Origin: Sideroxydans sp.
Lineage (GTDB): Bacteria > Pseudomonadota > Gammaproteobacteria > Burkholderiales > Gallionellaceae
DNA length: 64,000 bases
Assembly: GCA_028710605.1 (NCBI GenBank)
Contig: JAQTTU010000005.1
Location: 124,001-188,000, forward strand
Direction: 5' to 3'
The notes below the pieces were generated by a model, which saw nothing but the letters and a program-made list of their open reading frames with translations, made no database searches and was not told the origin of the DNA. Both the position numbers and the translations under genes were made by a program. Below, one piece after another: positions 1 through 64,000 of this stretch (positions within the stretch are counted from its first letter, which is position 1; every line of letters begins with the position of its first letter).

Positions 1-158
1 GCAGGTCAGATAGCTACGTTCTGGCCTGTTTTGTGAATAAATTGCACTCACTTCATTGCGCTGGAGGTGGGGGTTTTGCTTCCCGAAACCGGTGTTTCAA
101 CCGGGCATTGGAGGCGGTCGGAAATGCAATATTTCACGAACGGAAACGGGGCGAATTT

Positions 159-178
159 TGTCATGAAAAATCATGACA
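159..178. promoter_or_regulatory. Perfect inverted repeat, candidate operator upstream of the first RiPP precursor
   Basis: TGTCATGA, four A, then TCATGACA form an uninterrupted 8+8 bp palindrome about 50 bases upstream of the first precursor start. The A-rich spacer and the lack of a following T-run argue for a protein-binding site rather than a terminator. No regulator gene lies beside it in the window, so the binding protein is unknown. Confidence 0.45.
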
Positions 179-228
179 TCACGGTTTTACCGTTCAGCTG
201 TTTCATCTCAATTTACAGGAGAACTCCA

Positions 229-642
229 ATGGCAAAAAACGATAGTTTTGTCGATCATCTGATAGACGATCCGAGCAATATTCCCGACATGATTCTGCTC
301 AACGGGTTTGAGGGAAAGTCCGCGCTGGAAGGCTATACCCGGCTTTATCTGAACGCGGTGCTCAACGAATATTACGAGATCCCGCAAGATGCGGTTTTGC
401 ATTCTGTCGCGGCAAATGCGTCTTCCGCCCATCCGCTGACAACCACGTATCTCTGGTTGAAAGGCGATGCCGAGCTGATTCGCAAAGGCAAATCCGTTTC
501 CGAAAAGAAAATGAAATTTCTTGTCGGCGATATTCAAAGCGCTCAGACCGGAGCTCCGCAGGTCGGTCCGACCGGCGTGCAAAATTGCACCCAGTCACCG
601 CCCGTATGCGGCGATACCGCCTGGAAAGGATGTCCTGCATAG
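229..642 (+). CDS. Putative lanthipeptide-like RiPP precursor: long leader domain plus one Cys/Thr core
   Basis: The 137-residue product starts at the ATG behind AGGAG (218-222); an upstream in-frame extension has no comparable ribosome site. Residues 1-110 form an acidic, folded-looking leader with the block LNGFEGKSALEGYTRLYLN and then YYEIPQDAVLHS. Residues 112-137 are core-like, with VGPTGVQNC, TQSPPVC and TAWKGC, each placing Thr or Ser two to five residues before a Cys (Cys 120, 127, 135). The same three-ring module recurs several times in the next gene, which ties the two together. Genes for a kinase-like protein, a HopA1-like protein and a LanC-like cyclase lie downstream on the same strand. 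Assignment as a lanthipeptide precursor is inference from core pattern and neighbours; I do not recognise a named family for the leader. Confidence 0.7.
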   Translation: MAKNDSFVDHLIDDPSNIPDMILLNGFEGKSALEGYTRLYLNAVLNEYYEIPQDAVLHSVAANASSAHPLTTTYLWLKGDAELIRKGKSVSEKKMKFLVGDIQSAQTGAPQVGPTGVQNCTQSPPVCGDTAWKGCPA

Positions 643-803
643 GACAGAATTTTGTGTCTCCGGCGGGGATGATTTCCGCTCGGTATGCGAAGAATAGTGA
701 GGAGTATCAAGGTGGCAAGTCTTGATTTGCCAGAATAAGACGAGGAATTTATCCCGCTTTGCAATGATTAATTATTTACCCAACTTCTTTGAAGGAGAAA
801 TTC

Positions 804-1742
804 ATGTTCTCACAAGTTCCCAATTGCCCCACCGTAGCGCCGATGTGTCCTCCGATTTTGTCGGCTTATACCCACTGCCCTACCGTAGCTCCGATGTGTG
901 CGGTAACTCAATGGCAGTGTCCGCCGCTCACCGTAACGACAACGATTCAACCCACCCACTTGCTGGGCTGTCCGAATACAGCGACTTGCCCACCCACCCA
1001 CATGCTGGGCTGTCCGAATACAGCGACTTGCCCACCCACCCACATGCTGGGTTGTCCGAATACAGCCACCTGTCCGCCCACCCACATGGCGGGTTGTCCG
1101 AATACGGCCACTTGTCCGCCAGTTGATATGGCGGCTGCGCAGGCACTAGTCGGCCCGACCGGGGTACAGGGCTGCACGCAATCTCCTGCCCAATGCGGCA
1201 ATACTGCATGGCAAGGTTGCATGGTTGGCCCGACCGGCACGCAGGGGTGCACGCAACTGCAAGCCGGATGCGTCGGCCCGACCGGATGGCAGGGCTGCGC
1301 GCAACCGCCCGCACAGGCGAATGTAGCAATGGCTGGTCCGACCGGCGTACAAGGTTGCACGCAGTCTCCCGCGCAATGCGGCAATACCGCGTGGCCGGGT
1401 TGTTTGGTTGGTCCGACCGGCACACAAGGTTGTACGCAACTGCAAGCCGGTTGCGTCGGTCCGACCGGATGGATGGGCTGCGCGCAACCTCCCGCGCAAG
1501 CCGGCACAATTCACCCGACGCTGTGGACTCAGTTATGCCCGACCAACATGCCGGGTTGCCCAGGTACTGCCACCTGCGGACAGGCCGGGATGGTCGGACC
1601 CACCGGGGTGCAGGGTTGCACGCAGTCTCCCGCGCAATGCGGCAATACCGCATGGCAGGGTTGCCCTCCGACTCACATGCTGGGCTGCACTTGTCTGCCC
1701 ATGACTGTGGGGCCGGTAATTACTGTAGCGGGGCAGTGCTAA
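804..1742 (+). CDS. Giant multi-core Cys/Thr repeat protein, candidate multi-ring lanthipeptide precursor
   Basis: The 312-residue product has 34 Cys, about 47 Thr, only five Ser and no signal peptide. The start is set by GAAGGAG at 791-797, six bases before the ATG. Residues 1-49 hold degenerate units such as CPTVAPMC. Residues 50-105 are four tandem 14-residue repeats of the form PTHMLGCPNTATCP. Residues 116-171 and 177-232 are two copies of a composite module (GPTGVQGC, TQSPAQC, NTAW-GC, GPTGTQGC, TQLQAGC, GPTGW-GC). A third partial copy lies at 264-287 and the chain ends in GQC. The recurrent Thr-x(2-4)-Cys spacing is what methyllanthionine rings need. There is no leader like that of the preceding gene, so if it is modified the leader may act in trans or the repeats may be recognised directly. 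A structural Cys-rich surface protein is the alternative. Confidence 0.65.
   Translation: MFSQVPNCPTVAPMCPPILSAYTHCPTVAPMCAVTQWQCPPLTVTTTIQPTHLLGCPNTATCPPTHMLGCPNTATCPPTHMLGCPNTATCPPTHMAGCPNTATCPPVDMAAAQALVGPTGVQGCTQSPAQCGNTAWQGCMVGPTGTQGCTQLQAGCVGPTGWQGCAQPPAQANVAMAGPTGVQGCTQSPAQCGNTAWPGCLVGPTGTQGCTQLQAGCVGPTGWMGCAQPPAQAGTIHPTLWTQLCPTNMPGCPGTATCGQAGMVGPTGVQGCTQSPAQCGNTAWQGCPPTHMLGCTCLPMTVGPVITVAGQC
951..1118 (+). repeat. Four tandem 42-bp coding repeats
   Basis: Four consecutive 42-bp units encode the 14-residue repeat PTH(L/M)(L/A)GCPNTATCP. The units differ by only a few bases, which points to recent expansion by slippage or unequal recombination. Copy number may vary between strains. Confidence 0.9.
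1149..1664 (+). repeat. Higher-order repeat of the composite core module
   Basis: Two long copies (from about 1149 and 1332) and a third partial copy (1593-1664) encode the GPTGVQGC/TQSPAQC/NTAW-GC and GPTGTQGC/TQLQAGC blocks. The first block matches the single core at the C-terminus of the preceding gene. Confidence 0.85.
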
Positions 1743-1757
1743 GCAAGCGGTAGTTGA

Positions 1758-1790
1758 CCTGGGGCAGCTTTGTTCTGCCCCAGGTTTTTT
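1758..1790 (+). terminator. Strong intrinsic terminator after the precursor genes
   Basis: CCTGGGGCAG, a 7-base loop, CTGCCCCAGG and six T form a textbook rho-independent terminator. It separates the two precursors from the modification enzymes. Partial read-through would give the high precursor-to-enzyme ratio common in RiPP operons. Confidence 0.92.
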
Positions 1791-1838
1791 GTGTTCGCTT
1801 GCTTGCCGTCAGCTGTAATACACATAAGGGAAACCCGC

Positions 1839-2951
1839 ATGTTTTTAACCGCATCAAATCTGGTTCATTACCTGCTGGCGCGCGGCTTGGTAGGCGCAGA
1901 CACTGTGGTGGACGGCGATTTTAGGGTGGCCGAAGTCGGCCGCCGCAACCGGAATTACAAAGTCATTCTGAAGAACGGCAACGGGCTGTTCGTCAAACAA
2001 ATCAAAAATTTTGATGCCATGGCGATTTCCACTTTGCAACGGGAAGCGGCCTGTTATCGCATCGCCCGCCAAAACGCCGCCTATAGCGATCTGGCGGCCA
2101 GCATGACGCGCCTGATCGACCACGACGCGAACCGCCATTGCCTGATTGTCGAGCTGATCTCGGGCGGAGAAAATCTCAACGAATATTTTGTGCGCAGCAA
2201 AAACTTCCCGGCGGAAATCGGCAAGATGCTGGGCACAAGTTTGGGCGGCATTCACCAGACCTTGCGCGGCAAGCCGCTGCAAACGGAAGAAATGGCGGCA
2301 TTCCCGCGCCTGCCGCCATGGATATTGTCCTATCACAACAACAATGCGTTCCCTGCGGGCAGCTTGAGCGGCGGCACGCTGAAGCTGGCGGAAATCGTGC
2401 GGCAATATCCCGACCTGCATTACAACCTGGATCGCCTGCGCCAACACTGGCGCTACGACAGCCTGATTCACGGCGACATGAAATGGGATAACTGCATGGT
2501 CTATCCCGCTGGCGACGGCGGTTTGCAACTCAAAATCATCGACTGGGAACTGTTGGATTACGGCGATGCCTGCTGGGATGTCGGCGGCATATTCCAGGCG
2601 TTTCTGACCTCGTGGATTTATTCCATGCCGATAGGCAACGAAACGTCTCCGCAGCGCCTGATTGACAATGCAGGTTTGCAACTGGAAGCGCTGCATCCCG
2701 CCATCCGGGCGTTCTGGCGCAGCTATCTGGAAACCGGCGGCATTCCCCGGCAATACGCCGCGCACTACCTGATACGTTCCATCGAATACAGTGCCGCCCG
2801 TCTGGTGCAAACGGCATTCGAGAGTTTGTTTGTGTCGCCGGTGATGACGGGACATGCCGCGACCCTGCTGCAAGTCAGCCTGAATATTTTGCGCAACCCG
2901 CATGAAGCCGCACTGGCGTTGTACGGCTTGGGCGAGGAGGGCGCGCGATGA
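1839..2951 (+). CDS. APH-fold kinase-like protein, probable lanthipeptide phosphotransferase component
   Basis: The 370-residue product belongs to the aminoglycoside-phosphotransferase/choline-kinase fold. The catalytic loop is HGDMKWDN (H211, D213, N218) and the metal-binding segment is IIDWELLDYGD (D235); a nucleotide-lobe lysine lies in the FVKQIK region near residue 53. The ATG at 1839 follows AAGGG at a suitable distance; an upstream in-frame start would lie inside the terminator. The stop overlaps the next ATG (ATGA), so it is translationally coupled to the HopA1-like gene. In class V lanthipeptide pathways (lexapeptide, pristinin A3) a stand-alone kinase-like protein works with a HopA1-like protein; here it would phosphorylate core Thr/Ser before elimination. 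The specific substrate is inferred from position only. Confidence 0.8.
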   Translation: MFLTASNLVHYLLARGLVGADTVVDGDFRVAEVGRRNRNYKVILKNGNGLFVKQIKNFDAMAISTLQREAACYRIARQNAAYSDLAASMTRLIDHDANRHCLIVELISGGENLNEYFVRSKNFPAEIGKMLGTSLGGIHQTLRGKPLQTEEMAAFPRLPPWILSYHNNNAFPAGSLSGGTLKLAEIVRQYPDLHYNLDRLRQHWRYDSLIHGDMKWDNCMVYPAGDGGLQLKIIDWELLDYGDACWDVGGIFQAFLTSWIYSMPIGNETSPQRLIDNAGLQLEALHPAIRAFWRSYLETGGIPRQYAAHYLIRSIEYSAARLVQTAFESLFVSPVMTGHAATLLQVSLNILRNPHEAALALYGLGEEGAR

Positions 2952-3958
2952 ATGTGAAATCCATACGCGAAGAATTGGCGGAGATTTTCGCCGCGCTGCA
3001 AATTCATTCGCTGTCCGCCTATTCGTTCAGGGACGGCGTTCCCGTTCAGGTCAATGCGCAAGTGCCCGGCATGCCGAGCGGTCATACTCCTTTGCTGGAT
3101 AGTCTGCGCGACATGCTGTACAGCAGTTGTTACACGCGGCACGGTGCGCCGGGCGAGATGCCCGCAGCGCAAAATCTGATTCCCTTGTTGATGCGGGCCA
3201 ACCAGTCGCAGGACAGATGGGATCCCGCCTGGACTATTTACCAGCTGGGCGGCGATGGCCGTATTTCGGTGCAGAAGGGCGAACGCAGCCGCACAGCCGT
3301 GATCGGCGAATACGCCAGCAACAAAGCGCCGGGGATGCCGCCGCAGGTCGGCGACCAAGTGAATCTGCGCGCGTGTCCCGGCTCCGCCGACATGCAACCG
3401 GGATTTTATTTTTCCTTCGGCACTGCACTGTCCGACCAGTTCGACGATTGCGCGCTGCTGCGTTTTTATTTCAACATCAAAGCCGAAGGCGCGGCGGAAT
3501 TGCTGCGCGCGGTTTCCTCGCGCTTCAATTACTACGCGATTCCGTACCGCTACAAAACGCTCACCGATGCCTCGTTCTATACGCGCGCCGATGCCGCCGT
3601 GCTGTACGTGGCCAAGCGTTATTACCCTATCGCCGCGTCGCTGGTGCTCGCGCTGAGCGAACCGCTGGATGCCGTTCTGCGCGCGCAAGAACCCATGTTT
3701 TGCAAAACCTTGCGCCCCGGCGTGGGGATGGCGGAAGAGCCGGGAACCGGAGAAAGTTTCGGCATGCATCGCTGCCGCTTGGTTGCGGAAGGAATTGTCG
3801 ATGCGTGGATGGCGGGAGCGCAATCCGTCGAAGCGCGCATGGACGCGGTGCAAAAGCGATTCAGCGCCAGCGGTATCACGCTGAATCCGCCCTATTTGAA
3901 CGCCAAATCTATCGACCTGTTCGCGCATACCGATTGCGCCGGAGGCATCGCACTATGA
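2948..3958 (+). CDS. HopA1-family protein, probable phospho-Thr/Ser lyase of the lanthipeptide machinery
   Basis: The 336-residue product resembles the HopA1 effector family. The C-terminal half carries conserved-looking blocks FRFYFN-like (LLRFYFN), KRYYPIAASL, KTLRPGVGMAEEP, GESFGMHRCRLVAEG and NPPYLN. No signal peptide or secretion context is present, so a type III effector role is unlikely. Homologues in class V lanthipeptide clusters take part in dehydration by eliminating phosphate. The gene overlaps the kinase-like gene by four bases and precedes the LanC-like gene, supporting one enzyme complex. Catalytic residues cannot be assigned from this sequence alone. Confidence 0.78.
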   Translation: MNVKSIREELAEIFAALQIHSLSAYSFRDGVPVQVNAQVPGMPSGHTPLLDSLRDMLYSSCYTRHGAPGEMPAAQNLIPLLMRANQSQDRWDPAWTIYQLGGDGRISVQKGERSRTAVIGEYASNKAPGMPPQVGDQVNLRACPGSADMQPGFYFSFGTALSDQFDDCALLRFYFNIKAEGAAELLRAVSSRFNYYAIPYRYKTLTDASFYTRADAAVLYVAKRYYPIAASLVLALSEPLDAVLRAQEPMFCKTLRPGVGMAEEPGTGESFGMHRCRLVAEGIVDAWMAGAQSVEARMDAVQKRFSASGITLNPPYLNAKSIDLFAHTDCAGGIAL

Positions 3959-3976
3959 GACTGAAAAATGCCATTG

Positions 3977-4110
3977 AGCCACGGATGAACACAGATGAAA
4001 CACGGATATACAGCAGCGCATCCGGCAAATATATATTCGTCATCCAAGTGAGTTGTGCGTCATGTGTGACGCACGGTTTCATCTGTGTGTATCCGTGTTC
4101 ATCCGTGGCT
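3977..4110. repeat. Dispersed inverted-repeat element (AGCCACGGATGAACAC family)
   Basis: The element begins AGCCACGGATGAACACAG and ends with TATCCGTGTTCATCCGTGGCT-like complement, giving long imperfect arms around an AT-rich centre. It lies between the HopA1-like and LanC-like genes. A 56-codon open frame through it (3955-4125) encodes the repeat itself and is not called a gene. Confidence 0.8.
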
Positions 4111-4126
4111 AGAAAAGGTTTATAGA

Positions 4127-5380
4127 ATGACCCAACGCTCCGCCCCCTTTTTAGAAACCGCCGACCGTATCGGCCGCAAGTTATGCCGCGAAGCCGTGTG
4201 GGACGGCAAGCGCTGCACTTGGCTGGGCTGGTCCATGGAGGCGATCAACCAGCAATGGATTCCCGCCTACCGCTCTTACGCATCCGAGCTGTACAGCGGA
4301 ACCAGCGGTATCGCCTTATTCCTCGCGGAACTGCACCGGTTCACCAACGATCCGCAACAGCGCCGTGCGCTGGAAGGCGCGGTCAATCAAACCCTGTCGC
4401 TGACGGACACGTTGCAAGGCTCGCGCCGCATCGGTTTTTATTCCGGCATCAGCGGTATTGCTTATTCCTTGTCGCGTATCGGTACATTGCTGGGAAACGA
4501 AAAACTCGTCGCGCGCAGCCTGAGCGAAATGGCCACGCTGAACGGCATCGCGCCGGACAAAAATCTGATCGACGTGATCGGCGGCAGCGCGGGCGCGATT
4601 CCGGCTTTGCTGGCGCTGGGTCAAAGCCATGGCCGCGCCGACTTGATCGAAACGGCGACCGTGCACGGCGACCATCTGCTCAACACCGCGATGCAAAGCG
4701 AGCAAGGCTGGTCGTGGGACACCATGCAAGTAGTCGGACAAAAAAATCTCACCGGACATTCTCACGGTGTGGCGGGCGTGGTCACCGCTTTGCTGGAATT
4801 GCACCGTGCCACCGGCGAAGCCCGCTTCCGCGACGGCGCGCTGCAAGGCTTGCGCTATGAACGCCACCTGTTCAATCCCGCCTACAACAACTGGCCCGAT
4901 CTGCGCATCATGAACCCCGGCGCTGCGCAGCAGTCCGTGTACAACATGGCGTGGTGTCACGGCGCACCGGGCATAGGCCTGTCGCGCCTGCGCAACTACG
5001 AGTTGTTGGACGGCGACAGCGAAATACGCGAAGAAATGGATGCCGCCATCCAAACCACCGCCGCCGCGCTGTCCCTGCCGTGGACACCCGGCATGGGCAA
5101 CTACTCGCTGTGCCACGGCGCGTGCGGCAATGCCGAGCTGCTGCTGATGGCCGCGCAACAACTGAATCGCCCGGAGTTGAGGCAGATCGCCGAAAAAGTC
5201 GGCTGGGAAGGCTACCAATATTTTGCCCAGCCCGAATTGCCCTGGCCGTGCGGCGTTTCCGGCGCGGGCGAAACGCCCAATCTGATGCTGGGCACGGCGG
5301 GCATAGGCCACTACTACTTGCGTTTGCATGACCCGGTATCTGTGCCGTCGGTGCTGATTGTGACACCTGAGGTATCTTAA
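4127..5380 (+). CDS. LanC-like zinc cyclase
   Basis: The 417-residue product has the LanC alpha-toroid signatures: GTSGIALFL and GISGIAYSL repeats, GHSHGVAGV (residues 210-218), MAWCHGAPGIG (C277, H278) and SLCHGACGNAEL (C329, H330). The Cys/Cys-His zinc triad and the active-site His expected from NisC are all present, so the enzyme should be functional. It would add Cys thiols to dehydrated Thr/Ser to close (methyl)lanthionine rings. The ATG at 4127 is chosen because an upstream start would translate the dispersed repeat. A stand-alone LanC beside separate kinase-like and HopA1-like proteins is the split equivalent of the fused class III/IV enzymes. Confidence 0.9.
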   Translation: MTQRSAPFLETADRIGRKLCREAVWDGKRCTWLGWSMEAINQQWIPAYRSYASELYSGTSGIALFLAELHRFTNDPQQRRALEGAVNQTLSLTDTLQGSRRIGFYSGISGIAYSLSRIGTLLGNEKLVARSLSEMATLNGIAPDKNLIDVIGGSAGAIPALLALGQSHGRADLIETATVHGDHLLNTAMQSEQGWSWDTMQVVGQKNLTGHSHGVAGVVTALLELHRATGEARFRDGALQGLRYERHLFNPAYNNWPDLRIMNPGAAQQSVYNMAWCHGAPGIGLSRLRNYELLDGDSEIREEMDAAIQTTAAALSLPWTPGMGNYSLCHGACGNAELLLMAAQQLNRPELRQIAEKVGWEGYQYFAQPELPWPCGVSGAGETPNLMLGTAGIGHYYLRLHDPVSVPSVLIVTPEVS

Positions 5381-5612
5381 GCTTCGTGCCGAAAATGGCA
5401 AAAGGGTATTGCTTGCTCCGGTTGTCAGTCGTTGAACTCAGGCGAGCAAACATAGAAAGGAGGTAAAAAACAACTTACTCAAATCGAAAAATCGGAGTGT
5501 CAATATGTTTTCGGAGCAATGGGACTGTCGCCGCTGAATTTGATTTGCAGACGACCCATTGGTTTGAATTATTGTTTTCCTTAGCAGCATTATTCATTCA
5601 AGGAGATTAGTT
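5381..5612 (+). other. Intergenic leader between the LanC-like and Nif11-type genes
   Basis: No substantial gene is visible. A near-perfect Shine-Dalgarno sequence (AAAGGAGGT, 5457-5465) has no start codon at normal spacing. A second GGAG (5494-5497) precedes a ten-codon frame at 5505-5537 (MFSEQWDCRR), which could be a leader peptide or chance. The stretch is AT-richer than the preceding gene and likely carries the promoter of the second RiPP unit. Confidence 0.4.
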
Positions 5613-5888
5613 ATGAGTCAAGAAAGCGCAGATAAATTATTGAACGCCCTCAATTCCGATGCTGCACTACGTAAGAAATTCACTGCCGCCGGTCCGGATG
5701 GTTTTGCAAAAACGGCTGCAGCTGCGGGCTTTTCCTGCTCAAAGGAGGCGTTTGCCAGATCCGTAAAAGCCGCCATAGTCAAGTCCGACCCTAAAAAGGA
5801 TGTTTTCGCTGTGGCTGATGGCATCGTTTCAGGTATTTCTGGCGGGATAAGTTCGCATGTGTCTGGTGTGGGAACCGGAATTGCTTGA
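5613..5888 (+). CDS. Nif11-type leader peptide RiPP precursor
   Basis: The 91-residue product starts seven bases after AAGGAG. Residues 1-65 have the Nif11-like leader pattern: an amphipathic N-terminal helix with SADKLLNALNSDAALRKKF, then a GFAKTAAAAGFSCSKEAF segment. The tail (VADGIVSGISGGISSHVSGVGTGIA region) is Gly/Ser/Val/Ile-rich and has no Cys. That composition suits epimerisation and C-methylation rather than thioether formation. The two radical SAM genes directly downstream encode exactly those activities in proteusin-type pathways. The leader/core boundary cannot be fixed from sequence; the VADG/ISGG segment is the best guess. Confidence 0.8.
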   Translation: MSQESADKLLNALNSDAALRKKFTAAGPDGFAKTAAAAGFSCSKEAFARSVKAAIVKSDPKKDVFAVADGIVSGISGGISSHVSGVGTGIA

Positions 5889-6059
5889 AGCACTACCCGC
5901 AATAGTTTTTCTTAAGTCCAAAACTTAGCTTGGGTTTTGTGGAAGGCAGGTGTGGCTACGTTGCGGGTAGCGGATGGAATGTCTGTTACCCGCATTTTGT
6001 TTGCTAGGTGCATATCCGACCTGAAAAAGAGTGTTCGAGACAAAGGAGTCCGCAAAAAT

Positions 6060-7496
6060 ATGGAAATATTTCGTTCATATAATCCATTTTCTGATATCGC
6101 CAGCCATACAAAAAGATTTTTTGAATACTGGTTGGCCGATGAGGGCTTCCGCAAAAGCCTTGTAATCGATCCTTTCGGGACGGCGAATTTGTATGGACTT
6201 GAAATCAACCCGATGGATGTCAGGTTGCTTTGGGATGTTGCTTATAAATTAAAGGTGGGGCTAGCACCTGAGCGCCCAGAAGAAAATCTGGAACTCTTGA
6301 TGTGTGAGCCGGAAGCAACTCATGCATTGGCGGGTTATTTTGATGCGAACAACATCGTGCGACGGAAAATGCGTGAGGATAGTGTTCCCTTGGACCCGCG
6401 TTTCAAGGCGTGGCGTTCCCGGCAAATTGCCCGTTGCGAAATCGAATTCAGGCCAGCCTATGAATTTAACACCCCGCATATTGTATTTGCCTGTGAGCTG
6501 AGCAGCGGATGTTCGGTCGGTTGCTGGTTTTGTGGTGTGGATGCCGCGAAGTTCAAGGGGAATTTTCCGCGTACTAAACAAAATATGAGGTTGTTTTTGG
6601 AGGTGCTCGGTGTCATCAAACACTTTGCCGGAGAATCCGCTGCAAGATGGGGATTTCTATACTGGGCAACAGACCCGTTTGATAATCCTGATTTTGAGGA
6701 TTTTTGTCTGGATTTTCAAGGAATCCTCGGCAATTTTCCGGTAATCACAACCGCCCAGCCGATGAGGGATGTAAGTCGTACTCGTCGATTGCTTGCAATG
6801 GCAAAAGACCACAATGCCTCTAAAGTCCGTTTCTCAATTCTTTCCAACAGTCTTTTGCGCCGGGTGCATGAGGAGTTTTCTGCCCAAGAGCTTGCCATTA
6901 CCGATCTCATCCCGCTCAACAAAAAAAGTAGCATGCTGCAAAAGTCCGCAGTCGGCAGAGCCAAAATCATGCTTGATAAACAGGCTCAGGAACAGAATCT
7001 GATGGATAACGAAAAACCTGATGAATCGATTAGTTGTGTATCGGGTTTTTTGCTCAACATGGTAGATAAAACCATAAAGCTAACTTCCCCTTGCAATAGC
7101 AGTGAAAAATGGCCATTAGGCTATTACGTGTATGAAGAAATGACATTTACAGATGCACCTGACCTATACACCAAAATTGAAACCATGATCGTGCGTCACA
7201 TGCCCATCTCTGTCATCAACAGCAAACCTGTGAGATTCATCGGGAACTGTGAATACCAGCCTCTGGACGACGGATTTAGAATCAGTTCCAAACATGGGTA
7301 CAAATCATTTGAAAATAATTTTTTATACAGGGAATTGGGTGACTTGATCAGGGCGGGAGATAAAACACCAAATCAGATATGTTCTTACTTTGAACAAATG
7401 TACGGTATAGCCAAAGACACGTCGGATGGTTGGCTTGAGCAATTATTTGCCAACGGCATTCTTGATGAAGAACCACAAGGTCAATCCCATTCATGA
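6060..7496 (+). CDS. Radical SAM peptide epimerase, PoyD-like
   Basis: The 478-residue product has a [4Fe-4S] radical SAM motif in FACELSSGCSVGCWFCGV (C151, C155, C158; CX3CX2C). This arrangement with the ELSSGC lead-in is typical of RiPP-maturation amino acid epimerases such as PoyD/OspD, which convert core L-residues to D by alpha-hydrogen abstraction. The start at 6060 follows GGAG at 6045-6048; a TTG start 41 codons upstream would have no ribosome site. The gene follows the Nif11-type precursor and overlaps the next radical SAM gene by four bases. Codons are noticeably AT-richer than those of the housekeeping genes, hinting at transfer. Which core residues are epimerised is unknown. Confidence 0.8.
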   Translation: MEIFRSYNPFSDIASHTKRFFEYWLADEGFRKSLVIDPFGTANLYGLEINPMDVRLLWDVAYKLKVGLAPERPEENLELLMCEPEATHALAGYFDANNIVRRKMREDSVPLDPRFKAWRSRQIARCEIEFRPAYEFNTPHIVFACELSSGCSVGCWFCGVDAAKFKGNFPRTKQNMRLFLEVLGVIKHFAGESAARWGFLYWATDPFDNPDFEDFCLDFQGILGNFPVITTAQPMRDVSRTRRLLAMAKDHNASKVRFSILSNSLLRRVHEEFSAQELAITDLIPLNKKSSMLQKSAVGRAKIMLDKQAQEQNLMDNEKPDESISCVSGFLLNMVDKTIKLTSPCNSSEKWPLGYYVYEEMTFTDAPDLYTKIETMIVRHMPISVINSKPVRFIGNCEYQPLDDGFRISSKHGYKSFENNFLYRELGDLIRAGDKTPNQICSYFEQMYGIAKDTSDGWLEQLFANGILDEEPQGQSHS

Positions 7497-9484
7497 TGAA
7501 AACCAGCTCGCCCTTAATCCGATTTGTTGCCACTCCATTCCTCCCGGAATATCAGCCTGCGCTGGGCATCAGTTCGCTCAAGGCTCAGTTAGTTCGTGCG
7601 GGACACAATGTGGATATCAGATATCTCAATATTGATTACGGCAACCGGATTGGTTGGGAGATCAATAGCATAATCACGCAATTTATTCCGACCCAGAGCC
7701 TGGTGGGTGAAATCATTTTTGCTCGTTCACTATGGGACGATTTAACGCCGGATTTATCCGAGTATTTCGTCAGATTTAGGAATGAAAAGTTTTTCGACCG
7801 AAAATTGGATCAAAAAACATCAGCACTGAATCTGGATGAATTCATCGGCATCATCAGCATGCTGCATTGCGAAAGCGCGTCCATCATAAAAAAATGGGCG
7901 CAGGAATTATTGGTGGGCAATCCCAGAATAATTGGTTTTTCGACTTCTTTTCAGCAGAACATTCCGTCCTTGAGTCTCGCCAAGGAGTTGCGGCGACTTC
8001 GTTCTCGTGAAGAGCTTTGTATCATCTTTGGCGGCGCGAATTGTGAAGGCGAAATGGCACAAGCTTTGGTCGATAACTTTCCTTATATTGATCATGTGGT
8101 TTCCGGGGAGGGCGAGCCAGTTATTCTTGAACTTATTGATGCCATCTTGAACCAGAAAAAATATCCAGCATTTCCCTTTGCACGCACCATTCGTTCGGGA
8201 AGGGTTGAGGACATGGACTCCTTGCCAATTCCCGATTTCAAGGACTTCTTCATTGAGAGCGAAGGAAAGAATTTTCCTGCCAAGTTAAATTTGTCGGCTG
8301 AGTCTTCTAGGGGGTGCTGGTGGGGGGCCAAGTCACATTGCAAATTCTGCGGACTGAACGGTTCAAACATATCGTACCGCAGCAAGAACCCGGAACGATT
8401 TCTTAACGAACTTGAAGAGCTGTCTGCAAGCTACGGCATTAGTGAATTTATGATTACCGACAACATTATGGATATGAAATACATTCAAAGTATTTTCCCC
8501 AAGCTGGCAGGTGGTATCAATAACTTGAAGATGTTTTACGAAGTGCTAAGCAATCTTAAAAAGGAGCAGATTAAAATTATCGCAGCCGCTGGGGTCGTGC
8601 GCATTCAGCCGGGTATCGAGAGCTTGAGCACTTCAATCCTAAAGCTAATGGGAAAGGGAACATCGAGGCTTAAAAATCTGCAAACACTCAAATGGTGCGA
8701 GGAATACGGCGTTCAGGTGACATGGAATTTATTGCATGGGTTTCCCGGTGAGCAGGAAGACGAGTATGCATCAATGGCCGAGCTTATTCCAAATCTTGTG
8801 CATTTGCCGGCTCCCACCGGTGATGGTCGGGTTCGTCTTGATCGCTTCGGGCCTTATTGGTGCTCGCCGCAAAAACACGGGATCACCAATGTTCGCCACC
8901 ATTGGGCCTATGACCATGCATATGCCCCTCTCCCCCCCGAGCAAAGAGCACGCTTGGCTTATTTCTTTGAGTACGATTATGCCGATCACCGAATACCGGA
9001 AAACTATACCCGGACGGCAATAGATAGATTGGCTGATTGGCGGTTGTCCTATTTCTCCAAGCTACCGAAAACCCTGGAACTTACTTTATGTAACGGTCGG
9101 GGAGAAGTCACTGACACCCGTTATGGCATTCACAAACAATTCGACTTGAGCGAACCGGAACTTTTCCTGCTGAAGGTATTGGATAAGGCATGCAGCAGGA
9201 ACGCTGCGTTTGCTGAATTCAGTGCGGTTCACACGAGTGCAACCGTTCAGGACTTTACCCATTTGCTGGACAAGTTCATGGCACGTAAGTGGGTTGTAGT
9301 AGAAGATGAAAAATTTCTGAGCCTGGTTTTAGATCGTTCGCTCAGTGAAGAGGTTGTCGATTACAAAGTCAATAAAAGGCTGGAACAGCTTGGCCTATCT
9401 TTTCTGTCAGCAACCCCCAAAAGCAATGAGATCAATGAGGAAGACACCATTGAACTTTATTCGCTCTCACCATCATTCAAATAA
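7493..9484 (+). CDS. RiPP maturation radical SAM C-methyltransferase (B12-type)
   Basis: The 663-residue product has an N-terminal cobalamin-binding-type domain (about 1-230, with GFSTSFQQN and IIFGGANCEG segments). A radical SAM motif follows in SSRGCWWGAKSHCKFCGLNG (C275, C283, C286; CX7CX2C). The SRGCWWG...CKFCGLNG signature is characteristic of the RiPP maturation radical SAM protein 1 family, which includes C-methyltransferases acting on unactivated carbons. The C-terminal third has a winged, helical look. It is coupled to the epimerase gene through ATGATG and most likely acts on the Nif11-type precursor, possibly also on the Cys/Thr precursors. Base composition is low in G+C like its neighbour. 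Confidence 0.85.
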   Translation: MMKTSSPLIRFVATPFLPEYQPALGISSLKAQLVRAGHNVDIRYLNIDYGNRIGWEINSIITQFIPTQSLVGEIIFARSLWDDLTPDLSEYFVRFRNEKFFDRKLDQKTSALNLDEFIGIISMLHCESASIIKKWAQELLVGNPRIIGFSTSFQQNIPSLSLAKELRRLRSREELCIIFGGANCEGEMAQALVDNFPYIDHVVSGEGEPVILELIDAILNQKKYPAFPFARTIRSGRVEDMDSLPIPDFKDFFIESEGKNFPAKLNLSAESSRGCWWGAKSHCKFCGLNGSNISYRSKNPERFLNELEELSASYGISEFMITDNIMDMKYIQSIFPKLAGGINNLKMFYEVLSNLKKEQIKIIAAAGVVRIQPGIESLSTSILKLMGKGTSRLKNLQTLKWCEEYGVQVTWNLLHGFPGEQEDEYASMAELIPNLVHLPAPTGDGRVRLDRFGPYWCSPQKHGITNVRHHWAYDHAYAPLPPEQRARLAYFFEYDYADHRIPENYTRTAIDRLADWRLSYFSKLPKTLELTLCNGRGEVTDTRYGIHKQFDLSEPELFLLKVLDKACSRNAAFAEFSAVHTSATVQDFTHLLDKFMARKWVVVEDEKFLSLVLDRSLSEEVVDYKVNKRLEQLGLSFLSATPKSNEINEEDTIELYSLSPSFK

Positions 9485-9498
9485 AAAGGGAAAGCAAA

Positions 9499-10836
9499 AT
9501 GAGTAAAGCCGAAAACCTGATTCCGTTTCGCGTAGGTGCGTGGTTGCCGTCAGACCAGAAATTCCTGAACAACTGGCTGAAGAATTTGATCAAGGAAGTG
9601 GATGCTGCGCCCAAGCCATTGCATCCGGTGGTGCAGGAGTTGAAAGACCTCATCGAGTCCGATGCGCAGATTTACATGCTGGTGAACATGATGCTGGAGC
9701 AAGTTCCGGCAAAGTATCAGCATAGCCAGTACGGCAAACAGGTGCGCGATTACCACCATCTGCTGCAACTCATCAATGCCATCATGACGCAGGCACCGAC
9801 TTACAACACGACAGGTTGCGTGGGCTTTCCGATCAATGCCATCCTCGATTGGTCGATGGGAACGGAAGGCGGTTTTGCCGCATTCCTGAATGAGAAACTC
9901 AACGCCCAACTCAAGAAGGTAATCAACGAGTGGGGCATCTTCCTGAAGTCCAAAGACTCGGTGTATGTGGTGGATGAGAAAGCGCCGTCCGGCTGGCTGA
10001 GCGATAACGCCATGGTGGGCATGTTTCCTCCGCCCAACTTTCCGCCAAATCCGACTGCCAAGGATATAAAAAACGCCGCGCCGCAAGCCCGGCTGGATTT
10101 CATTGCGGCCTTCCAATGCGAACCCGCAAAACCGCACTGGGGCTACACGTCATGGGACGATTTCTTTACCCGGCAATTCAACGAAGGGCAGCGCCCCATC
10201 GCCTCGCCGGACGATGATTCGGTGATCGTCAACGCTTGCGAATCGGCACCCTACAATCTGGTTTCAGATGTTCAGCGCCTCAGCAAATTCTGGATCAAGG
10301 CACAGCCCTATTCTCTCCAGCTCATGCTGCATAACGACGTGCTGGTGGAAAAATTTGTCGGCGGGACGATCTATCAGGCCTTCCTGAGCGCGATGAGTTA
10401 TCACCGCTGGCATAGCCCGCTCAGCGGCAAGGTGGTCAAAGCCTACGTGCAGGATGGAACATACTATTCGGAAGCTCCGGCGGAAGGATACGACCCCGCC
10501 GGACCGAACTCATCGCAGGGTTACATCACCGAGGTGGCGGCCAGAGCGATGATCTTCATCGAGGCCGACAACCCCGCGATCGGGCTGATGTGCATCATGT
10601 TCGTCGGCATGGCGGAAGTATCTTCCTGCGACATCACCGTTTACGAAGGGCAGCATGTCAACAAGGGCGAACAGTTGGGTATGTTCCACTTTGGCGGCTC
10701 GTCGCATTGTCTGATCTTCCGCCCCGGCGTGAAGCTCGAATTCGATCTGCATGGACAGACCCCCGGCCTCGATTCGAGCAACATTCCGATCAACTCTAAG
10801 ATCGCCAAAGTGAAAACAAAGAAGGTGGGAAAGTAA
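9499..10836 (+). CDS. Phosphatidylserine decarboxylase-like enzyme (PsiD-type)
   Basis: The 445-residue product has an N-terminal helical domain (about 30-170, HPVVQELKDLIESD) of the kind found in long PSD-related proteins. The C-terminal PSD fold includes YHRWHSPLSGKV and MFHFGGSSHCLIF. Self-cleavage at Gly-Ser in GGSS (near S401) would generate the pyruvoyl cofactor, as in the fungal tryptophan decarboxylase PsiD. No membrane helix is evident, so a soluble amino-acid or peptide decarboxylase is as likely as a lipid enzyme. It sits 15 bases after the methyltransferase gene, preceded by AAAGGGAAAG, so it probably belongs to the RiPP operon. Its substrate is unknown. Confidence 0.75.
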   Translation: MSKAENLIPFRVGAWLPSDQKFLNNWLKNLIKEVDAAPKPLHPVVQELKDLIESDAQIYMLVNMMLEQVPAKYQHSQYGKQVRDYHHLLQLINAIMTQAPTYNTTGCVGFPINAILDWSMGTEGGFAAFLNEKLNAQLKKVINEWGIFLKSKDSVYVVDEKAPSGWLSDNAMVGMFPPPNFPPNPTAKDIKNAAPQARLDFIAAFQCEPAKPHWGYTSWDDFFTRQFNEGQRPIASPDDDSVIVNACESAPYNLVSDVQRLSKFWIKAQPYSLQLMLHNDVLVEKFVGGTIYQAFLSAMSYHRWHSPLSGKVVKAYVQDGTYYSEAPAEGYDPAGPNSSQGYITEVAARAMIFIEADNPAIGLMCIMFVGMAEVSSCDITVYEGQHVNKGEQLGMFHFGGSSHCLIFRPGVKLEFDLHGQTPGLDSSNIPINSKIAKVKTKKVGK

Positions 10837-10873
10837 GTCATTTTAGGTTGGTCATTGTCGCTCTGGAGATTCC

Positions 10874-12382
10874 ATGAATAAAATCCTGTCGCTGTTTGCG
10901 CTGCTGCTTGTCTGCGCCGTTTTCCCCGCCTCCTCTTATGCGGCAAGCGCGGAGAGGCCGATACACGTCACCTTGCTCTACTTCAACGACATTTATGAAA
11001 TCACTGCGGTGAGCGGCGGCAAAGAGGGCGGGCTGGCGCGCGTTGCGACCATCCGCAAGCAACTGCTCAAGAAAAACCCCAACACGATCACGCTGCTTGG
11101 TGGAGATTTGTTTAGCCCTTCGGCCATGGGAACGGCCAAGGTCAACGGGGATGCGCTGGCGGGAAAACAGATGGTCGATGTGCTGAATACGCTGGGTCTC
11201 CAGTACGCCACTTTCGGCAACCACGAATTCGACATCAAGGAAAACCAGTTTAACCAGCGTATGGGCGAAACGAAATTCGCCTGGATTGCCAGCAACGTTT
11301 TCGATGCCAAGGGCAGCCCGTTTCCCGGCGTGAAAAAAGACACGATTCTTTCTTTCACCGACAAGAAAAGCGGCAAGACTTTCAGGATAGGCATTTTCGG
11401 TTTGACGCTGACGGTCAACCAGCCCGCTTATGTGAGCTATACCGACCCGGCGCAGACCGCCGCTGCCGAGGTCAAATCGCTTGATGGAAAATCCGATTTC
11501 CTGATCGCGCTGACCCACCAGAATCTGGCCGACGATGTGACGCTGCTCCAGCAACAACCGCAGATTGATCTGGTTCTCGGCGGGCACGAACACGTCAATT
11601 ATCAGGAGTGGCGCGGCAACAGCTTTGCGCCGTTGCTCAAGGCCGACGGCAATGTGCGCTCGGTGTATGTGGTGGAGCTGTATTTCGATCCGACCAGCGG
11701 AAAAACCAGAATCGAGCCGACGTTTGTTGCGGTGAACGACAGGATCGCGGAAGACCCGGCAGTGAAAAAAGTCGTGGATAAATGGACGGCACTGGCTTTC
11801 GATGCTTTCCGCCAACAGGGCTTGAATCCCGATGAAGTCATTACCACCACCACGGTGGCGCTGGACGGGCTGGAATCCAGCGTGCGTTTCGGCCAGACCA
11901 ACCTGACCCGCTTGATCGCGCAAAGCATGTTGAACCCGTATCCCGAAGCTGATCTGTCTCTGTACAACAGCGGTTCGATCCGCATCGACGACGTGCTTCC
12001 GGCAGGCCGTATCACCGGATACGACATCATCCGCGTGCTGCCTTTCGGCGGACTGGTCGAGCTGGTCGAAATGAAGGGCAGCTTGCTGCAAAAGGTGTTG
12101 ATGCAGGGCGACAAGAATGTCGGTGGCGGCGGCTACTTGCAGTCGGCCAACACCGGCAAGGCGGATGACGGAACCTGGCTGGTCAACAACACGGCGATTG
12201 ATCCGAACCGGAGTTACAAGGTCGCCATTCTGGATTTCCTGATGACGGGCAAGGAGAGCAATCTCGATTACCTGACCCCGGCCAACCCCGACCTCAAACT
12301 GCTCGGCGACGGCAAGGGCAACGATATTCGGCAACTGGTCATGGATCAGCTCAAACGCTCAACGGCGGGCGAGGCACGCTAG
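10874..12382 (+). CDS. Periplasmic 5'-nucleotidase/UshA-like metallophosphoesterase
   Basis: The 502-residue product starts behind CTGGAGA and has a signal peptide (about 1-24, ending SSYAAS). Metallophosphoesterase motifs are present: LLYFNDIYE (the usual DxH has Asp-Ile here), LLGGDLFS, FGNHEFD and GGHEH. A 5'-nucleotidase C-terminal domain contains NSGSIRIDD and RVLPFGG. Members hydrolyse nucleotides or UDP-sugars in the periplasm. It follows the decarboxylase by 37 bases on the same strand. A role in the RiPP pathway is not evident and it may simply be adjacent. Confidence 0.8.
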   Translation: MNKILSLFALLLVCAVFPASSYAASAERPIHVTLLYFNDIYEITAVSGGKEGGLARVATIRKQLLKKNPNTITLLGGDLFSPSAMGTAKVNGDALAGKQMVDVLNTLGLQYATFGNHEFDIKENQFNQRMGETKFAWIASNVFDAKGSPFPGVKKDTILSFTDKKSGKTFRIGIFGLTLTVNQPAYVSYTDPAQTAAAEVKSLDGKSDFLIALTHQNLADDVTLLQQQPQIDLVLGGHEHVNYQEWRGNSFAPLLKADGNVRSVYVVELYFDPTSGKTRIEPTFVAVNDRIAEDPAVKKVVDKWTALAFDAFRQQGLNPDEVITTTTVALDGLESSVRFGQTNLTRLIAQSMLNPYPEADLSLYNSGSIRIDDVLPAGRITGYDIIRVLPFGGLVELVEMKGSLLQKVLMQGDKNVGGGGYLQSANTGKADDGTWLVNNTAIDPNRSYKVAILDFLMTGKESNLDYLTPANPDLKLLGDGKGNDIRQLVMDQLKRSTAGEAR

Positions 12383-12396
12383 TGCAGAACGGTTTT

Positions 12397-12442
12397 GTAG
12401 GTCGGGTTTCAACCCGACATGTCGGGCTAAAGCCCGACCTAC
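12397..12442. repeat. Palindromic repeat (GTAGGTCGGG type), possible terminator
   Basis: TAGGTCGGGTT and its complement flank a second GTCGGGC/GCCCGAC hairpin. It sits just after the 5'-nucleotidase stop and has no T-run, so it is more likely a REP-like element that may also block or end transcription. Confidence 0.7.
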
Positions 12443-12466
12443 GAGGCGTTCTACACAATGGTTAAA

Positions 12467-12512
12467 TTCCGCAAGCATGCTGGAGATGCCCGTATTTACT
12501 GGCTCGCGGGCA
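12467..12512 (+). repeat. Partial copy of the 65-bp AGATGCCCGTATTTATTGG repeat
   Basis: Only the half with GGAGATGCCCGTATTTACTG is recognisable. Eight further copies occur between other genes in this window. Confidence 0.65.
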
Positions 12513-12528
12513 AGGTGGCATAACCCGG

Positions 12529-12572
12529 TTGACAGGCTGGCGGGCTGTCGATTACATTACTGACCGGTCAGT
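12529..12572 (+). promoter_or_regulatory. Promoter and TetR-type operator of the efflux operon
   Basis: TTGACA (12529-12534) and TACATT (12553-12558) are 18 bases apart. The perfect palindrome ACTGACCGGTCAGT (12559-12572) lies directly at the expected transcription start. A repressor bound there would block initiation, the classical autoregulated TetR layout. Confidence 0.75.
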
Positions 12573-12587
12573 CATTAATTATTTTCC

Positions 12588-13235
12588 ATGAAAAATACAA
12601 TATCCGAGGTTCCCGCGCGTCAGCGTAGGAAGGAAGCGCGGCCTGCCGAGTTGCTGGCGGCGGCGCTGGATTTGTTTGTCGAGCGCGGTTTTGCCGCGAC
12701 CAAGCTGGACGATGTGGCGGCGCATGCCGGGGTGTCCAAAGGCACGCTGTATTTGTATTTCGCCAGCAAGGAAGAGTTGTTCAAGGCGGTGATTCAGCAG
12801 GGCATCCTGCCGGTGCTGGACCAGGGCGATGAAATGCTTTCGCAGTTTGACGGCGATGCGGGCGCGCTGCTGGAGACGTTGCTGAAGCGATTCTGGGAAC
12901 TGGTCGGCAGCACGCATCTGGCGGGCATTCCCAAGCTGATGATTTCCGAGGCGGGCAATTTTCCCGAGGTGGCGCAGTACTACTACGAGAACGTCATCCT
13001 GCGCGGTCGCGGCCTGATCCGCGCGGTGCTGGAACGCGGCATCGCGTCCGGCCAGTTTCGAGCGGTGGATGTTGATTCGGCGATCGATGTGATCCTCGCG
13101 CCGCAAATGATGTTGCTCATATTGCGTTATTCGCTGACCCCGTGCAATTGCGGCAAACAAGACCCCGAAACGTATTTGCGCACCCATATTGATTTGTTGT
13201 TGAACGGCCTTTTGGTCGCGGAGAAAAAGAAATGA
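12588..13235 (+). CDS. TetR/AcrR-family transcriptional repressor
   Basis: The 215-residue product has an N-terminal TetR helix-turn-helix (residues 15-60; FAATKLDDVAAHAGVSKGTL, YFASKEELF). The larger C-terminal domain should bind a ligand and dimerise. It is the first gene of an operon with a periplasmic adaptor and an RND pump, and a palindrome overlaps its promoter, so it most likely represses its own operon and is released by a pump substrate. The stop overlaps an ATG at 13232 that opens a 41-codon extension of the adaptor frame. Confidence 0.9.
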   Translation: MKNTISEVPARQRRKEARPAELLAAALDLFVERGFAATKLDDVAAHAGVSKGTLYLYFASKEELFKAVIQQGILPVLDQGDEMLSQFDGDAGALLETLLKRFWELVGSTHLAGIPKLMISEAGNFPEVAQYYYENVILRGRGLIRAVLERGIASGQFRAVDVDSAIDVILAPQMMLLILRYSLTPCNCGKQDPETYLRTHIDLLLNGLLVAEKKK

Positions 13236-13278
13236 AAGATTGTTTGATTGAAGGCTGCAAAGCAGAAGCGACGCACAT

Positions 13279-13340
13279 TGTAGGAGCGAGCTTGCTCGCG
13301 AATGATTTGGCCATTTTCGCGAGCAAGCTCGCTCCTACAA
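13279..13340. repeat. REP-like palindrome (TAGGAGCGAGCTTGCTCGCGAA)
   Basis: Two nearly perfect complementary 24-base arms surround a 13-base loop. A second copy lies at 44831-44883. This copy falls between the TetR stop and the likely start of the adaptor gene and is translated in the longer in-frame version of that ORF. Confidence 0.9.
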
Positions 13341-13354
13341 AAAACATCCGGTCT

Positions 13355-14413
13355 ATGGCTTCGTTAAGTTTGATCGCCCTGGCGCTCCCCCTCGCATTGG
13401 CAGCATGCAGCAAGGAAGCTCCGCCGCCCGAAAAAATCGAGCGCCCTGCTTCTACTCTGGTCGTGGGCGCGGTGGGGGCGGATCAATCCAACGTGTACAG
13501 CGGCGAAGTGCGCGCGCGCTATGAAACGGTGCTGGGCTTCCGCATCGGCGGCAAGCTCATCGCGCGCTCGGCGGATGTGGGCGACAAGGTGAAGAGCGGG
13601 CAGTTGCTGGCGCGGCTGGATGCGGCCGATACCGGTTTGCAGGAAAGTGCCGCCGCCGCGCAATTACGTCTGGCCGAAGATGAAGTGAAACGCTTCCGCG
13701 AATTGCGCGATCAGGGCTTCGTCAGCCAGTCCGCGCTGGATGCCAAGGAGACCGCGCTGAAGGCCGCCGCCGCGCAAGCCGGGCTGGCGCGCAATCAGGC
13801 GAATTACACCAGCTTGTTGTCGGATCGCACCGGCGTGATTTCGGCGACGCTGGCCGAAGTGGGGCAGGTGGTGAGCGCAGGACAACCGGTGCTGCGCGTG
13901 GCACAGGACGGCGAGCGCGAAGTGTCCATCGCCATTCCCGAATCGCGTTTCGCCGCGATCAAAGTCGGCATGCCCGCGCTGATCGAAATCAGCGCCACGG
14001 GCAACAGCACGCAAACCATCGCCGGACATCTGCGCGAGATTTCGCCCGCCGCCGATGCGGCCAGCCGCACCTATGCGGCGCGGGTTTCGTTCGATGCGGG
14101 TAATGCCAAAGTGGCCTTGGGCATGACGGCGCGGGTACGGCTGAGCGATAACGCGAAAAGCGGCGCGAAAAAAAGCGAGGAATTCCGCGTGCCGCTGTCC
14201 GCCATCTTTCAACAGGGCGACAAGGCGGCGGTGTGGATAGTCGCGGCGGACCGCAGCGTGTCGCTGCGCCCGGTCACCGTATCGGCCTATCGCGACGACG
14301 GCGCGCTGATCAGCAGCGGCATCGCTGCAGGCGAGCGCATTGTCAGTGCCGGAGTTCATAAACTCACGCCGGGCCAAATAATCAGGATTATCGAGAACGG
14401 TAAGGCGCTATGA
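13355..14413 (+). CDS. RND efflux periplasmic adaptor lipoprotein (HlyD/MFP family)
   Basis: The 352-residue product has a lipoprotein signal (MASLSLIALALPLALAAC, lipobox LAAC, Cys18). A barrel-sandwich half (GFRIGGKLIARSADVGDKVKSG), an alpha-hairpin (about 85-140) and beta-barrel segments (GMPALIEI, GMTARVRLS) follow. It would bridge the RND pump to an outer-membrane channel; no TolC-type gene is next to it. The ATG at 13355 is chosen because it gives a normal signal peptide, although the ribosome site is weak. An ATG at 13232 overlapping the TetR stop would add 41 residues translated through a palindromic repeat. Confidence 0.87.
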   Translation: MASLSLIALALPLALAACSKEAPPPEKIERPASTLVVGAVGADQSNVYSGEVRARYETVLGFRIGGKLIARSADVGDKVKSGQLLARLDAADTGLQESAAAAQLRLAEDEVKRFRELRDQGFVSQSALDAKETALKAAAAQAGLARNQANYTSLLSDRTGVISATLAEVGQVVSAGQPVLRVAQDGEREVSIAIPESRFAAIKVGMPALIEISATGNSTQTIAGHLREISPAADAASRTYAARVSFDAGNAKVALGMTARVRLSDNAKSGAKKSEEFRVPLSAIFQQGDKAAVWIVAADRSVSLRPVTVSAYRDDGALISSGIAAGERIVSAGVHKLTPGQIIRIIENGKAL

Positions 14414-14430
14414 AGCTGAATAACGCGCGC

Positions 14431-14489
14431 GTAGGTGCGAATTTATTCGCACATAGCAGGAGCATCGTGCGAATAAATTCGCACCTACA
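14431..14489. repeat. REP-like palindrome (TAGGTGCGAATTTATTCGCAC)
   Basis: Complementary arms GTAGGTGCGAATTTATTCGCAC and GTGCGAATAAATTCGCACCTAC lie between the adaptor and pump genes. Related copies occur at 22565-22624 and 25616-25673. Confidence 0.9.
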
Positions 14490-14513
14490 ACAACCTCATT
14501 CGAGGATTTTTTA

Positions 14514-17500
14514 ATGAAACTCCCCAACCTTTCCGAATGGGCGCTGAAGCATCAGCAGATGGTGGTGTATCTCATCATTACCTTGAGCATCGCCGGTGTG
14601 TTGTCCTATCTCAGTCTCGGTCGCGCGGAAGACCCCAACTTCACCTTCAAGGTGATGGTGGTGCGCACGCTGTGGCCGGGGGCGACGGCGCAGGAAGTCG
14701 AGCGCGAACTGACCGAGCGCATCGAAAAGAAATTGCAGGAAACGCCGTGGGTGGATGTGTTGCGTTCCGCGTCCAAGCCGGGCGAGTCGCTGGTGTTCGT
14801 CATGCTCAAGGATTACACGCCGAAAGAGGAAGTGCCGGAGTCGTGGCGGCAGGTGCGCAAGAAACTGGACGACATCCACTACACGCTGCCTGCCGGGGTG
14901 CAAGGGCCGTTCCCCAACGACGAGTTCGGCGATGTGCAGATCAATATCTTCGCGTTGACCGGCGACGGCTACGACCTCGCTTCGCTGCGCCGTTACGCCG
15001 ACCGCATTGCGCTGGATTTGCGCCGCATCAAGGATGTGAAGCGTGTCGAGTTGATCGGCGTGCAGGACGAGAAAATATTTATTGATGTCGCGCCAAACAA
15101 GATGGCCACACTGGGCATCTCGCCGCTGCAAGTGGTGGATGCGCTACAGAAACAAAACACCATCAACCCCGCCGGATTTATCGAGACCGACAGTGCGCGC
15201 ATCCGCATGCGCGTGAGCGGCGGCTTCGACAGCGTGGAGCGCGTGCGCAACACCGATCTGCTGGTGAACGGACAGCATTTCCGCCTCGGCGACATCGCCC
15301 GCGTCAGTCGCGGCTTGACCGATCCGCCCAGCCCGCAAATGCGTTATGCCGGACAGCCCGCCATCGGCGTGGGCGTGGTGATGGACAAGGGCGGCGATGT
15401 GATCGCGCTCGGCGAAAACCTGCGCCGCGAGATGAAACGCATCGGTGCGGAAATGCCGGTGGGCGTGGATATTCATACCGTGGCCGACCAGCCGGAAGTG
15501 GTGAAAGGGTCTATCCATCTGTTCGAGAGTTCGCTGGCCGAGGCGGTGCTGATCGTGCTGGCCGTGTCGTTCCTGAGTCTGGGCATGCGCACCGGCATGG
15601 TGGTGGCGCTGTCGATTCCGCTGGTGCTGGCGATCACTTTCTTCGCCATGAAAATACTGGGCATAGACTTGCAGCGCATCTCGCTGGGCGCATTGGTGAT
15701 CGCGCTCGGCTTGTTGGTGGACGATGCCATCATCGCGGTGGAAATGATGGTGGTGAAAATGGAGCAGGGCTGGGACAGGTTCAAGGCCGCGACGTTCGCC
15801 TACACCTCGACCGCGTTTCCGATGTTGACCGGCACGCTGATTACCGCCGTGGCGTTCACGCCGGTGGGTTTTTCCAAATCGGCGGCGAGCGAATACACCA
15901 TCTCGATTTTTCAGGTGGTGACCATCGCGCTGCTCACCTCGTGGGTGGTGGCGGTGGTGTTCACGCCTTACATCGGCTACAAATTGCTCGACCCTGAAGC
16001 ACTCATCGCCAAAGCGCAAAAACACGGCGACAACATTTACGACACGCCGTTCTACCGCATTTTCCGCGCGCTGGTGACCTGGTGTTTGCGCAATCGCTGG
16101 AAAGTGATAGTCGCTACCTTGCTGATATTCCTGTTGTCGATGGCCGCGTTCGGCAAGTTCGTGCAGAAACAATTTTTCCCGTCGGCCAGCCGTCTGGAAA
16201 TGATGGTGGATGTGTGGCTGCCGCAGGGCGCGTCGCTCAAGGCCACCGCGCACGAAGTGCAGCGCATCGAAAAATTGCTGAAGGACGACGAGGCGGTGGA
16301 AACCTATTCGTCCTACATCGGCAACGGCGCGCCGCGCTTTTTCCTGTCGCTCGACCAGCAACTGTTTGCCGATAACTTCGGCCAGTTCGTCATCGTCACC
16401 AAAAATCTGGAGGCGCGCGAGGAGTTGAAACATCGCCTCGAAGAAAAATTCGCTTCCGCCGATTTTGCCGACATCCGCGTGCGCGTGGTGCGTCTGGAAA
16501 ACGGTCCGCCCATCGGTTATCCGGTGCAGTTCCGCGTGATGGGCAACGACCTGACCAAGCTGCGCGAAATCTCCGGGCAAGTCGCCGACATGATGCGCGC
16601 CAACACCAACCTGCAAAACGTCAACTTTGACTGGAACGAAAAAGTGAAAAGCGTGCGCGTCGAAGTCGATCAGGACAAAGCGCGCCAGCTCGGCACCTCC
16701 AGCCAGGAAGTCGCGCAGGCGCTGCAAGGCTGGCTCAACGGCATCGCGCTCACCCAATATCGCGAAGGCGACCAGTTGATTGACGTGGTGTGGAGAGGAA
16801 GTGGCGAACAAGACACGCGCTCGCTGAACAGTCTGCCCGACCTCGACATCCCGCTGGCAGGCGGTCGTCATGTGCCGCTGACGCAAGTGGCCAAGCTGGT
16901 GCCGATATTGGAAGAAGGCATCATCTGGCGGCGCAACCGGCTGCCCACCATGACCGTGCGCGCCGACATGGACGGCGCGATGCAACCGGCCACCGCGTCG
17001 CAACTGTTGAACGTGCAACTGGACGAAGTGCGCGCCAAACTGCCCGACGGCTTCCGCATCGAAATGGGCGGCAGCATCGAGGAATCGGCCAAGGGGCAAA
17101 CCGCGATCATGGCGGTGATGCCGATCATGCTGGTCGGCGTGATTACCCTGCTGATGATGCAGCTGCACAGCATCAGCCGCACCGTGATCGTGCTGCTCAC
17201 CGCCCCGCTGGGCTTGATCGGCGTGGCGCTGGCGCTGCTGGTATTCCACGTGCCGTTCGGCTTCGTCGCCAACCTCGGCTTCATCGCGCTGGCCGGCATG
17301 ATCATGCGCAACTCGGTGATTCTGGTGGATCAGATCCGGCAGGATGAAGAAGACGGCAAATCGCAATGGGAAGCCATCATCGGCTCCACCGTGCGCCGCT
17401 TCCGCCCCATCGTGCTGACCGCCGCCGCCGCCATCCTCGCCATGATCCCGCTCACCCGCCAGGTATTCTGGGGGCCGATGGCAGTCAGCATCATGGGCGG

Positions 17501-17594
17501 ATTGGTGGTGGCGACGCTGCTCACCTGCCTGTTCCTGCCCGCGCTGTATGCGGCTTGGTATCGGGTAAAAGAGGAATCGATTTTTTCGGTTTGA
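14514..17594 (+). CDS. RND-family efflux pump, inner-membrane subunit
   Basis: The 1026-residue length is normal for a hydrophobe/amphiphile RND transporter. The N-terminus is cytoplasmic, followed by a first membrane helix (MVVYLIITLSIAGVLSYLSL) and the porter-domain start GRAEDPNFTFK. Helix 4 has the proton-relay pair in GLLVDDAIIAVE. The helix-10 Lys of AcrB is replaced by Arg in GMIMRNSVILVD, as in TriC/MexK-like relatives. It would export drugs or other amphiphiles with the adaptor gene upstream. A palindromic repeat separates the two and might modulate the adaptor:pump ratio. Confidence 0.92.
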   Translation: MKLPNLSEWALKHQQMVVYLIITLSIAGVLSYLSLGRAEDPNFTFKVMVVRTLWPGATAQEVERELTERIEKKLQETPWVDVLRSASKPGESLVFVMLKDYTPKEEVPESWRQVRKKLDDIHYTLPAGVQGPFPNDEFGDVQINIFALTGDGYDLASLRRYADRIALDLRRIKDVKRVELIGVQDEKIFIDVAPNKMATLGISPLQVVDALQKQNTINPAGFIETDSARIRMRVSGGFDSVERVRNTDLLVNGQHFRLGDIARVSRGLTDPPSPQMRYAGQPAIGVGVVMDKGGDVIALGENLRREMKRIGAEMPVGVDIHTVADQPEVVKGSIHLFESSLAEAVLIVLAVSFLSLGMRTGMVVALSIPLVLAITFFAMKILGIDLQRISLGALVIALGLLVDDAIIAVEMMVVKMEQGWDRFKAATFAYTSTAFPMLTGTLITAVAFTPVGFSKSAASEYTISIFQVVTIALLTSWVVAVVFTPYIGYKLLDPEALIAKAQKHGDNIYDTPFYRIFRALVTWCLRNRWKVIVATLLIFLLSMAAFGKFVQKQFFPSASRLEMMVDVWLPQGASLKATAHEVQRIEKLLKDDEAVETYSSYIGNGAPRFFLSLDQQLFADNFGQFVIVTKNLEAREELKHRLEEKFASADFADIRVRVVRLENGPPIGYPVQFRVMGNDLTKLREISGQVADMMRANTNLQNVNFDWNEKVKSVRVEVDQDKARQLGTSSQEVAQALQGWLNGIALTQYREGDQLIDVVWRGSGEQDTRSLNSLPDLDIPLAGGRHVPLTQVAKLVPILEEGIIWRRNRLPTMTVRADMDGAMQPATASQLLNVQLDEVRAKLPDGFRIEMGGSIEESAKGQTAIMAVMPIMLVGVITLLMMQLHSISRTVIVLLTAPLGLIGVALALLVFHVPFGFVANLGFIALAGMIMRNSVILVDQIRQDEEDGKSQWEAIIGSTVRRFRPIVLTAAAAILAMIPLTRQVFWGPMAVSIMGGLVVATLLTCLFLPALYAAWYRVKEESIFSV

Positions 17595-17620
17595 GCGAAT
17601 TTTCAAAACGCACCTTGCGC

Positions 17621-17688
17621 TGAAGGTAGTAAATACGGGCATCTGCGCGATATGGTGGGTGCGGATCGCCTGTAGATGCGGCTTGGCG
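17621..17688 (-). repeat. Copy of the 65-bp CAATAGGCGATC...GATGCCCGTATTTATTGG repeat
   Basis: This diverged copy (AGTAAATACGGGCATCT, then CGGATCGCCTGTAGATG) is in reverse orientation, in the gap after the RND gene. The rest of the 193-base gap shows only an ordinary leader for the next gene. Confidence 0.7.
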
Positions 17689-17787
17689 CGAAGGTGTGTT
17701 GAATGAATGTGTTGCTGGCATCCCACCTTTCCGCCATGCGACTTGTTAGAATGCCGTCATGTTTGGTTTCTAATCGGGAGTTGAATA

Positions 17788-18036
17788 ATGATTGCACTGG
17801 AAATGGAAGCTTCCATCATTAATCACCGCATCAATGTGGCGAGCGATTTATTACCCGCCAGCGCGAGTCATGCCAAGGTGATTGTGATGTACGAAGAAGC
17901 CAATGTAGCCACAGATGCAAAGCCGGATATTTTGGCCTTGGCGCGTGCGGCGCAGGCGAGTTTTCCCAAACTGGATAATCTTGAACTTCAGCGTGAAATA
18001 CAGGTGATGCGCGGCGAATGGGAGCGCAAACTGTGA
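17788..18036 (+). CDS. Small protein, probable antitoxin of a PIN-type pair
   Basis: The 82-residue acidic protein (MIALEMEASIINHRINV...) has no domain I can name with confidence. A GGAG-containing ribosome site precedes the ATG. Its stop overlaps the GTG start of a PIN-domain reading frame (GTGA), the usual antitoxin-toxin coupling. The N-terminal beta-strand look resembles other antitoxins that pair with PIN toxins. Function is inferred from position. Confidence 0.6.
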   Translation: MIALEMEASIINHRINVASDLLPASASHAKVIVMYEEANVATDAKPDILALARAAQASFPKLDNLELQREIQVMRGEWERKL

Positions 18037-18418
18037 CAGTTTGGCTGCTCGACAGCAATGCTGTCATGGGCTATCTCAATCAGGATTCAACACCGGGTTT
18101 ATCGGTCAGTTTGAGCAGGCATTGCTTGAGGGGGCGGCAGTTTCAGTCATTACAACCATTGAAGTTCTGGGTTGGCGCGGTCACGATGCGATCAGCCGGG
18201 CAAGTGCGGAAAATTTGTTGAAGTGTATGGATGAAATTCCGCTCTCCTCTTCTGTCGTGCAACAGACAATTTCTTTGCGCTCAGAACATTCAATCAAGTT
18301 ACCCGATGCCGTAATCGCTGCAACAGCCTTGACTCAAAACCTGAAATTGATGACGCGCAATCTGGCGGATTTCGAACGCGTCGTCGGGTTGGTACTTGTT
18401 AATCCTTTCTTCATTTGA
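18033..18418 (+). pseudogene. PIN-domain (VapC-like) toxin, interrupted by a frameshift
   Basis: The N-terminal part (VTVWLLDSNAVMGYLNQDS) reads from GTG 18033 and contains the first acidic PIN motif. The remainder (FIGQFEQALLEG, ISVITTIEVLGW-like segment, KLPDAVIAATAL, LMTRNLADF) continues in a different frame from about 18095. One missing base near ACACCGGGTTT accounts for it. The later PIN acidic residues are intact in the second frame. As read, no full-length toxin is made, so this is either decay, a sequencing error or a rare recoding event. PIN toxins are RNases inhibited by the upstream antitoxin. Confidence 0.75.
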
Positions 18419-18485
18419 AAAGCAAAGACCATCCCACGCGTCCCCGCGTGGCGATTGCTCCGCCGATATGGTTTAATCGCCCCCC

Positions 18486-19358
18486 ATGAAATTCCCATTC
18501 CAAACCGTTGCGATCATCGGCAAGCAGAAGTCTCTCGACGTGGCTGCGCCTATCCGTTTGCTGGGCGATTTTCTGGCGGCGCGCGGGGCGCGGGTGGTGG
18601 TGGATGCGCTGTCCGCCGAGCATCTCCAGAACCATCCGTTTGAAGCGCTCACGCTGGAAAACATTGCGGGCACGGTCGATCTGGCCGTGGTTATCGGCGG
18701 CGACGGCACCATGCTCAACATCGCACGCATGCTCGCGCCGCACGGCGTTCCTATCGTTGGCGTGAATCAGGGGCGGCTGGGATTTTTGACCGACCTGACC
18801 ATGGGCACCATGTTGCACGGCATCGGGGCGATGCTGGACGGAGTGTTCGTCACCGAACAGCGCATTCTGCTGTCGGCGCGGGTGATGCGCGACGGTGCGG
18901 AAATCTTCAGCGGGCTGGCGTTCAACGAAGTGGTGGTACACCGCAGCACGGTCAGCAACATGGTCGAATTCGAAGTGCGCATCGACGGCGAGTACCTGTA
19001 CAACCAGCGTGCCGATGGCCTGATTATTTCCACGCCGACCGGCTCCACCGCTTACGCCATGTCGGCGGGCGGCTCGATTCTTCATCCCGGTCTGGATGTG
19101 CTGCAACTGGTTCCCGTGTGCCCGCACTCATTGAGCAACCGCCCCATCGTGGTCAAAGGCAGTTCCGAGCTGGAACTGCTGATGCACCGCACCGGCGACA
19201 TCTGCGTGCGCTACGACAGCCATACCAATTTCGATCTTGAGCTGCACGACAAAATCCTCGTCACTCGCTTCGAACAACCCGCATTCCTGCTGCATCCCGA
19301 GGGGCACAGCTACTACCATACCCTGCGCGAAAAGCTGTTGTGGAATCAGACGTTGTAA
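18486..19358 (+). CDS. nadK: NAD kinase
   Basis: The 290-residue product contains the diacylglycerol/NAD kinase motifs VVIGGDGTMLNIAR (about 75-88) and STPTGSTAYAMSAGGSI. It phosphorylates NAD to NADP in the cytoplasm. Length and motifs are typical. The nadK-recN order seen here is widely conserved in proteobacteria, though a pair of inverted repeats now separates the two genes. Confidence 0.96.
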   Translation: MKFPFQTVAIIGKQKSLDVAAPIRLLGDFLAARGARVVVDALSAEHLQNHPFEALTLENIAGTVDLAVVIGGDGTMLNIARMLAPHGVPIVGVNQGRLGFLTDLTMGTMLHGIGAMLDGVFVTEQRILLSARVMRDGAEIFSGLAFNEVVVHRSTVSNMVEFEVRIDGEYLYNQRADGLIISTPTGSTAYAMSAGGSILHPGLDVLQLVPVCPHSLSNRPIVVKGSSELELLMHRTGDICVRYDSHTNFDLELHDKILVTRFEQPAFLLHPEGHSYYHTLREKLLWNQTL

Positions 19359-19391
19359 TGAATACAAGTTATTTATTCGAGCGTTCGTTTT

Positions 19392-19505
19392 CTCCCTTCT
19401 CCCGCAGGCGGGAGAAGGGGCGGGGATGAGGGTCTGTGCGTTGCAATGACATTTGTTACAACTCCACGCCCCTCACCCTAACCCTCTCCCGCCTGCGGGA
19501 GAGGG
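19392..19505. repeat. Paired CCTCACCCTAACCCTCTCCC-family repeats in opposite orientation
   Basis: TCTCCCTTCTCCCGCAGGCG...GATGAGGG and CCCCTCACCCTAACCCTCTCCCGC-type arms face each other between nadK and recN. The same family recurs at 21194, 21697, 44675, 51573, 52597, 53231 and 54421. Confidence 0.85.
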
Positions 19506-19539
19506 AATATAAAAAACACAAATTTTGAAATAAATATCC

Positions 19540-21258
19540 ATGCTCAAATTCCTAAGCATCCGCGATTTCGTCATCGTCGAATCTCTCGAACTCGATTTCA
19601 CTGCCGGCTTCACCGCGTTGACCGGCGAAACCGGCGCGGGCAAATCCATTTTGATCGACGCGCTGTCGCTGGCCTTGGGCGAACGCGGCGATGCGGGCAT
19701 GGTGCGCAGCGGCTGCGAGCGCGCCGAGATCGCCGCCGAATTCGACATCGCCGCTTTGCCGCAAGTGCAAAACTGGCTGCGTGAACAGGAGCTGGAAGGC
19801 GACGAGGGCGTGTGCCTGTTGCGCCGCACGCTGGATGTCGGCGGACGTTCGCGCGGCTTCATCAACGGCAGCAGCGCCACGCTGCAACAACTGCGCGCTG
19901 CCGCCGATTTCCTGCTCGACATCCACGGCCAGCACGCGCACCAATCCTTGTTGCGCGCCGATGCGCAGCGCGAGTTGCTGGACAGCCATGCGGGTCTCTC
20001 AAAAGACTGCGACCATGTCGCCGAACATTACAAGACATGGCAAACCCTGCACCGCCGCCGCACGCAGTTGCAGCAGAATGCCGAAGCCGTCGCCGCCGAG
20101 CGCGAGTTGTTGGTGTTCCAGCGGCGCGAACTGGAGACATTGAATTTTGCCGAGGCCGAGTGGGAAAGTTTGCAGGCCGACCACGCGCGCCTGTCGCATG
20201 CCGCGAGTCTGCTGGAGACGGCGCAGTTCGGGGTGGAGGTGTTGAGCGAGTCGGATACCGCGTGCTTGGCGCAACTGAATGCGCTGGTGGCGCGGCTGCG
20301 CGCCGGGCTGGAATTTGACACCTCGTTGCAAGACACGCTGACCATTCTGGAAAGCGCGCAAAACGAATTGCAGGAAGCGGTGTATGCGCTGCGCCACTAT
20401 CAGGAAAAGTTGGATGCCGATCCGCAGCAGATGCGCGCGCAGGAACAACGCATCGCCGACGTGATGGAAGCCGCGCGCAAATACCGCGTCAAGCCGGAAC
20501 AGTTGCCGCAAACGCTGGCGGACATCGCGGCGCGGCTGGACGAGTTGGGCGGCAGCGCCGACATGGCCGAGCTGGCCAAACAGGAGGCGGCAGCGCAGGG
20601 TGCATATCAAACCGCAGCGAAGAAACTCAGTGCCGCGCGCACCGTCGCCGCGAAAAAATTATCCGGCGAAATCACCGCCGCGATGCAGACCTTGGCCATG
20701 CAGGGCGGACAGTTCGCCGTGGCGTTGTTGCCGCTGGCCGAAGGCAATGCCTACGGTCTGGAGAGCGTGGAATTGCAGGTCGCCGCCAATCAGGGTTCGC
20801 CGCTGCGCAGTCTGGCGAAAGTGGCCTCCGGCGGCGAATTGTCGCGCATCAGCCTGGCGATTCAGGTCGCCGCCAGCAGCGCCGCCAGCGTGCCGACGCT
20901 GATCTTCGACGAAGTGGATAGCGGCATAGGCGGGCGCGTGGCGGAGATCGTCGGCGGATTGCTCAAGCAGCTGGGCAAGCGCCATCAAGTGTTGTGCGTC
21001 ACCCATCTGCCGCAAGTCGCGGCGCAGGCCGACGGGCAATGGCAAGTGAGCAAGGCCATCAGCAACGGCGCGACGTTGAGCCATATCCAGGTGCTGAACA
21101 GCGAACAGCGCGTCGAAGAAATCGCGCGCATGCTGGGCGGGGCGACGATCACCGAAACCACGCGCAAACATGCGGCGGAAATGCTAATTACTTCTTCCCT
21201 CTCCCACCCTCACCCCACGCCCTCTCCCGGAGGGAGAGGGAGCCAATTGAGGGACTGA
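19540..21258 (+). CDS. recN: DNA repair protein RecN
   Basis: The 572-residue SMC-like ATPase has Walker A in LTGETGAGKSILIDAL (residues 27-42), a coiled-coil middle, a signature region ASGGELSRISLAI and Walker B LIFDEVDSGIGG. It acts in recombinational double-strand-break repair. The natural C-terminus would be near HAAEMLI; the last residues (SLSHPHPTPSPGGRGSQLRD) are encoded by a dispersed repeat, so the tail has been replaced or extended by about 24 residues. The catalytic core is intact. Confidence 0.95.
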   Translation: MLKFLSIRDFVIVESLELDFTAGFTALTGETGAGKSILIDALSLALGERGDAGMVRSGCERAEIAAEFDIAALPQVQNWLREQELEGDEGVCLLRRTLDVGGRSRGFINGSSATLQQLRAAADFLLDIHGQHAHQSLLRADAQRELLDSHAGLSKDCDHVAEHYKTWQTLHRRRTQLQQNAEAVAAERELLVFQRRELETLNFAEAEWESLQADHARLSHAASLLETAQFGVEVLSESDTACLAQLNALVARLRAGLEFDTSLQDTLTILESAQNELQEAVYALRHYQEKLDADPQQMRAQEQRIADVMEAARKYRVKPEQLPQTLADIAARLDELGGSADMAELAKQEAAAQGAYQTAAKKLSAARTVAAKKLSGEITAAMQTLAMQGGQFAVALLPLAEGNAYGLESVELQVAANQGSPLRSLAKVASGGELSRISLAIQVAASSAASVPTLIFDEVDSGIGGRVAEIVGGLLKQLGKRHQVLCVTHLPQVAAQADGQWQVSKAISNGATLSHIQVLNSEQRVEEIARMLGGATITETTRKHAAEMLITSSLSHPHPTPSPGGRGSQLRD

Positions 21259-21271
21259 GGGTGAGGGTTGA
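21194..21271. repeat. CCCTCACCCC-family repeat forming the end of recN
   Basis: TTCCCTCTCCCACCCTCACC and its complement GAGGGTGAGGG flank GAGGGAGAGGG hairpins. It runs from the recN C-terminal codons into the gap before bamE. Confidence 0.8.
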
Positions 21272-21319
21272 GGTATGATGCGGGCTGTTTTGTAACAACC
21301 TGATCGAGAATAAATCCCC

Positions 21320-22553
<1,234 letters not shown>

Positions 22554-22564
22554 TTTGCTTGCTG

Positions 22565-22624
22565 TGTAGGTGCGAATTCATTCGCACAAATATCGTGTGA
22601 TGTGCGAATGAATTCGCACCTACA
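22565..22624. repeat. REP-like palindrome (TAGGTGCGAATTCATTCGCAC)
   Basis: Long complementary arms between dapB and the MBL-fold gene; the same family as 14431-14489. Confidence 0.9.
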
Positions 22625-22660
22625 ACACCTCGCAGGGTTCTTTAGATCGAAGGAGTCGCC

Positions 22661-23419
22661 ATGCGCAATGTCGTGTTATTCGGTGATGAAAATCACAAGT
22701 TCGTGTTGTTGAACGAGAGCGATCCCGGCGAGGAAGACGGTGTTCGCTCCAACCAGTATTTGATCCAGCATAAAGACGATGGCGTGCTGCTCGATCCGGG
22801 CGGCTTCGGCGTGATGCCGCGCGTGCTGGCCGAGCTGTTGCGCTACATCGGCCCGCAGCAATTGAAAGGCATCGTGCTTTCCCATCAAGACCCGGACATT
22901 GTCGGCGGTCTTTCCACCTGGCTGGAACTGACCGGCGCGCCGGTGTATGTGTCGGAAATCTGGATGCGTTTTCTGCCGCATTACGGCATCAAAGGCGTGA
23001 GCCGTTTCACCGGCGTGCCGGATCGGGGCATGCCGTTGCATGTGGCGGACGGCTTCGACCTGCAACTGGTTCCCGCGCATTTTCTGCATTCCGAAGGGCA
23101 GATCAACGTTTACGATCCCGTCTCCAAAATCCTGTTCAGCGGCGACATCGGCGCGGCCATGTTGCCGACCGACAAGGATTACATCTACGCCGATGATTTC
23201 GCCGCGCACCTGCCTTACATCGAAGGCTTCCACCGCCGCTATATGTGTTCCAACCGCGCCGCGCGCATCTGGGTTGATCGCGTTTCAAAACTGGACATCG
23301 ACATGATCGCGCCGCAGCACGGGCCGATTTATCGCGGCAAAGCAGTGGGCGAATTTCTGGCCTGGTTCAAAGAGCTGCAATGCGGCATCGACTTGATGGC
23401 CGAGGACGGGCAGGTCTGA
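22661..23419 (+). CDS. MBL-fold protein of the flavodiiron/ODP type, probable di-iron oxygen-binding protein
   Basis: The 252-residue product has the metallo-beta-lactamase fold with flavodiiron-style ligands: VLSHQDPDIVGG, HFLHSEGQI, LFSGDIGAAM and IAPQHGPIY. The flavodoxin domain of a full flavodiiron protein is missing, so it resembles stand-alone oxygen-binding diiron (ODP) proteins used as O2 sensors. It is followed two bases later by a GGDEF-EAL gene, suggesting that it feeds an oxygen signal to c-di-GMP turnover. Enzymatic NO or O2 reduction is the alternative. Confidence 0.8.
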   Translation: MRNVVLFGDENHKFVLLNESDPGEEDGVRSNQYLIQHKDDGVLLDPGGFGVMPRVLAELLRYIGPQQLKGIVLSHQDPDIVGGLSTWLELTGAPVYVSEIWMRFLPHYGIKGVSRFTGVPDRGMPLHVADGFDLQLVPAHFLHSEGQINVYDPVSKILFSGDIGAAMLPTDKDYIYADDFAAHLPYIEGFHRRYMCSNRAARIWVDRVSKLDIDMIAPQHGPIYRGKAVGEFLAWFKELQCGIDLMAEDGQV

Positions 23420-23421
23420 GC

Positions 23422-25605
23422 ATGGCCTCCATTTTTTCGATTGCGCCGCAAAATCTGGACGAGATGCGCCAGCACGTGCTGGAGCGTTTCGCCTCGCTGA
23501 TCGAAAGCCAGACGCGCACCCAGTTGTTCGCCGAAAACATCGGTGCGCTGGTGCACGATGTGCATGCGGAGATCAACGCCGGGCACAAGAAAAGCATCGC
23601 GATGCTGAACCGCTTCGACATCAGTGTCGAGGATAGGGAAGCGGTGCAATCGCGCTTGCAGAGCGACATGGCGATGGCCGAACGGCTGGACAAAACGCTG
23701 GAACTGCTGCTGAGCGAGCGCACGCGCCAATGGAGCGAGAACGACGTGCACCTGAAGCGCGTCATGCTGGAATTCAACGGCACGGTGGAAAAACTGGCGG
23801 GCACGCTGATCGAAAAGGATTTGCTGGAACGCCAGAGCCACGTGCTGGAAAACATCATCATCTCGCACGAGAAAGTCACGCAGTGGCGCATGTTCGTGCA
23901 GGAAATCCTGTCCAACTTCCATTCGATTTTTCCGTTCAATTTCTTCTTCATCGCCTTCGCCGAAGAGCACGGGCTGATGCTGTACCTGTATTTCCTCGGT
24001 GACTATTCGGAGGAAATGAAGGCGCTGGTGCGCGGCAAGCTCAAGCGCGAAATGCTGGACAAACTCGAATTGCCGCAAGACACGATGACCGACATCGAAG
24101 AGTTCAATCTGGTCGCGCACAACAAAGTGGAAGCGGTGACCGACATCGACCTCATCACCGTGCGCGTGCCGGAACTGGACTCGGTCAATCTGGCGGGCGT
24201 GCTGGGCGTGGCTTATGGCGCGCTGCACAAGCTCACCGCGCAGGAAGCTAGCGTCATCCGCTCCATTCTCGCGGTGATGGTGATGGTGGTCGGCTCCAGT
24301 AAAGCGCTGAGCAAATCGCTGGACGAGCTGGAGTATTACTCCACGCACGACCCGCTCACCGGCTTGCACAACCGGCGCTACTTCAACGAAATGCTGGAGT
24401 ACGAAATCGAACGCTCGGAACGCCACGGCCACCAGTTCTGCATCTTGATGCTGGACCTGGACGATTTCAAAGACATCAACGACACCTACGGCCACCCGTG
24501 CGGCGACACCACCTTGCGCAGCGTGGCCGAACTGCTGCGCCACAGCACGCGCAAAGGCGACCTGACCACGCGCATAGGCGGCGACGAGTTCGCCATCATC
24601 CTCACCGAGACTTCGCCTTTCGACGCGCAGCAAGTGGCGGAAAAACTGCGCACCGAATTGCGTGGCCACAAGTTTGAAGCGCCCGGCGACAAATCCTTCC
24701 ACCTCACAGTTTCTATCGGCCTGATCGCCTACCCCGACGACGCGCAGAACATCACCGACCTGATGGCGGGCGTTGACATCGGCCTGTACCGCGCCAAGTC
24801 CATCGGCAAGGACAGCGTGTGCACGGTGGACGAGGTGGAACACAAGATCAAGAGCAGCCGCAACGTGCGCGACCATGCCGAGCACATGCGCGAGGCCTTG
24901 CGCGACGACCACATCCAGCCGTTCTTCCAGCCCATCATCCACTGCCAGAGCGGCGAAGTGTTTGCCTACGAAGCGCTGGCGCGCCTGGTGGAAACGAACG
25001 GCGCGACCGTCTGCGCCGAAAACTTCATCGCTACCATGGAGAAGTACGGGCTGGGACGCGAGCTGGACAAAGTGATGATCCAGAAATCGCTGTCCACGCT
25101 GAAAGCGCGCATCGCCAACAACGGCGCGCCGTGCAAACTGTTCATCAACCTTTCATCGCAGGAAATTCAAGGGCGCGGCGTATTGGGCTACGCCGAGAAC
25201 ATGTGCCAGCAACTGGAAATCCCGCCGCAGCAAATCGTGTTCGAGTTGCTCGAACGCGATGCCATCGGCGACATGAACCGCATGCGCAAATTCCTCGCCG
25301 AACTGCGCCGCAGCGGCTTCTCCTTCGCGCTGGACGACTTCGGCAGCGGCTACAACTCCTTCCACTACCTGCGCGAACTGCACTTCGAATTCGTCAAACT
25401 CGACGGCAACTTCGTGCGCAACATCCTCGTTTCCAAAATCGACTACGCGCTGGTCAACAACCTCAGCCACCTGTGCCGCGACCTGGGCATGAACATGGTG
25501 GCCGAATACGTCGAATCGCAAGAAATCATGGACGCGCTGCTGGACATCGGGGTTGATTACGCGCAAGGCTTCCATCTGGGCGTGCCCACGCCGAGGATGG
25601 GTTAG
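23422..25605 (+). CDS. Dual GGDEF-EAL c-di-GMP signalling protein
   Basis: The 727-residue product has an N-terminal helical sensor region with coiled coil (1-150), a GAF-like middle (150-320) and no membrane helix. The GGDEF domain has IGGDEFAII (about 386) and an intact inhibitory RxxD site (RKGD five residues before). The EAL domain has YEALARL (about 516), FINLSS, LDDFGSGYNS, VKLDGNFV and AEYVES. All catalytic motifs are intact, so both cyclase and phosphodiesterase activities are possible. The ATG at 23422 follows the MBL gene stop by two bases; an in-frame start 14 codons earlier would overlap it. Oxygen-dependent regulation through the neighbour is inferred. Confidence 0.93.
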   Translation: MASIFSIAPQNLDEMRQHVLERFASLIESQTRTQLFAENIGALVHDVHAEINAGHKKSIAMLNRFDISVEDREAVQSRLQSDMAMAERLDKTLELLLSERTRQWSENDVHLKRVMLEFNGTVEKLAGTLIEKDLLERQSHVLENIIISHEKVTQWRMFVQEILSNFHSIFPFNFFFIAFAEEHGLMLYLYFLGDYSEEMKALVRGKLKREMLDKLELPQDTMTDIEEFNLVAHNKVEAVTDIDLITVRVPELDSVNLAGVLGVAYGALHKLTAQEASVIRSILAVMVMVVGSSKALSKSLDELEYYSTHDPLTGLHNRRYFNEMLEYEIERSERHGHQFCILMLDLDDFKDINDTYGHPCGDTTLRSVAELLRHSTRKGDLTTRIGGDEFAIILTETSPFDAQQVAEKLRTELRGHKFEAPGDKSFHLTVSIGLIAYPDDAQNITDLMAGVDIGLYRAKSIGKDSVCTVDEVEHKIKSSRNVRDHAEHMREALRDDHIQPFFQPIIHCQSGEVFAYEALARLVETNGATVCAENFIATMEKYGLGRELDKVMIQKSLSTLKARIANNGAPCKLFINLSSQEIQGRGVLGYAENMCQQLEIPPQQIVFELLERDAIGDMNRMRKFLAELRRSGFSFALDDFGSGYNSFHYLRELHFEFVKLDGNFVRNILVSKIDYALVNNLSHLCRDLGMNMVAEYVESQEIMDALLDIGVDYAQGFHLGVPTPRMG

Positions 25606-25615
25606 TTGAGGGGGG

Positions 25616-25673
25616 GTAGGTGCGAATTTATTCGCACGAATATTGAGTTATGTGCGAATGAATTCGCACCTAC
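25616..25673. repeat. REP-like palindrome (TAGGTGCGAATTTATTCGCAC)
   Basis: It lies between the convergent GGDEF-EAL and mntP genes and is the third member of this family in the window. Confidence 0.9.
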
Positions 25674-25685
25674 GCAACGCTAACG

Positions 25686-26219
25686 CTAAACCACCAGCAT
25701 CTTGACCCCGATCAACACCAGCACCACGCCGCCGAACACTTCTGCCTTGCCTTCCAGCCACGTGCCGCTGCGTTTGCCGATCACCACACCGACCCAACTG
25801 AACGCGAACGTGGTCACGCCGATCATCAGGCAAGCCAGATAAGGATTAAATTCCAGCAGCGTCAAACTGAAACCGGCGGCCATCGCGTCTATGCTGGTGG
25901 CGATGGCCAGCAACAGCATCATCTTGTTGGTGATCGCCGCGATGTCTTCCTCGATGCCCTCGTGCAGCCCCTCGTAAATCATCTTGCCGCCGATCAGCGC
26001 CAGCAAACCGAACGCGATCCAGTGCGAATAAGCCTCCACCCAACCCAGCACGCCCCGGCCAGCCAGGTAACCGATCAACGGCATCAGCGCCTGAAATGAA
26101 CCGAAGAACAACCCGGCCTTCAAACCCAAACCACGGTGCTCGCCCTTCGAACCGAGGCCGATGGAAACGGCAAAGGCATCCATGCTCAGGGCGACGGCTA
26201 AAACGATGACTTCAAACAT
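25686..26219 (-). CDS. mntP: Manganese efflux pump MntP
   Basis: The 177-residue integral membrane protein has six hydrophobic segments and the family signatures [14 protein letters not shown] and [13 protein letters not shown], with membrane Asp residues. It exports Mn(II). A promoter with TATAAT lies about 55 bases upstream. I looked for a yybP-ykoY manganese riboswitch in the short leader and saw no convincing match, only a GCCCCTGCC/GGCAGGG-type hairpin. Confidence 0.93.
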
Positions 26220-26274
26220 AACGGTGCTTTCTTGTTAACGATTCAAAATGATTCCCTGCCGGGCAGGGGCGCGC

Positions 26275-26280
26275 ATTATA
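26275..26280 (-). promoter_or_regulatory. Promoter -10 element of mntP
   Basis: A perfect TATAAT reads on the minus strand upstream of mntP. The matching -35 is weak. A CCCTGCCGGGCAGGG palindrome (about 26253-26267) follows the expected start in the transcribed leader. Confidence 0.55.
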
Positions 26281-26330
26281 GGGCACGCGATTTTGGTGAA
26301 TAGAGCGAAAATTGAAAACACAGCTTGCGC

Positions 26331-26392
26331 CCAAGCCAGTAAATACGGGCATCTCCATGCGGCGCACGGCATAGATCGCCTATTGACGGGCG
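26331..26392 (-). repeat. Copy of the 65-bp CAATAGGCGATC...GATGCCCGTATTTATTGG repeat
   Basis: A good copy in reverse orientation upstream of the MazE-like gene. A copy in the same orientation follows the MazF-like gene at 27121. Confidence 0.85.
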
Positions 26393-26550
26393 TTCCCATT
26401 GAGGTGCAGATTATAAAATCAGTTTGGTGGGCACAGCGGCGTGCCCACCCCCAACTGTATAGATGTAAATTCGGCCAACACCCTCTGTTGCATGTAACGC
26501 AAAAGCTGGCTACCATGCGTTTCATGTAACGAAAAATATGGGAGGTAATC
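26393..26550. other. Gap before the MazE-like gene, no gene seen
   Basis: Together with the repeat and mntP promoter before it, this 330-base interval holds no supportable gene. A short open frame through the repeat has no ribosome site. Confidence 0.5.
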
Positions 26551-26763
26551 ATGAGAGCAAGTACATCAGCGCGTGTGCAAAAGCATCGCGCGGCATTGAG
26601 GGAATCCGGCTTGCGCCCGGTGCAGATTTGGGTGCCGGATACGCGGCGCGCGGGTTTTGCCGAGGAGTGCCGTCGCCAGTCGCTGTTGCTGCAAGGTGAT
26701 GCGCATGAGCGGGAAACCGCCGATTGGCTTGAAGCGGCAGGCGACCGCGAAGGTTGGAAATGA
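26551..26763 (+). CDS. MazE-like antitoxin (DUF3018-type)
   Basis: The 70-residue basic/acidic protein reads VQKHRAALRESGLRPVQIWVPDTRR near its N-terminus, the signature of antitoxins annotated as MazE family (DUF3018). It should bind DNA as a dimer and neutralise the toxin encoded next. GGGAGGT precedes the ATG. The stop overlaps the toxin start codon (ATGA). Confidence 0.85.
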   Translation: MRASTSARVQKHRAALRESGLRPVQIWVPDTRRAGFAEECRRQSLLLQGDAHERETADWLEAAGDREGWK

Positions 26764-27083
26764 GGCGCGGCGATCTGGTGACCGTGGCGCTGCAAGGCGA
26801 TCTCGGCAAACCGCGCCCGGCCTTAATCATCCAATCCGATTTGTTCGATACCCATCCTTCAGTAACGATCTTGCCTGTGACCAGTGAACTGCGCGTCGCA
26901 CCGCTGTTTCGCATTGCTGTAACTCCGAGTGAATTGAACGGCCTGAGCAAACCTTCGCAAGTCATGGTGGATAAGCCGCAATCCATCTCGCGCGAAAAAA
27001 TTGGAGAAGTGATCGGTCGCCTCGACGGCGAAACGATGCTGGCGGTGAATCGCGCGCTGGCAGTTTTCCTTGGGTTTGCTTGA
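26760..27083 (+). CDS. MazF/PemK-family endoribonuclease toxin
   Basis: The 107-residue product has the PemK/MazF core: MRRGDLVTVAL, GKPRPALIIQSD, VTILPVTS, SQVMVDKPQSI and the GRLD segment. It cleaves mRNA when freed from the antitoxin. The ATG at 26760 overlaps the antitoxin stop; an ATG two codons earlier is possible. Length and motifs are complete, so the toxin is probably active. Confidence 0.92.
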   Translation: MRRGDLVTVALQGDLGKPRPALIIQSDLFDTHPSVTILPVTSELRVAPLFRIAVTPSELNGLSKPSQVMVDKPQSISREKIGEVIGRLDGETMLAVNRALAVFLGFA

Positions 27084-27120
27084 ATATCCGGTGCGGGCTT
27101 AGCTATCAACGGCGGAACTG

Positions 27121-27183
27121 CTGCGAGGTAAATACGGGAAACTCCATGCGGTACATGGTGTAGATCGCCTATTGGCGGGCGCT
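27121..27183 (-). repeat. Copy of the 65-bp CAATAGGCGATC...GATGCCCGTATTTATTGG repeat
   Basis: It is a direct repeat of the copy at 26331, so the toxin-antitoxin pair is bracketed by direct repeats. The remainder of the gap to rhuM shows no gene. Confidence 0.8.
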
Positions 27184-27315
27184 GCGGGGCAGGTGGTGAA
27201 ATAAAATCATTTTTCTTCGCTGTAAATCACCAGCGAATTAGCAGGTATGATTCATATCAAGGCGATGTTCTCTGGAACAACGCTGACCTAATTTCCATGC
27301 TAAAGGAAAATATGC

Positions 27316-28386
27316 ATGAGTAGCGAGACGCAGTCAGCAATGCTCAGTGGCGAGTTCATTCTTTACCAGACTGCGGATGGTCGCACGCGCGTGCAGTGCC
27401 GCTTTGAGAATAATACGTTGTGGCTGACGCAAGCGCAGATTGCCGAGCTTTTCCAGACCACACCGCAAAACGTAACGCTGCACCTCAAAGCCATCTACAC
27501 CGAAGGCGAATTGACGGCGGCGGCAACTTGTAAGGAATACTTACAAGTTCGCCAAGAAGGCGCGCGCAACATCTCCAGAAATCTCCTTCATTACCGGCTG
27601 GAAGCCATCCTTGCCGTGGGCTACCGCGTGCGTAGCCCACGCGGCACCCAGTTCCGTCAGTGGGCGACGGCGCGCTTGAGCGAATACTTGGTGAAAGGCT
27701 TCACCATGGACGACGAGCGTTTGAAGAATCTGCCGGGCAAAGGACAGCAGGATTATTTCGACGAACTGCTGGAGCGCATCCGCGACATCCGTTCGTCCGA
27801 ACGGCGCTTTTACCAGAAAGTGCTCGACATCTACGCCACCAGCGTGGACTACGCGCCGGACACTGAACAGGCGCAACAGTTTTTTGCCACCGTACAAAAC
27901 AAAATGCACTGGGCAACTCACGGCCACACCGCCGCCGAACTCATCCAGCGGCGCGCGGATGCCTCGCAGCCTTACATGGGTTTGCAAACCACACGTCCCG
28001 GCGGCATCGTTCGTAAACAGGATGTGGCTATCGCCAAAAATTACCTGTCGGAAGACGAGCTTCAGGTACTCAATCGCATCGTCAATCTCTACATCGAGTA
28101 TGCCGAGTTGCAAGCGCTGGGACGCAAGCCCATGACCATGCGCGACTGGATCACCAAACTCGACGAGTTTCTCAAAATTTCCGGGCGCGAACTGCTGGAT
28201 CACGCCGGAAAAATATCCGCCGAAACCGCCAAAGCCAAAGCCGAAACGGAGTACGCCCGCTATCACAGCTTGCAAGATGCCCAGCCGCGCGCAGTGGATG
28301 CGGACTTTGAACGGGTGGTCAAACAGATGAAGGAGAAGCCTGTTGCGATTGCGAAGAAGGCGAAAAGAAAAATGGATGTGAAGTAA
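27316..28386 (+). CDS. rhuM: RhuM-family protein
   Basis: The 356-residue product matches the virulence RhuM family: GEFILYQT, LWLTQAQIAELFQTT, VRQEGARNISRNLLHYRLE and VGYRVRSPRGTQFRQWA. An N-terminal winged-helix-like DNA-binding segment is likely. The family is often found beside Type I restriction-modification genes, as here. The biochemical function is not established. The start follows AAAGGAAAAT. Confidence 0.85.
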   Translation: MSSETQSAMLSGEFILYQTADGRTRVQCRFENNTLWLTQAQIAELFQTTPQNVTLHLKAIYTEGELTAAATCKEYLQVRQEGARNISRNLLHYRLEAILAVGYRVRSPRGTQFRQWATARLSEYLVKGFTMDDERLKNLPGKGQQDYFDELLERIRDIRSSERRFYQKVLDIYATSVDYAPDTEQAQQFFATVQNKMHWATHGHTAAELIQRRADASQPYMGLQTTRPGGIVRKQDVAIAKNYLSEDELQVLNRIVNLYIEYAELQALGRKPMTMRDWITKLDEFLKISGRELLDHAGKISAETAKAKAETEYARYHSLQDAQPRAVDADFERVVKQMKEKPVAIAKKAKRKMDVK

Positions 28387-28516
28387 AACGCCTGGATTGT
28401 TTGCTGCCATTCTTCAGTCTCAAGTCATCCGCCAACTTTCATCGTAGCCCCGCAACTTGATGACGAAATGACTGCTACACTTCGCGCGCTAAAAAACACA
28501 CCAAGGGAGTTCCAGC

Positions 28517-30514
28517 ATGACGATCAACGAATTGCTGAGTAAGGCAAACGTCCACATTTCGCTTTCGGTTTTCGATGAAAAAAGCATTGCCGCCATTGAG
28601 GCAGCATTCATCGAGAAGGGCGGCAAGCCCTATTTGAAATGCCAAGTCCGCAACAAGGAAATTCAAGCTAAACCAGAAGAAATCGTGCGCCAGCTCTGGC
28701 TGCATCGGCTGATTCATCACTACGGCTATCCGGTTGCGCGGCTCTCAGTTGAGTATCCCATCACCTTCGGACGCGATAGCTCCAAGCGCGCCGACATCGT
28801 GGTAATGGATGCAGACCGGCTTACGGTGCCTTACCTCATTGTCGAAGTGAAACAGCCGACCGCCAAGGGCGGCAAGGAGCAACTGCGTTCATACACTCAC
28901 GCAACAGGCGCGCCTCTGGCCTTGTGGAGCGATGGCCTGCAAGCGGTTATCTGGCATCGCAAGAATCCAAATTACTTCGTCGAAATTCCCGACCTGCCCA
29001 CGGTGGGGCAAACCATAGACGACATCGCCGGGCAACCGTGGTCGATGCAAACCCTGGTCGATAAAGAACACCAGCACGAAATGGAAGGGCAGAAAGCGCG
29101 CAGTCTGCGCGAAAAGATCGAAGACCTGGAAGATGAAGTGCTGGCCAACGCGGGAGTGGACGTGTTTGAGGAAGTCTTCAAACTCATCTTCACCAAACTC
29201 TATGATGAGCTTGCCTGCTTCCGTGGTCGTTACAAATACCTGCGCTTCCGCAACATCAACACCGCTACCCAGCTCAAGAACAATATCCAGTTGTTGTTCG
29301 ACGATGCCAAGAAAGAATGGGAAGGCGTGTTTGCCGAAGACGAAAAGATCAAACTTTCCGCCGACCATCTGCAAGTGTGCGTGGGTTCGCTGGAAGAGTG
29401 GAAGCTGTTCAATTCCAACCTCGACGTGGTGGATGAAGCCTTCGAGTATCTGGTGAACAAATCCGCCAAGGGTGAGAAAGGGCAATACTTCACGCCGCGC
29501 TGGGTTATCGACATGTGCGTCAAGATGATGAACCCGAAGGAAAACGAAACCGTGATCGACACAGCCTGCGGCAGCGCGGGCTTCACCGTTCACTCAATCT
29601 TCCACACCTGGAAACAAATTCTCAAAGAAGAAGGTCTGCCCGTTTCTCATCTCTTCACCATGGAGAAAAAACCGCAGCGTTGCTACGACTACGTGCGCGA
29701 CAAAGTATTCGCCATTGATTTCGACGAAAAGAGCGTGCGCGTCGCCCGCTGCCTCAACCTAATTGCGGGCGACGGGCAGACCAACGTATTGCACATGAAC
29801 ACGCTGGACTGGAACAAGTGGGACGAAACCGCGCAACCAGTAGAATGGCGCGATACCTACGGCGAAGGCTGGAGGAAAATTCGCAAGCTGCAAAGCGACA
29901 AGAAAAGCTACCGCAACTTCGAGTTTGACGTGCTGATGGCCAATCCGCCGTTTGCAGGCGACATCAAACAAACCGACATGCTTGCCCCTTACGATCTGGC
30001 GCACAAAACCAATGGCAAACTGGAAAACGCCGTCGGGCGTGATCTGTTGTTCATTGAGCGCAATCTGGATTTTCTGAAACCCGGCGGACGCATGGCGGTG
30101 GTGCTGCCGCAAGGCCGCTTCAACAATTCCAGCGACAAACGCGTGCGCGAATTCATCGCCGAGCGTTGCCGCATCCTCGCTGTAGTCGGCCTGCATCCCG
30201 CCACTTTCAAACCGCACACCGGCACCAAGACCAGCGTGTTGTTCGTGCAGAAATGGAACGACGAACCTGCCGCCGGGCCGCTCTGTCCCAAGGTGGACGA
30301 CTACAACATTTTCTTTGCCACCCAGCGTATAGCGCCCAAGGACAACAGCGGCGACAAACTTTATGTGCCGGACTGCAAAGGCGGTCGCCTGCGCGACGAA
30401 CACGGACACTGGGTGGTGCAGCACGATTTGTTCAATCACGACGGCCTGACCAAAGACGGTATCGCCGAAGCCTTCAAGCAATTTGCTGCCAAGGAACGAT
30501 TTAGTTTTTTTTAA
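28517..30514 (+). CDS. Type I-like N6-adenine methyltransferase with N-terminal HsdR-type nuclease domain
   Basis: The 665-residue product has an HsdR_N-like domain (about 60-150) with RADIVVMD and LIVEVKQP, the PD-(D/E)xK pattern. A helical region and an N6-adenine methyltransferase domain follow, with DTACGSAGF (about 354) for SAM binding and LMANPPFAGD (about 475) for catalysis. It would methylate, and perhaps cut, DNA together with the specificity subunit encoded next. No HsdR translocase gene is present, so this is closer to a Type IIG/Bcg-like or orphan Type I layout. The reading frame stops at TAA right after a T8 tract; the frame shifted by -1 continues without a stop into the S subunit. 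Confidence 0.88.
   Translation: MTINELLSKANVHISLSVFDEKSIAAIEAAFIEKGGKPYLKCQVRNKEIQAKPEEIVRQLWLHRLIHHYGYPVARLSVEYPITFGRDSSKRADIVVMDADRLTVPYLIVEVKQPTAKGGKEQLRSYTHATGAPLALWSDGLQAVIWHRKNPNYFVEIPDLPTVGQTIDDIAGQPWSMQTLVDKEHQHEMEGQKARSLREKIEDLEDEVLANAGVDVFEEVFKLIFTKLYDELACFRGRYKYLRFRNINTATQLKNNIQLLFDDAKKEWEGVFAEDEKIKLSADHLQVCVGSLEEWKLFNSNLDVVDEAFEYLVNKSAKGEKGQYFTPRWVIDMCVKMMNPKENETVIDTACGSAGFTVHSIFHTWKQILKEEGLPVSHLFTMEKKPQRCYDYVRDKVFAIDFDEKSVRVARCLNLIAGDGQTNVLHMNTLDWNKWDETAQPVEWRDTYGEGWRKIRKLQSDKKSYRNFEFDVLMANPPFAGDIKQTDMLAPYDLAHKTNGKLENAVGRDLLFIERNLDFLKPGGRMAVVLPQGRFNNSSDKRVREFIAERCRILAVVGLHPATFKPHTGTKTSVLFVQKWNDEPAAGPLCPKVDDYNIFFATQRIAPKDNSGDKLYVPDCKGGRLRDEHGHWVVQHDLFNHDGLTKDGIAEAFKQFAAKERFSFF
30505..30512 (+). 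other. T8 homopolymer at the M/S frame junction
   Basis: Eight T followed by AAA end the methyltransferase frame. A -1 slip reads LNRPFDEARYKGLLEGLEIS straight into the specificity subunit. It could be a phase-variation tract, a recoding site or a mutation. Confidence 0.6.
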
Positions 30515-30546
30515 ACCGCCCCTTTGATGAAGCCCGTTACAAGGGC

Positions 30547-31977
30547 TTGTTGGAGGGGCTGGAAATAAGTGAAATCTCATTGCTTAGAATGTTGGATGAC
30601 AATCCAACTTTTCGCGCAGATGCTGAATTCTTTAAGAAAGAGGCTTTGTCTATACCGCGCTTTGCCAAGGCGCTAGGTGGGGCGGCAATAATCAAGAGTG
30701 GAACAACTCCTATTGATCGAGACGATGAGTTAAAAGAAGGAATTGTTCTGCTCAAAACTACAGACATCAGAAATTCCATACTTGCTTCAGAGGATGGGGC
30801 GGAGTATTACCGCATTTCTCCTAAGATAGCGGATCGCATGAAGGAAACAAAGCTTTGCGCGAGAGATGTACTGATTAATATCGTGGGAGCTACAACTGAT
30901 GTTGTTGGGCGAGTTGCATTTGTGCCGGATGATTTTCCCGAATCAAACATTACTCAGGCAATGGCTTTACTCCGAATTCATGATGCAGAAATAAAGCCCG
31001 CTGTCCTCTTTGTATTTCTTGCCGGGAAATATGGCGGCTTGCAAGTAAGGCGGCTGGCTCGCCCGACAGGCCAATACAATTTGAATCTGCAAGAAGTTGC
31101 TGCGCTGAGGATGCCAATTTTTACAACGAGGTTCGCTGATGCAGTTACGCGATGCGTACTCTCATTGCATGTTCTAATTTCTCAATGTAGCAATCGTCAT
31201 AGGCAAGCTGAACAAACTCTTCTTGGAGTGCTTGGCTTGGAAAGCTGGCAATCGCCCGTGCCGCTGCCCTATACTCGCCGCGCTTCAGAAGCGTTTGCTG
31301 CCGAGCGTTTAGATGCAGATTATTTCGAGCCGAAGTACGACGAAATGATTGATGAGATGGCGAAGCATGGCACTTGCGTAAATCTTGGAACCCTGTTGGA
31401 CGTGTGTAGGCGCGGCAAGCAACCCGTATATGCTGAATCTGGCTTGCCTGTTATCAATTCAAAGCATGTGCTGAAAAACGAGGTGCGTCTCAATGAGGAC
31501 AATGCCTTTGCGGTGGTTATTGATAATGCTTTGACAATTGAGAATGGGGATGTGCTGATAAATGGGACAGGAGTGGGCACCATAGGCCGTGCTGCTGCCT
31601 ATCTGCACGCTGAATCTGCGTTGCCTGATAACCATGTAACTATTTTGCGTCCTCGATCCGGGGCAATCGACCCAATCTACCTGTCTGTTTATCTCAATAC
31701 CATTGCCGGGCAATGGCAGGTTGAGAAATATTTGCGTGGTTCGTCCGGCCAAATTGAACTTTATCCATCAGACATTGCGCAGTTCAAAATTTGCCTTGTC
31801 TCGGATGCCATTCAAAAAAAGATTCGCGGGTTAATTGAAGGCGCATTTACGGCACGTCGCCACGCTCACGCTTTGCTGGATGTCGCCAAACGTGCCGTGG
31901 AAATTGCGATTGAAGAAAGCGAAGCGGCAGCGCTGGCTTATTTGGCTGAAGTGGATGCAAAAATTGGTGTTGTTTAA
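30547..31977 (+). CDS. Type I restriction-modification specificity subunit (HsdS)
   Basis: The product has two target-recognition domains: the first around ALGGAAIIKSGTTPI and LLKTTDIRN (residues 40-80), the second around PVINSKHVLKNEV, DVLINGTGVGTIGRAA and GSSGQIELYPSDIAQFKI. A conserved helical region separates them, the standard HsdS plan. The start is uncertain: TTG 30547 is the first possible start I would accept, ATG 30589 is an alternative, and the frame is open back to the T8 tract, where it meets the methyltransferase. A fused M-S polypeptide made by slippage is therefore possible. Codon use is AT-richer than that of the methyltransferase. Confidence 0.85.
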   Translation: MLEGLEISEISLLRMLDDNPTFRADAEFFKKEALSIPRFAKALGGAAIIKSGTTPIDRDDELKEGIVLLKTTDIRNSILASEDGAEYYRISPKIADRMKETKLCARDVLINIVGATTDVVGRVAFVPDDFPESNITQAMALLRIHDAEIKPAVLFVFLAGKYGGLQVRRLARPTGQYNLNLQEVAALRMPIFTTRFADAVTRCVLSLHVLISQCSNRHRQAEQTLLGVLGLESWQSPVPLPYTRRASEAFAAERLDADYFEPKYDEMIDEMAKHGTCVNLGTLLDVCRRGKQPVYAESGLPVINSKHVLKNEVRLNEDNAFAVVIDNALTIENGDVLINGTGVGTIGRAAAYLHAESALPDNHVTILRPRSGAIDPIYLSVYLNTIAGQWQVEKYLRGSSGQIELYPSDIAQFKICLVSDAIQKKIRGLIEGAFTARRHAHALLDVAKRAVEIAIEESEAAALAYLAEVDAKIGVV

Positions 31978-31993
31978 TCAGATCGGGTGAGCG

Positions 31994-32791
31994 ATGAGTT
32001 ACGAAAAACAATCTTCCTCCGAGTCGCGCTCCCCATTGAAGGCTGCGCCGCTGAGGTATGCGGGACAGTCGCTGGATGAAGAAATTCAGCGAGTTCTGGA
32101 AGATGATGTGCTGGTGTATCTCATCATGGCGGCGTTTGCCATTGCCATAGTGATTCACGAATGGTGGCGCTGGTTTATCAAATCACCTCCACAGCCGATT
32201 GCATTCACCGTCTTTGCCGCTATCGTAGTAGGTTATACCGTCCGAAAAGTGGTGCTGGCTCGTCGTAAGCTCAAGCGTTTGCGCTTGGCGCGCGATGGAG
32301 AGCGTGCTGTCGGTCAATTTCTCGAAGAGCTGAGAGAAAAAGGCTATCGCGTGTTGCACGATATTGTGGGCGACGATTTCAATATAGATCATTTACTCAT
32401 CGGGCCGAAAGGCGTGTTCACGATTGAAACGAAAACCATGAGCAAGCCAGCCAGGGGCAAGCCCGAGATTGAGTACGATGGCACTCAGATTTTGGTGAAT
32501 GGTTTCAAGCCGGATCGCGATCCGGTGGTGCAAGCCAAGGCGCAGGCTTATTGGATTAAAGAGTTGCTTGTGAATTTGACTGGCAAATCTGTTGCGGTTC
32601 GACCTGTTGTTGTTTATCCAGGTTGGTATATAAATCAGCCAACAAAAGGCGGCAGGCCGGATGTCTGGGTATTGAATCCCAAGGCGCTTCCCACGTTTAT
32701 CGAAAACTCGAATACCGAGTTGAGCGATGAAGACGTTCGATCATTCCAAGTTCATCTATCACGCTTCGTTAGAAATACCGTTGAAAAGTAG
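31994..32791 (+). CDS. NERD-domain membrane-anchored putative nuclease
   Basis: The 265-residue product has two N-terminal membrane segments (about 38-58 and 70-90) and a C-terminal nuclease-related domain: GERAVGQFLEEL, HDIVGDDFNIDHLLIGPKGVFTIETKT. The D...E.K residues of a PD-(D/E)xK site are visible in IDHLLIGPKG and ETKT. It starts 17 bases after the HsdS stop and so belongs to the same defence-type cluster. Its substrate is unknown. Confidence 0.85.
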   Translation: MSYEKQSSSESRSPLKAAPLRYAGQSLDEEIQRVLEDDVLVYLIMAAFAIAIVIHEWWRWFIKSPPQPIAFTVFAAIVVGYTVRKVVLARRKLKRLRLARDGERAVGQFLEELREKGYRVLHDIVGDDFNIDHLLIGPKGVFTIETKTMSKPARGKPEIEYDGTQILVNGFKPDRDPVVQAKAQAYWIKELLVNLTGKSVAVRPVVVYPGWYINQPTKGGRPDVWVLNPKALPTFIENSNTELSDEDVRSFQVHLSRFVRNTVEK

Positions 32792-32847
32792 TTTGCCATA
32801 GTTTTTTGCGGCTGATTTGCAATTTTGTAAAACCAAACATCGCGGGA

Positions 32848-32910
32848 ACGCCCGCCAATAGGCGATCTACGCCATGTGTTCGATGGAGATGCCCGTATTT
32901 ATTGGCTTGG
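32848..32910 (+). repeat. Copy of the 65-bp CAATAGGCGATC...GATGCCCGTATTTATTGG repeat
   Basis: A clear forward copy in the 357-base gap before carA. The gap holds otherwise only the carA promoter and leader hairpin. Confidence 0.85.
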
Positions 32911-33048
32911 CACCAAGTTGCAATTTGAAATTTTCGTTTTTGGGAAAATCGGTAGTTTCAGAAAAGCTTGAGCGACTAGCCCACCTTGCCGCAACCCCGC
33001 ATTCCACAGCGTTTCATCCGTTCTACGTTGTTCTGTTTGCAGGCAAAT

Positions 33049-33077
33049 TTGATGCGCCTCCCCACTTCGGCTATAAT
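33049..33077 (+). promoter_or_regulatory. carA promoter
   Basis: TTGATG (33049-33054), a 17-base spacer and TATAAT (33072-33077) give a strong sigma-70 promoter about 70 bases upstream of carA. Confidence 0.8.
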
Positions 33078-33091
33078 GCGCGCCAATTCAA

Positions 33092-33121
33092 AAGCGGGAT
33101 GAACACACGGTTCTCCCGCTT
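33092..33121 (+). promoter_or_regulatory. carA leader hairpin, possible attenuator
   Basis: AAGCGGGA and TCCCGCTT pair around a 14-base loop and are followed by CTTTA. It lies between the promoter and the carA ribosome site. The U-run is too short for a confident terminator call. Confidence 0.5.
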
Positions 33122-33148
33122 CTTTATGTCCAGTTCAAGGAGCATCCG

Positions 33149-34278
<1,130 letters not shown>

Positions 34279-34279
<1 letters not shown>

Positions 34280-34344
34280 CCACAGAGACACGGAGACACA
34301 GAGAAAAACTCTGTGCCTTCTCTGTGTCTCTGTGCCTCTGTGGT
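34279..34344. repeat. CACAGAGACACAGAG inverted repeat between carA and carB
   Basis: ACCACAGAGACACGGAGACA and its complement ending CTCTGTGGT form long arms. Related copies lie at 38078-38164 and 42049-42160. Confidence 0.85.
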
Positions 34345-34354
34345 GAATGAAGTT

Positions 34355-37576
<3,222 letters not shown>

Positions 37577-37591
37577 GAAGGGAAGTACAAC

Positions 37592-38068
37592 ATGAGCAAG
37601 ATTCCATTAACCGTGGTCGGCGCAGAACGGTTGCGCAACGAATTGCACCGCTTGAAGACGGTGGAAAGACCTTCGGTCATCAACGCGATTTCGGAAGCGC
37701 GCGCGCAAGGCGACTTGTCGGAAAATGCCGAATACGATGCGGCCAAGGAAAAACAGTCCTTCGTTGAAGGACGTATCGTCGAGCTGGAATTCAAGCTGGG
37801 CAGCGCGCAGATCATCGACCCGAAGACACTGAATGCGGATGGCCGCTGCGTGTTCGGTTCGACCGTGATTCTGGAAGACACCAACAACGGCGACGTGGTG
37901 ACGTATCAGATCGTCGGTGAAGACGAAGCCGACATCAAGCATCGCAAGATTTCCATCAAGTCGCCCATCGCGCGCGCGCTGATCGGCAAGATCGAAGGCG
38001 ACATCGCGGAAGTGCAAGCGCCGGGCGGTGTGCGGGAATACGAAGTGGTGGAAGTTCAATACATTTGA
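37592..38068 (+). CDS. greA: Transcription elongation factor GreA
   Basis: The 158-residue product has the N-terminal coiled coil with the acidic tip (SEARAQGDLSENAEYDAAKE) and the FKBP-like C-terminal domain (ISIKSPIARALIGKIEGD). It rescues backtracked RNA polymerase by stimulating transcript cleavage. It lies 15 bases after carB, a conserved betaproteobacterial order. Confidence 0.97.
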   Translation: MSKIPLTVVGAERLRNELHRLKTVERPSVINAISEARAQGDLSENAEYDAAKEKQSFVEGRIVELEFKLGSAQIIDPKTLNADGRCVFGSTVILEDTNNGDVVTYQIVGEDEADIKHRKISIKSPIARALIGKIEGDIAEVQAPGGVREYEVVEVQYI

Positions 38069-38077
38069 ACTTCATTT

Positions 38078-38164
38078 AGCCACAGAGTACACAGAGGCCA
38101 CAGAGAAAACCAACCCAATCTGGCAGTGACGATTTTCTCTGTGTGCTCTGTGATCTCTGTGGCT
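38078..38164. repeat. CACAGAG inverted repeat after greA
   Basis: AGCCACAGAGTACACAGAGG and CTCTGTGATCTCTGTGGCT form the arms. It sits between the convergent greA and yhbY genes. Confidence 0.85.
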
Positions 38165-38177
38165 GATTTTGTTTTGA

Positions 38178-38522
38178 TTAGGTCTTGCTGCCCAGTTGTT
38201 TTTTGGTCAGCGATTTGCCGGGGCGGCGTTTGGGGGCTTTGGTGAGGGGGATTTCCAGCGGGCGATACACGATCAGTGTCTTGCCGATGTTTTGCACCGC
38301 GCCCGCTTTCAGTATTTCGCAAATTTCTTGCAGCATGGCTGCGCGTGCTTCACGGTCATCGTTCATCACGCGGATTTTCAGCAAGTCGTGGCTTTTCAGG
38401 CTGCGCTCGATTTCATCCAGAACCGCAGGAGTCAACCCCGCGTTGCCGATGATGACGATGGGTTTAAGAGAATGCGCGCGCGCTTTGAGTTCGGTACGCT
38501 GTGCTACGGTGAGAGATAACAT
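38178..38522 (-). CDS. yhbY: YhbY-family ribosome-associated RNA-binding protein
   Basis: The 114-residue product is a CRM-domain protein with LKPIVIIGNAGLTPAVLDEI and a basic C-terminal tail (APKRRPGKSLTKKQ). It binds RNA and is linked to 50S assembly. It is divergent from rlmE, an arrangement common in proteobacteria. Length is complete. Confidence 0.93.
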   Translation of the reverse strand: MLSLTVAQRTELKARAHSLKPIVIIGNAGLTPAVLDEIERSLKSHDLLKIRVMNDDREARAAMLQEICEILKAGAVQNIGKTLIVYRPLEIPLTKAPKRRPGKSLTKKQLGSKT

Positions 38523-38562
38523 GATAGGCGACCTTCTATTTATAAGGCGCGGATTCTAAACG

Positions 38563-39183
38563 ATGAAGCCTTCCAAAACCAGCAAACAATGGATGATGGA
38601 GCATGTGAACGACCCTTTTGTGCAAATGGCGCAGAAGGAAGGCTATCGCTCGCGCGCCGCCTACAAGCTGCTGGAGATCGACGAGCGCGACCATCTGATC
38701 AAGCCCGGCATGGTGGTGGTTGATCTGGGCGCGACTCCCGGCGGCTGGTGTCAGGTGGTGGCAAAGAAGCTGGGCGCACACGGGCGCATCATCGCGCTCG
38801 ACTTGCTGCCGCTTGATCCGCTGCCGCGCGTGGAATTCATCCAGGGCGACTTCCGCGAGGACAGCGTGCTGGCGCAATTGGAAGAAAAACTCGGTGGACG
38901 GCAGATCGGCCTTGTAATTTCCGACATGGCACCCAATATCAGCGGGGTGGGAACGTCGGATCAGGCGCGCGCCATGTATCTGGCGGAACTGGCGCTTGAC
39001 TTCGCGGTCAAGCATCTGGCCTCCGGCGGATCGTTCGCGGTCAAGGTATTTCAGGGCGTGGGCTTCGAGGATTATCTGAAACTGATGCGCGGCCACTTTA
39101 GCAAAGTGGTCGCGCGCAAACCCAAAGCCTCGCGCGACCGCAGCAGCGAACAGTATCTGGTGGGGCTCGGCAAACTCGGGTAA
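38563..39183 (+). CDS. rlmE: 23S rRNA 2'-O-ribose U2552 methyltransferase
   Basis: The 206-residue product carries the FtsJ signature: [37 protein letters not shown] and FAVKVFQG. The K-D-K-E catalytic tetrad residues are visible in these segments. It methylates U2552 late in 50S assembly. It precedes ftsH, the classical rlmE-ftsH heat-shock pair. Confidence 0.96.
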
Positions 39184-39234
39184 TCATGGTCTAATGCGGC
39201 AACATAATTTAAGGCTCAATGTAAGGGGCGATTT

Positions 39235-41142
39235 GTGAATAATCTATTCAAGAGTGTCGGTATCTGGCTGGTTGTGGCGTTGGTGCTGATGACCGTGTTC
39301 AACCAATTCAATACGCGCCAGCAGCAAACCGAGCAGATGCGGCTGGATTATTCGCAATTTCTCGATCAGGTGAAATCGGGGCAAATCGAAAGGGTGACCA
39401 TCGAAGGCCACACCTTGAAAGCGATTACCACCGAGGGTAAGCGTGTCAGCACCTACGCGCCGCCGAATGACATCTGGCTGGTTTCCGATCTGCTCAAGAG
39501 CGGCGTGAAAGTTGAAGCCAAGCCCGAGGAAGAAAATAGTTTCCTCATGCAGTTGTTCATCTCGTGGTTCCCGATGTTGTTGCTGATCGGTGTCTGGATT
39601 TTCTTCATGCGCCAGATGCAGGGCGGCGGCAAGGGCGGCGCGTTCTCGTTCGGCAAATCGCGCGCGCGCATGCTGGATGAAGCCAAAGAACGCGTGACCT
39701 TCGCCGATGTGGCCGGTTGCGATGAAGCCAAGGAAGAAGTGTCCGAGCTGGTGGATTTCCTGCGCGACCCGACCAAATTTCAAAACCTCGGCGGACGCAT
39801 TCCGCGCGGCGTGCTGATGGTGGGCAGCCCCGGCACGGGTAAAACCTTGCTGGCAAAAGCCATCGCGGGCGAAGCCAAAGTTCCATTCTTCTCCATCTCC
39901 GGTTCCGACTTCGTCGAGATGTTTGTCGGTGTCGGCGCGGCGCGCGTGCGCGACATGTTCGAGCAAGCCAAGAAACAATCGCCGTGCATTATTTTCATCG
40001 ACGAAATCGATGCGGTCGGTCGCCAGCGCGGCGCGGGTCTGGGCGGCGGCAACGACGAGCGCGAGCAAACGCTGAACGCACTGCTGGTGGAAATGGACGG
40101 CTTCGAAGGTGCAAGCGGCGTGATCGTGATCGCCGCCACCAACCGACCCGACGTGCTGGATGCCGCGCTGCTGCGCCCCGGCCGTTTCGACCGCCAGGTC
40201 GTTGTGCCCTTGCCGGACATTCGCGGGCGCGAACAGATTTTGATGGTGCACATGCGCAAAGTGCCGTGCGCGCCCGACGTGAATGCCAATGTGCTGGCGC
40301 GCGGTACGCCCGGCATGTCCGGTGCCGATCTCGCCAATCTGGTGAACGAGGCGGCGTTGTTCGCGGCGCGCCGCACCAAACGTTTCGTCGAAATGGACGA
40401 TTTCGAAGCGGCCAAAGACAAGATATTCATGGGCGCGGAACGCCGCTCTATGGTGATGCCGGAAGAGGAACGCCGCAATACGGCGTATCACGAGTCCGGT
40501 CATGCGGTGGTGGCGAGACTGATGCCGAAAACCGACCCGGTGCATAAAGTGACCATCATCCCGCGCGGTCGTGCGCTGGGTCTGACCATGCAACTGCCGT
40601 CGGAAGACCGCTACAGCATGGACAAGATCCGTATTCTTTCCACCATCACCGTGCTGTTCGGCGGACGCATCGCGGAAGAATTGTTCATGAACCAGATGAC
40701 CACCGGCGCATCCAACGACTTTGAACGCGCCACCGACATGGCGCGCAAGATGGTTACCCAGTGGGGCATGTCCGATGCGCTGGGGCCTATGGTGTACGGT
40801 GAAAACGAGGGCGAGGTTTTCCTCGGTCGCTCGGTTACCACGCACAAAAATATTTCCGAGACCACCATGCAGCAAGTGGATGCCGAGATACGCCGCATCA
40901 TCGACGAGCAATACGCGCTGGCACGCAAGCTGATCGAAGCCAACCGCGACAAGATCGAGGCGATGACCAAAGCCTTGCTGGAATGGGAAACCATTGATGC
41001 CGATCAGATCGACGACATCATGGCAGGCAATCCGCCGCGCGCTCCCAAGCCCAGCACCAGCGCCCAAGCGCCGCAGCCGCCCAAGGATGAAGCGCCCACT
41101 GCCCCAGCCACACCGCCTGTGCAACCTGCGCAGGAAACTTGA
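39235..41142 (+). CDS. ftsH: ATP-dependent zinc metalloprotease FtsH
   Basis: The 635-residue product has two N-terminal membrane helices (about 5-23 and 103-122) around a small periplasmic domain. The AAA module has Walker [14 protein letters not shown] (Ser replacing the more usual second Pro) and Walker [13 protein letters not shown]. The zinc site is HESGH in [11 protein letters not shown]. It degrades membrane and regulatory proteins. GTG is the start, preceded by AAGGGGC. The C-terminal Pro/Ala-rich tail is typical. Confidence 0.97.
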
Positions 41143-41160
41143 AAGGCGGGGAAGGGTTAA

Positions 41161-41212
41161 GGGGGAAGAGAGAAGGGTAAAACCCGCTCCCTTCCCCCTT
41201 CTCTCTTCCCCC
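41161..41212. repeat. GGGGGAAGAGAGAAGGG inverted repeat between ftsH and folP
   Basis: Arms GGGGGAAGAGAGAAGGG and CCCTTCTCTCTTCCCCC fill the 77-base gap. No other copy was seen in the window. Confidence 0.85.
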
Positions 41213-41219
41213 TTCACAG

Positions 41220-42119
41220 ATGTTTCTCCATTGCGGAAAATTCCAGTTCGATCTATCGCGCCCACTCGTGATGGGCATCGTCAACGTCACGCCCGATTCC
41301 TTCTCCGACGGCGGGCATCATGCTTCCGCTGCTGCCGCCATCGCCCATGCCCGGCAACTGGTCGCAGACGGCGCGGACATGCTGGACATCGGCGGCGAAT
41401 CGACGCGACCCGGCGCGGCCTCGGTGAGCGAGCAGCAAGAGTTGGATCGCGTGTTGCCGGTGATCGAAGGCTTGAGCGATATTTCGATCCCCATCTCCAT
41501 CGACACCTATAAACCCGAAGTGATGTTTGCCGCGATTCTCGCGGGGGCGAGCATGGTCAACGATGTGAATGCCTTGCAGGCGGAAGGCGCGCTGCAAGTC
41601 GTGGCGCAGAGCGATGTGGCGGTGTGCCTGATGCACAAACAAGGCACGCCGCAGACCATGCAACAACGTCCCGCTTACCAAAATGTATTGGATGAAGTGA
41701 CAGCATTTTTGCGCGAACGTCTCGCTGTCGCTGAGGCGGTGGGCATTGCGCGCGAACGCATGCTGATTGACCCCGGATTTGGATTTGGCAAAACGGTCGA
41801 GCATAATCTCGACCTGCTGCGCGGTCTGGAATCGTTTCGCGCGTTGGGCGTGCCGGTGCTGGCGGGTTTGTCGCGCAAATCCATGTTGGGTGCGGTCACC
41901 GGGCGCAATGTGGACGAACGCACGGCGGAGAGCGTGGCGGCGGCTTTGATTGCGGTACAACGCGGCGCAGCCATCGTGCGCGTGCATGATGTGCGCGAGA
42001 CGGTGGATGCGCTGAAAATTTGGAATGCAGTTAACAACAAAAAACCTTCACCACAGAGACACAGAGACACAGAGACACAGAGAAAACCTAGAGGAAATAT
42101 TCTTGGGATGTTCGATTAG
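41220..42119 (+). CDS. folP: Dihydropteroate synthase
   Basis: The 299-residue TIM-barrel enzyme condenses dihydropterin pyrophosphate with p-aminobenzoate. Signature motifs are [15 protein letters not shown] and [11 protein letters not shown], with DPGFGFGKT later. The natural C-terminus ends near ALKIWNAV; the final residues ([15 protein letters not shown] region) are read through a CACAGAG dispersed repeat. The ftsH-folP-glmM order is conserved in many proteobacteria. Confidence 0.96.
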
Positions 42120-42160
42120 TTGTGGGTGTGTTTTTGAATTTCTCTGTGTCTCTGTGGTGA
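42049..42160. repeat. CACAGAGACACAGAG inverted repeat at the end of folP
   Basis: Four tandem ACACAGAG units form one arm and CTCTGTGTCTCTGTGG the other. The repeat supplies the folP stop region and fills the folP-glmM gap. Confidence 0.85.
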
Positions 42161-42183
42161 AAGGTTTTGATAGGGGGTTATTT

Positions 42184-43539
42184 ATGAGCAGAAAATATTT
42201 CGGAACAGACGGCGTGCGCGGCAAAGTGGGCGAGCATCCGATCACGCCGCAATTCGTGATGCACTTGGGTTACGCGGCAGGCAAGGTGTTGGCGAGCGCC
42301 GAGCACGATCAGGGCGAGCGCCCCGGCGTATTGATCGGCAAGGACACGCGCATCTCCGGCTACATGCTGGAATCGGCGCTGGAAGCCGGACTCATCGCGG
42401 CGGGCATCGACGTGTATCTGGCTGGGCCGATACCGACTCCCGCTGTGGCTTACCTCACGCGCGCCTTGCGTTTGCAGGCGGGCGTGGTCATCTCCGCTTC
42501 GCACAATCCGTTCGAGGATAACGGCATCAAATTCTTCTCCGGCAGCGGCACGAAATTGCCGGACGCGGTGGAGACGGCCATCGAAGCCGAGCTGGATAAT
42601 CCGATGATAACCAATGCTTCGGAATCGCTGGGCAAAGCCAAGCGCATCGACGATGCGGTCGGGCGCTACATCGAATTCTGCAAGAGCACTTTCCCGGCGG
42701 ACATGAATCTGCGCGGCATGAAGATCGTGGTCGATAGCGCGCACGGCGCGACCTACCACATCGCGCGCAACGTGTTCCACGAACTCGGTGCGGACGTGAT
42801 CGCCATCGGCGCGGAGCCGAACGGCAAGAACATCAACGACGGTTACGGTGCAACCAAACCGCAGAACCTGCAAAAGGCCGTGGTCGAACACAAGGCGCAG
42901 ATCGGCATCGCGCTCGACGGCGACGGCGACCGCCTCATCATGGCCGATGCCGCAGGCAAACTCTACGACGGCGACCAACTGCTCTACATCATCGCCAAAC
43001 AGCGCCAGGCGCAAGGCACGCTGCACGGCGGCGTAGTCGGCACACTGATGACCAACCTCGCCTTTGAATACGCCATGCAAAAGCTGGGCATCCCCTTCCT
43101 GCGCGCCAAAGTGGGCGACCGCTACGTGATGGAATTGCTGCAACAAAAGAACTGGCAGCTCGGCGGCGAAAATTCCGGCCACATCATCTGTCTGGACAAA
43201 CACAGTACCGGCGACGGCATCGTCTCCGCGCTGCAAGTGCTGTGTGCATTGCGCTTGAAGCAGCAAACCCTGGCGCAAGCCGCGCATGATCTGGTGATGT
43301 ATCCGCAAATTCTCATCAACGTGAAAGTGACGGGCAAGGCGGCTGAGTTATTGGAGCGCCAGGCAGTCAAGGCGGTGGTGGTGGAAGCGGAGCGGGCGCT
43401 GGATGGCAAGGGGCGAGTTTTGTTGCGGCCTTCCGGGACTGAGCCGTTGTTGCGGGTGATGGTGGAAGGGGAGGATGGGGGGCAGGTGAAGCAGTGGGCG
43501 GAGAGGATTGCGGGGGTGGTGAGGGAAGTGGCAGGGTGA
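42184..43539 (+). CDS. glmM: Phosphoglucosamine mutase
   Basis: The 451-residue product converts glucosamine-6-phosphate to glucosamine-1-phosphate for peptidoglycan and LPS. The phosphoserine loop is [18 protein letters not shown], the metal loop is [11 protein letters not shown], and the phosphate-binding C-terminal motif is [15 protein letters not shown]. The ATG at 42184 is chosen; the upstream open frame is repeat sequence. Confidence 0.97.
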
Positions 43540-43543
43540 CAAT

Positions 43544-43800
43544 GCCGGGGGTTGCCCGGCGGCAAGTTACTTTCTTTTGCTTCGCCAAAAGAAAGTAACC
43601 AAAGAAAAGGCGACCCCGGTTTGCCGCCGCTTCGCGGTTCCCTCGATAGTTCGCAAACAAGCGGGGCTGCGGAACTCGCGCTACGCGCTCAAACAGTCCT
43701 CGCCTAAATCCCCGCTTGTTTGCGAACTATCGAGGCGGCGCTCAGGGGAGGGTAAGACGAAAATCAAAACCGTAAGGCGGGCAACAAGTTGCCCACCTTA
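43544..43800 (+). repeat. Dispersed element, left copy (GCCGGGGGTTGCCCGGC end)
   Basis: The element starts GCCGGGGGTTGCCCGGCGGC, then an AAGTTACTTTCTTTTG/CAAAAGAAAGTAAC hairpin, a TCGATAGTTCGCAAACAAGC/complement pair and GGCGGGCAACAAGTTGCCC. It has no coding content. An inverted, diverged copy ends at 44588. Confidence 0.8.
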
Positions 43801-43862
43801 GTCAAAACAATTCAACTCCGGTACATTCCATATTTGATTGCAATTTGCAAAGAAGGGATAGC

Positions 43863-44315
43863 ATGATCGCTCCAATAAGATACTTTTCTGTCTGGACTGT
43901 AGTTGCATATTTGTTTGCACCGATACTCGGTTTTATCACTGCCATGATGCCGTATTACGGTGGTCTAGCAATAGAGATGGCTATTTGGGGCGGAGTGCTA
44001 TTGACTTATCTTTTCACCGTCATATTTGCATGGCCGCTCTTTACCTTATTTAGACGAATGAACTACTTTACGGCTTGGAATTTCGCCATTGGAGGAATTA
44101 TTTGTGCATCGCCATTTTCATTGTTGTATATCACAGCAAAGCTTGGAAAGTTTCATGCGTATTCATATGCCGGGAATATAGTTACCTCTGAATTGATTTT
44201 TTTCGTGCACTTGCTTGCTATTGGTCTGTGTTCCTGGTTGTGGTTTTGGTTTATTGGCATATGGTTGCCTAATCATATACTCAAGGGTGATGCGATAAAC
44301 TCAGCATCTGAGTGA
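43863..44315 (+). CDS. Small integral membrane protein of unknown function
   Basis: The 150-residue product has four predicted hydrophobic helices: VAYLFAPILGFITAMM, AIWGGVLLTYLFTVIFAW, FAIGGIICASPFSLLYI and FFVHLLAIGLCSWLWFW. I do not recognise a family. It is clearly AT-richer than the neighbouring glmM and pst genes. It lies exactly between two inverted copies of a dispersed element, so it may have arrived as a cassette. AAGAAGGGAT precedes the ATG. Confidence 0.65.
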   Translation: MIAPIRYFSVWTVVAYLFAPILGFITAMMPYYGGLAIEMAIWGGVLLTYLFTVIFAWPLFTLFRRMNYFTAWNFAIGGIICASPFSLLYITAKLGKFHAYSYAGNIVTSELIFFVHLLAIGLCSWLWFWFIGIWLPNHILKGDAINSASE

Positions 44316-44331
44316 CTGACACTCATTAGCA

Positions 44332-44588
44332 AAGGGTGGGCACGAAGTGCCCACGCTGTGGTTTAGATTTTTTGCTCTTTTCTCCCCTGTTCCGCCACCG
44401 AGTAGCGGAGGCTGGTCAGGGGATTTCGGCGAGGACTGTCTGAGCGCGCAGCGCGAGTTCCGCAGCCGCCTGACCTGCCGAGCAACGCAGGGAACCTCGA
44501 AGAGGTGGCGGATTGGGGTCGCCTTCTTTTTGGTTACTTTTTCTTGGCGAAGCAAGAAAAAGTAACTTGCCGCCGGGCAACCCCCGGC
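44332..44588 (-). repeat. Dispersed element, right inverted copy
   Basis: It contains GTTACTTTTTCTTGG/CAAGAAAAAGTAAC and ends GCCGGGCAACCCCCGGC, the mirror image of the left copy. It also carries a GTGGGCACGAAGTGCCCAC hairpin at its inner end. Confidence 0.78.
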
Positions 44589-44674
44589 AATCTGTGCGTT
44601 CAGCTACTTATGGTTCGACAGGCTCTCAAGAAACGGCGGCGGGGTTGATTTAACAAGAAGAGAAAATACAACTA

Positions 44675-44712
44675 GTGTTCCCCCACCCTAACCCTCCCCC
44701 GGTGGGAGAGGG
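44675..44712. repeat. Partial CCCTAACCCTCCCCC-family repeat
   Basis: GTGTTCCCCCACCCTAACCC followed by GGTGGGAGAGGG matches one arm of the element inserted in mnmC. The surrounding 44589-44927 interval has no gene. Confidence 0.75.
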
Positions 44713-44732
44713 AATAAAGCCAGTTGCTCCGC

Positions 44733-44797
44733 AACGCCCGTCAATAGGCGATCTACATCATGCGATGCGTGAAGATTCCCGTATTTATTGGCTTCCC
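44733..44797 (+). repeat. Copy of the 65-bp CAATAGGCGATC...GATGCCCGTATTTATTGG repeat
   Basis: A clear forward copy downstream of pstB. Confidence 0.85.
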
Positions 44798-44830
44798 ACG
44801 AAGTTGGGTGTGTATTGGTCGATTTGACAA

Positions 44831-44883
44831 TGTAGGAGCGAGCTTGCTCGCGAACAGACTTCGCGAGCAAGCTCGCTCCTACA
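44831..44883. repeat. REP-like palindrome (TAGGAGCGAGCTTGCTCGCGAA)
   Basis: A perfect long palindrome, second copy of the family at 13279-13340. It lies just downstream of pstB and may protect or end the transcript. Confidence 0.9.
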
Positions 44884-44927
44884 GTGAAAATACGGCTAAT
44901 GGATAATCTGGACGAAGTTGGTGATGT

Positions 44928-45704
44928 TTAACCAAATCGTCCGGTGATGTAATCCTCGGTCTCTTTCCGCTTCGGATTGGTAAACACCGTGCTGGTGTCG
45001 CCGAACTCGATGAGTTCGCCCAGATACATGTAAGCGGTGAAGTCGGAGATACGCGCGGCTTGTTGCATGTTGTGGGTGACGATGACGATGGTGAAGTCCT
45101 GTTTCAACTCGTCCACCAGTTTTTCGATGTTGGCGGTGGAGATGGGGTCGAGCGCGGAGGTGGGTTCGTCCAGCAGCAGCACTTGCGGTTTGACGGCGAT
45201 GGCGCGGGCGATGCACAGGCGTTGTTGCTGGCCGCCGGAGAGGCCGGTTCCGCTTTGCTTCAGTTTGTCTTTGACTTCGTTCCACAGCGCGGCTTTTTTC
45301 AGCGTCCATTCCACGCGTTCGTCCATTTCGTTGCGGCTGAGTTTTTCGTACAGCTTTACGCCGAAGGCGATGTTGTCGTAGATGGACATCGGGAACGGGG
45401 TGGGCTTCTGGAACACCATGCCGATCTTGGCGCGCAGCATGTTTAGATCCTGCTTTTTGTCGAGCAGGTTCTGCCCGTCGAGCAGCACTTCGCCGGTCGC
45501 GCTTTGCTTGGGATACAGCTGGTACATGCGGTTGAAGGTGCGCAGCAGGGTGGATTTGCCGCAGCCGGATGGGCCGATGAAAGCGGTGACCATTTTTTCC
45601 GGGATGGTCAGGTTGATGTCTTTAAGCGCGCGTTCTTTGCCATAGAAGAAATTCAAATCTTTGACGATCAGTTTCGGGTTTGGGGTTGCGGTTTCGGCAT
45701 GCAT
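44928..45704 (-). CDS. pstB: Phosphate ABC transporter ATP-binding protein
   Basis: The 258-residue ATPase has Walker [17 protein letters not shown], signature [14 protein letters not shown] and Walker [14 protein letters not shown]. It powers high-affinity phosphate import. It is the last gene of the pstSCAB operon here; no phoU follows in the window. Confidence 0.97.
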
Positions 45705-45714
45705 CGGAACGTCC

Positions 45715-46560
45715 TCAATGATGGGTGGATTGCTGGCGGAACAGTACGCGCGCCAGAATGTTCAGGGTGAGCACGCTCACGGTAATCAGCAGCGCGCCGG
45801 CCCAGGCGAGGCTTTGCCAATCGTCGTAAGGGCTCATGGCGAACTGGAAGATGACCACCGGCAAGTTGGCCATCGGCTGGTTCATGTTGCTGCTCCAGAA
45901 CTGGTTGTTGAGCGCGGTGAACAGCAGCGGCGCGGTCTCGCCGCTGACGCGCGCCACGGCCAGCAGAATGCCGGTCAATATCCCGGCGCGCGCCGCGCGC
46001 AGGGTGACAAAGTTGATGATCTTCCATTGCGGTGCGCCCAGCGCGGCGGCGGCTTCGCGCAGGCTGTTGGGGACGAGGCGCAGCATGTTCTCGGTGGTGC
46101 GGATCACCACCGGGATGACGATGATGGCCAGCGCAAAAGCGCCGCCCCATCCGGCGAAGTGGCCGACCTTGACCACGTACACCTCGTACACAAACATGCC
46201 GATGACGATGGAAGGCGCGGACAGCAGCACGTCGTTGATGAAGCGGGTCAGCGGTGCCAGCCAGCCGCGCTGGCCGAACTCGGCCAGATACGTTCCGGCG
46301 AGGATGCCGATGGGCGTGCCGATCAGCACGCCCAGTCCTGTCATCATCAGGCTGCCGAAGATGGCGTTGACCAGACCGCCGGTGCTGCCGGGCGGCGGCG
46401 TAGTTTGGGTGAACACACTCAAACTGAGATGGGGCAAGCCGTAAGCCAGCAGTGTCCACAGAATCCAGCCCAGCCAGAACAGACCGAACGCCATGGTGAG
46501 CACCGAGATACCCAGACTGACCAGATTGGTGATGCGGCGACGCGTGTAGAGATCGAACAT
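45715..46560 (-). CDS. pstA: Phosphate ABC transporter permease PstA
   Basis: The roughly 281-residue permease has about six membrane helices and the EAA-type loop near [15 protein letters not shown]. The ATG at 46560 falls two bases after the pstC stop and follows GAAGGGC; an in-frame ATG seven codons upstream (46581) would overlap pstC. The product forms the channel with PstC. Confidence 0.95.
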
Positions 46561-46561
46561 G

Positions 46562-47524
46562 TCAGGCACCGCGCCCTTCACTCTTGGCCAGCTTGAACAG
46601 CATCAGGCGGGCAAGCGAGAGAACGACGAAAGTAATGAAGAACAGGATCAAGCCGAGCTCGATCAGCGACGAGGTGTAAAGCTCGCCGACGGCTTCGGTG
46701 AATTCGTTGGCCAAGGCCGATGAAATACTGTTGCCGGGCATCAGCAGCGATTTGTTGAGTTCGTGCGCGTTGCCGATGACGAAGGTGACCGCCATCGTTT
46801 CGCCCAGCGCGCGCCCCAGACCGAGCATGATGCCGCCGACCACGCCGATTTTGGTGTAAGGCAACACCACGTTGCGCATCACTTCCCATGTGGTCGCACC
46901 CAAGCCGTAGGCGGATTCCTTGAGCATGGGCGGGACGACATCGAACACGTCGCGCATCACCGAGGCGATGAACGGGATGACCATGATGGACAGGATAATC
47001 CCGGCGGTGAGCATGCCTATTCCCATGGGCGGGCCGGAAAAGAACGGCCCGAGCAAAGGCCAGGTACCGATATGGTCGTTGAGCCATGGCTCAACGTGGT
47101 CGGCGAACAGCGGGGCAAACACGAACAAGCCCCACATGCCGTAAATGATGCTGGGAATGCCCGCCAGCAGTTCGACCGCGATGCCCAGCGGGCGGCGCAG
47201 CCAGCGCGGCGAAAGTTCAGTCAGGAAAACAGCGATGCCGAAGCTGACCGGGATTGCGATCAGCAGCGCGATGCCGGAAGTAATCAAGGTGCCGACGATG
47301 GGAATCCACGCGCCATATTGGTCGGTGACCGGATTCCATTCGGAACTGGTGATGAAGCCGAAGCCGAAGGCGTGGATGGCGGGCATGCTGCCCACGATCA
47401 GCGAAGCGATAATCGCGCCCAGCAAAGCCAGTACGGTGAATGCGGCCAGACGCGTCAGGTTGCGGAACAAAATGTCGAGCAAGGCTTGGCGTTTATGGCT
47501 CGCTTCTTGGAGGAATGTCGGCAT
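46562..47524 (-). CDS. pstC: Phosphate ABC transporter permease PstC
   Basis: The 320-residue permease has six or more helices, a large periplasmic loop near [11 protein letters not shown] and the cytoplasmic motif [20 protein letters not shown]. It pairs with PstA. It is separated from pstS by 79 bases that contain an intrinsic terminator. Confidence 0.96.
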
Positions 47525-47550
47525 GGTTCAATAAATTTATTGGGCTGCGT

Positions 47551-47580
47551 GGAAAAACTACGGGGGCGTTTAGCCCCCGC
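47551..47580 (-). terminator. Intrinsic terminator/attenuator between pstS and pstC
   Basis: Read on the minus strand, GCGGGGGCTAAACGCCCCCG is followed by TAGTTTTT. Partial termination here would make pstS mRNA more abundant than pstCAB, as suits a periplasmic binding protein. Confidence 0.85.
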
Positions 47581-47603
47581 AATTATAGCTTAGAACCTGT
47601 AAC

Positions 47604-48650
47604 TTACTTCCACAGCGCCTTGCCGGAAGTGTCTTTGACTTGCGCTTTCCACGAGTCGCGGATCATGGTCTTCAGGTTGGCGGGCAGCGGCACGTAGTCC
47701 AGATCGGCGGCCAGCTTGTCGCCATTGACGAAGGCCCAGTCGAAGAACTTCAGCACTTCTTTTGCGTTCTCCACTTTTTCCTGAGACTTGTGGATCAGGA
47801 TGAAGGTCGCGCCAGTGATAGGCCAGCTATCCTTGCCCGGTTCGTTGGTCAGGATTTCATAGAAACCTTTGTCGGCATCCCACTTGGCGTTGGCGGCGGC
47901 AGCCTTGAAGCTGGAGTCGTTGGGGGAAACGTATTGGCCGTCGCGGTTCTTCAGTTGGGTGAAGGTCATTTTGTTCTGCAAGGCGTAAGCGTATTCCACA
48001 TAGCCGATGGAGTTCTTGCTGCGTTGCACGTAAGAAGCCACGCCCTCGTTACCCTTGCCGCCCATGCCGACCGGCCATGCCACTGCTTTGTCGCCGCCTA
48101 CGCTGCGTTTCCATTCCAGGCTGACTTGCGACAGATAGGTGGTGAAGATGAAGGTCGTGCCCGAGCCGTCAGCGCGGTGCACGACAAAGATGGACTGATC
48201 CGGCAAAGCGACACCGGCGTTATCAGCGGCGATACGCGGGTCATTCCACTTGGTGATCTTGCCCATGAAAATGTCGGCCAGCACTTTGCTGTCCAGCTTC
48301 AATTGGCCGGGGGCGACACCGGGGATGTTGACTACCGGAACTACGCCGCCGATCACGGCGGGGAACTGGGTCAGCCCGGCGAGCGCCAATTCGTTGGGGT
48401 TCATCGGGGCATCGGTCGCGCCGAAATCCACGGTCTTGGCCTGGATCTGCTTGATGCCGCCGCCGGAACCGATGGATTGGTAATTCATGCCCGCGCCGGT
48501 TTGCGCTTTGTAGGCTTCAGCCCACTTGGCGTAAATCGGGTAGGGGAAAGTCGCGCCAGCGCCGGTGATGTCAACGGCAAATGCCGTACCAGCAGACAGC
48601 AACGCCACAGACAGGCCGAGACTGCGCAGAAGTTGGTTCAATAAACTCAT
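47604..48650 (-). CDS. pstS: Phosphate-binding periplasmic protein PstS
   Basis: The 348-residue product has a signal peptide (about 1-25, ending GTAFAVD). The mature start has ITGAGATFPYPIYAKW, and phosphate-contacting segments SIGSGGGIKQI and DGSGTTFIFTTYL follow. The start follows GGAGG. A Pho box lies about 70 bases upstream, so expression should rise in phosphate limitation. Confidence 0.97.
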   Translation of the reverse strand: MSLLNQLLRSLGLSVALLSAGTAFAVDITGAGATFPYPIYAKWAEAYKAQTGAGMNYQSIGSGGGIKQIQAKTVDFGATDAPMNPNELALAGLTQFPAVIGGVVPVVNIPGVAPGQLKLDSKVLADIFMGKITKWNDPRIAADNAGVALPDQSIFVVHRADGSGTTFIFTTYLSQVSLEWKRSVGGDKAVAWPVGMGGKGNEGVASYVQRSKNSIGYVEYAYALQNKMTFTQLKNRDGQYVSPNDSSFKAAAANAKWDADKGFYEILTNEPGKDSWPITGATFILIHKSQEKVENAKEVLKFFDWAFVNGDKLAADLDYVPLPANLKTMIRDSWKAQVKDTSGKALWK

Positions 48651-48719
48651 TTTGATTCCTCCAATAGTTGCCGAGTGATGTGTGCCGTTTGCCAGCGGTG
48701 TGCATCCTATGCGAGGTTT

Positions 48720-48737
48720 GTTACACGATTATTACAG
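48720..48737 (-). promoter_or_regulatory. Pho box of the pst operon
   Basis: On the minus strand CTGTAATAATCGTGTAAC gives two 7-base direct repeats (CTGTAAT, GTGTAAC) separated by four bases, the PhoB-binding pattern. It is correctly placed upstream of pstS. Confidence 0.75.
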
Positions 48738-48890
48738 AGGCGATTAACGTGTCCGGCAACTTCGAGGCGAGTTGTTAACACCATGATTCTTATTGGCTGA
48801 AGCAAGAGCGGGCGGAATAGGCGAGGTGAACTCGAAATGATGCCGATTTCCGGGCGCATCGGGACAGTGGTTGCCCCGATGCGGAAAATG

Positions 48891-49547
48891 TTACTGGAAC
48901 TCGTAGGTGAAATTTATGCCGAGGTGTGAGCCGCTATAGGGGGCGGTTCCGGCTCCAGAGTATGTGATGCCAGAGGAGGTTAAGGTTTTTAGCTGGTACT
49001 TTTCCGATACGAAGCGGAAATTCAGCCAGCCTTGAGGTGCTACCTGATAACCGATTTCAGCGACTACGCCGGTGGTGTTTTCAAATGTGGCATTTTGAGT
49101 CAGTCCGCTGTATTCGGGAGAATTGATGAAGCGCATACCGCCGCCGAAACGGAAACGTTCCTTGCCGGTGTAGTAGGCCAGCACTTCAATCGGGAAACGG
49201 CTGAACGATAAGCTGCCATTGCTGCCGCTAACAGAATCGAAATGGTAGTTGGCGCTCAGCATCAGGGCGAGCGGCCTGTTTTCAAACTGGTATAAGCCGC
49301 CGATACCAAATTGCATCAAAGCTCCGCCCTTGATTGTGGCCGTGTCACCGTTGGAATAGATGGCAGTGGCAATCGTATCCCCGCCATAAGTCATACCACC
49401 ATTCACCACTACGTGAAATCCCGGCTTGGTGGGAGAAATTTTTGGAGCGGCAGGCACGCCTGCGGTTGTTTCGTCGGACAGTGCATGGGCATTTACAGCA
49501 AGAAGAAGCAGGGCGGAAGCTGAGAGAGACTGGAATAGAAGTTTCAC
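48891..49547 (-). CDS. Outer-membrane beta-barrel protein, paralogue 1 of 3
   Basis: The 218-residue product has a signal peptide (1-22, ending NAHA). Alternating beta-strand pattern and C-terminal Phe-rich strand (LGINFTYEFQ) suggest an eight-stranded barrel. Shared blocks with two other genes in this window are VNGGMTYGGDTI, FGIGGLYQF, PIEVLAYYTGKERFRFGGG, GYQ and NFRFVSEKYQ. The function is unknown to me; it is not a porin by size. Confidence 0.8.
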   Translation of the reverse strand: MKLLFQSLSASALLLLAVNAHALSDETTAGVPAAPKISPTKPGFHVVVNGGMTYGGDTIATAIYSNGDTATIKGGALMQFGIGGLYQFENRPLALMLSANYHFDSVSGSNGSLSFSRFPIEVLAYYTGKERFRFGGGMRFINSPEYSGLTQNATFENTTGVVAEIGYQVAPQGWLNFRFVSEKYQLKTLTSSGITYSGAGTAPYSGSHLGINFTYEFQ

Positions 49548-49678
49548 GACTTCACCTTTCGTGTGGTTGAGGGATATGGAAAGCAGCCGAAATTATATCC
49601 ATATCCAGATCATGGAAACCGCAATATATTTGATTTTTGTTACGGGAAATTTGTACACGGTCGCGCAATGAGTGCGGC

Positions 49679-49864
49679 TCAATGCACGGTGATCGCCAGA
49701 TAGCACAAGAACTGGGAAACGGTAAAAGCCAGCCACCAGCCGGAAGAGGCGAATGCGGAGGAAACCTTCTTTTCGTCGTCATGCCGGTAAAGGGCATAAA
49801 CACCTATCCCGTACATTACCAGCAACCCCAAACCAATCAGGACTACGCTTGTTGCGGAACTCAT
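49679..49864 (-). CDS. Small two-helix membrane protein
   Basis: The 61-residue product has hydrophobic helices at about 6-25 (VVLIGLGLLVMYGIGVYAL) and 41-59, separated by a charged loop RHDDEKKVSS. I do not recognise a family. It lies between an outer-membrane barrel gene and the PilZ-like gene on the same strand. Confidence 0.5.
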   Translation of the reverse strand: MSSATSVVLIGLGLLVMYGIGVYALYRHDDEKKVSSAFASSGWWLAFTVSQFLCYLAITVH

Positions 49865-49893
49865 GGTGTCACCATCTTATGTTGCGTTTGCGC

Positions 49894-50283
49894 CTAGGCG
49901 CGTTGGGCAGTTTGCATGAAGGGTTGCGGGTCGAAGTGCTGGCGCAACGTTCTTTCCAGTTCTTGCCGCCCGTCATTTTCGAAGTGGGCCAACTCGATCT
50001 CGGTAATAAATTTTCCATTCAGCACGTTGGTGACACGGCTGTTACCGATGATTTTGATGACTTTTTGCGGCGTGCTGTTCAGTGTCGGCGGGATGATCAA
50101 CTGCATGGCGACCCGTTTCTCCGGGCAGATGTTGTGGTCGCTCAGCATGCGTATGCTGCGCGTGGAAATTTCATGGGCGATCCCTTTTTGGATGCTGATC
50201 CCTTGTTCGTGCTGGTTGCAGTCGCACAGGAAGCGAACTCCCCAGTTGGTCTGGTAACGCGGAATATTCTGGTTTTCGTTCAT
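49894..50283 (-). CDS. PilZ-like domain protein
   Basis: The roughly 129-residue product has a short beta-rich domain beginning PRYQTNWGVRFLCDC, with HEISTRSIRML where PilZ domains have D/N-x-S-x-x-G. The canonical RxxxR and NxSxxG c-di-GMP residues are incomplete, so binding is uncertain. GGAG lies six bases before the ATG at 50283 and directly abuts an ATG two codons earlier, which decides for the later start. Confidence 0.55.
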   Translation of the reverse strand: MNENQNIPRYQTNWGVRFLCDCNQHEQGISIQKGIAHEISTRSIRMLSDHNICPEKRVAMQLIIPPTLNSTPQKVIKIIGNSRVTNVLNGKFITEIELAHFENDGRQELERTLRQHFDPQPFMQTAQRA

Positions 50284-50462
50284 TTGCATCTCCTTGTCTG
50301 GGGTCTGGCAAATTTGCTGGTATAAGTACGAAGTATCTGCTTTGACGAAGCAGAGTCAATATATCCGGCGGACTATGCAGTTGGAGAATGGATATAGGCA
50401 CAGGTCTATATCTCGGGCGAAAAAGGTATAGATAATCGTTCTGCCGCCAAATGCGGAAAAGA

Positions 50463-50494
50463 TATAATTGCCGCATAGCGATATTGCTCGCTAT
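50463..50494 (+). promoter_or_regulatory. TATAAT and inverted repeat upstream of the PsiF-like gene
   Basis: TATAAT (50463-50468) has only a poor -35. Directly downstream ATAGCGA and TCGCTAT (50475-50494) form a palindrome that could be an operator or a leader hairpin. No Pho box was seen here. Confidence 0.45.
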
Positions 50495-50525
50495 ATCGTT
50501 CAACCAAATTCTGGAGAGAAGAAAA

Positions 50526-50795
50526 ATGCGTAATCTGATCGTTGCCGCCATCGCCACTTTGTTTGTTGTCAACACTGCATTTGCCGCATCCTGCGCGGAT
50601 CAGGCCGTGAGCAAAGATGGCAAACCTCTGGCGGGTGCCGCCAAAGCCGCTTCCATTAAAAAATGCGAGAAAGAAGCCGCTGCTGCGGCAACTGCTGCTT
50701 GCGAAACCAAGGCGGTCAGCAAAGACGGCAAGCCTTTGGCCGGTGCAGCCAAAGCCGCATCCATCAAGAAATGCCAAGCGGATGCCAAGAAGTAA
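50526..50795 (+). CDS. Periplasmic PsiF-repeat-like protein
   Basis: The 89-residue product has a signal peptide (1-20, ending NTAFA). Two near-identical tandem repeats follow, each built of AVSKDGKPLAGAAKAASIKK and a Cys at each end. The Cys-x-...-KKC pattern resembles PsiF repeats of the phosphate-starvation protein PsiF. The gene lies close to pstSCAB but on the other strand. Disulfides within each repeat are likely; function is unknown. Confidence 0.65.
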   Translation: MRNLIVAAIATLFVVNTAFAASCADQAVSKDGKPLAGAAKAASIKKCEKEAAAAATAACETKAVSKDGKPLAGAAKAASIKKCQADAKK

Positions 50796-50820
50796 TTTGA
50801 ATTAACTGGTACTGATGCGT

Positions 50821-50843
50821 TCCGGCGGGTATATCCCGCCGGA
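50821..50843 (+). terminator. Hairpin after the PsiF-like gene
   Basis: TCCGGCGGG, TATAT and CCCGCCGGA form a perfect stem followed by ATGCTTTTC. The T-run is imperfect, so terminator strength is uncertain. Confidence 0.6.
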
Positions 50844-50856
50844 ATGCTTTTCGGGA

Positions 50857-52965
50857 ATGGTTTTTATGCTGGCCTGGAAAAACGGACAACCTTTTTCTGA
50901 TCGCTTCGGCGATGTGTATTTCTCCGCCGATTCCGGTCTGGAAGAAACGCGCCATGTATTTCTGCAAGGCAACTCGCTGGCCGAACGCTTCGCCGCTTTG
51001 CGCGCAGGCGAAAGTATCTGCATCGGCGAGACCGGATTTGGCACAGGGCTAAATTTTTTGTGCGCATGGCAGTTGTTCGAGCAAGTCGCTGTGGCGGGCG
51101 CGAGCCTGGATTTTTTCAGCGTCGAAAAATTTCCGTTGCAGGATGACGAGCTGCGTGCCGCATTGGCGCTGTGGCCGGAATTGCATGCGCAAGCAGAAAC
51201 CTTGCTGGCGCGCTGGCATAGGCGAGTGCCGGGATGGAATCGCTGGCACTTTGCCAACGGGCGCGTGCGCCTGACACTGGCGATAAACGATGCCGGAGAA
51301 GCTTTGTCGCAATTGCCCGCAGGCGGCGTGGATGCGTGGTTTCTGGACGGTTTTTCGCCCGCGAAAAATCCAGAGATGTGGAGCGATGCGGTGCTGGCGA
51401 ACATCGCGCGCGCCTCGCGCGAAGGCGCGACCCTGGCGACTTACACCAGCGCGGGTTGGGTGCGGCGCGGCTTGCAGCAGGCAGGATTTGCCGTGGAGAA
51501 AGTGCCGGGGTTTGGCAGCAAGCGCGAGATGGTGAGGGGCGTGTTGGCAATAGGGTGTGAGGTTCGGACAGGGTGTTCCCCCACCCTCAATCCCTCCCCC
51601 GGCGGGAGAGGGAAGCCGAGCGCTGCTTTTACTTCAGAGCGAAACTCCCACTCCCTCTCCCTCCGGGGGAGGGCTGGGGTGGGGGAACACTTCACGCATA
51701 CAATCGCTCCAGGAAAAACTCCCCGCACCGCCCTCATCATCGGCGGCGGCATCGCCGGATGCGCCGCCGCGCATGCGCTGGCACAACGCGGCATTACCGT
51801 CACGCTGATCGAGCGTGCAGCTCACCTTGCCACAGAAGGCTCAGGTAATCCGCGCGGCATCCTGCATGCGCGCTATGGTGCGGGCGACAACCCTTTGCAC
51901 CGATTTGTGCTGGCCGCTTACGGTCATGCGCTGGCTTTGCTCGACGAAGCTGTGCCGGTGGATGGAATCAATCGTGCCGAATGCGGCCTGCTGCAACTGG
52001 CATGCAGCGAAGTCGAAAGCAAACGCATCGCGCGCCTGGCGCAACTGGAATGGCCTGCGCACCTGATGCAGTTCGTGGATGCGGCGCAAGCGACACAACT
52101 GGCAGGGGTCGAGATGATGACGGGCGGGCTGTGGTTTCCCGGCGGCGGCTGGGTCGTTCCGCCCAAGGTGTGCGCGGCGCTGGCGAGCGATGCGCGCATT
52201 ACGCAGCTTCTGGGGCACGAGGTCGAAACGCTGGACAAGACCGAGACAGGTTGGTGTGCGAGCGGACATGATGTGCAAGGCAATACATGGAAAGCAGAAG
52301 CCGATGTCGTGCTGGTGTGCTGCGCGCATGCGGCGAAAAAGCTCGCCGCGTTTGCGCACTTCCCGCTTACGGCGGTGCGCGGACAAATTACCATCGTGCC
52401 GCAAAGCGCATCCAGCAAGGCTTTACGGGCAGTGGTGTGCGGCGACGGCTATTGCGCGCCGGCAGTGGACGGCGTGCATGTCACCGGTGCGACGCATGCG
52501 TTCGACGATGAATCGACCGAGATTCGCGCGGGCGATCACGCGGAGAATCTGGCTAAATTGGCGGAATATGCGCCGCGTTTATATGAGGCGCTAAACCAGT
52601 CCCTTCCCCCTTGCAGGGGGAAGGCTAGGATGGGGGTGGAAATGTTGGGTGACAGCACTTCTACCTCCTCCCTAACCCTCCCCCTGCAAGGGGGAGGGGA
52701 TGCTGGTTTTGGCGGATTTGCGGGGCTAGTTGGCCGTGCCTCCGTGCGTTGCTCCGCTCCCGGCTCGATGCCGCTGGTGGGCAAAGTGCAAGAGGGGCTG
52801 TATTGCAGCCTGGCTCACGGCACGCGCGGTTTGCTCTCCGCCGGAATTGCCGGAGAAGTGCTGGCGGCGCAGATCTGCGGGCAGTTACCGCCGCTGCCCG
52901 CATCCATTCTCGCCGCGCTTGATCCGTTGCCAAGAGTTAAAAATAAAGGAAAATGCGCAACATGA
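50857..52965 (+). CDS. mnmC: Bifunctional tRNA mnm5s2U biosynthesis protein MnmC with two repeat-encoded inserts
   Basis: The N-terminal methyltransferase half begins WKNGQPFSDRFGDVYFS and has GETGFGTGLNFLCAW and LDGFSPAKNPEMW. The C-terminal FAD oxidoreductase half has ALIIGGGIAGCAAAHAL. Together they convert cmnm5 to mnm5 at the tRNA wobble uridine. A dispersed repeat supplies about 40 residues of the linker between the halves (near GCSPTLNPSPGGRG). A second one supplies about 37 residues in the C-terminal domain (near QSLPPCRGKARMG). Both keep the frame open. ATG 50857 or 50866 are the plausible starts; the earlier 50815 ATG runs through the preceding hairpin. Whether the second insert is tolerated is open. 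Confidence 0.92.
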   Translation: MVFMLAWKNGQPFSDRFGDVYFSADSGLEETRHVFLQGNSLAERFAALRAGESICIGETGFGTGLNFLCAWQLFEQVAVAGASLDFFSVEKFPLQDDELRAALALWPELHAQAETLLARWHRRVPGWNRWHFANGRVRLTLAINDAGEALSQLPAGGVDAWFLDGFSPAKNPEMWSDAVLANIARASREGATLATYTSAGWVRRGLQQAGFAVEKVPGFGSKREMVRGVLAIGCEVRTGCSPTLNPSPGGRGKPSAAFTSERNSHSLSLRGRAGVGEHFTHTIAPGKTPRTALIIGGGIAGCAAAHALAQRGITVTLIERAAHLATEGSGNPRGILHARYGAGDNPLHRFVLAAYGHALALLDEAVPVDGINRAECGLLQLACSEVESKRIARLAQLEWPAHLMQFVDAAQATQLAGVEMMTGGLWFPGGGWVVPPKVCAALASDARITQLLGHEVETLDKTETGWCASGHDVQGNTWKAEADVVLVCCAHAAKKLAAFAHFPLTAVRGQITIVPQSASSKALRAVVCGDGYCAPAVDGVHVTGATHAFDDESTEIRAGDHAENLAKLAEYAPRLYEALNQSLPPCRGKARMGVEMLGDSTSTSSLTLPLQGGGDAGFGGFAGLVGRASVRCSAPGSMPLVGKVQEGLYCSLAHGTRGLLSAGIAGEVLAAQICGQLPPLPASILAALDPLPRVKNKGKCAT
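51573..51690. repeat. Palindromic repeat inserted in the mnmC linker
   Basis: Ends GTGTTCCCCCACCC and GGGTGGGGGAACAC are exact complements and bracket two CCCTCCCCCGGCGGGAGAGGG-like hairpins. The 118-bp unit is in frame. Confidence 0.9.
52597..52708. repeat. Palindromic repeat inserted in the mnmC oxidoreductase domain
   Basis: Arms CCAGTCCCTTCCCCCTTGCA and TGCAAGGGGGAGGGGATGC-type complement surround a short core. The reading frame continues through it. Confidence 0.88.
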
Positions 52966-53897
52966 AAAAAACACCGCCTCCCGAATATCCCGAAATCCGC
53001 GCAGGCCAATCCATCGAGTTGCTGAAGGCGCTGCACATCCTCACGCGCGACGGCAAGATGAACCAGGATTCGCGGCGCAAGCTGAAACAGGTGTATCACT
53101 TGTATCAGTTCATCGAGCCCTTGCTGCAAGAGGTGCGCAACGATCATTACGACATCACGCTGGTGGATCACGGCGCAGGCAAGTCGTATCTGGGATTCAT
53201 TCTGTACGATTTGTTCTTCAAGAACCTTAAACCCATCCCCGCCCCAGCCCTCCCCTTGAAGGGGAGGGAGCAAGAACTCTCCCCCCTTCAAGGGGGGAGT
53301 TGGAGGGGGGATGGGGTAGATGACGCGCACATCTACGGCATCGAGACGCGCGAGGAACTGGTCACGCATTCGCGCGAACTGGCGCAGCTCTTGGGCTTCG
53401 GCGGCATGTCATTTTTGAATCTGTCGGTGGCGGAATCCATTGTCTCGGACAAATTGCCCGCCAAGGTGGATGTGGTGACGGCGCTGCATGCCTGCGATAC
53501 CGCGACCGACGATGCGATCCATTTTGCGCTGAAGAAGCAGGCCAAGCACATTGTGCTGGTTCCCTGTTGTCAGGCCGAAGTGGCGGCGGTGTTGCGCAAG
53601 AACAAGGGCAAGCAGTTGGCGAAAGATGCGCTCACCGAGCTGTGGCGGCATCCGATTCACACGCGCGAGTTCGGCAGCCACCTCACCAACGTGTTGCGCT
53701 GCCTGCAACTGGAGGCGCACGGCTATCAAGTCACCGTCACCGAGCTGGTGGGCTGGGAACATTCGATGAAGAACGAGCTGATTATCGCCAGCTACAAAAA
53801 CCTGCCGCGTCAGCGTGCGGCGGAACGTTTGCACGAGGTGTTGCACAGTGTGGGCTTGGAGGAAATGAGCGAACGGTTTTTTGTTGAGAGGATTTAA
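52962..53897 (+). CDS. Class I SAM-dependent methyltransferase (Methyltransf_32-like) with a repeat-encoded insert
   Basis: The roughly 311-residue product has a SAM-binding motif LVDHGAGKSYLGFILYD and later VVTALHACDTATDDAI and VLVPCCQAEVA, the pattern of METTL25/GSTCD-type methyltransferases. The substrate is unknown. A dispersed repeat (53231-53318) encodes about 29 residues (PAPALPLKGREQE region) just after the SAM motif, splitting the Rossmann fold between FFKN and DAHIYGIE. The ATG at 52962 overlaps the mnmC stop (ATGA); one three codons earlier lies too close to AAGGA. Confidence 0.8.
   Translation: MKKTPPPEYPEIRAGQSIELLKALHILTRDGKMNQDSRRKLKQVYHLYQFIEPLLQEVRNDHYDITLVDHGAGKSYLGFILYDLFFKNLKPIPAPALPLKGREQELSPLQGGSWRGDGVDDAHIYGIETREELVTHSRELAQLLGFGGMSFLNLSVAESIVSDKLPAKVDVVTALHACDTATDDAIHFALKKQAKHIVLVPCCQAEVAAVLRKNKGKQLAKDALTELWRHPIHTREFGSHLTNVLRCLQLEAHGYQVTVTELVGWEHSMKNELIIASYKNLPRQRAAERLHEVLHSVGLEEMSERFFVERI
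53231..53318. repeat. Palindromic repeat inserted in the methyltransferase gene
   Basis: CCCATCCCCGCCCCAGCCCT and the complementary GGAGGGGGGATGGGG arm enclose CCCCTTGAAGGGG and CCCCCTTCAAGGGGGG hairpins. The frame is preserved. Confidence 0.88.
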
Positions 53898-53915
53898 TGC
53901 AGCACTGCTTGTAGA

Positions 53916-53980
53916 TGCCCGTCAATCGGCGATCCGCAATGGGTGGTTCGTGGAGATGGCCGTATTTACTGGCTTGCGGG
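53916..53980 (+). repeat. Copy of the 65-bp CAATAGGCGATC...GATGCCCGTATTTATTGG repeat
   Basis: A forward copy between the methyltransferase and hemoglobin genes. Confidence 0.8.
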
Positions 53981-54017
53981 CTTGTTGTGATTTTTGATAT
54001 TAACCAAGGGGAAGAAG

Positions 54018-54413
54018 ATGCCAAACAGCAATGACACGCGCTCGCATTACGAGCGCATCGGCGGCGAAGAGAAGGTGCGCGCACTGGTACAACGCTTCTA
54101 TCAATTGATGGATACATCGCCGGAGTTGCAGGGCGTGCGCAAGATGCATGCGGCCGACCTGAAAGGTTCGGAAGAGAAATTATTCATGTTTCTCTCCGGC
54201 TGGTTTAACGGCCCGCAGTTGTTTGTAAAAAAGTTCGGACAACCCAAATTGCGCCAGCGCCACCTGCCGTTTGCGATCGGCGATGCAGAGCGCGACCAGT
54301 GGATGCTGTGCATGAAACAGGCGATGGACGATGTGGTGGAGGATGAAGCGTTGCGCAAGGAATTGCTGGCGGCTTTCGGCAAAGTGGCCGATTTTATGCG
54401 CAACAAGGAGTAG
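54018..54413 (+). CDS. Group II truncated hemoglobin
   Basis: The 131-residue product has the 2-on-2 globin pattern: YERIGGEEKVRALVQRFY, FLSGWFNGPQLFVKKFG, the proximal His in RQRHLPFAIG and the TrpG8 in RDQWMLCM. It would bind O2 or NO in the cytoplasm. The ATG follows GGGGAAGAAG. No partner reductase is nearby. Confidence 0.92.
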   Translation: MPNSNDTRSHYERIGGEEKVRALVQRFYQLMDTSPELQGVRKMHAADLKGSEEKLFMFLSGWFNGPQLFVKKFGQPKLRQRHLPFAIGDAERDQWMLCMKQAMDDVVEDEALRKELLAAFGKVADFMRNKE

Positions 54414-54420
54414 GTTTTTG

Positions 54421-54527
54421 CTCCCTTCTCCCGCAGGCGGGAGAAGGGCTGGGGATGAGGGTTTGAAAATATTCGCAAGGTTTGACAGCCCTCACCCCAA
54501 CCCCTCTCCCGCCTGCGGGCGAGGGGC
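54421..54527. repeat. Paired CCTCACCCCAACCCCTCTCCC-family repeats
   Basis: The arms CTCCCTTCTCCCGCAGGCGG and GCCTGCGGGCGAGGGG face each other between the convergent hemoglobin and NUDIX genes, closely like 19392-19505. Confidence 0.85.
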
Positions 54528-54530
54528 TAT

Positions 54531-55076
54531 TCACTTGCGTACCGGCGGTTCCAGATCGGCGGTGTGAAATTTGAATTCGCCGGTTTTGCGGTCGGCGAAG
54601 AATTGTTCCAGCGTGGTGCGTATCGGGCGGAAGGCCAGCGTGTCCCACGGGATTTCGTTCTCGGCGAACAGTTGCACTTCCAGACTTTCCACACCCGGCG
54701 AGAAATCCAGATCGAGCAACGTGGCGCGGAACAACAACTGTACCTGGTTGATGTAGGGCAGGTTGTACAAGGCGTACAGGTCGAGAATCTTCACGCGGGC
54801 ATTGGCTTCTTCCAGCGTTTCGCGCGCCGCGCCCTGCCATGCCGCTTCCCCGTTTTCCATAAATCCCGCTGGCAATGTCCACAGGCCGTGTCTGGGCTCA
54901 ATGGCGCGGCGGCAGAGCAGCACGCGCCCGTCTTCCCATTCGGGAATACATCCGACAATGATTTTGGGATTCTGGTAATGAATGGTGGCGCATTCGGTGC
55001 AGATGTAGCGCTCGCGGTGGTCGTCATGCGGCATGCGCAGGACGACCGGGGCTCCGCACTCCGCGCAATACTTCAT
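54531..55076 (-). CDS. NUDIX hydrolase with N-terminal zinc ribbon
   Basis: The 181-residue product starts with a zinc ribbon (YCAECGAPV ... YICTECATIHYQNPK). The Nudix box is GFMENGEAAWQGAARETLEE, followed by EANARV. This layout resembles NudC-like or small zinc-ribbon Nudix proteins that hydrolyse nucleotide diphosphate derivatives. The ATG at 55076 overlaps the bamD stop; an in-frame ATG five codons upstream is possible. Confidence 0.88.
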   Translation of the reverse strand: MKYCAECGAPVVLRMPHDDHRERYICTECATIHYQNPKIIVGCIPEWEDGRVLLCRRAIEPRHGLWTLPAGFMENGEAAWQGAARETLEEANARVKILDLYALYNLPYINQVQLLFRATLLDLDFSPGVESLEVQLFAENEIPWDTLAFRPIRTTLEQFFADRKTGEFKFHTADLEPPVRK

Positions 55077-55864
55077 TTCCAGAATTGCCACCAGGGGGCT
55101 TCGTGTTCGGGGAAGAATGAACGCGAGGGTTTGATGCCATCCTTGGCGATGTTCTGGTCGAGCACGCGCTGGGTGTCGCGGCTCAGATCATTCAGGCCGA
55201 GCGCGGCGTAGGCCTGCACCAGAATTTGCAGGGCATCGCGCGTTTGCGGTGTCTGCGGATAGTCGATCAGCACGAGTTTGGCGCGGTTCGCCGCCGCCAC
55301 ATACGCGCCGCGCCGCAGGTAGTAACTCGCCACGTGGATGTCGTGGCTGGCCAGCGTGATCAGCAGGTATTGCATGCGCAAGCGCGCGTCCGGCGTGTAG
55401 GGGCTGTCCGGGAAGCGCGTGACCAGTTCGCGGAAAGCCTCGAAAGAATCGCGCAACGCCGCCGGGTCGCGCTCGGACGGGTCCTGCTTGAAGGTGGTGC
55501 CGAACAGGCTGTTGATGTTTTCGTTGAAGTTGATGAGCCCCTTGAGATAGAACGCGTAATCCAGATGCGCGCTGTTGGGGTACATCTTCGCAAACTGGTC
55601 CAGCGCGCTGATTGCCGCTGCCGGTTCGTCGTGTTTGTAATAGGCGTAGGCGATTTCCATTTGCGCCTGCTGCGCGTAGCGGCCGTATGGATAGCGCGCT
55701 TGCAGCGTTTCAAATTTCTTGATGGCGGACTCGAAGTTGTGATCCTCCATCGTCGCTTTTGCCTGGGAATAGAGCTCGTCGGCGGAAAGATTCTGGTCTT
55801 TTGCGGGGTCTGAACCGCAAGCAACTAACGTGAGCAGGAGGAAAACGGCTAAACTATGACGCAT
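55073..55864 (-). CDS. bamD: Outer membrane protein assembly factor BamD
   Basis: The 263-residue lipoprotein has lipobox LVAC (Cys16) after MRHSLAVFLLLT. Five TPR-like repeats follow, including LYSQAKATMEDHNFESAIKKF and RYAQQAQMEIAYAYYKHDE. It is an essential BAM complex component. It is divergent from rluD with overlapping starts, the standard proteobacterial arrangement. Confidence 0.96.
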   Translation of the reverse strand: MRHSLAVFLLLTLVACGSDPAKDQNLSADELYSQAKATMEDHNFESAIKKFETLQARYPYGRYAQQAQMEIAYAYYKHDEPAAAISALDQFAKMYPNSAHLDYAFYLKGLINFNENINSLFGTTFKQDPSERDPAALRDSFEAFRELVTRFPDSPYTPDARLRMQYLLITLASHDIHVASYYLRRGAYVAAANRAKLVLIDYPQTPQTRDALQILVQAYAALGLNDLSRDTQRVLDQNIAKDGIKPSRSFFPEHEAPWWQFWK

Positions 55865-56858
55865 GATAGAACCCGAAGAAGATTTGATTGATTATAGCAA
55901 AGACGAAGAGTCTTCCGCCCCGCTTGAGATGAAAGTGCCGACCGAACTGGGTGGTCTGCGTCTCGATCAAGCCTTGGTCAAGCTGTTGCCCGAGTATTCG
56001 CGCAGCCGCTTGCAGGACTGGATCACGCAGGGGCTGGTCACCGTCAACGGCAATCCCGCCAACGTCAAACAAAAAGTCTGGGGCGGCGAAGCCATCAGCG
56101 TCTCGCCGCAGATACATCCTTCCGATCAGCCTTACGAAGCCGAGGATATTCCGCTGGACATCGTGTACGAGGATGACGACATTCTGGTCATCAATAAGCC
56201 GGTGGGGCTGGTGGTGCATCCGGGCAGCGGCAACTGGCAGGGCACGCTGCTCAACGCGCTGCTGCACCACGCGCCGCAACTGGCCAACGTGCCGCGCGCG
56301 GGCATCGTGCACCGTCTGGACAAGGACACCAGCGGCCTGATGGTGGTGGCGAAAAACCTCATCGCGCAAACCGCGCTGGTGCGCCAGATGCAGGCGCGCA
56401 GCGTGAAGCGCGAATACCTCGCGCTGGTGTGGGGCGAGCTGGATTACGGCGGCATCGTGGACAGACCCATAGGCCGCCACCCCTCGCAGCGCGTGAAGAT
56501 GGCTGTGATCGAGGGCGGCAAGGAAGCCGTCACGCATTACAGCATCGAAGCCAATTTCCCCAGCTGCACGTTGCTGCGCTGCCGTCTGGAGACCGGACGC
56601 ACGCACCAGATCCGCGTGCACCTGACCCACCTCGGCCATCCCCTGGTCGGCGACACGGTGTATCAAAAAGGCGTGCAGAAATGCGTGCTGCCCTTGCGCG
56701 AATTGCTGAACGGTTTTCCGCGTCAGGCCTTGCACGCCACGCAACTGGCGCTGGAACATCCGGTCACCGGCGAACACATGGAATGGCATGTGCCGCTGCC
56801 GCAAGACATGGAAGAGCTGTTGGATCAAATAGACGAGGCGAGCGATGGCATTGCTTGA
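55863..56858 (+). CDS. rluD: 23S rRNA pseudouridine(1911/1915/1917) synthase
   Basis: The 331-residue product has an N-terminal S4 domain (LDQALVKLLPEYSRSRLQDW) and the catalytic Asp in VHRLDKDTSGLMVVAK. Later family motifs are REYLALVWG and GRTHQIRVHL. It modifies helix 69 of 23S rRNA. It overlaps pgeF by 14 bases. Confidence 0.96.
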   Translation: MIEPEEDLIDYSKDEESSAPLEMKVPTELGGLRLDQALVKLLPEYSRSRLQDWITQGLVTVNGNPANVKQKVWGGEAISVSPQIHPSDQPYEAEDIPLDIVYEDDDILVINKPVGLVVHPGSGNWQGTLLNALLHHAPQLANVPRAGIVHRLDKDTSGLMVVAKNLIAQTALVRQMQARSVKREYLALVWGELDYGGIVDRPIGRHPSQRVKMAVIEGGKEAVTHYSIEANFPSCTLLRCRLETGRTHQIRVHLTHLGHPLVGDTVYQKGVQKCVLPLRELLNGFPRQALHATQLALEHPVTGEHMEWHVPLPQDMEELLDQIDEASDGIA

Positions 56859-57582
56859 AGATTGTTTCGTTCCAGAGTGGCCCGCGCCCGTTAACGTCAA
56901 GTCCTTGCAGACCACGCGTCACGGCGGTGTCAGCCTGCCGCCCTACGATTCGCTCAACCTTGGCATGCATGTCGGCGACGCGCCGCAGGCCGTGGCACGC
57001 AACCGCCAGTTGCTTTCTTCACTGCTGCCTAGCGAACCGGTGTGGCTGGAGCAAGTGCACGGCACGACGGTTGCCAATGCCGATGAAGCGGGTTGCAGAG
57101 TCGTTGCCGATGCCTGCATCGCGCGCAAGCGCGGCTCGGTGTGCGTGGTGATGACGGCGGATTGTTTGCCCCTATTGCTGTGCGACGATGACGGCACAGT
57201 GGTCGCGGCGGTGCATGCGGGCTGGAAGGGCTTGGCGGCGGGCGTGATCGAAGCAACGGTCAAAGAGATGGGTGTCGCGCCGCAAAAATTGAGAGCCTGG
57301 ATGGGGCCCGCCATCGGGCAACTGGCCTTTGAAGTGGGCGCGGAAGTGCGCGATATTTTCGTCGCCCATCAAGCGCAAGCCGCCAAGGCATTTGTCGCGC
57401 ATAAAGACTCAAACAAATTTCACGCCGACATCTACCTGCTCGCGCGCCAGCGTATGAACGCACTCGGCATCGCAAGTATCGAGGGCGGCGATTTCTGCAC
57501 CTATCACCAGCACAAACATTTTTATTCCTACCGCCACGACGGCGTGACCGGACGCATGGGCACGTTTATCTGGCTGGAGTGA
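56845..57582 (+). CDS. pgeF: Laccase-domain purine nucleoside phosphorylase/YfiH family protein
   Basis: The 245-residue product carries the zinc site motifs LEQVHGTTV, VMTADCLPLLL and AAVHAGWKGLAAG. Family members act on purine nucleosides and have been linked to peptidoglycan editing. It follows rluD as in most proteobacteria. Confidence 0.94.
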   Translation: MALLEDCFVPEWPAPVNVKSLQTTRHGGVSLPPYDSLNLGMHVGDAPQAVARNRQLLSSLLPSEPVWLEQVHGTTVANADEAGCRVVADACIARKRGSVCVVMTADCLPLLLCDDDGTVVAAVHAGWKGLAAGVIEATVKEMGVAPQKLRAWMGPAIGQLAFEVGAEVRDIFVAHQAQAAKAFVAHKDSNKFHADIYLLARQRMNALGIASIEGGDFCTYHQHKHFYSYRHDGVTGRMGTFIWLE

Positions 57583-57754
57583 ATCAGCGTCATAGGTTTG
57601 TTATCGAGTAAATATTTTCTTGAACGTGGAAAGTTTCGGGCTTTGCTGTTAGATTGCCGTGGCAAAAATGTGGCAGGGGAATGTGCGAAAAAATGGGAGG
57701 AAAAGTATTGCGATCCTCATTTAGTGCCAATAATTCGACATCGTCAGGGGGATC

Positions 57755-58606
57755 ATGAAAGCAGTTATCTGCCTCATCGCATTTATAACTGGTGTCGCAA
57801 GCATGGCACTTCAAGCCGCAGAAAATGATAACGCTCCAACTCTAATCTACGTGGGAACTGTAGGTGTCAGCAACGGAGGAGACACCCTGTATTCCGCCTA
57901 TGACGACGCAGGCTGGAGAAGTAACTTGCGTGCTGGCGCATTTCTACAACTCGGGGTTGGTGTATTGCTGCAACCACCCGCTGCGCCTGTTACATTACAA
58001 TTGACCTTCAATTGGCAAAATGATGCCTTCAACTACAACTACTTCTACAAGAGCAATGTAAGCAATGGGTTCAACAGGTTTCCGATAGAGCTAATGGGTT
58101 ACTACACCCCAATGCAAGACTTTCGCATCGGAGTCGGAAAGCGTTTTGTCAAATCGCCCAGTGCATATGTGAAAGTTAATAACTCAATGGAAGAATTGAG
58201 TTTTGACAATACCATTGGGAAAGTTCTCGAAATTGGTTATCAATTTGGGCATGGGGCGAACGAAGGATGGATTAACCTGCGCTATGTATCCGAACACTAC
58301 CAACCCGATATGCTTATCCAAAATGGGATGCCCGTTTCAGTTGCGGGAAGTCCCGTTATCAACGGCTCACACATCGGCATTAACGTGGTGATGAACCTTG
58401 AACCTGCATTCAAATCTTCTGGATCATCTTCCGCATCAAACAGCATCCGGGAGCAATTGCAACAACCGACTTATCAGGCTGTTTCGCCTTACGTCGCGCA
58501 TGAGCATCACATCGAAAAAGTCGAAAGAGAAGTTGTACTCATCGTCAATAAACCTGATGGCAAGCCTCCTGCAAAGCCGGACGACGACAAGATCAGGGAA
58601 TATTAG
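57755..58606 (+). CDS. Outer-membrane beta-barrel protein, paralogue 2 of 3, with charged C-terminal extension
   Basis: The 283-residue product has a signal peptide (1-22, ending ALQAAE). It shares GVSNGGDTLYS, FPIELMGYYTP, RIGVGKRFVKSP, GYQF and NLRYVSEHYQ with the barrels at 48891 and 61090. About 65 extra residues after the final barrel strand (from FKSSGSSSAS onward) are polar, ending KPPAKPDDDK, and may be periplasmic. GGGGGATC precedes the ATG. Function is unknown. The 172 bases upstream hold no gene. Confidence 0.78.
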   Translation: MKAVICLIAFITGVASMALQAAENDNAPTLIYVGTVGVSNGGDTLYSAYDDAGWRSNLRAGAFLQLGVGVLLQPPAAPVTLQLTFNWQNDAFNYNYFYKSNVSNGFNRFPIELMGYYTPMQDFRIGVGKRFVKSPSAYVKVNNSMEELSFDNTIGKVLEIGYQFGHGANEGWINLRYVSEHYQPDMLIQNGMPVSVAGSPVINGSHIGINVVMNLEPAFKSSGSSSASNSIREQLQQPTYQAVSPYVAHEHHIEKVEREVVLIVNKPDGKPPAKPDDDKIREY

Positions 58607-58643
58607 GTCTCTGGGAATTCAGTCCGCTTTCTTCTTCCCCCCC

Positions 58644-58707
58644 AACGCTTGTCAATAGGCGATCTGCTACATTACTGCATGAAGATGCCCGTATCTATTG
58701 CCTTGCG
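58644..58707 (+). repeat. Copy of the 65-bp CAATAGGCGATC...GATGCCCGTATTTATTGG repeat
   Basis: A forward copy in the 310-base gap before parD. The remainder of the gap is unremarkable apart from the parD promoter. Confidence 0.8.
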
Positions 58708-58880
58708 AGGAAGTCTGCATATTGAAATCGACAGCAAACCGCAACTGCGCCGCAGCAAGCAAAGCGGCGGGTCTATATATACATGAGCGTTGAACGTTGC
58801 TGGGTTTGTTGTTCGATGGCATAGAGACGGCGGGGCGAGTTAATCATCAATCCCAATCTCCGACAGGTTGTTATCCAGTC

Positions 58881-58909
58881 TTGCCAAATTTTGCCAAGCA
58901 AATTAGACT
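58881..58909 (+). promoter_or_regulatory. Promoter of parDE, probably giving a leaderless transcript
   Basis: TTGCCA (58881-58886), 17 bases and TAGACT (58904-58909) place the transcription start at or next to the ATG at 58917. No Shine-Dalgarno sequence precedes that ATG. Confidence 0.6.
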
Positions 58910-58916
58910 GCCCCGC

Positions 58917-59162
58917 ATGTCAACGATGAATATTTCACTGCCCGATGTGCTCAAGGAGTTCGTGGATCAGCAGGTCAACACTGCGGGTTACGGAACTTCC
59001 AGCGAGTATGTGCGCGAGCTGATTCGCCGCGATCAGCAGCGCACGCAACTGCGCGGATTGTTGCTTGAAGGCGCACAATCCAAGGTGACGGGACAGGCGG
59101 ATGCCAGCTACTTTTCGTCGTTGCGTTCCAGTGTCAAAAAATCTCTCGCCAAAGCCGGATGA
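58917..59162 (+). CDS. parD: ParD-family antitoxin
   Basis: The 81-residue product begins with a ribbon-helix-helix (MNISLPDVLKEFVDQQV, then YGTSSEYVRELIRRDQQR). The C-terminal tail binds the toxin. It should repress its own promoter, which lies directly upstream. Its stop overlaps the toxin start (ATGA). Confidence 0.93.
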   Translation: MSTMNISLPDVLKEFVDQQVNTAGYGTSSEYVRELIRRDQQRTQLRGLLLEGAQSKVTGQADASYFSSLRSSVKKSLAKAG

Positions 59163-59473
59163 GGCCGCTCGTTCGGCATGAACGGGCAGACCTCGATGTG
59201 GAACAAGCACTCGATTATTATCTGCAACACGCGCCGGAAATGACTTTGGATTTCATCTCGGCACTGGAGCAGGCCTACCGCCAGATTCAGCAACGACCCG
59301 CTTCTGGTTCTCCGCGTTATGCGCAAGAACTGAATCTTCCCGGATTGCGCTTCAGACAATGCAAACGTTTTCCTTATCTGGTTTTTTATGTGGAGACTGC
59401 CGATCAGATTGATGTTTGGCGCGTCCTGCATGCAAGCCGCGACATTCCTGCTTGGTTACACGACGAAACATGA
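59159..59473 (+). CDS. parE: ParE-family toxin
   Basis: The 104-residue product has the RelE/ParE fold: ERADLDVEQALDYYLQHAP, RPASGSPRYAQEL, LRFRQCKRFPYLVFY and VWRVLHASRDIPAWL. Family members inhibit DNA gyrase. The end overlaps the next gene start by four bases. Confidence 0.94.
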   Translation: MRPLVRHERADLDVEQALDYYLQHAPEMTLDFISALEQAYRQIQQRPASGSPRYAQELNLPGLRFRQCKRFPYLVFYVETADQIDVWRVLHASRDIPAWLHDET

Positions 59474-61044
59474 CGGAACAAATTTCACGCACCCAACGCA
59501 AAGTCGTGCTCGCCGCCTGCTTCGGCACCTTCCTCGAATGGTATGACTTCCTCACTTTCGCTTCGCTGGCGACGTATTTCAGCGTACTGTTTTTCCCGCC
59601 GGACAATCCGACCGCAGCGCTGCTGATGAGTCTGGCCACGTTCGGCGTGGGCATGATCGTGCGTCCGCTGGGATCGGCGCTGTTCGGCAATCTGGCTGAC
59701 CGTTTCGGTCGTCGTCCCATTTTCATTGCCACCATTTCGCTGATGGGTGCGACCACATTTCTGGTGGGCCTGTTGCCGACCTATGCGCAGATCGGCATCG
59801 CGGCTCCGCTGCTACTATTGTTGTTGCGCCTGTTGCAAGGCTTCGCGGTGGGCGGCGAGATCGGCGGTGTGGCGGTGTATCTCACCGAGCACGCGCCGCA
59901 CGGCAAACGCGGTGTCTATACCAGCGTGCTGCAACTGATGGGGCCGCTGGGTATTCTGGTTTCAACGATGCAGATCGTGCTGCTGCAAGCGTTTCTCAGC
60001 GATGCCGATTTCCACACTTGGGGCTGGCGCGTACCGTTTTTGTTCTCCGCCTTGCTGCTGTTCATTTCCATCAAGACGCGCATGAGTCTGGAAGAATCGC
60101 CGGTGTTCCGCCAGTTGCAACAGGAGGGCAACGTTTCCAAAGCGCCGCTGCGCGAATGCCTGCGCGACCGCCGCACGCTGGGCGGCATGGCACTGCTGTT
60201 CTTCTGCATCTCGGCGGGAGGTTCGCTGCTGTTCTTCTCGTCGCAGGTGTACGCCAACGTGTTTTTGAAAAACGTGGTGCGCCTCGATGCGCAACTCGCC
60301 AGCACGCTGGTGATGACCAGCACCCTGCTGCTGTTTCCGCTCACCATCTGGTGCGGCTGGCTGTCGGACAAGATCGGGCGCAGACCGGTGTTGCTGGCGG
60401 GTTTGCTGCTCGGCGCAATCGCCATCATCCCCGTGTTCAAAGGCTTGCAGCACTACGGCAACCCGCAACTGGCGCGCTTCAACAGCGAAGTCATCGTGAT
60501 CGTTTACGGCGACGATTGCGATTACAGCCCGTTCAGCAAACCGTCCAACGACTGCGCGCGCAATCAGGAATACCTCATCAAAATGGGCGTGTCGTACACG
60601 CTCGAACCCTTGCGCGAAAGAGTGCAGAGCGCGGTGGGTATAGGCGACGACAGCGAAGTGTCGGGCTTTGATCCCGTAGAGTTGAACGCCAATTTGAAGG
60701 CCAAAGGCTGGGCCGAAAAAGCCGATCCCGCGCAAGTCAATAGCGTCATGCTGTTTCTGTTGCTCATCGTGCCCGTGGTCGCCGTCGCCCTCATTACCGG
60801 CCCGCAAACCGCCGTGCTGGCCGAACTGTTCAGCGCGCGCACCCGCTACACCGCCGCCGCCGTGCCGCACAACCTGAGCGCAGGCTGGATAGGCGGACTG
60901 TCGCCGTTCATGGTCACGCTGATCTCGGTGCAGGCGGGCGACGCGCTGGCCGGGCTGTGGTATCCGGTGGGCATGCTGATTCTGGCTTCAATCATCGGAA
61001 TGTTGTTTTTGCCGGAAACCAAAGATGTCGATTTGGATAAATAA
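59470..61044 (+). CDS. MHS-family MFS transporter with a large extracytoplasmic insert
   Basis: The 524-residue product has twelve predicted helices and the metabolite:H+ symporter signatures CFGTFLEWYDFLTF, RPLGSALFGNLADRFGRR and LLRLLQGFAVGGEIGG. Residues about 340-424 form a hydrophilic insert between helices with a Cys pair (GDDCDYSPFSKPSNDC) that would be periplasmic. Substrates of the family include organic acids and osmolytes; none can be assigned. It overlaps the parE stop, so it may be cotranscribed with the toxin-antitoxin pair. Confidence 0.87.
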   Translation: MTEQISRTQRKVVLAACFGTFLEWYDFLTFASLATYFSVLFFPPDNPTAALLMSLATFGVGMIVRPLGSALFGNLADRFGRRPIFIATISLMGATTFLVGLLPTYAQIGIAAPLLLLLLRLLQGFAVGGEIGGVAVYLTEHAPHGKRGVYTSVLQLMGPLGILVSTMQIVLLQAFLSDADFHTWGWRVPFLFSALLLFISIKTRMSLEESPVFRQLQQEGNVSKAPLRECLRDRRTLGGMALLFFCISAGGSLLFFSSQVYANVFLKNVVRLDAQLASTLVMTSTLLLFPLTIWCGWLSDKIGRRPVLLAGLLLGAIAIIPVFKGLQHYGNPQLARFNSEVIVIVYGDDCDYSPFSKPSNDCARNQEYLIKMGVSYTLEPLRERVQSAVGIGDDSEVSGFDPVELNANLKAKGWAEKADPAQVNSVMLFLLLIVPVVAVALITGPQTAVLAELFSARTRYTAAAVPHNLSAGWIGGLSPFMVTLISVQAGDALAGLWYPVGMLILASIIGMLFLPETKDVDLDK

Positions 61045-61089
61045 TACGCGCCCGACCTGTTCGCTTCGCCACAACTGAAAGGATATATC

Positions 61090-61755
61090 TTGAAACCTAT
61101 TTTGAATGGCCTTCTCGCTTTGGGTCTTGGTTTGCTTTCCGCGTCGGCGAACGCTTTTTCGGATTTGCCCTCGGAGTCGAAATTCGCGCCCAGACCGGGA
61201 TTTCATTTTTTATTCAATGGTGGCGTGACATATGGCGGCGATACTTTGATGACAGTCCGTTTGGTCGATGTTGCAACCAATAATTACTCGCTGGTGGATA
61301 TTGATGCGGGGAGGTTGCTTCAATACGGGTTTGGCGGGATATATCAGTTCAAGGAATTGCCGATTGCAGTGAAAGCAACAATAAATTACCAGAATGACTG
61401 GGCGGTCGGAATCAATGGGATGGCTAATTTTGGGCGGGTTCCCGTTGAGGTATTGGCTTATTACACAGGCAAGAAGCGCTACCGGTTTGGTGGAGGTGTG
61501 CGCCTGGTCAAATCGCCGAAATTTGAGTTCACTGTAGATGGCGCAACCGATACATTTTATTTCAAAAACACGACCGGGATAGTCGCTGAAATGGGGTATC
61601 AAATGTCCCGCGAATCGTGGGTGAACTTGCGCTATGTTTCAGAAAAGTATCAGACCAGCACATACGTTGCGACAGATGGTACTGTTTATGATGCGTCCGT
61701 CATATCTCCGTACAAGGGTTCTCATCTGGGGCTGATTCTTAGTTACGAATTTTGA
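61090..61755 (+). CDS. Outer-membrane beta-barrel protein, paralogue 3 of 3
   Basis: The 221-residue product starts at TTG behind AAAGGATAT and has a signal peptide (1-19, ending SASANA). It is closest to the barrel at 48891: FNGGVTYGGDTL, YGFGGIYQFKELPI, VPVEVLAYYTGKKRYRFGGG, NTTGIVAEMGYQ and NLRYVSEKYQ are shared, and it ends in an aromatic strand (LGLILSYEF). Function is unknown. Confidence 0.8.
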   Translation: MKPILNGLLALGLGLLSASANAFSDLPSESKFAPRPGFHFLFNGGVTYGGDTLMTVRLVDVATNNYSLVDIDAGRLLQYGFGGIYQFKELPIAVKATINYQNDWAVGINGMANFGRVPVEVLAYYTGKKRYRFGGGVRLVKSPKFEFTVDGATDTFYFKNTTGIVAEMGYQMSRESWVNLRYVSEKYQTSTYVATDGTVYDASVISPYKGSHLGLILSYEF

Positions 61756-61783
61756 GTGCGCGCAATACACCCTGGAGCAAATC

Positions 61784-62350
61784 ATGCCAATCAAAAACAA
61801 ATTCTTATTAGCGCCGGAAAAATCCCTGCTGCTGGTGATCGACGTGCAGGAAAAACTCTGCGCGGCCATGGATCAGGAAGTGTTGCGCCAACTGGCGAAG
61901 AATGCCGGGATACTGCTGGAGAGCGCGCTGGAGCTGTCGATTCCGGTGATGTTCACCGAGCAGTATGTCAAGGGCTTGGGCTCTACGTTGAGCGAGCTGA
62001 AAAGCAAAGCGCCCGCCGCCGCCTGTTTTGAAAAGATGACGTTCAGTTGCTGCGGCAATGAGGCGTTTGTGCGGCAGTTGAAGGCGACGGGCAGAACGCA
62101 GATTATCGTGTGCGGCATGGAGACGCACGTTTGCGTGCTGCAAACTGTGATCGAATTGCTGGATGGCGGATTTGAGGTGCATCTGGTCAAGGATGCGGTG
62201 ATGAGCCGCAGCAATGACAACCGGCAGACCGCCATCGAGGCGATGGTGCTGGCGGGAGCGGTGCCGACCTGCGCGGAGTCGGTGCTGTTTCAGTGGTTGA
62301 AGATTGCCGGAACTGACTCGTTCAAGAAGCTGGTGAAACTGGTCAAATGA
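61784..62350 (+). CDS. Isochorismatase-like cysteine hydrolase
   Basis: The 188-residue product has the catalytic Asp in LLVIDVQEKL, a downstream Lys in FEKMTFSC and the nucleophile Cys in CGMETHVCVLQT. The hydrolase acts on amides or related bonds; the substrate is unknown. GGAGCAAATC precedes the ATG. It follows the barrel gene closely. Confidence 0.9.
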   Translation: MPIKNKFLLAPEKSLLLVIDVQEKLCAAMDQEVLRQLAKNAGILLESALELSIPVMFTEQYVKGLGSTLSELKSKAPAAACFEKMTFSCCGNEAFVRQLKATGRTQIIVCGMETHVCVLQTVIELLDGGFEVHLVKDAVMSRSNDNRQTAIEAMVLAGAVPTCAESVLFQWLKIAGTDSFKKLVKLVK

Positions 62351-62369
62351 ATTTCTGATCTGCGTGGAG

Positions 62370-62453
62370 TACCCGCAAGGGGTAGGCCGTGGTTGTAAAG
62401 CCGACACCCATAGGGTGCAAGAACCTCTTCGAGGCAAGTCGGCAACAACCACG
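62370..62453 (+). ncRNA. Candidate structured RNA or branched DNA element (unclassified)
   Basis: A hairpin TACCC-GCAAG-GGGTA (62370-62384) is followed by a branched structure. The outer stem CGTGGTTGT/ACAACCACG (62388-62396, 62445-62453) and second stem GCCGAC/GTCGGC (62400-62405, 62438-62443) enclose two hairpins ACCC-ATA-GGGT and CCTC-TTC-GAGG. All stems are perfect. It lies between two same-strand genes with no open frame. Strand and identity are uncertain. Confidence 0.4.
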
Positions 62454-62457
62454 CACA

Positions 62458-62520
62458 TGCCCGTCAATAGGCGATCCGCGTCATGCGCTTGATGGAGATG
62501 CCCGTGCCTATTGGCTTCCC
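62458..62520 (+). repeat. Copy of the 65-bp CAATAGGCGATC...GATGCCCGTATTTATTGG repeat
   Basis: A clear forward copy directly after the branched element and before the ZIP gene. Confidence 0.83.
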
Positions 62521-62633
62521 ATGCTATGGGCGATATATTTTTCTCTTGATTTCGCTGCAAACATAAGCATCCCTTAAGCCAACGACCCCATCGCGTAAGT
62601 TACAATGCGCGCCCCGGTTAACCCCGTTTCACC

Positions 62634-63407
62634 ATGACAACTTTCACCTGGATTATTCTTGCCAGCCTGCTGGGCGGCGCTTTGAGCGTAATGGCCGCCG
62701 CGCTGTTTGCGCTGAATGCGCGCGGGCAATATCTCGGTGCGCTGGTGAGCTACGCCATCGGCGCGCTGCTGGGCGCGGTGTTCCTCGACATTCTGCCCGA
62801 GGCGATTCGCCTGACCACCAATGTGACCGCCGTGAGCGGCTCGGTGCTGCTGGGCATCCTGATATTTTTCACGCTGGAGAAGGTGCTGATCTGGCGGCAT
62901 TGCCACCACGAGCATTGCGAGGTGCACGAGCCGCACGAGGCGACAGCCCACGATCACGGGCGCAGCGGGACGATGGTCATCGTCGGCGACACGTTCCACA
63001 ACTTCGTCGATGGCATCATCATCGCGGCGGCTTTCCTTGCCGATATGCATCTGGGCATCGTCACCGCGCTGGCCATCATCGCGCACGAGATTCCGCAGGA
63101 AGTGGGCGACTTCGCCGTGCTGCTGAATTCCGGCTACACAAAATTGCGCGCTTTCCAGATGAATCTGGTTTCCAGTTTCGCCACTGTGGTTGGCGCAGTG
63201 TTGGGTTACTTCTCGTTGCAGCACGCGCAGTCGCTGGTGCCCTATCTGCTCGCTTTGGCTTCGTCCAGCATGATCTACATCGCCGTGGCCGACCTCATCC
63301 CCGGCCTGCACAAACGCACGCGGATGAGCGACACCGTGCAACAGGTTTTACTCATCTCGGCTGGCGTGGCCACGGTCGCGCTGCTGGGTTTACTGATTCA
63401 GGAATAG
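62634..63407 (+). CDS. ZIP-family divalent metal transporter
   Basis: The 257-residue product has eight predicted helices, a His-rich cytoplasmic loop (WRHCHHEHCEVHEPHEATAH) and the metal-site motifs DTFHNFVDGI and AHEIPQEVGD. It would import Zn(II) or Fe(II)-type ions. A CDF exporter gene starts four bases later, so uptake and efflux genes are adjacent. Confidence 0.93.
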   Translation: MTTFTWIILASLLGGALSVMAAALFALNARGQYLGALVSYAIGALLGAVFLDILPEAIRLTTNVTAVSGSVLLGILIFFTLEKVLIWRHCHHEHCEVHEPHEATAHDHGRSGTMVIVGDTFHNFVDGIIIAAAFLADMHLGIVTALAIIAHEIPQEVGDFAVLLNSGYTKLRAFQMNLVSSFATVVGAVLGYFSLQHAQSLVPYLLALASSSMIYIAVADLIPGLHKRTRMSDTVQQVLLISAGVATVALLGLLIQE

Positions 63408-63410
63408 AAA

Positions 63411-64000
63411 ATGTTAAAAGCCGATCTGAGACGTTATGCCTGGCTGTCCATCGCCGCCGCCATCGCCACCATCATTCTCAAAGGCGTGGCATGGTGGCTC
63501 ACCGGCTCGGTCGGCCTGCTGTCCGATGCGCTGGAATCGTTCGTCAATCTGGCCGGCGCGTTGATGGCGCTGGCGATGCTGGCGCTGGCCGCTTCGCCTG
63601 CGGATGACAAGCACGCATACGGCCACGGCAAAGCGGAATATTTTTCCAGCGCGTTCGAGGGCTTCCTGATTCTGCTGGCCGCCGCCAGCATCGCCTGGAC
63701 CGCGATCGACCGCTTCTTGCATCCGCAGCCGTTGTCCGATGTCGGCATCGGCCTGCTGGTGTCGGTGGTCGCTTCGCTCATCAACCTGTTTGCCGCGCGC
63801 GAACTGCTCAAGGCGGGACGCGCGCACAACTCGATCACGCTCGAAGCCGATGCCAAACATTTGATGACCGACGTGTGGACTTCGGTCGGGGTTATCATCG
63901 CGGTGGGGCTGGTGTGGGTCAGCGGCTGGTTGTGGCTGGATCCGCTGATCGCCTTGCTGGTCGCGGCCAACATCGTGTGGACAGGTTGGGAATTGATGCA
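63411..64000 (+). CDS. Cation diffusion facilitator exporter, truncated by the window end
   Basis: The visible 196 residues cover the membrane domain: [51 protein letters not shown] and [14 protein letters not shown]. The Asp/His metal-site residues of FieF-like CDF proteins are present. The C-terminal cytoplasmic domain lies outside the window. It would export Zn, Fe or related ions. Confidence 0.92.

What the first reader, a model, noticed from the sequence alone, without database searches (positions are those of the whole stretch)
229..5380. Split lanthipeptide machinery: kinase-like, HopA1-like and LanC-like proteins with two precursor genes
The sequence shows an APH-fold protein with HGDMKWDN, a HopA1-family protein and a LanC with all zinc ligands as separate, clustered genes. 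Class III/IV enzymes fuse lyase, kinase and cyclase; class V systems use kinase-like and HopA1-like proteins but are not known to me with a classical LanC. The arrangement behind a core-bearing precursor suggests an undescribed or little-described lanthipeptide subtype in a betaproteobacterium.
Basis: partly seen in the sequence, partly recalled or inferred. Interest (0 to 1): 0.9.

Follow-up and report, generated by a model that had tools for sequence, protein, structure and literature searches.

The report
Giant cysteine-repeat lanthipeptide gene cluster
A bacterium carries three separate enzymes predicted to stitch thioether rings into protein chains, next to a small leader-bearing peptide and an unusually large cysteine- and threonine-rich repeat protein; related clusters elsewhere pair the same enzymes with similar giant targets, which points to a little-explored branch of lanthipeptide biology.

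Summary
In detail: 229-5380 encodes two precursor-like ORFs (A1 229-642, A2 804-1742), a LanK-type kinase, a HopA1-type lyase (LanY) and a LanC with its zinc ligands. The claim that kinase + HopA1 protein + LanC is unknown fails: class Vb lanthipeptides already use LanK + LanY + LanC. The unusual part is the substrate. I have 19 distinct loci, counting the window, from several phyla. K is visible in 18, always in the order K-Y-C; Y-C is fused in two, K-Y-C in one. In 16 of the 18 a Cys/Thr-bearing ORF lies directly before K; in one a luciferase-like gene intervenes; one has only 89 nt of contig. In 13 the ORF is a giant repeat protein (275-658 aa, 20-55 Cys in the core). A ~100-aa leader domain without a Pfam or NCBIfam match is fused to the giant core in four loci; in seven proteobacterial loci, this one included, leader and giant core are separate genes. 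Best reading: a class V-like phosphorylation, elimination and cyclisation system laying methyllanthionine rings on giant precursors, probably with the leader acting in trans here. No chemistry is shown. New variant of a known kind.

The parts
229..642 (+). A1: precursor, ~100-aa leader domain plus one core unit (VGPTGVQNCTQSPPVCGDTAWKGC)
   Evidence: Leader found in 8 of the 15 sources searched (window and L018-L031); five of these eight built the profile. dN/dS 0.121. Core 60-75% identical to A2 stretches. No Pfam or NCBIfam match.
804..1742 (+). A2: 312-aa multi-unit repeat protein without the A1 leader; 34 Cys, 47 Thr, 5 Ser, 1 charged residue
   Evidence: dN/dS 0.076; 29 of 29 aligned Cys and 37 of 39 aligned Thr conserved, 5 Cys in indels; homologues in L018, L019, L021, L022, L023 and L020; Thr or Ser 2-6 residues before 97% of Cys against 60% in shuffles.
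1756..1790 (+). terminator-like hairpin between A2 and K (would favour precursor over enzyme expression; inferred)
   Evidence: 12-pair stem then T run; the region as a whole has no more such sites than shuffles (11 against a mean of 14.2), so a lead only.
1839..2951 (+). LanK-type APH-fold Ser/Thr kinase
   Evidence: PF01636; LxmK model below cut-off; PDB 9dk1 chain A 'Kinase' E 0.0013, by profile 1.4e-9.
2948..3958 (+). LanY-type HopA1 phospho-Ser/Thr lyase
   Evidence: PF17914; PDB 9dk1 chain B 'Lyase' E 4.2e-11, by profile 4.7e-22; R172, K203, R213, Y220 invariant in 10 of 10, spaced as CaoY R187, K219, R229, Y236.
3965..4122 (+). dispersed palindromic repeat inserted between Y and C (not part of the pathway)
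   Evidence: Inverted arms; 60 matches in the own genome, most of them partial; in L015 the Y and C frames overlap.
4127..5380 (+). LanC-type zinc cyclase, most like the C-terminal cyclase part of LanM
   Evidence: PF05147; TIGR03897 302.9 bits (cut-off 304), model positions 544-932 of 932; 11 of 11 aligned C proteins match that model; LicM2 6st5 best PDB hit.

Best explanation
A class V-like lanthipeptide pathway. LanK phosphorylates Thr (and the few Ser) in the core units of A1 and A2, LanY eliminates phosphate to give dehydrobutyrine, and the zinc enzyme LanC closes thioethers with nearby Cys, giving up to three methyllanthionine rings per 23-residue unit (T-x4-C, T-x5-C, T-x4-C). The ~100-aa A1 leader domain is the recognition element; for A2, which lacks it, the leader probably acts in trans. 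Shown: genes, families, catalytic residues, conserved order, selection, and leader-core fusions in related loci. Inferred: every reaction, the ring pattern, and leader action in trans.
For: Enzyme families; catalytic residues kept; K and Y both match chains of the same solved entries, 9dk1-9dk3; K-Y-C order in 18 of 18 loci with K visible, with Y-C and K-Y-C fusions; a Cys/Thr-bearing ORF upstream of K in 17 of 18, directly in 16; a leader search, not using the enzymes, led to four further K-Y-C loci with the leader fused to a giant core, one of them in a genome already known for K-Y-C; Elioraea has the same leader on an ordinary-sized core with Thr/Ser and Cys; L030 carries a luciferase-like monooxygenase gene, a type that PMC7794033 links to class V dehydro-residue reduction; purifying selection on A1 and A2.
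Against: No product or reaction is known. A2 has no A1-type leader. No LanT-like exporter was recognised by eye in the window ORFs (40 aa or more to 14 kb, 220 aa or more to 26 kb). Three of the eight new leader matches were not next to K-Y-C: one beside another LanC-like ORF, one beside a weakly ThiF-like ORF, one on a short contig where the leader frame runs off the end. Thr/Ser-before-Cys spacing was not above shuffles in 5 of 17 precursors. K fails the LxmK cut-off.
Confidence: 0.75

Rival explanations
1. A2 is an unmodified metal-binding or structural Cys-rich protein; only A1 is the substrate of K-Y-C.
For: A2 has no A1-type leader; Cys-rich repeats can bind metal (general knowledge); A2 has one charged residue.
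Against: A1 core and A2 stretches are 60-75% identical; elsewhere the same leader is fused to giant Cys/Thr cores directly before K-Y-C; at the Sphingomonas locus L028 the giant repeat protein is the only precursor seen, and no leader was found in that genome at E 0.001.
Confidence: 0.15
2. The modification chemistry is as proposed, but A2 is a multi-core precursor that is cut into many small lanthipeptides rather than a large product that stays whole.
For: Units recur and differ in number between two close genomes; protease genes lie near two relatives: a C1 papain-type gene directly before the precursor in L052 and an S8 subtilase about 2.9 kb before A1 in L020; multi-core RiPP precursors are known (recalled).
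Against: By eye no conserved charged or double-Gly spacer between units, and spacers differ in length and sequence; no protease gene inside the A1-to-C stretch.
Confidence: 0.4
3. K and Y dehydrate, but LanC adds an external thiol or quenches dehydro residues instead of closing rings, as eukaryotic LanC-like proteins are reported to do (recalled).
For: LanC-like proteins 1 and 2 are among the PDB hits.
Against: Best matches are the LanM cyclase part and LicM2; Cys are abundant and conserved within A2.
Confidence: 0.07
4. The Nif11 peptide and the two radical-SAM enzymes downstream (5613-9484) belong to the same pathway and also epimerise or methylate A1 or A2.
For: Same strand, adjacent; epimerase TIGR04517 and C-methyltransferase TIGR03975.
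Against: The Nif11 peptide, whose only Cys lies in the Nif11 domain, is their likelier substrate; by eye the ORFs next to LanC in Undibacterium (L019, L020) and Magnetococcales (L016) are different, although L020 has a SPASM radical-SAM gene nearby on the other strand.
Confidence: 0.12

Closest known systems
Class Vb lanthipeptides (SmoA and its cyclase SmoC, with LanK and LanY; reported from Actinobacteria)
   Same: Stand-alone APH kinase, HopA1 lyase and LanC cyclase (definition from passages of PMC12291118 and PMC12328550).
   Different: Here outside Actinobacteria, with a ~100-aa leader domain, giant Cys/Thr repeat cores, a LanC closest to the LanM cyclase part, and fusions in relatives. 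SmoA and SmoC sequences were not at hand for comparison.
Class Va lanthipeptides (cacaoidin, lexapeptide, pristinin A3)
   Same: LanK + LanY dehydratase pair; matching spacing of LanY catalytic residues.
   Different: Class Va has LanD and LanX and no LanC (PMC12291118 passage); its precursors are small.
Class II LanM synthetases
   Same: Cyclase part resembles the LanM C-terminal half.
   Different: No LanM dehydratase domain; dehydration is assigned to separate kinase and lyase.
Class III/IV LanKC and LanL
   Same: Kinase, lyase and cyclase functions used together.
   Different: There fused as lyase-kinase-cyclase with another kinase family; here separate, or in one Planctomycetota MAG fused as kinase-lyase-cyclase.
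Nif11-leader RiPPs (such as prochlorosins)
   Same: Large leader domain on a RiPP precursor.
   Different: A1 matches no Nif11 or other leader model, although a Nif11 peptide lies next door.

Membership tests
Class V lanthipeptide system | Stand-alone PF01636 kinase next to PF17914 lyase | tested here: met
   Window; relatives: (fused in L024).
Class V lanthipeptide system | LanY catalytic Arg, Lys, Arg, Tyr as in CaoY | tested here: met
   R172, K203, R213, Y220 invariant in 10 of 10; spacing 31, 10, 7 against 32, 10, 7 from the residue numbers in PMC9486802. CaoY itself was not aligned.
Class V lanthipeptide system | LanK passes the curated LxmK equivalog model NF038156 | tested here: not met
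   96.1 bits against 315: a distant relative, not an LxmK equivalog.
Class V lanthipeptide system | (Methyl)lanthionine in the product | not testable with these tools
   Needs expression and mass spectrometry.
Class Vb | Zinc LanC cyclase with LanK and LanY | tested here: met
   definition from PMC12291118 passage.
Class Vb | LanC and precursor related to SmoC and SmoA | not testable with these tools
   The SmoC paper is not held; no SmoC sequence at hand.
Class Va | LanD and LanX, no LanC | tested here: not met
   LanC present; no flavoprotein decarboxylase family among the 9 proteins scanned.
Class II (LanM) | LanM dehydratase fused to cyclase | tested here: not met
   C matches only positions 544-932 of the 932-position LanM model.
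Class III/IV | Single lyase-kinase-cyclase polypeptide | tested here: not met
   Three separate genes in the window.

The most novel reading that the evidence does not exclude
A distinct branch of lanthipeptide biology whose products are giant: folded leader domains direct K-Y-C enzymes to lay tens of methyllanthionine rings along repeat proteins of 275-658 residues (nearly uncharged in the betaproteobacterial loci), making thioether-laddered structural or surface material rather than small antibiotics; in Betaproteobacteria the leader has become a separate gene acting in trans.
Probability: 0.4. Interest if true: 0.87.

Novelty: new variant of a known kind. Interest (0 to 1): 0.7.

Why it matters
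Lanthipeptides are thought of as small peptides. Genetically encoded proteins of several hundred residues with dozens of candidate thioether rings, a large unannotated leader domain and a compact three-enzyme set found in several phyla would widen what the class can make, give a natural route to thioether-stapled protein material, and provide new enzymes (including natural K-Y-C and Y-C fusions) for peptide engineering. The split leader/core arrangement makes leader action in trans directly testable.

Tried and rejected
A viral-contig scan with LanC found no relative. An Rfam search of 16 kb around the cluster gave four microRNA-family matches, all below gathering score, taken as chance. A regulatory palindrome before A1: 12 inverted repeats listed and the upstream DNA is conserved with L015, but nothing that I would name. 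Foldseek of the leader model against PDB: no match with E <= 0.001, best 0.23, so no fold relative is claimed. The dN/dS value printed for the LanC part is invalid (wrong frame chosen for L015) and is not used. Paper searches listed no title or abstract start that describes this system; I opened only some of the papers, and the library holds open-licence papers only. Type III effector reading of the HopA1 protein: rejected because Y lies next to C in 19 of 19 loci and next to K in 18 of 18 where K is visible, and matches a chain called 'Lyase' in entries that also hold a 'Kinase'.
Full report
Observation. A1 (229-642) and A2 (804-1742) have ribosome-binding-like sites by eye and no Pfam or NCBIfam match at E 0.1. 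K (1839-2951) is a PF01636 kinase, Y (2948-3958) a PF17914 HopA1 protein, C (4127-5380) a PF05147 LanC. C scores 302.9 bits on the LanM model TIGR03897 (cut-off 304), over the cyclase part only; 11 of 11 aligned C proteins match that model. PF17914 has one match in the whole genome.

Catalytic residues. Y keeps Arg172, Lys203, Arg213 and Tyr220 in 10 of 10 aligned sequences. Their spacing fits CaoY Arg187, Lys219, Arg229 and Tyr236, the first three of which were tested by mutation in PMC9486802 (parts 1-4 of 5 read). K keeps H211, D213, N218 and D235 in 4 of 4. C keeps C277, C329, H330, H213 and D149 in 11 of 11. By single-sequence search K (E 0.01) and Y (E 1) each match one PDB sequence, chains A ('Kinase') and B ('Lyase') of entries 9dk1-9dk3; that these form a complex is my inference. 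Profiles give 1.4e-9 for K and 4.7e-22 for Y, with HopA1 4rsx second at 0.0011. C matches LicM2 first, then LanC-like proteins and NisC.

Relatives. A LanY search matched 1 of 99 other close relatives and 2 of 397 other sampled Pseudomonadota; both printed tallies also count the window's own genome. A genome-contig scan with a four-sequence LanY alignment gave 14 loci: Sideroxydans sp. DeMMO3_12, three Undibacterium, a Burkholderiales MAG, Magnetococcales, Sphingomonas, Elioraea, another Proteobacteria MAG, Thermoanaerobaculum, Solibacteraceae, Planctomycetota, Adhaeribacter and Chloroflexota. Profiles made from the first four loci found C next to Y in 14 of 14 and K in 13; the Chloroflexota contig starts inside Y, and C is cut in L018. 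Y and C are one ORF in L025 and L029; K, Y and C are one 1191-aa ORF in L024, Pfam order APH 43-263, HopA1 574-743, LANC 827-1184.

Precursors. In the window, L018, L019, L020, L021, L022 and L023 the order is A1-A2-K-Y-C. Their A2 proteins are 275-459 aa with 29-47 Cys. L025 and L028 have a giant repeat protein before K (54 and 32 Cys) and no A1-type leader at that place; their N-terminal parts share a GPLxQH-like motif by eye. L024 and L026 show the end of a Cys-bearing ORF cut by the contig start (85 and 75 aa visible), L029 has the leader plus an ordinary-sized core (172 aa, 4 Cys), L027 has only 89 nt before K. L030 has a 117-aa Cys-rich peptide, but a luciferase-like monooxygenase gene (PF00296 E 1.2e-27) lies between it and K. 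Luciferase-like oxidoreductases are described with the class V gene pair in PMC7794033 (section 9 read).

Leader. The leader profile A5 was searched in the 13 genomes of L019-L031: 8 have a match, and three matches are new places. Phylum samples gave 2 of 296 other Acidobacteriota, 1 of 294 Planctomycetota and 1 of 397 other Pseudomonadota, so the family is rare. Of the eight leader matches outside the first scan's loci, five lie at four K-Y-C loci: L041 (leader + giant core, 658 aa, 55 Cys; in the genome that also holds L025), L051 (332 aa), L052 (513 aa before K and a second of 284 aa, 14 Cys, after C) and L053 (297 aa; C runs to the contig end). The other three: L042, leader and 32 Cys beside a LANC_like ORF without K or Y; L054, leader and CPCVCPYP repeats beside an ORF with a sub-threshold ThiF match (E 0.0072); L043, a 4.9-kb contig where the leader frame runs off the end. 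AlphaFold2 gives the leader one helix and six strands, mean pLDDT 78.9; no PDB fold match at E <= 0.001.

Selection and pattern. Between the window and L015, dN/dS is 0.121 (A1), 0.076 (A2), 0.124 (K) and 0.127 (Y); 29 of 29 aligned A2 Cys and 37 of 39 aligned Thr are kept, and unit number differs. In 12 of 17 precursors Cys have a Thr or Ser 2-6 residues before them more often than in 1000 shuffles (p <= 0.005); not in L025, L028, L053, L029 and A1. Repeats make these p values optimistic. A 23-residue unit, GPTGVQxCT....CGNTAWxxC, is found 25 times by a regular expression in proteobacterial A1 and A2 proteins, one of them a residue shorter. Cys content alone does not single out A2: its frame is second of 138 in the window.

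Mechanism. Kinase then lyase action is established for CaoK and CaoY (PMC9486802). Ring closing by LanC in class Vb is stated in PMC12291118 and PMC12328550 (passages). I infer the same sequence of steps here: Thr to dehydrobutyrine, then Cys addition, T-x4-C, T-x5-C, T-x4-C per unit. The leader-core fusions in other phyla are the best evidence that giant Cys/Thr repeats are substrates. For A2, action of the A1 leader in trans is inference. Whether the product stays whole or is cut is open; protease genes near L052 (C1) and L020 (S8) are leads towards cutting.

Known and new. PMC7794033 already reported distant homologues of the kinase/HopA1 pair in Cyanobacteria, Planctomycetes and Proteobacteria. 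PMC12328550 says class V is known only from actinobacteria (passage); PMC9486802 mentions cyanobacterial type-B candidate precursors; PMC9692418 lists an antiSMASH class V call in a planctomycete (passage). PMC10676316 and PMC10604976 were seen as passages only. In the listings I saw no description of the large leader, giant cores, split arrangement or K-Y-C fusion.

Surroundings. A LuxI-type synthase (PF00765 E 1.5e-32) ends 299 bp before A1 and is preceded by a LuxR-type gene (PF03472 E 9.8e-33 and PF00196); both are also in L015 by eye. Quorum control in Sideroxydans is possible but untested. None of the 7 L020 flank proteins scanned is a LuxI.

Noticed in passing
window 5613-9484: Nif11-type peptide followed by a PoyD-type radical-SAM epimerase and a B12 radical-SAM C-methyltransferase: a second, probably separate RiPP cluster.
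   Followed up: partly
window 9499-10836: Phosphatidylserine-decarboxylase-like protein with an extra PSDC domain (PF12588) directly after the radical-SAM genes.
   Followed up: no
window 3965-4122: Palindromic dispersed repeat between Y and C, 60 matches (most partial) in the genome; in the near relative Y and C overlap.
   Followed up: partly
L012 2165-2884 and 3340-3930: LuxR-type regulator and LuxI-type autoinducer synthase just upstream of the precursor gene, outside the window.
   Followed up: partly
L024 320-3892: Planctomycetota ORF of 1191 aa with kinase, HopA1 lyase and LanC domains in one chain.
   Followed up: partly
L030 7637-8602: Luciferase-like monooxygenase gene between the Cys-rich peptide and K, recalling the class V oxidoreductase that reduces dehydro residues.
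   Followed up: partly
L054 892-1581 (-): Same leader domain on a CPCVCPYP repeat protein beside an ORF with a weak ThiF match (E 0.0072, below cut-off): the leader may serve another RiPP type.
   Followed up: partly
L042 9046-11284: Leader plus 32-Cys protein beside a LANC_like ORF; no K or Y matched in the 19.9-kb stretch, dehydratase not identified.
   Followed up: no
L052 8608-9612 and L020 2860-4158: Papain-type C1 protease directly before the giant precursor in L052 and an S8 subtilase upstream of A1 in L020: possible processing enzymes.
   Followed up: no
L020 12368-14739 (-): SPASM radical-SAM protein flanked by two DUF1843 proteins next to the cluster in Undibacterium.
   Followed up: no
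window 19655-20140: Stop-to-stop frame of 162 residues with the highest Cys content in the window (11.1%), likely a shadow frame; not examined further.
   Followed up: no
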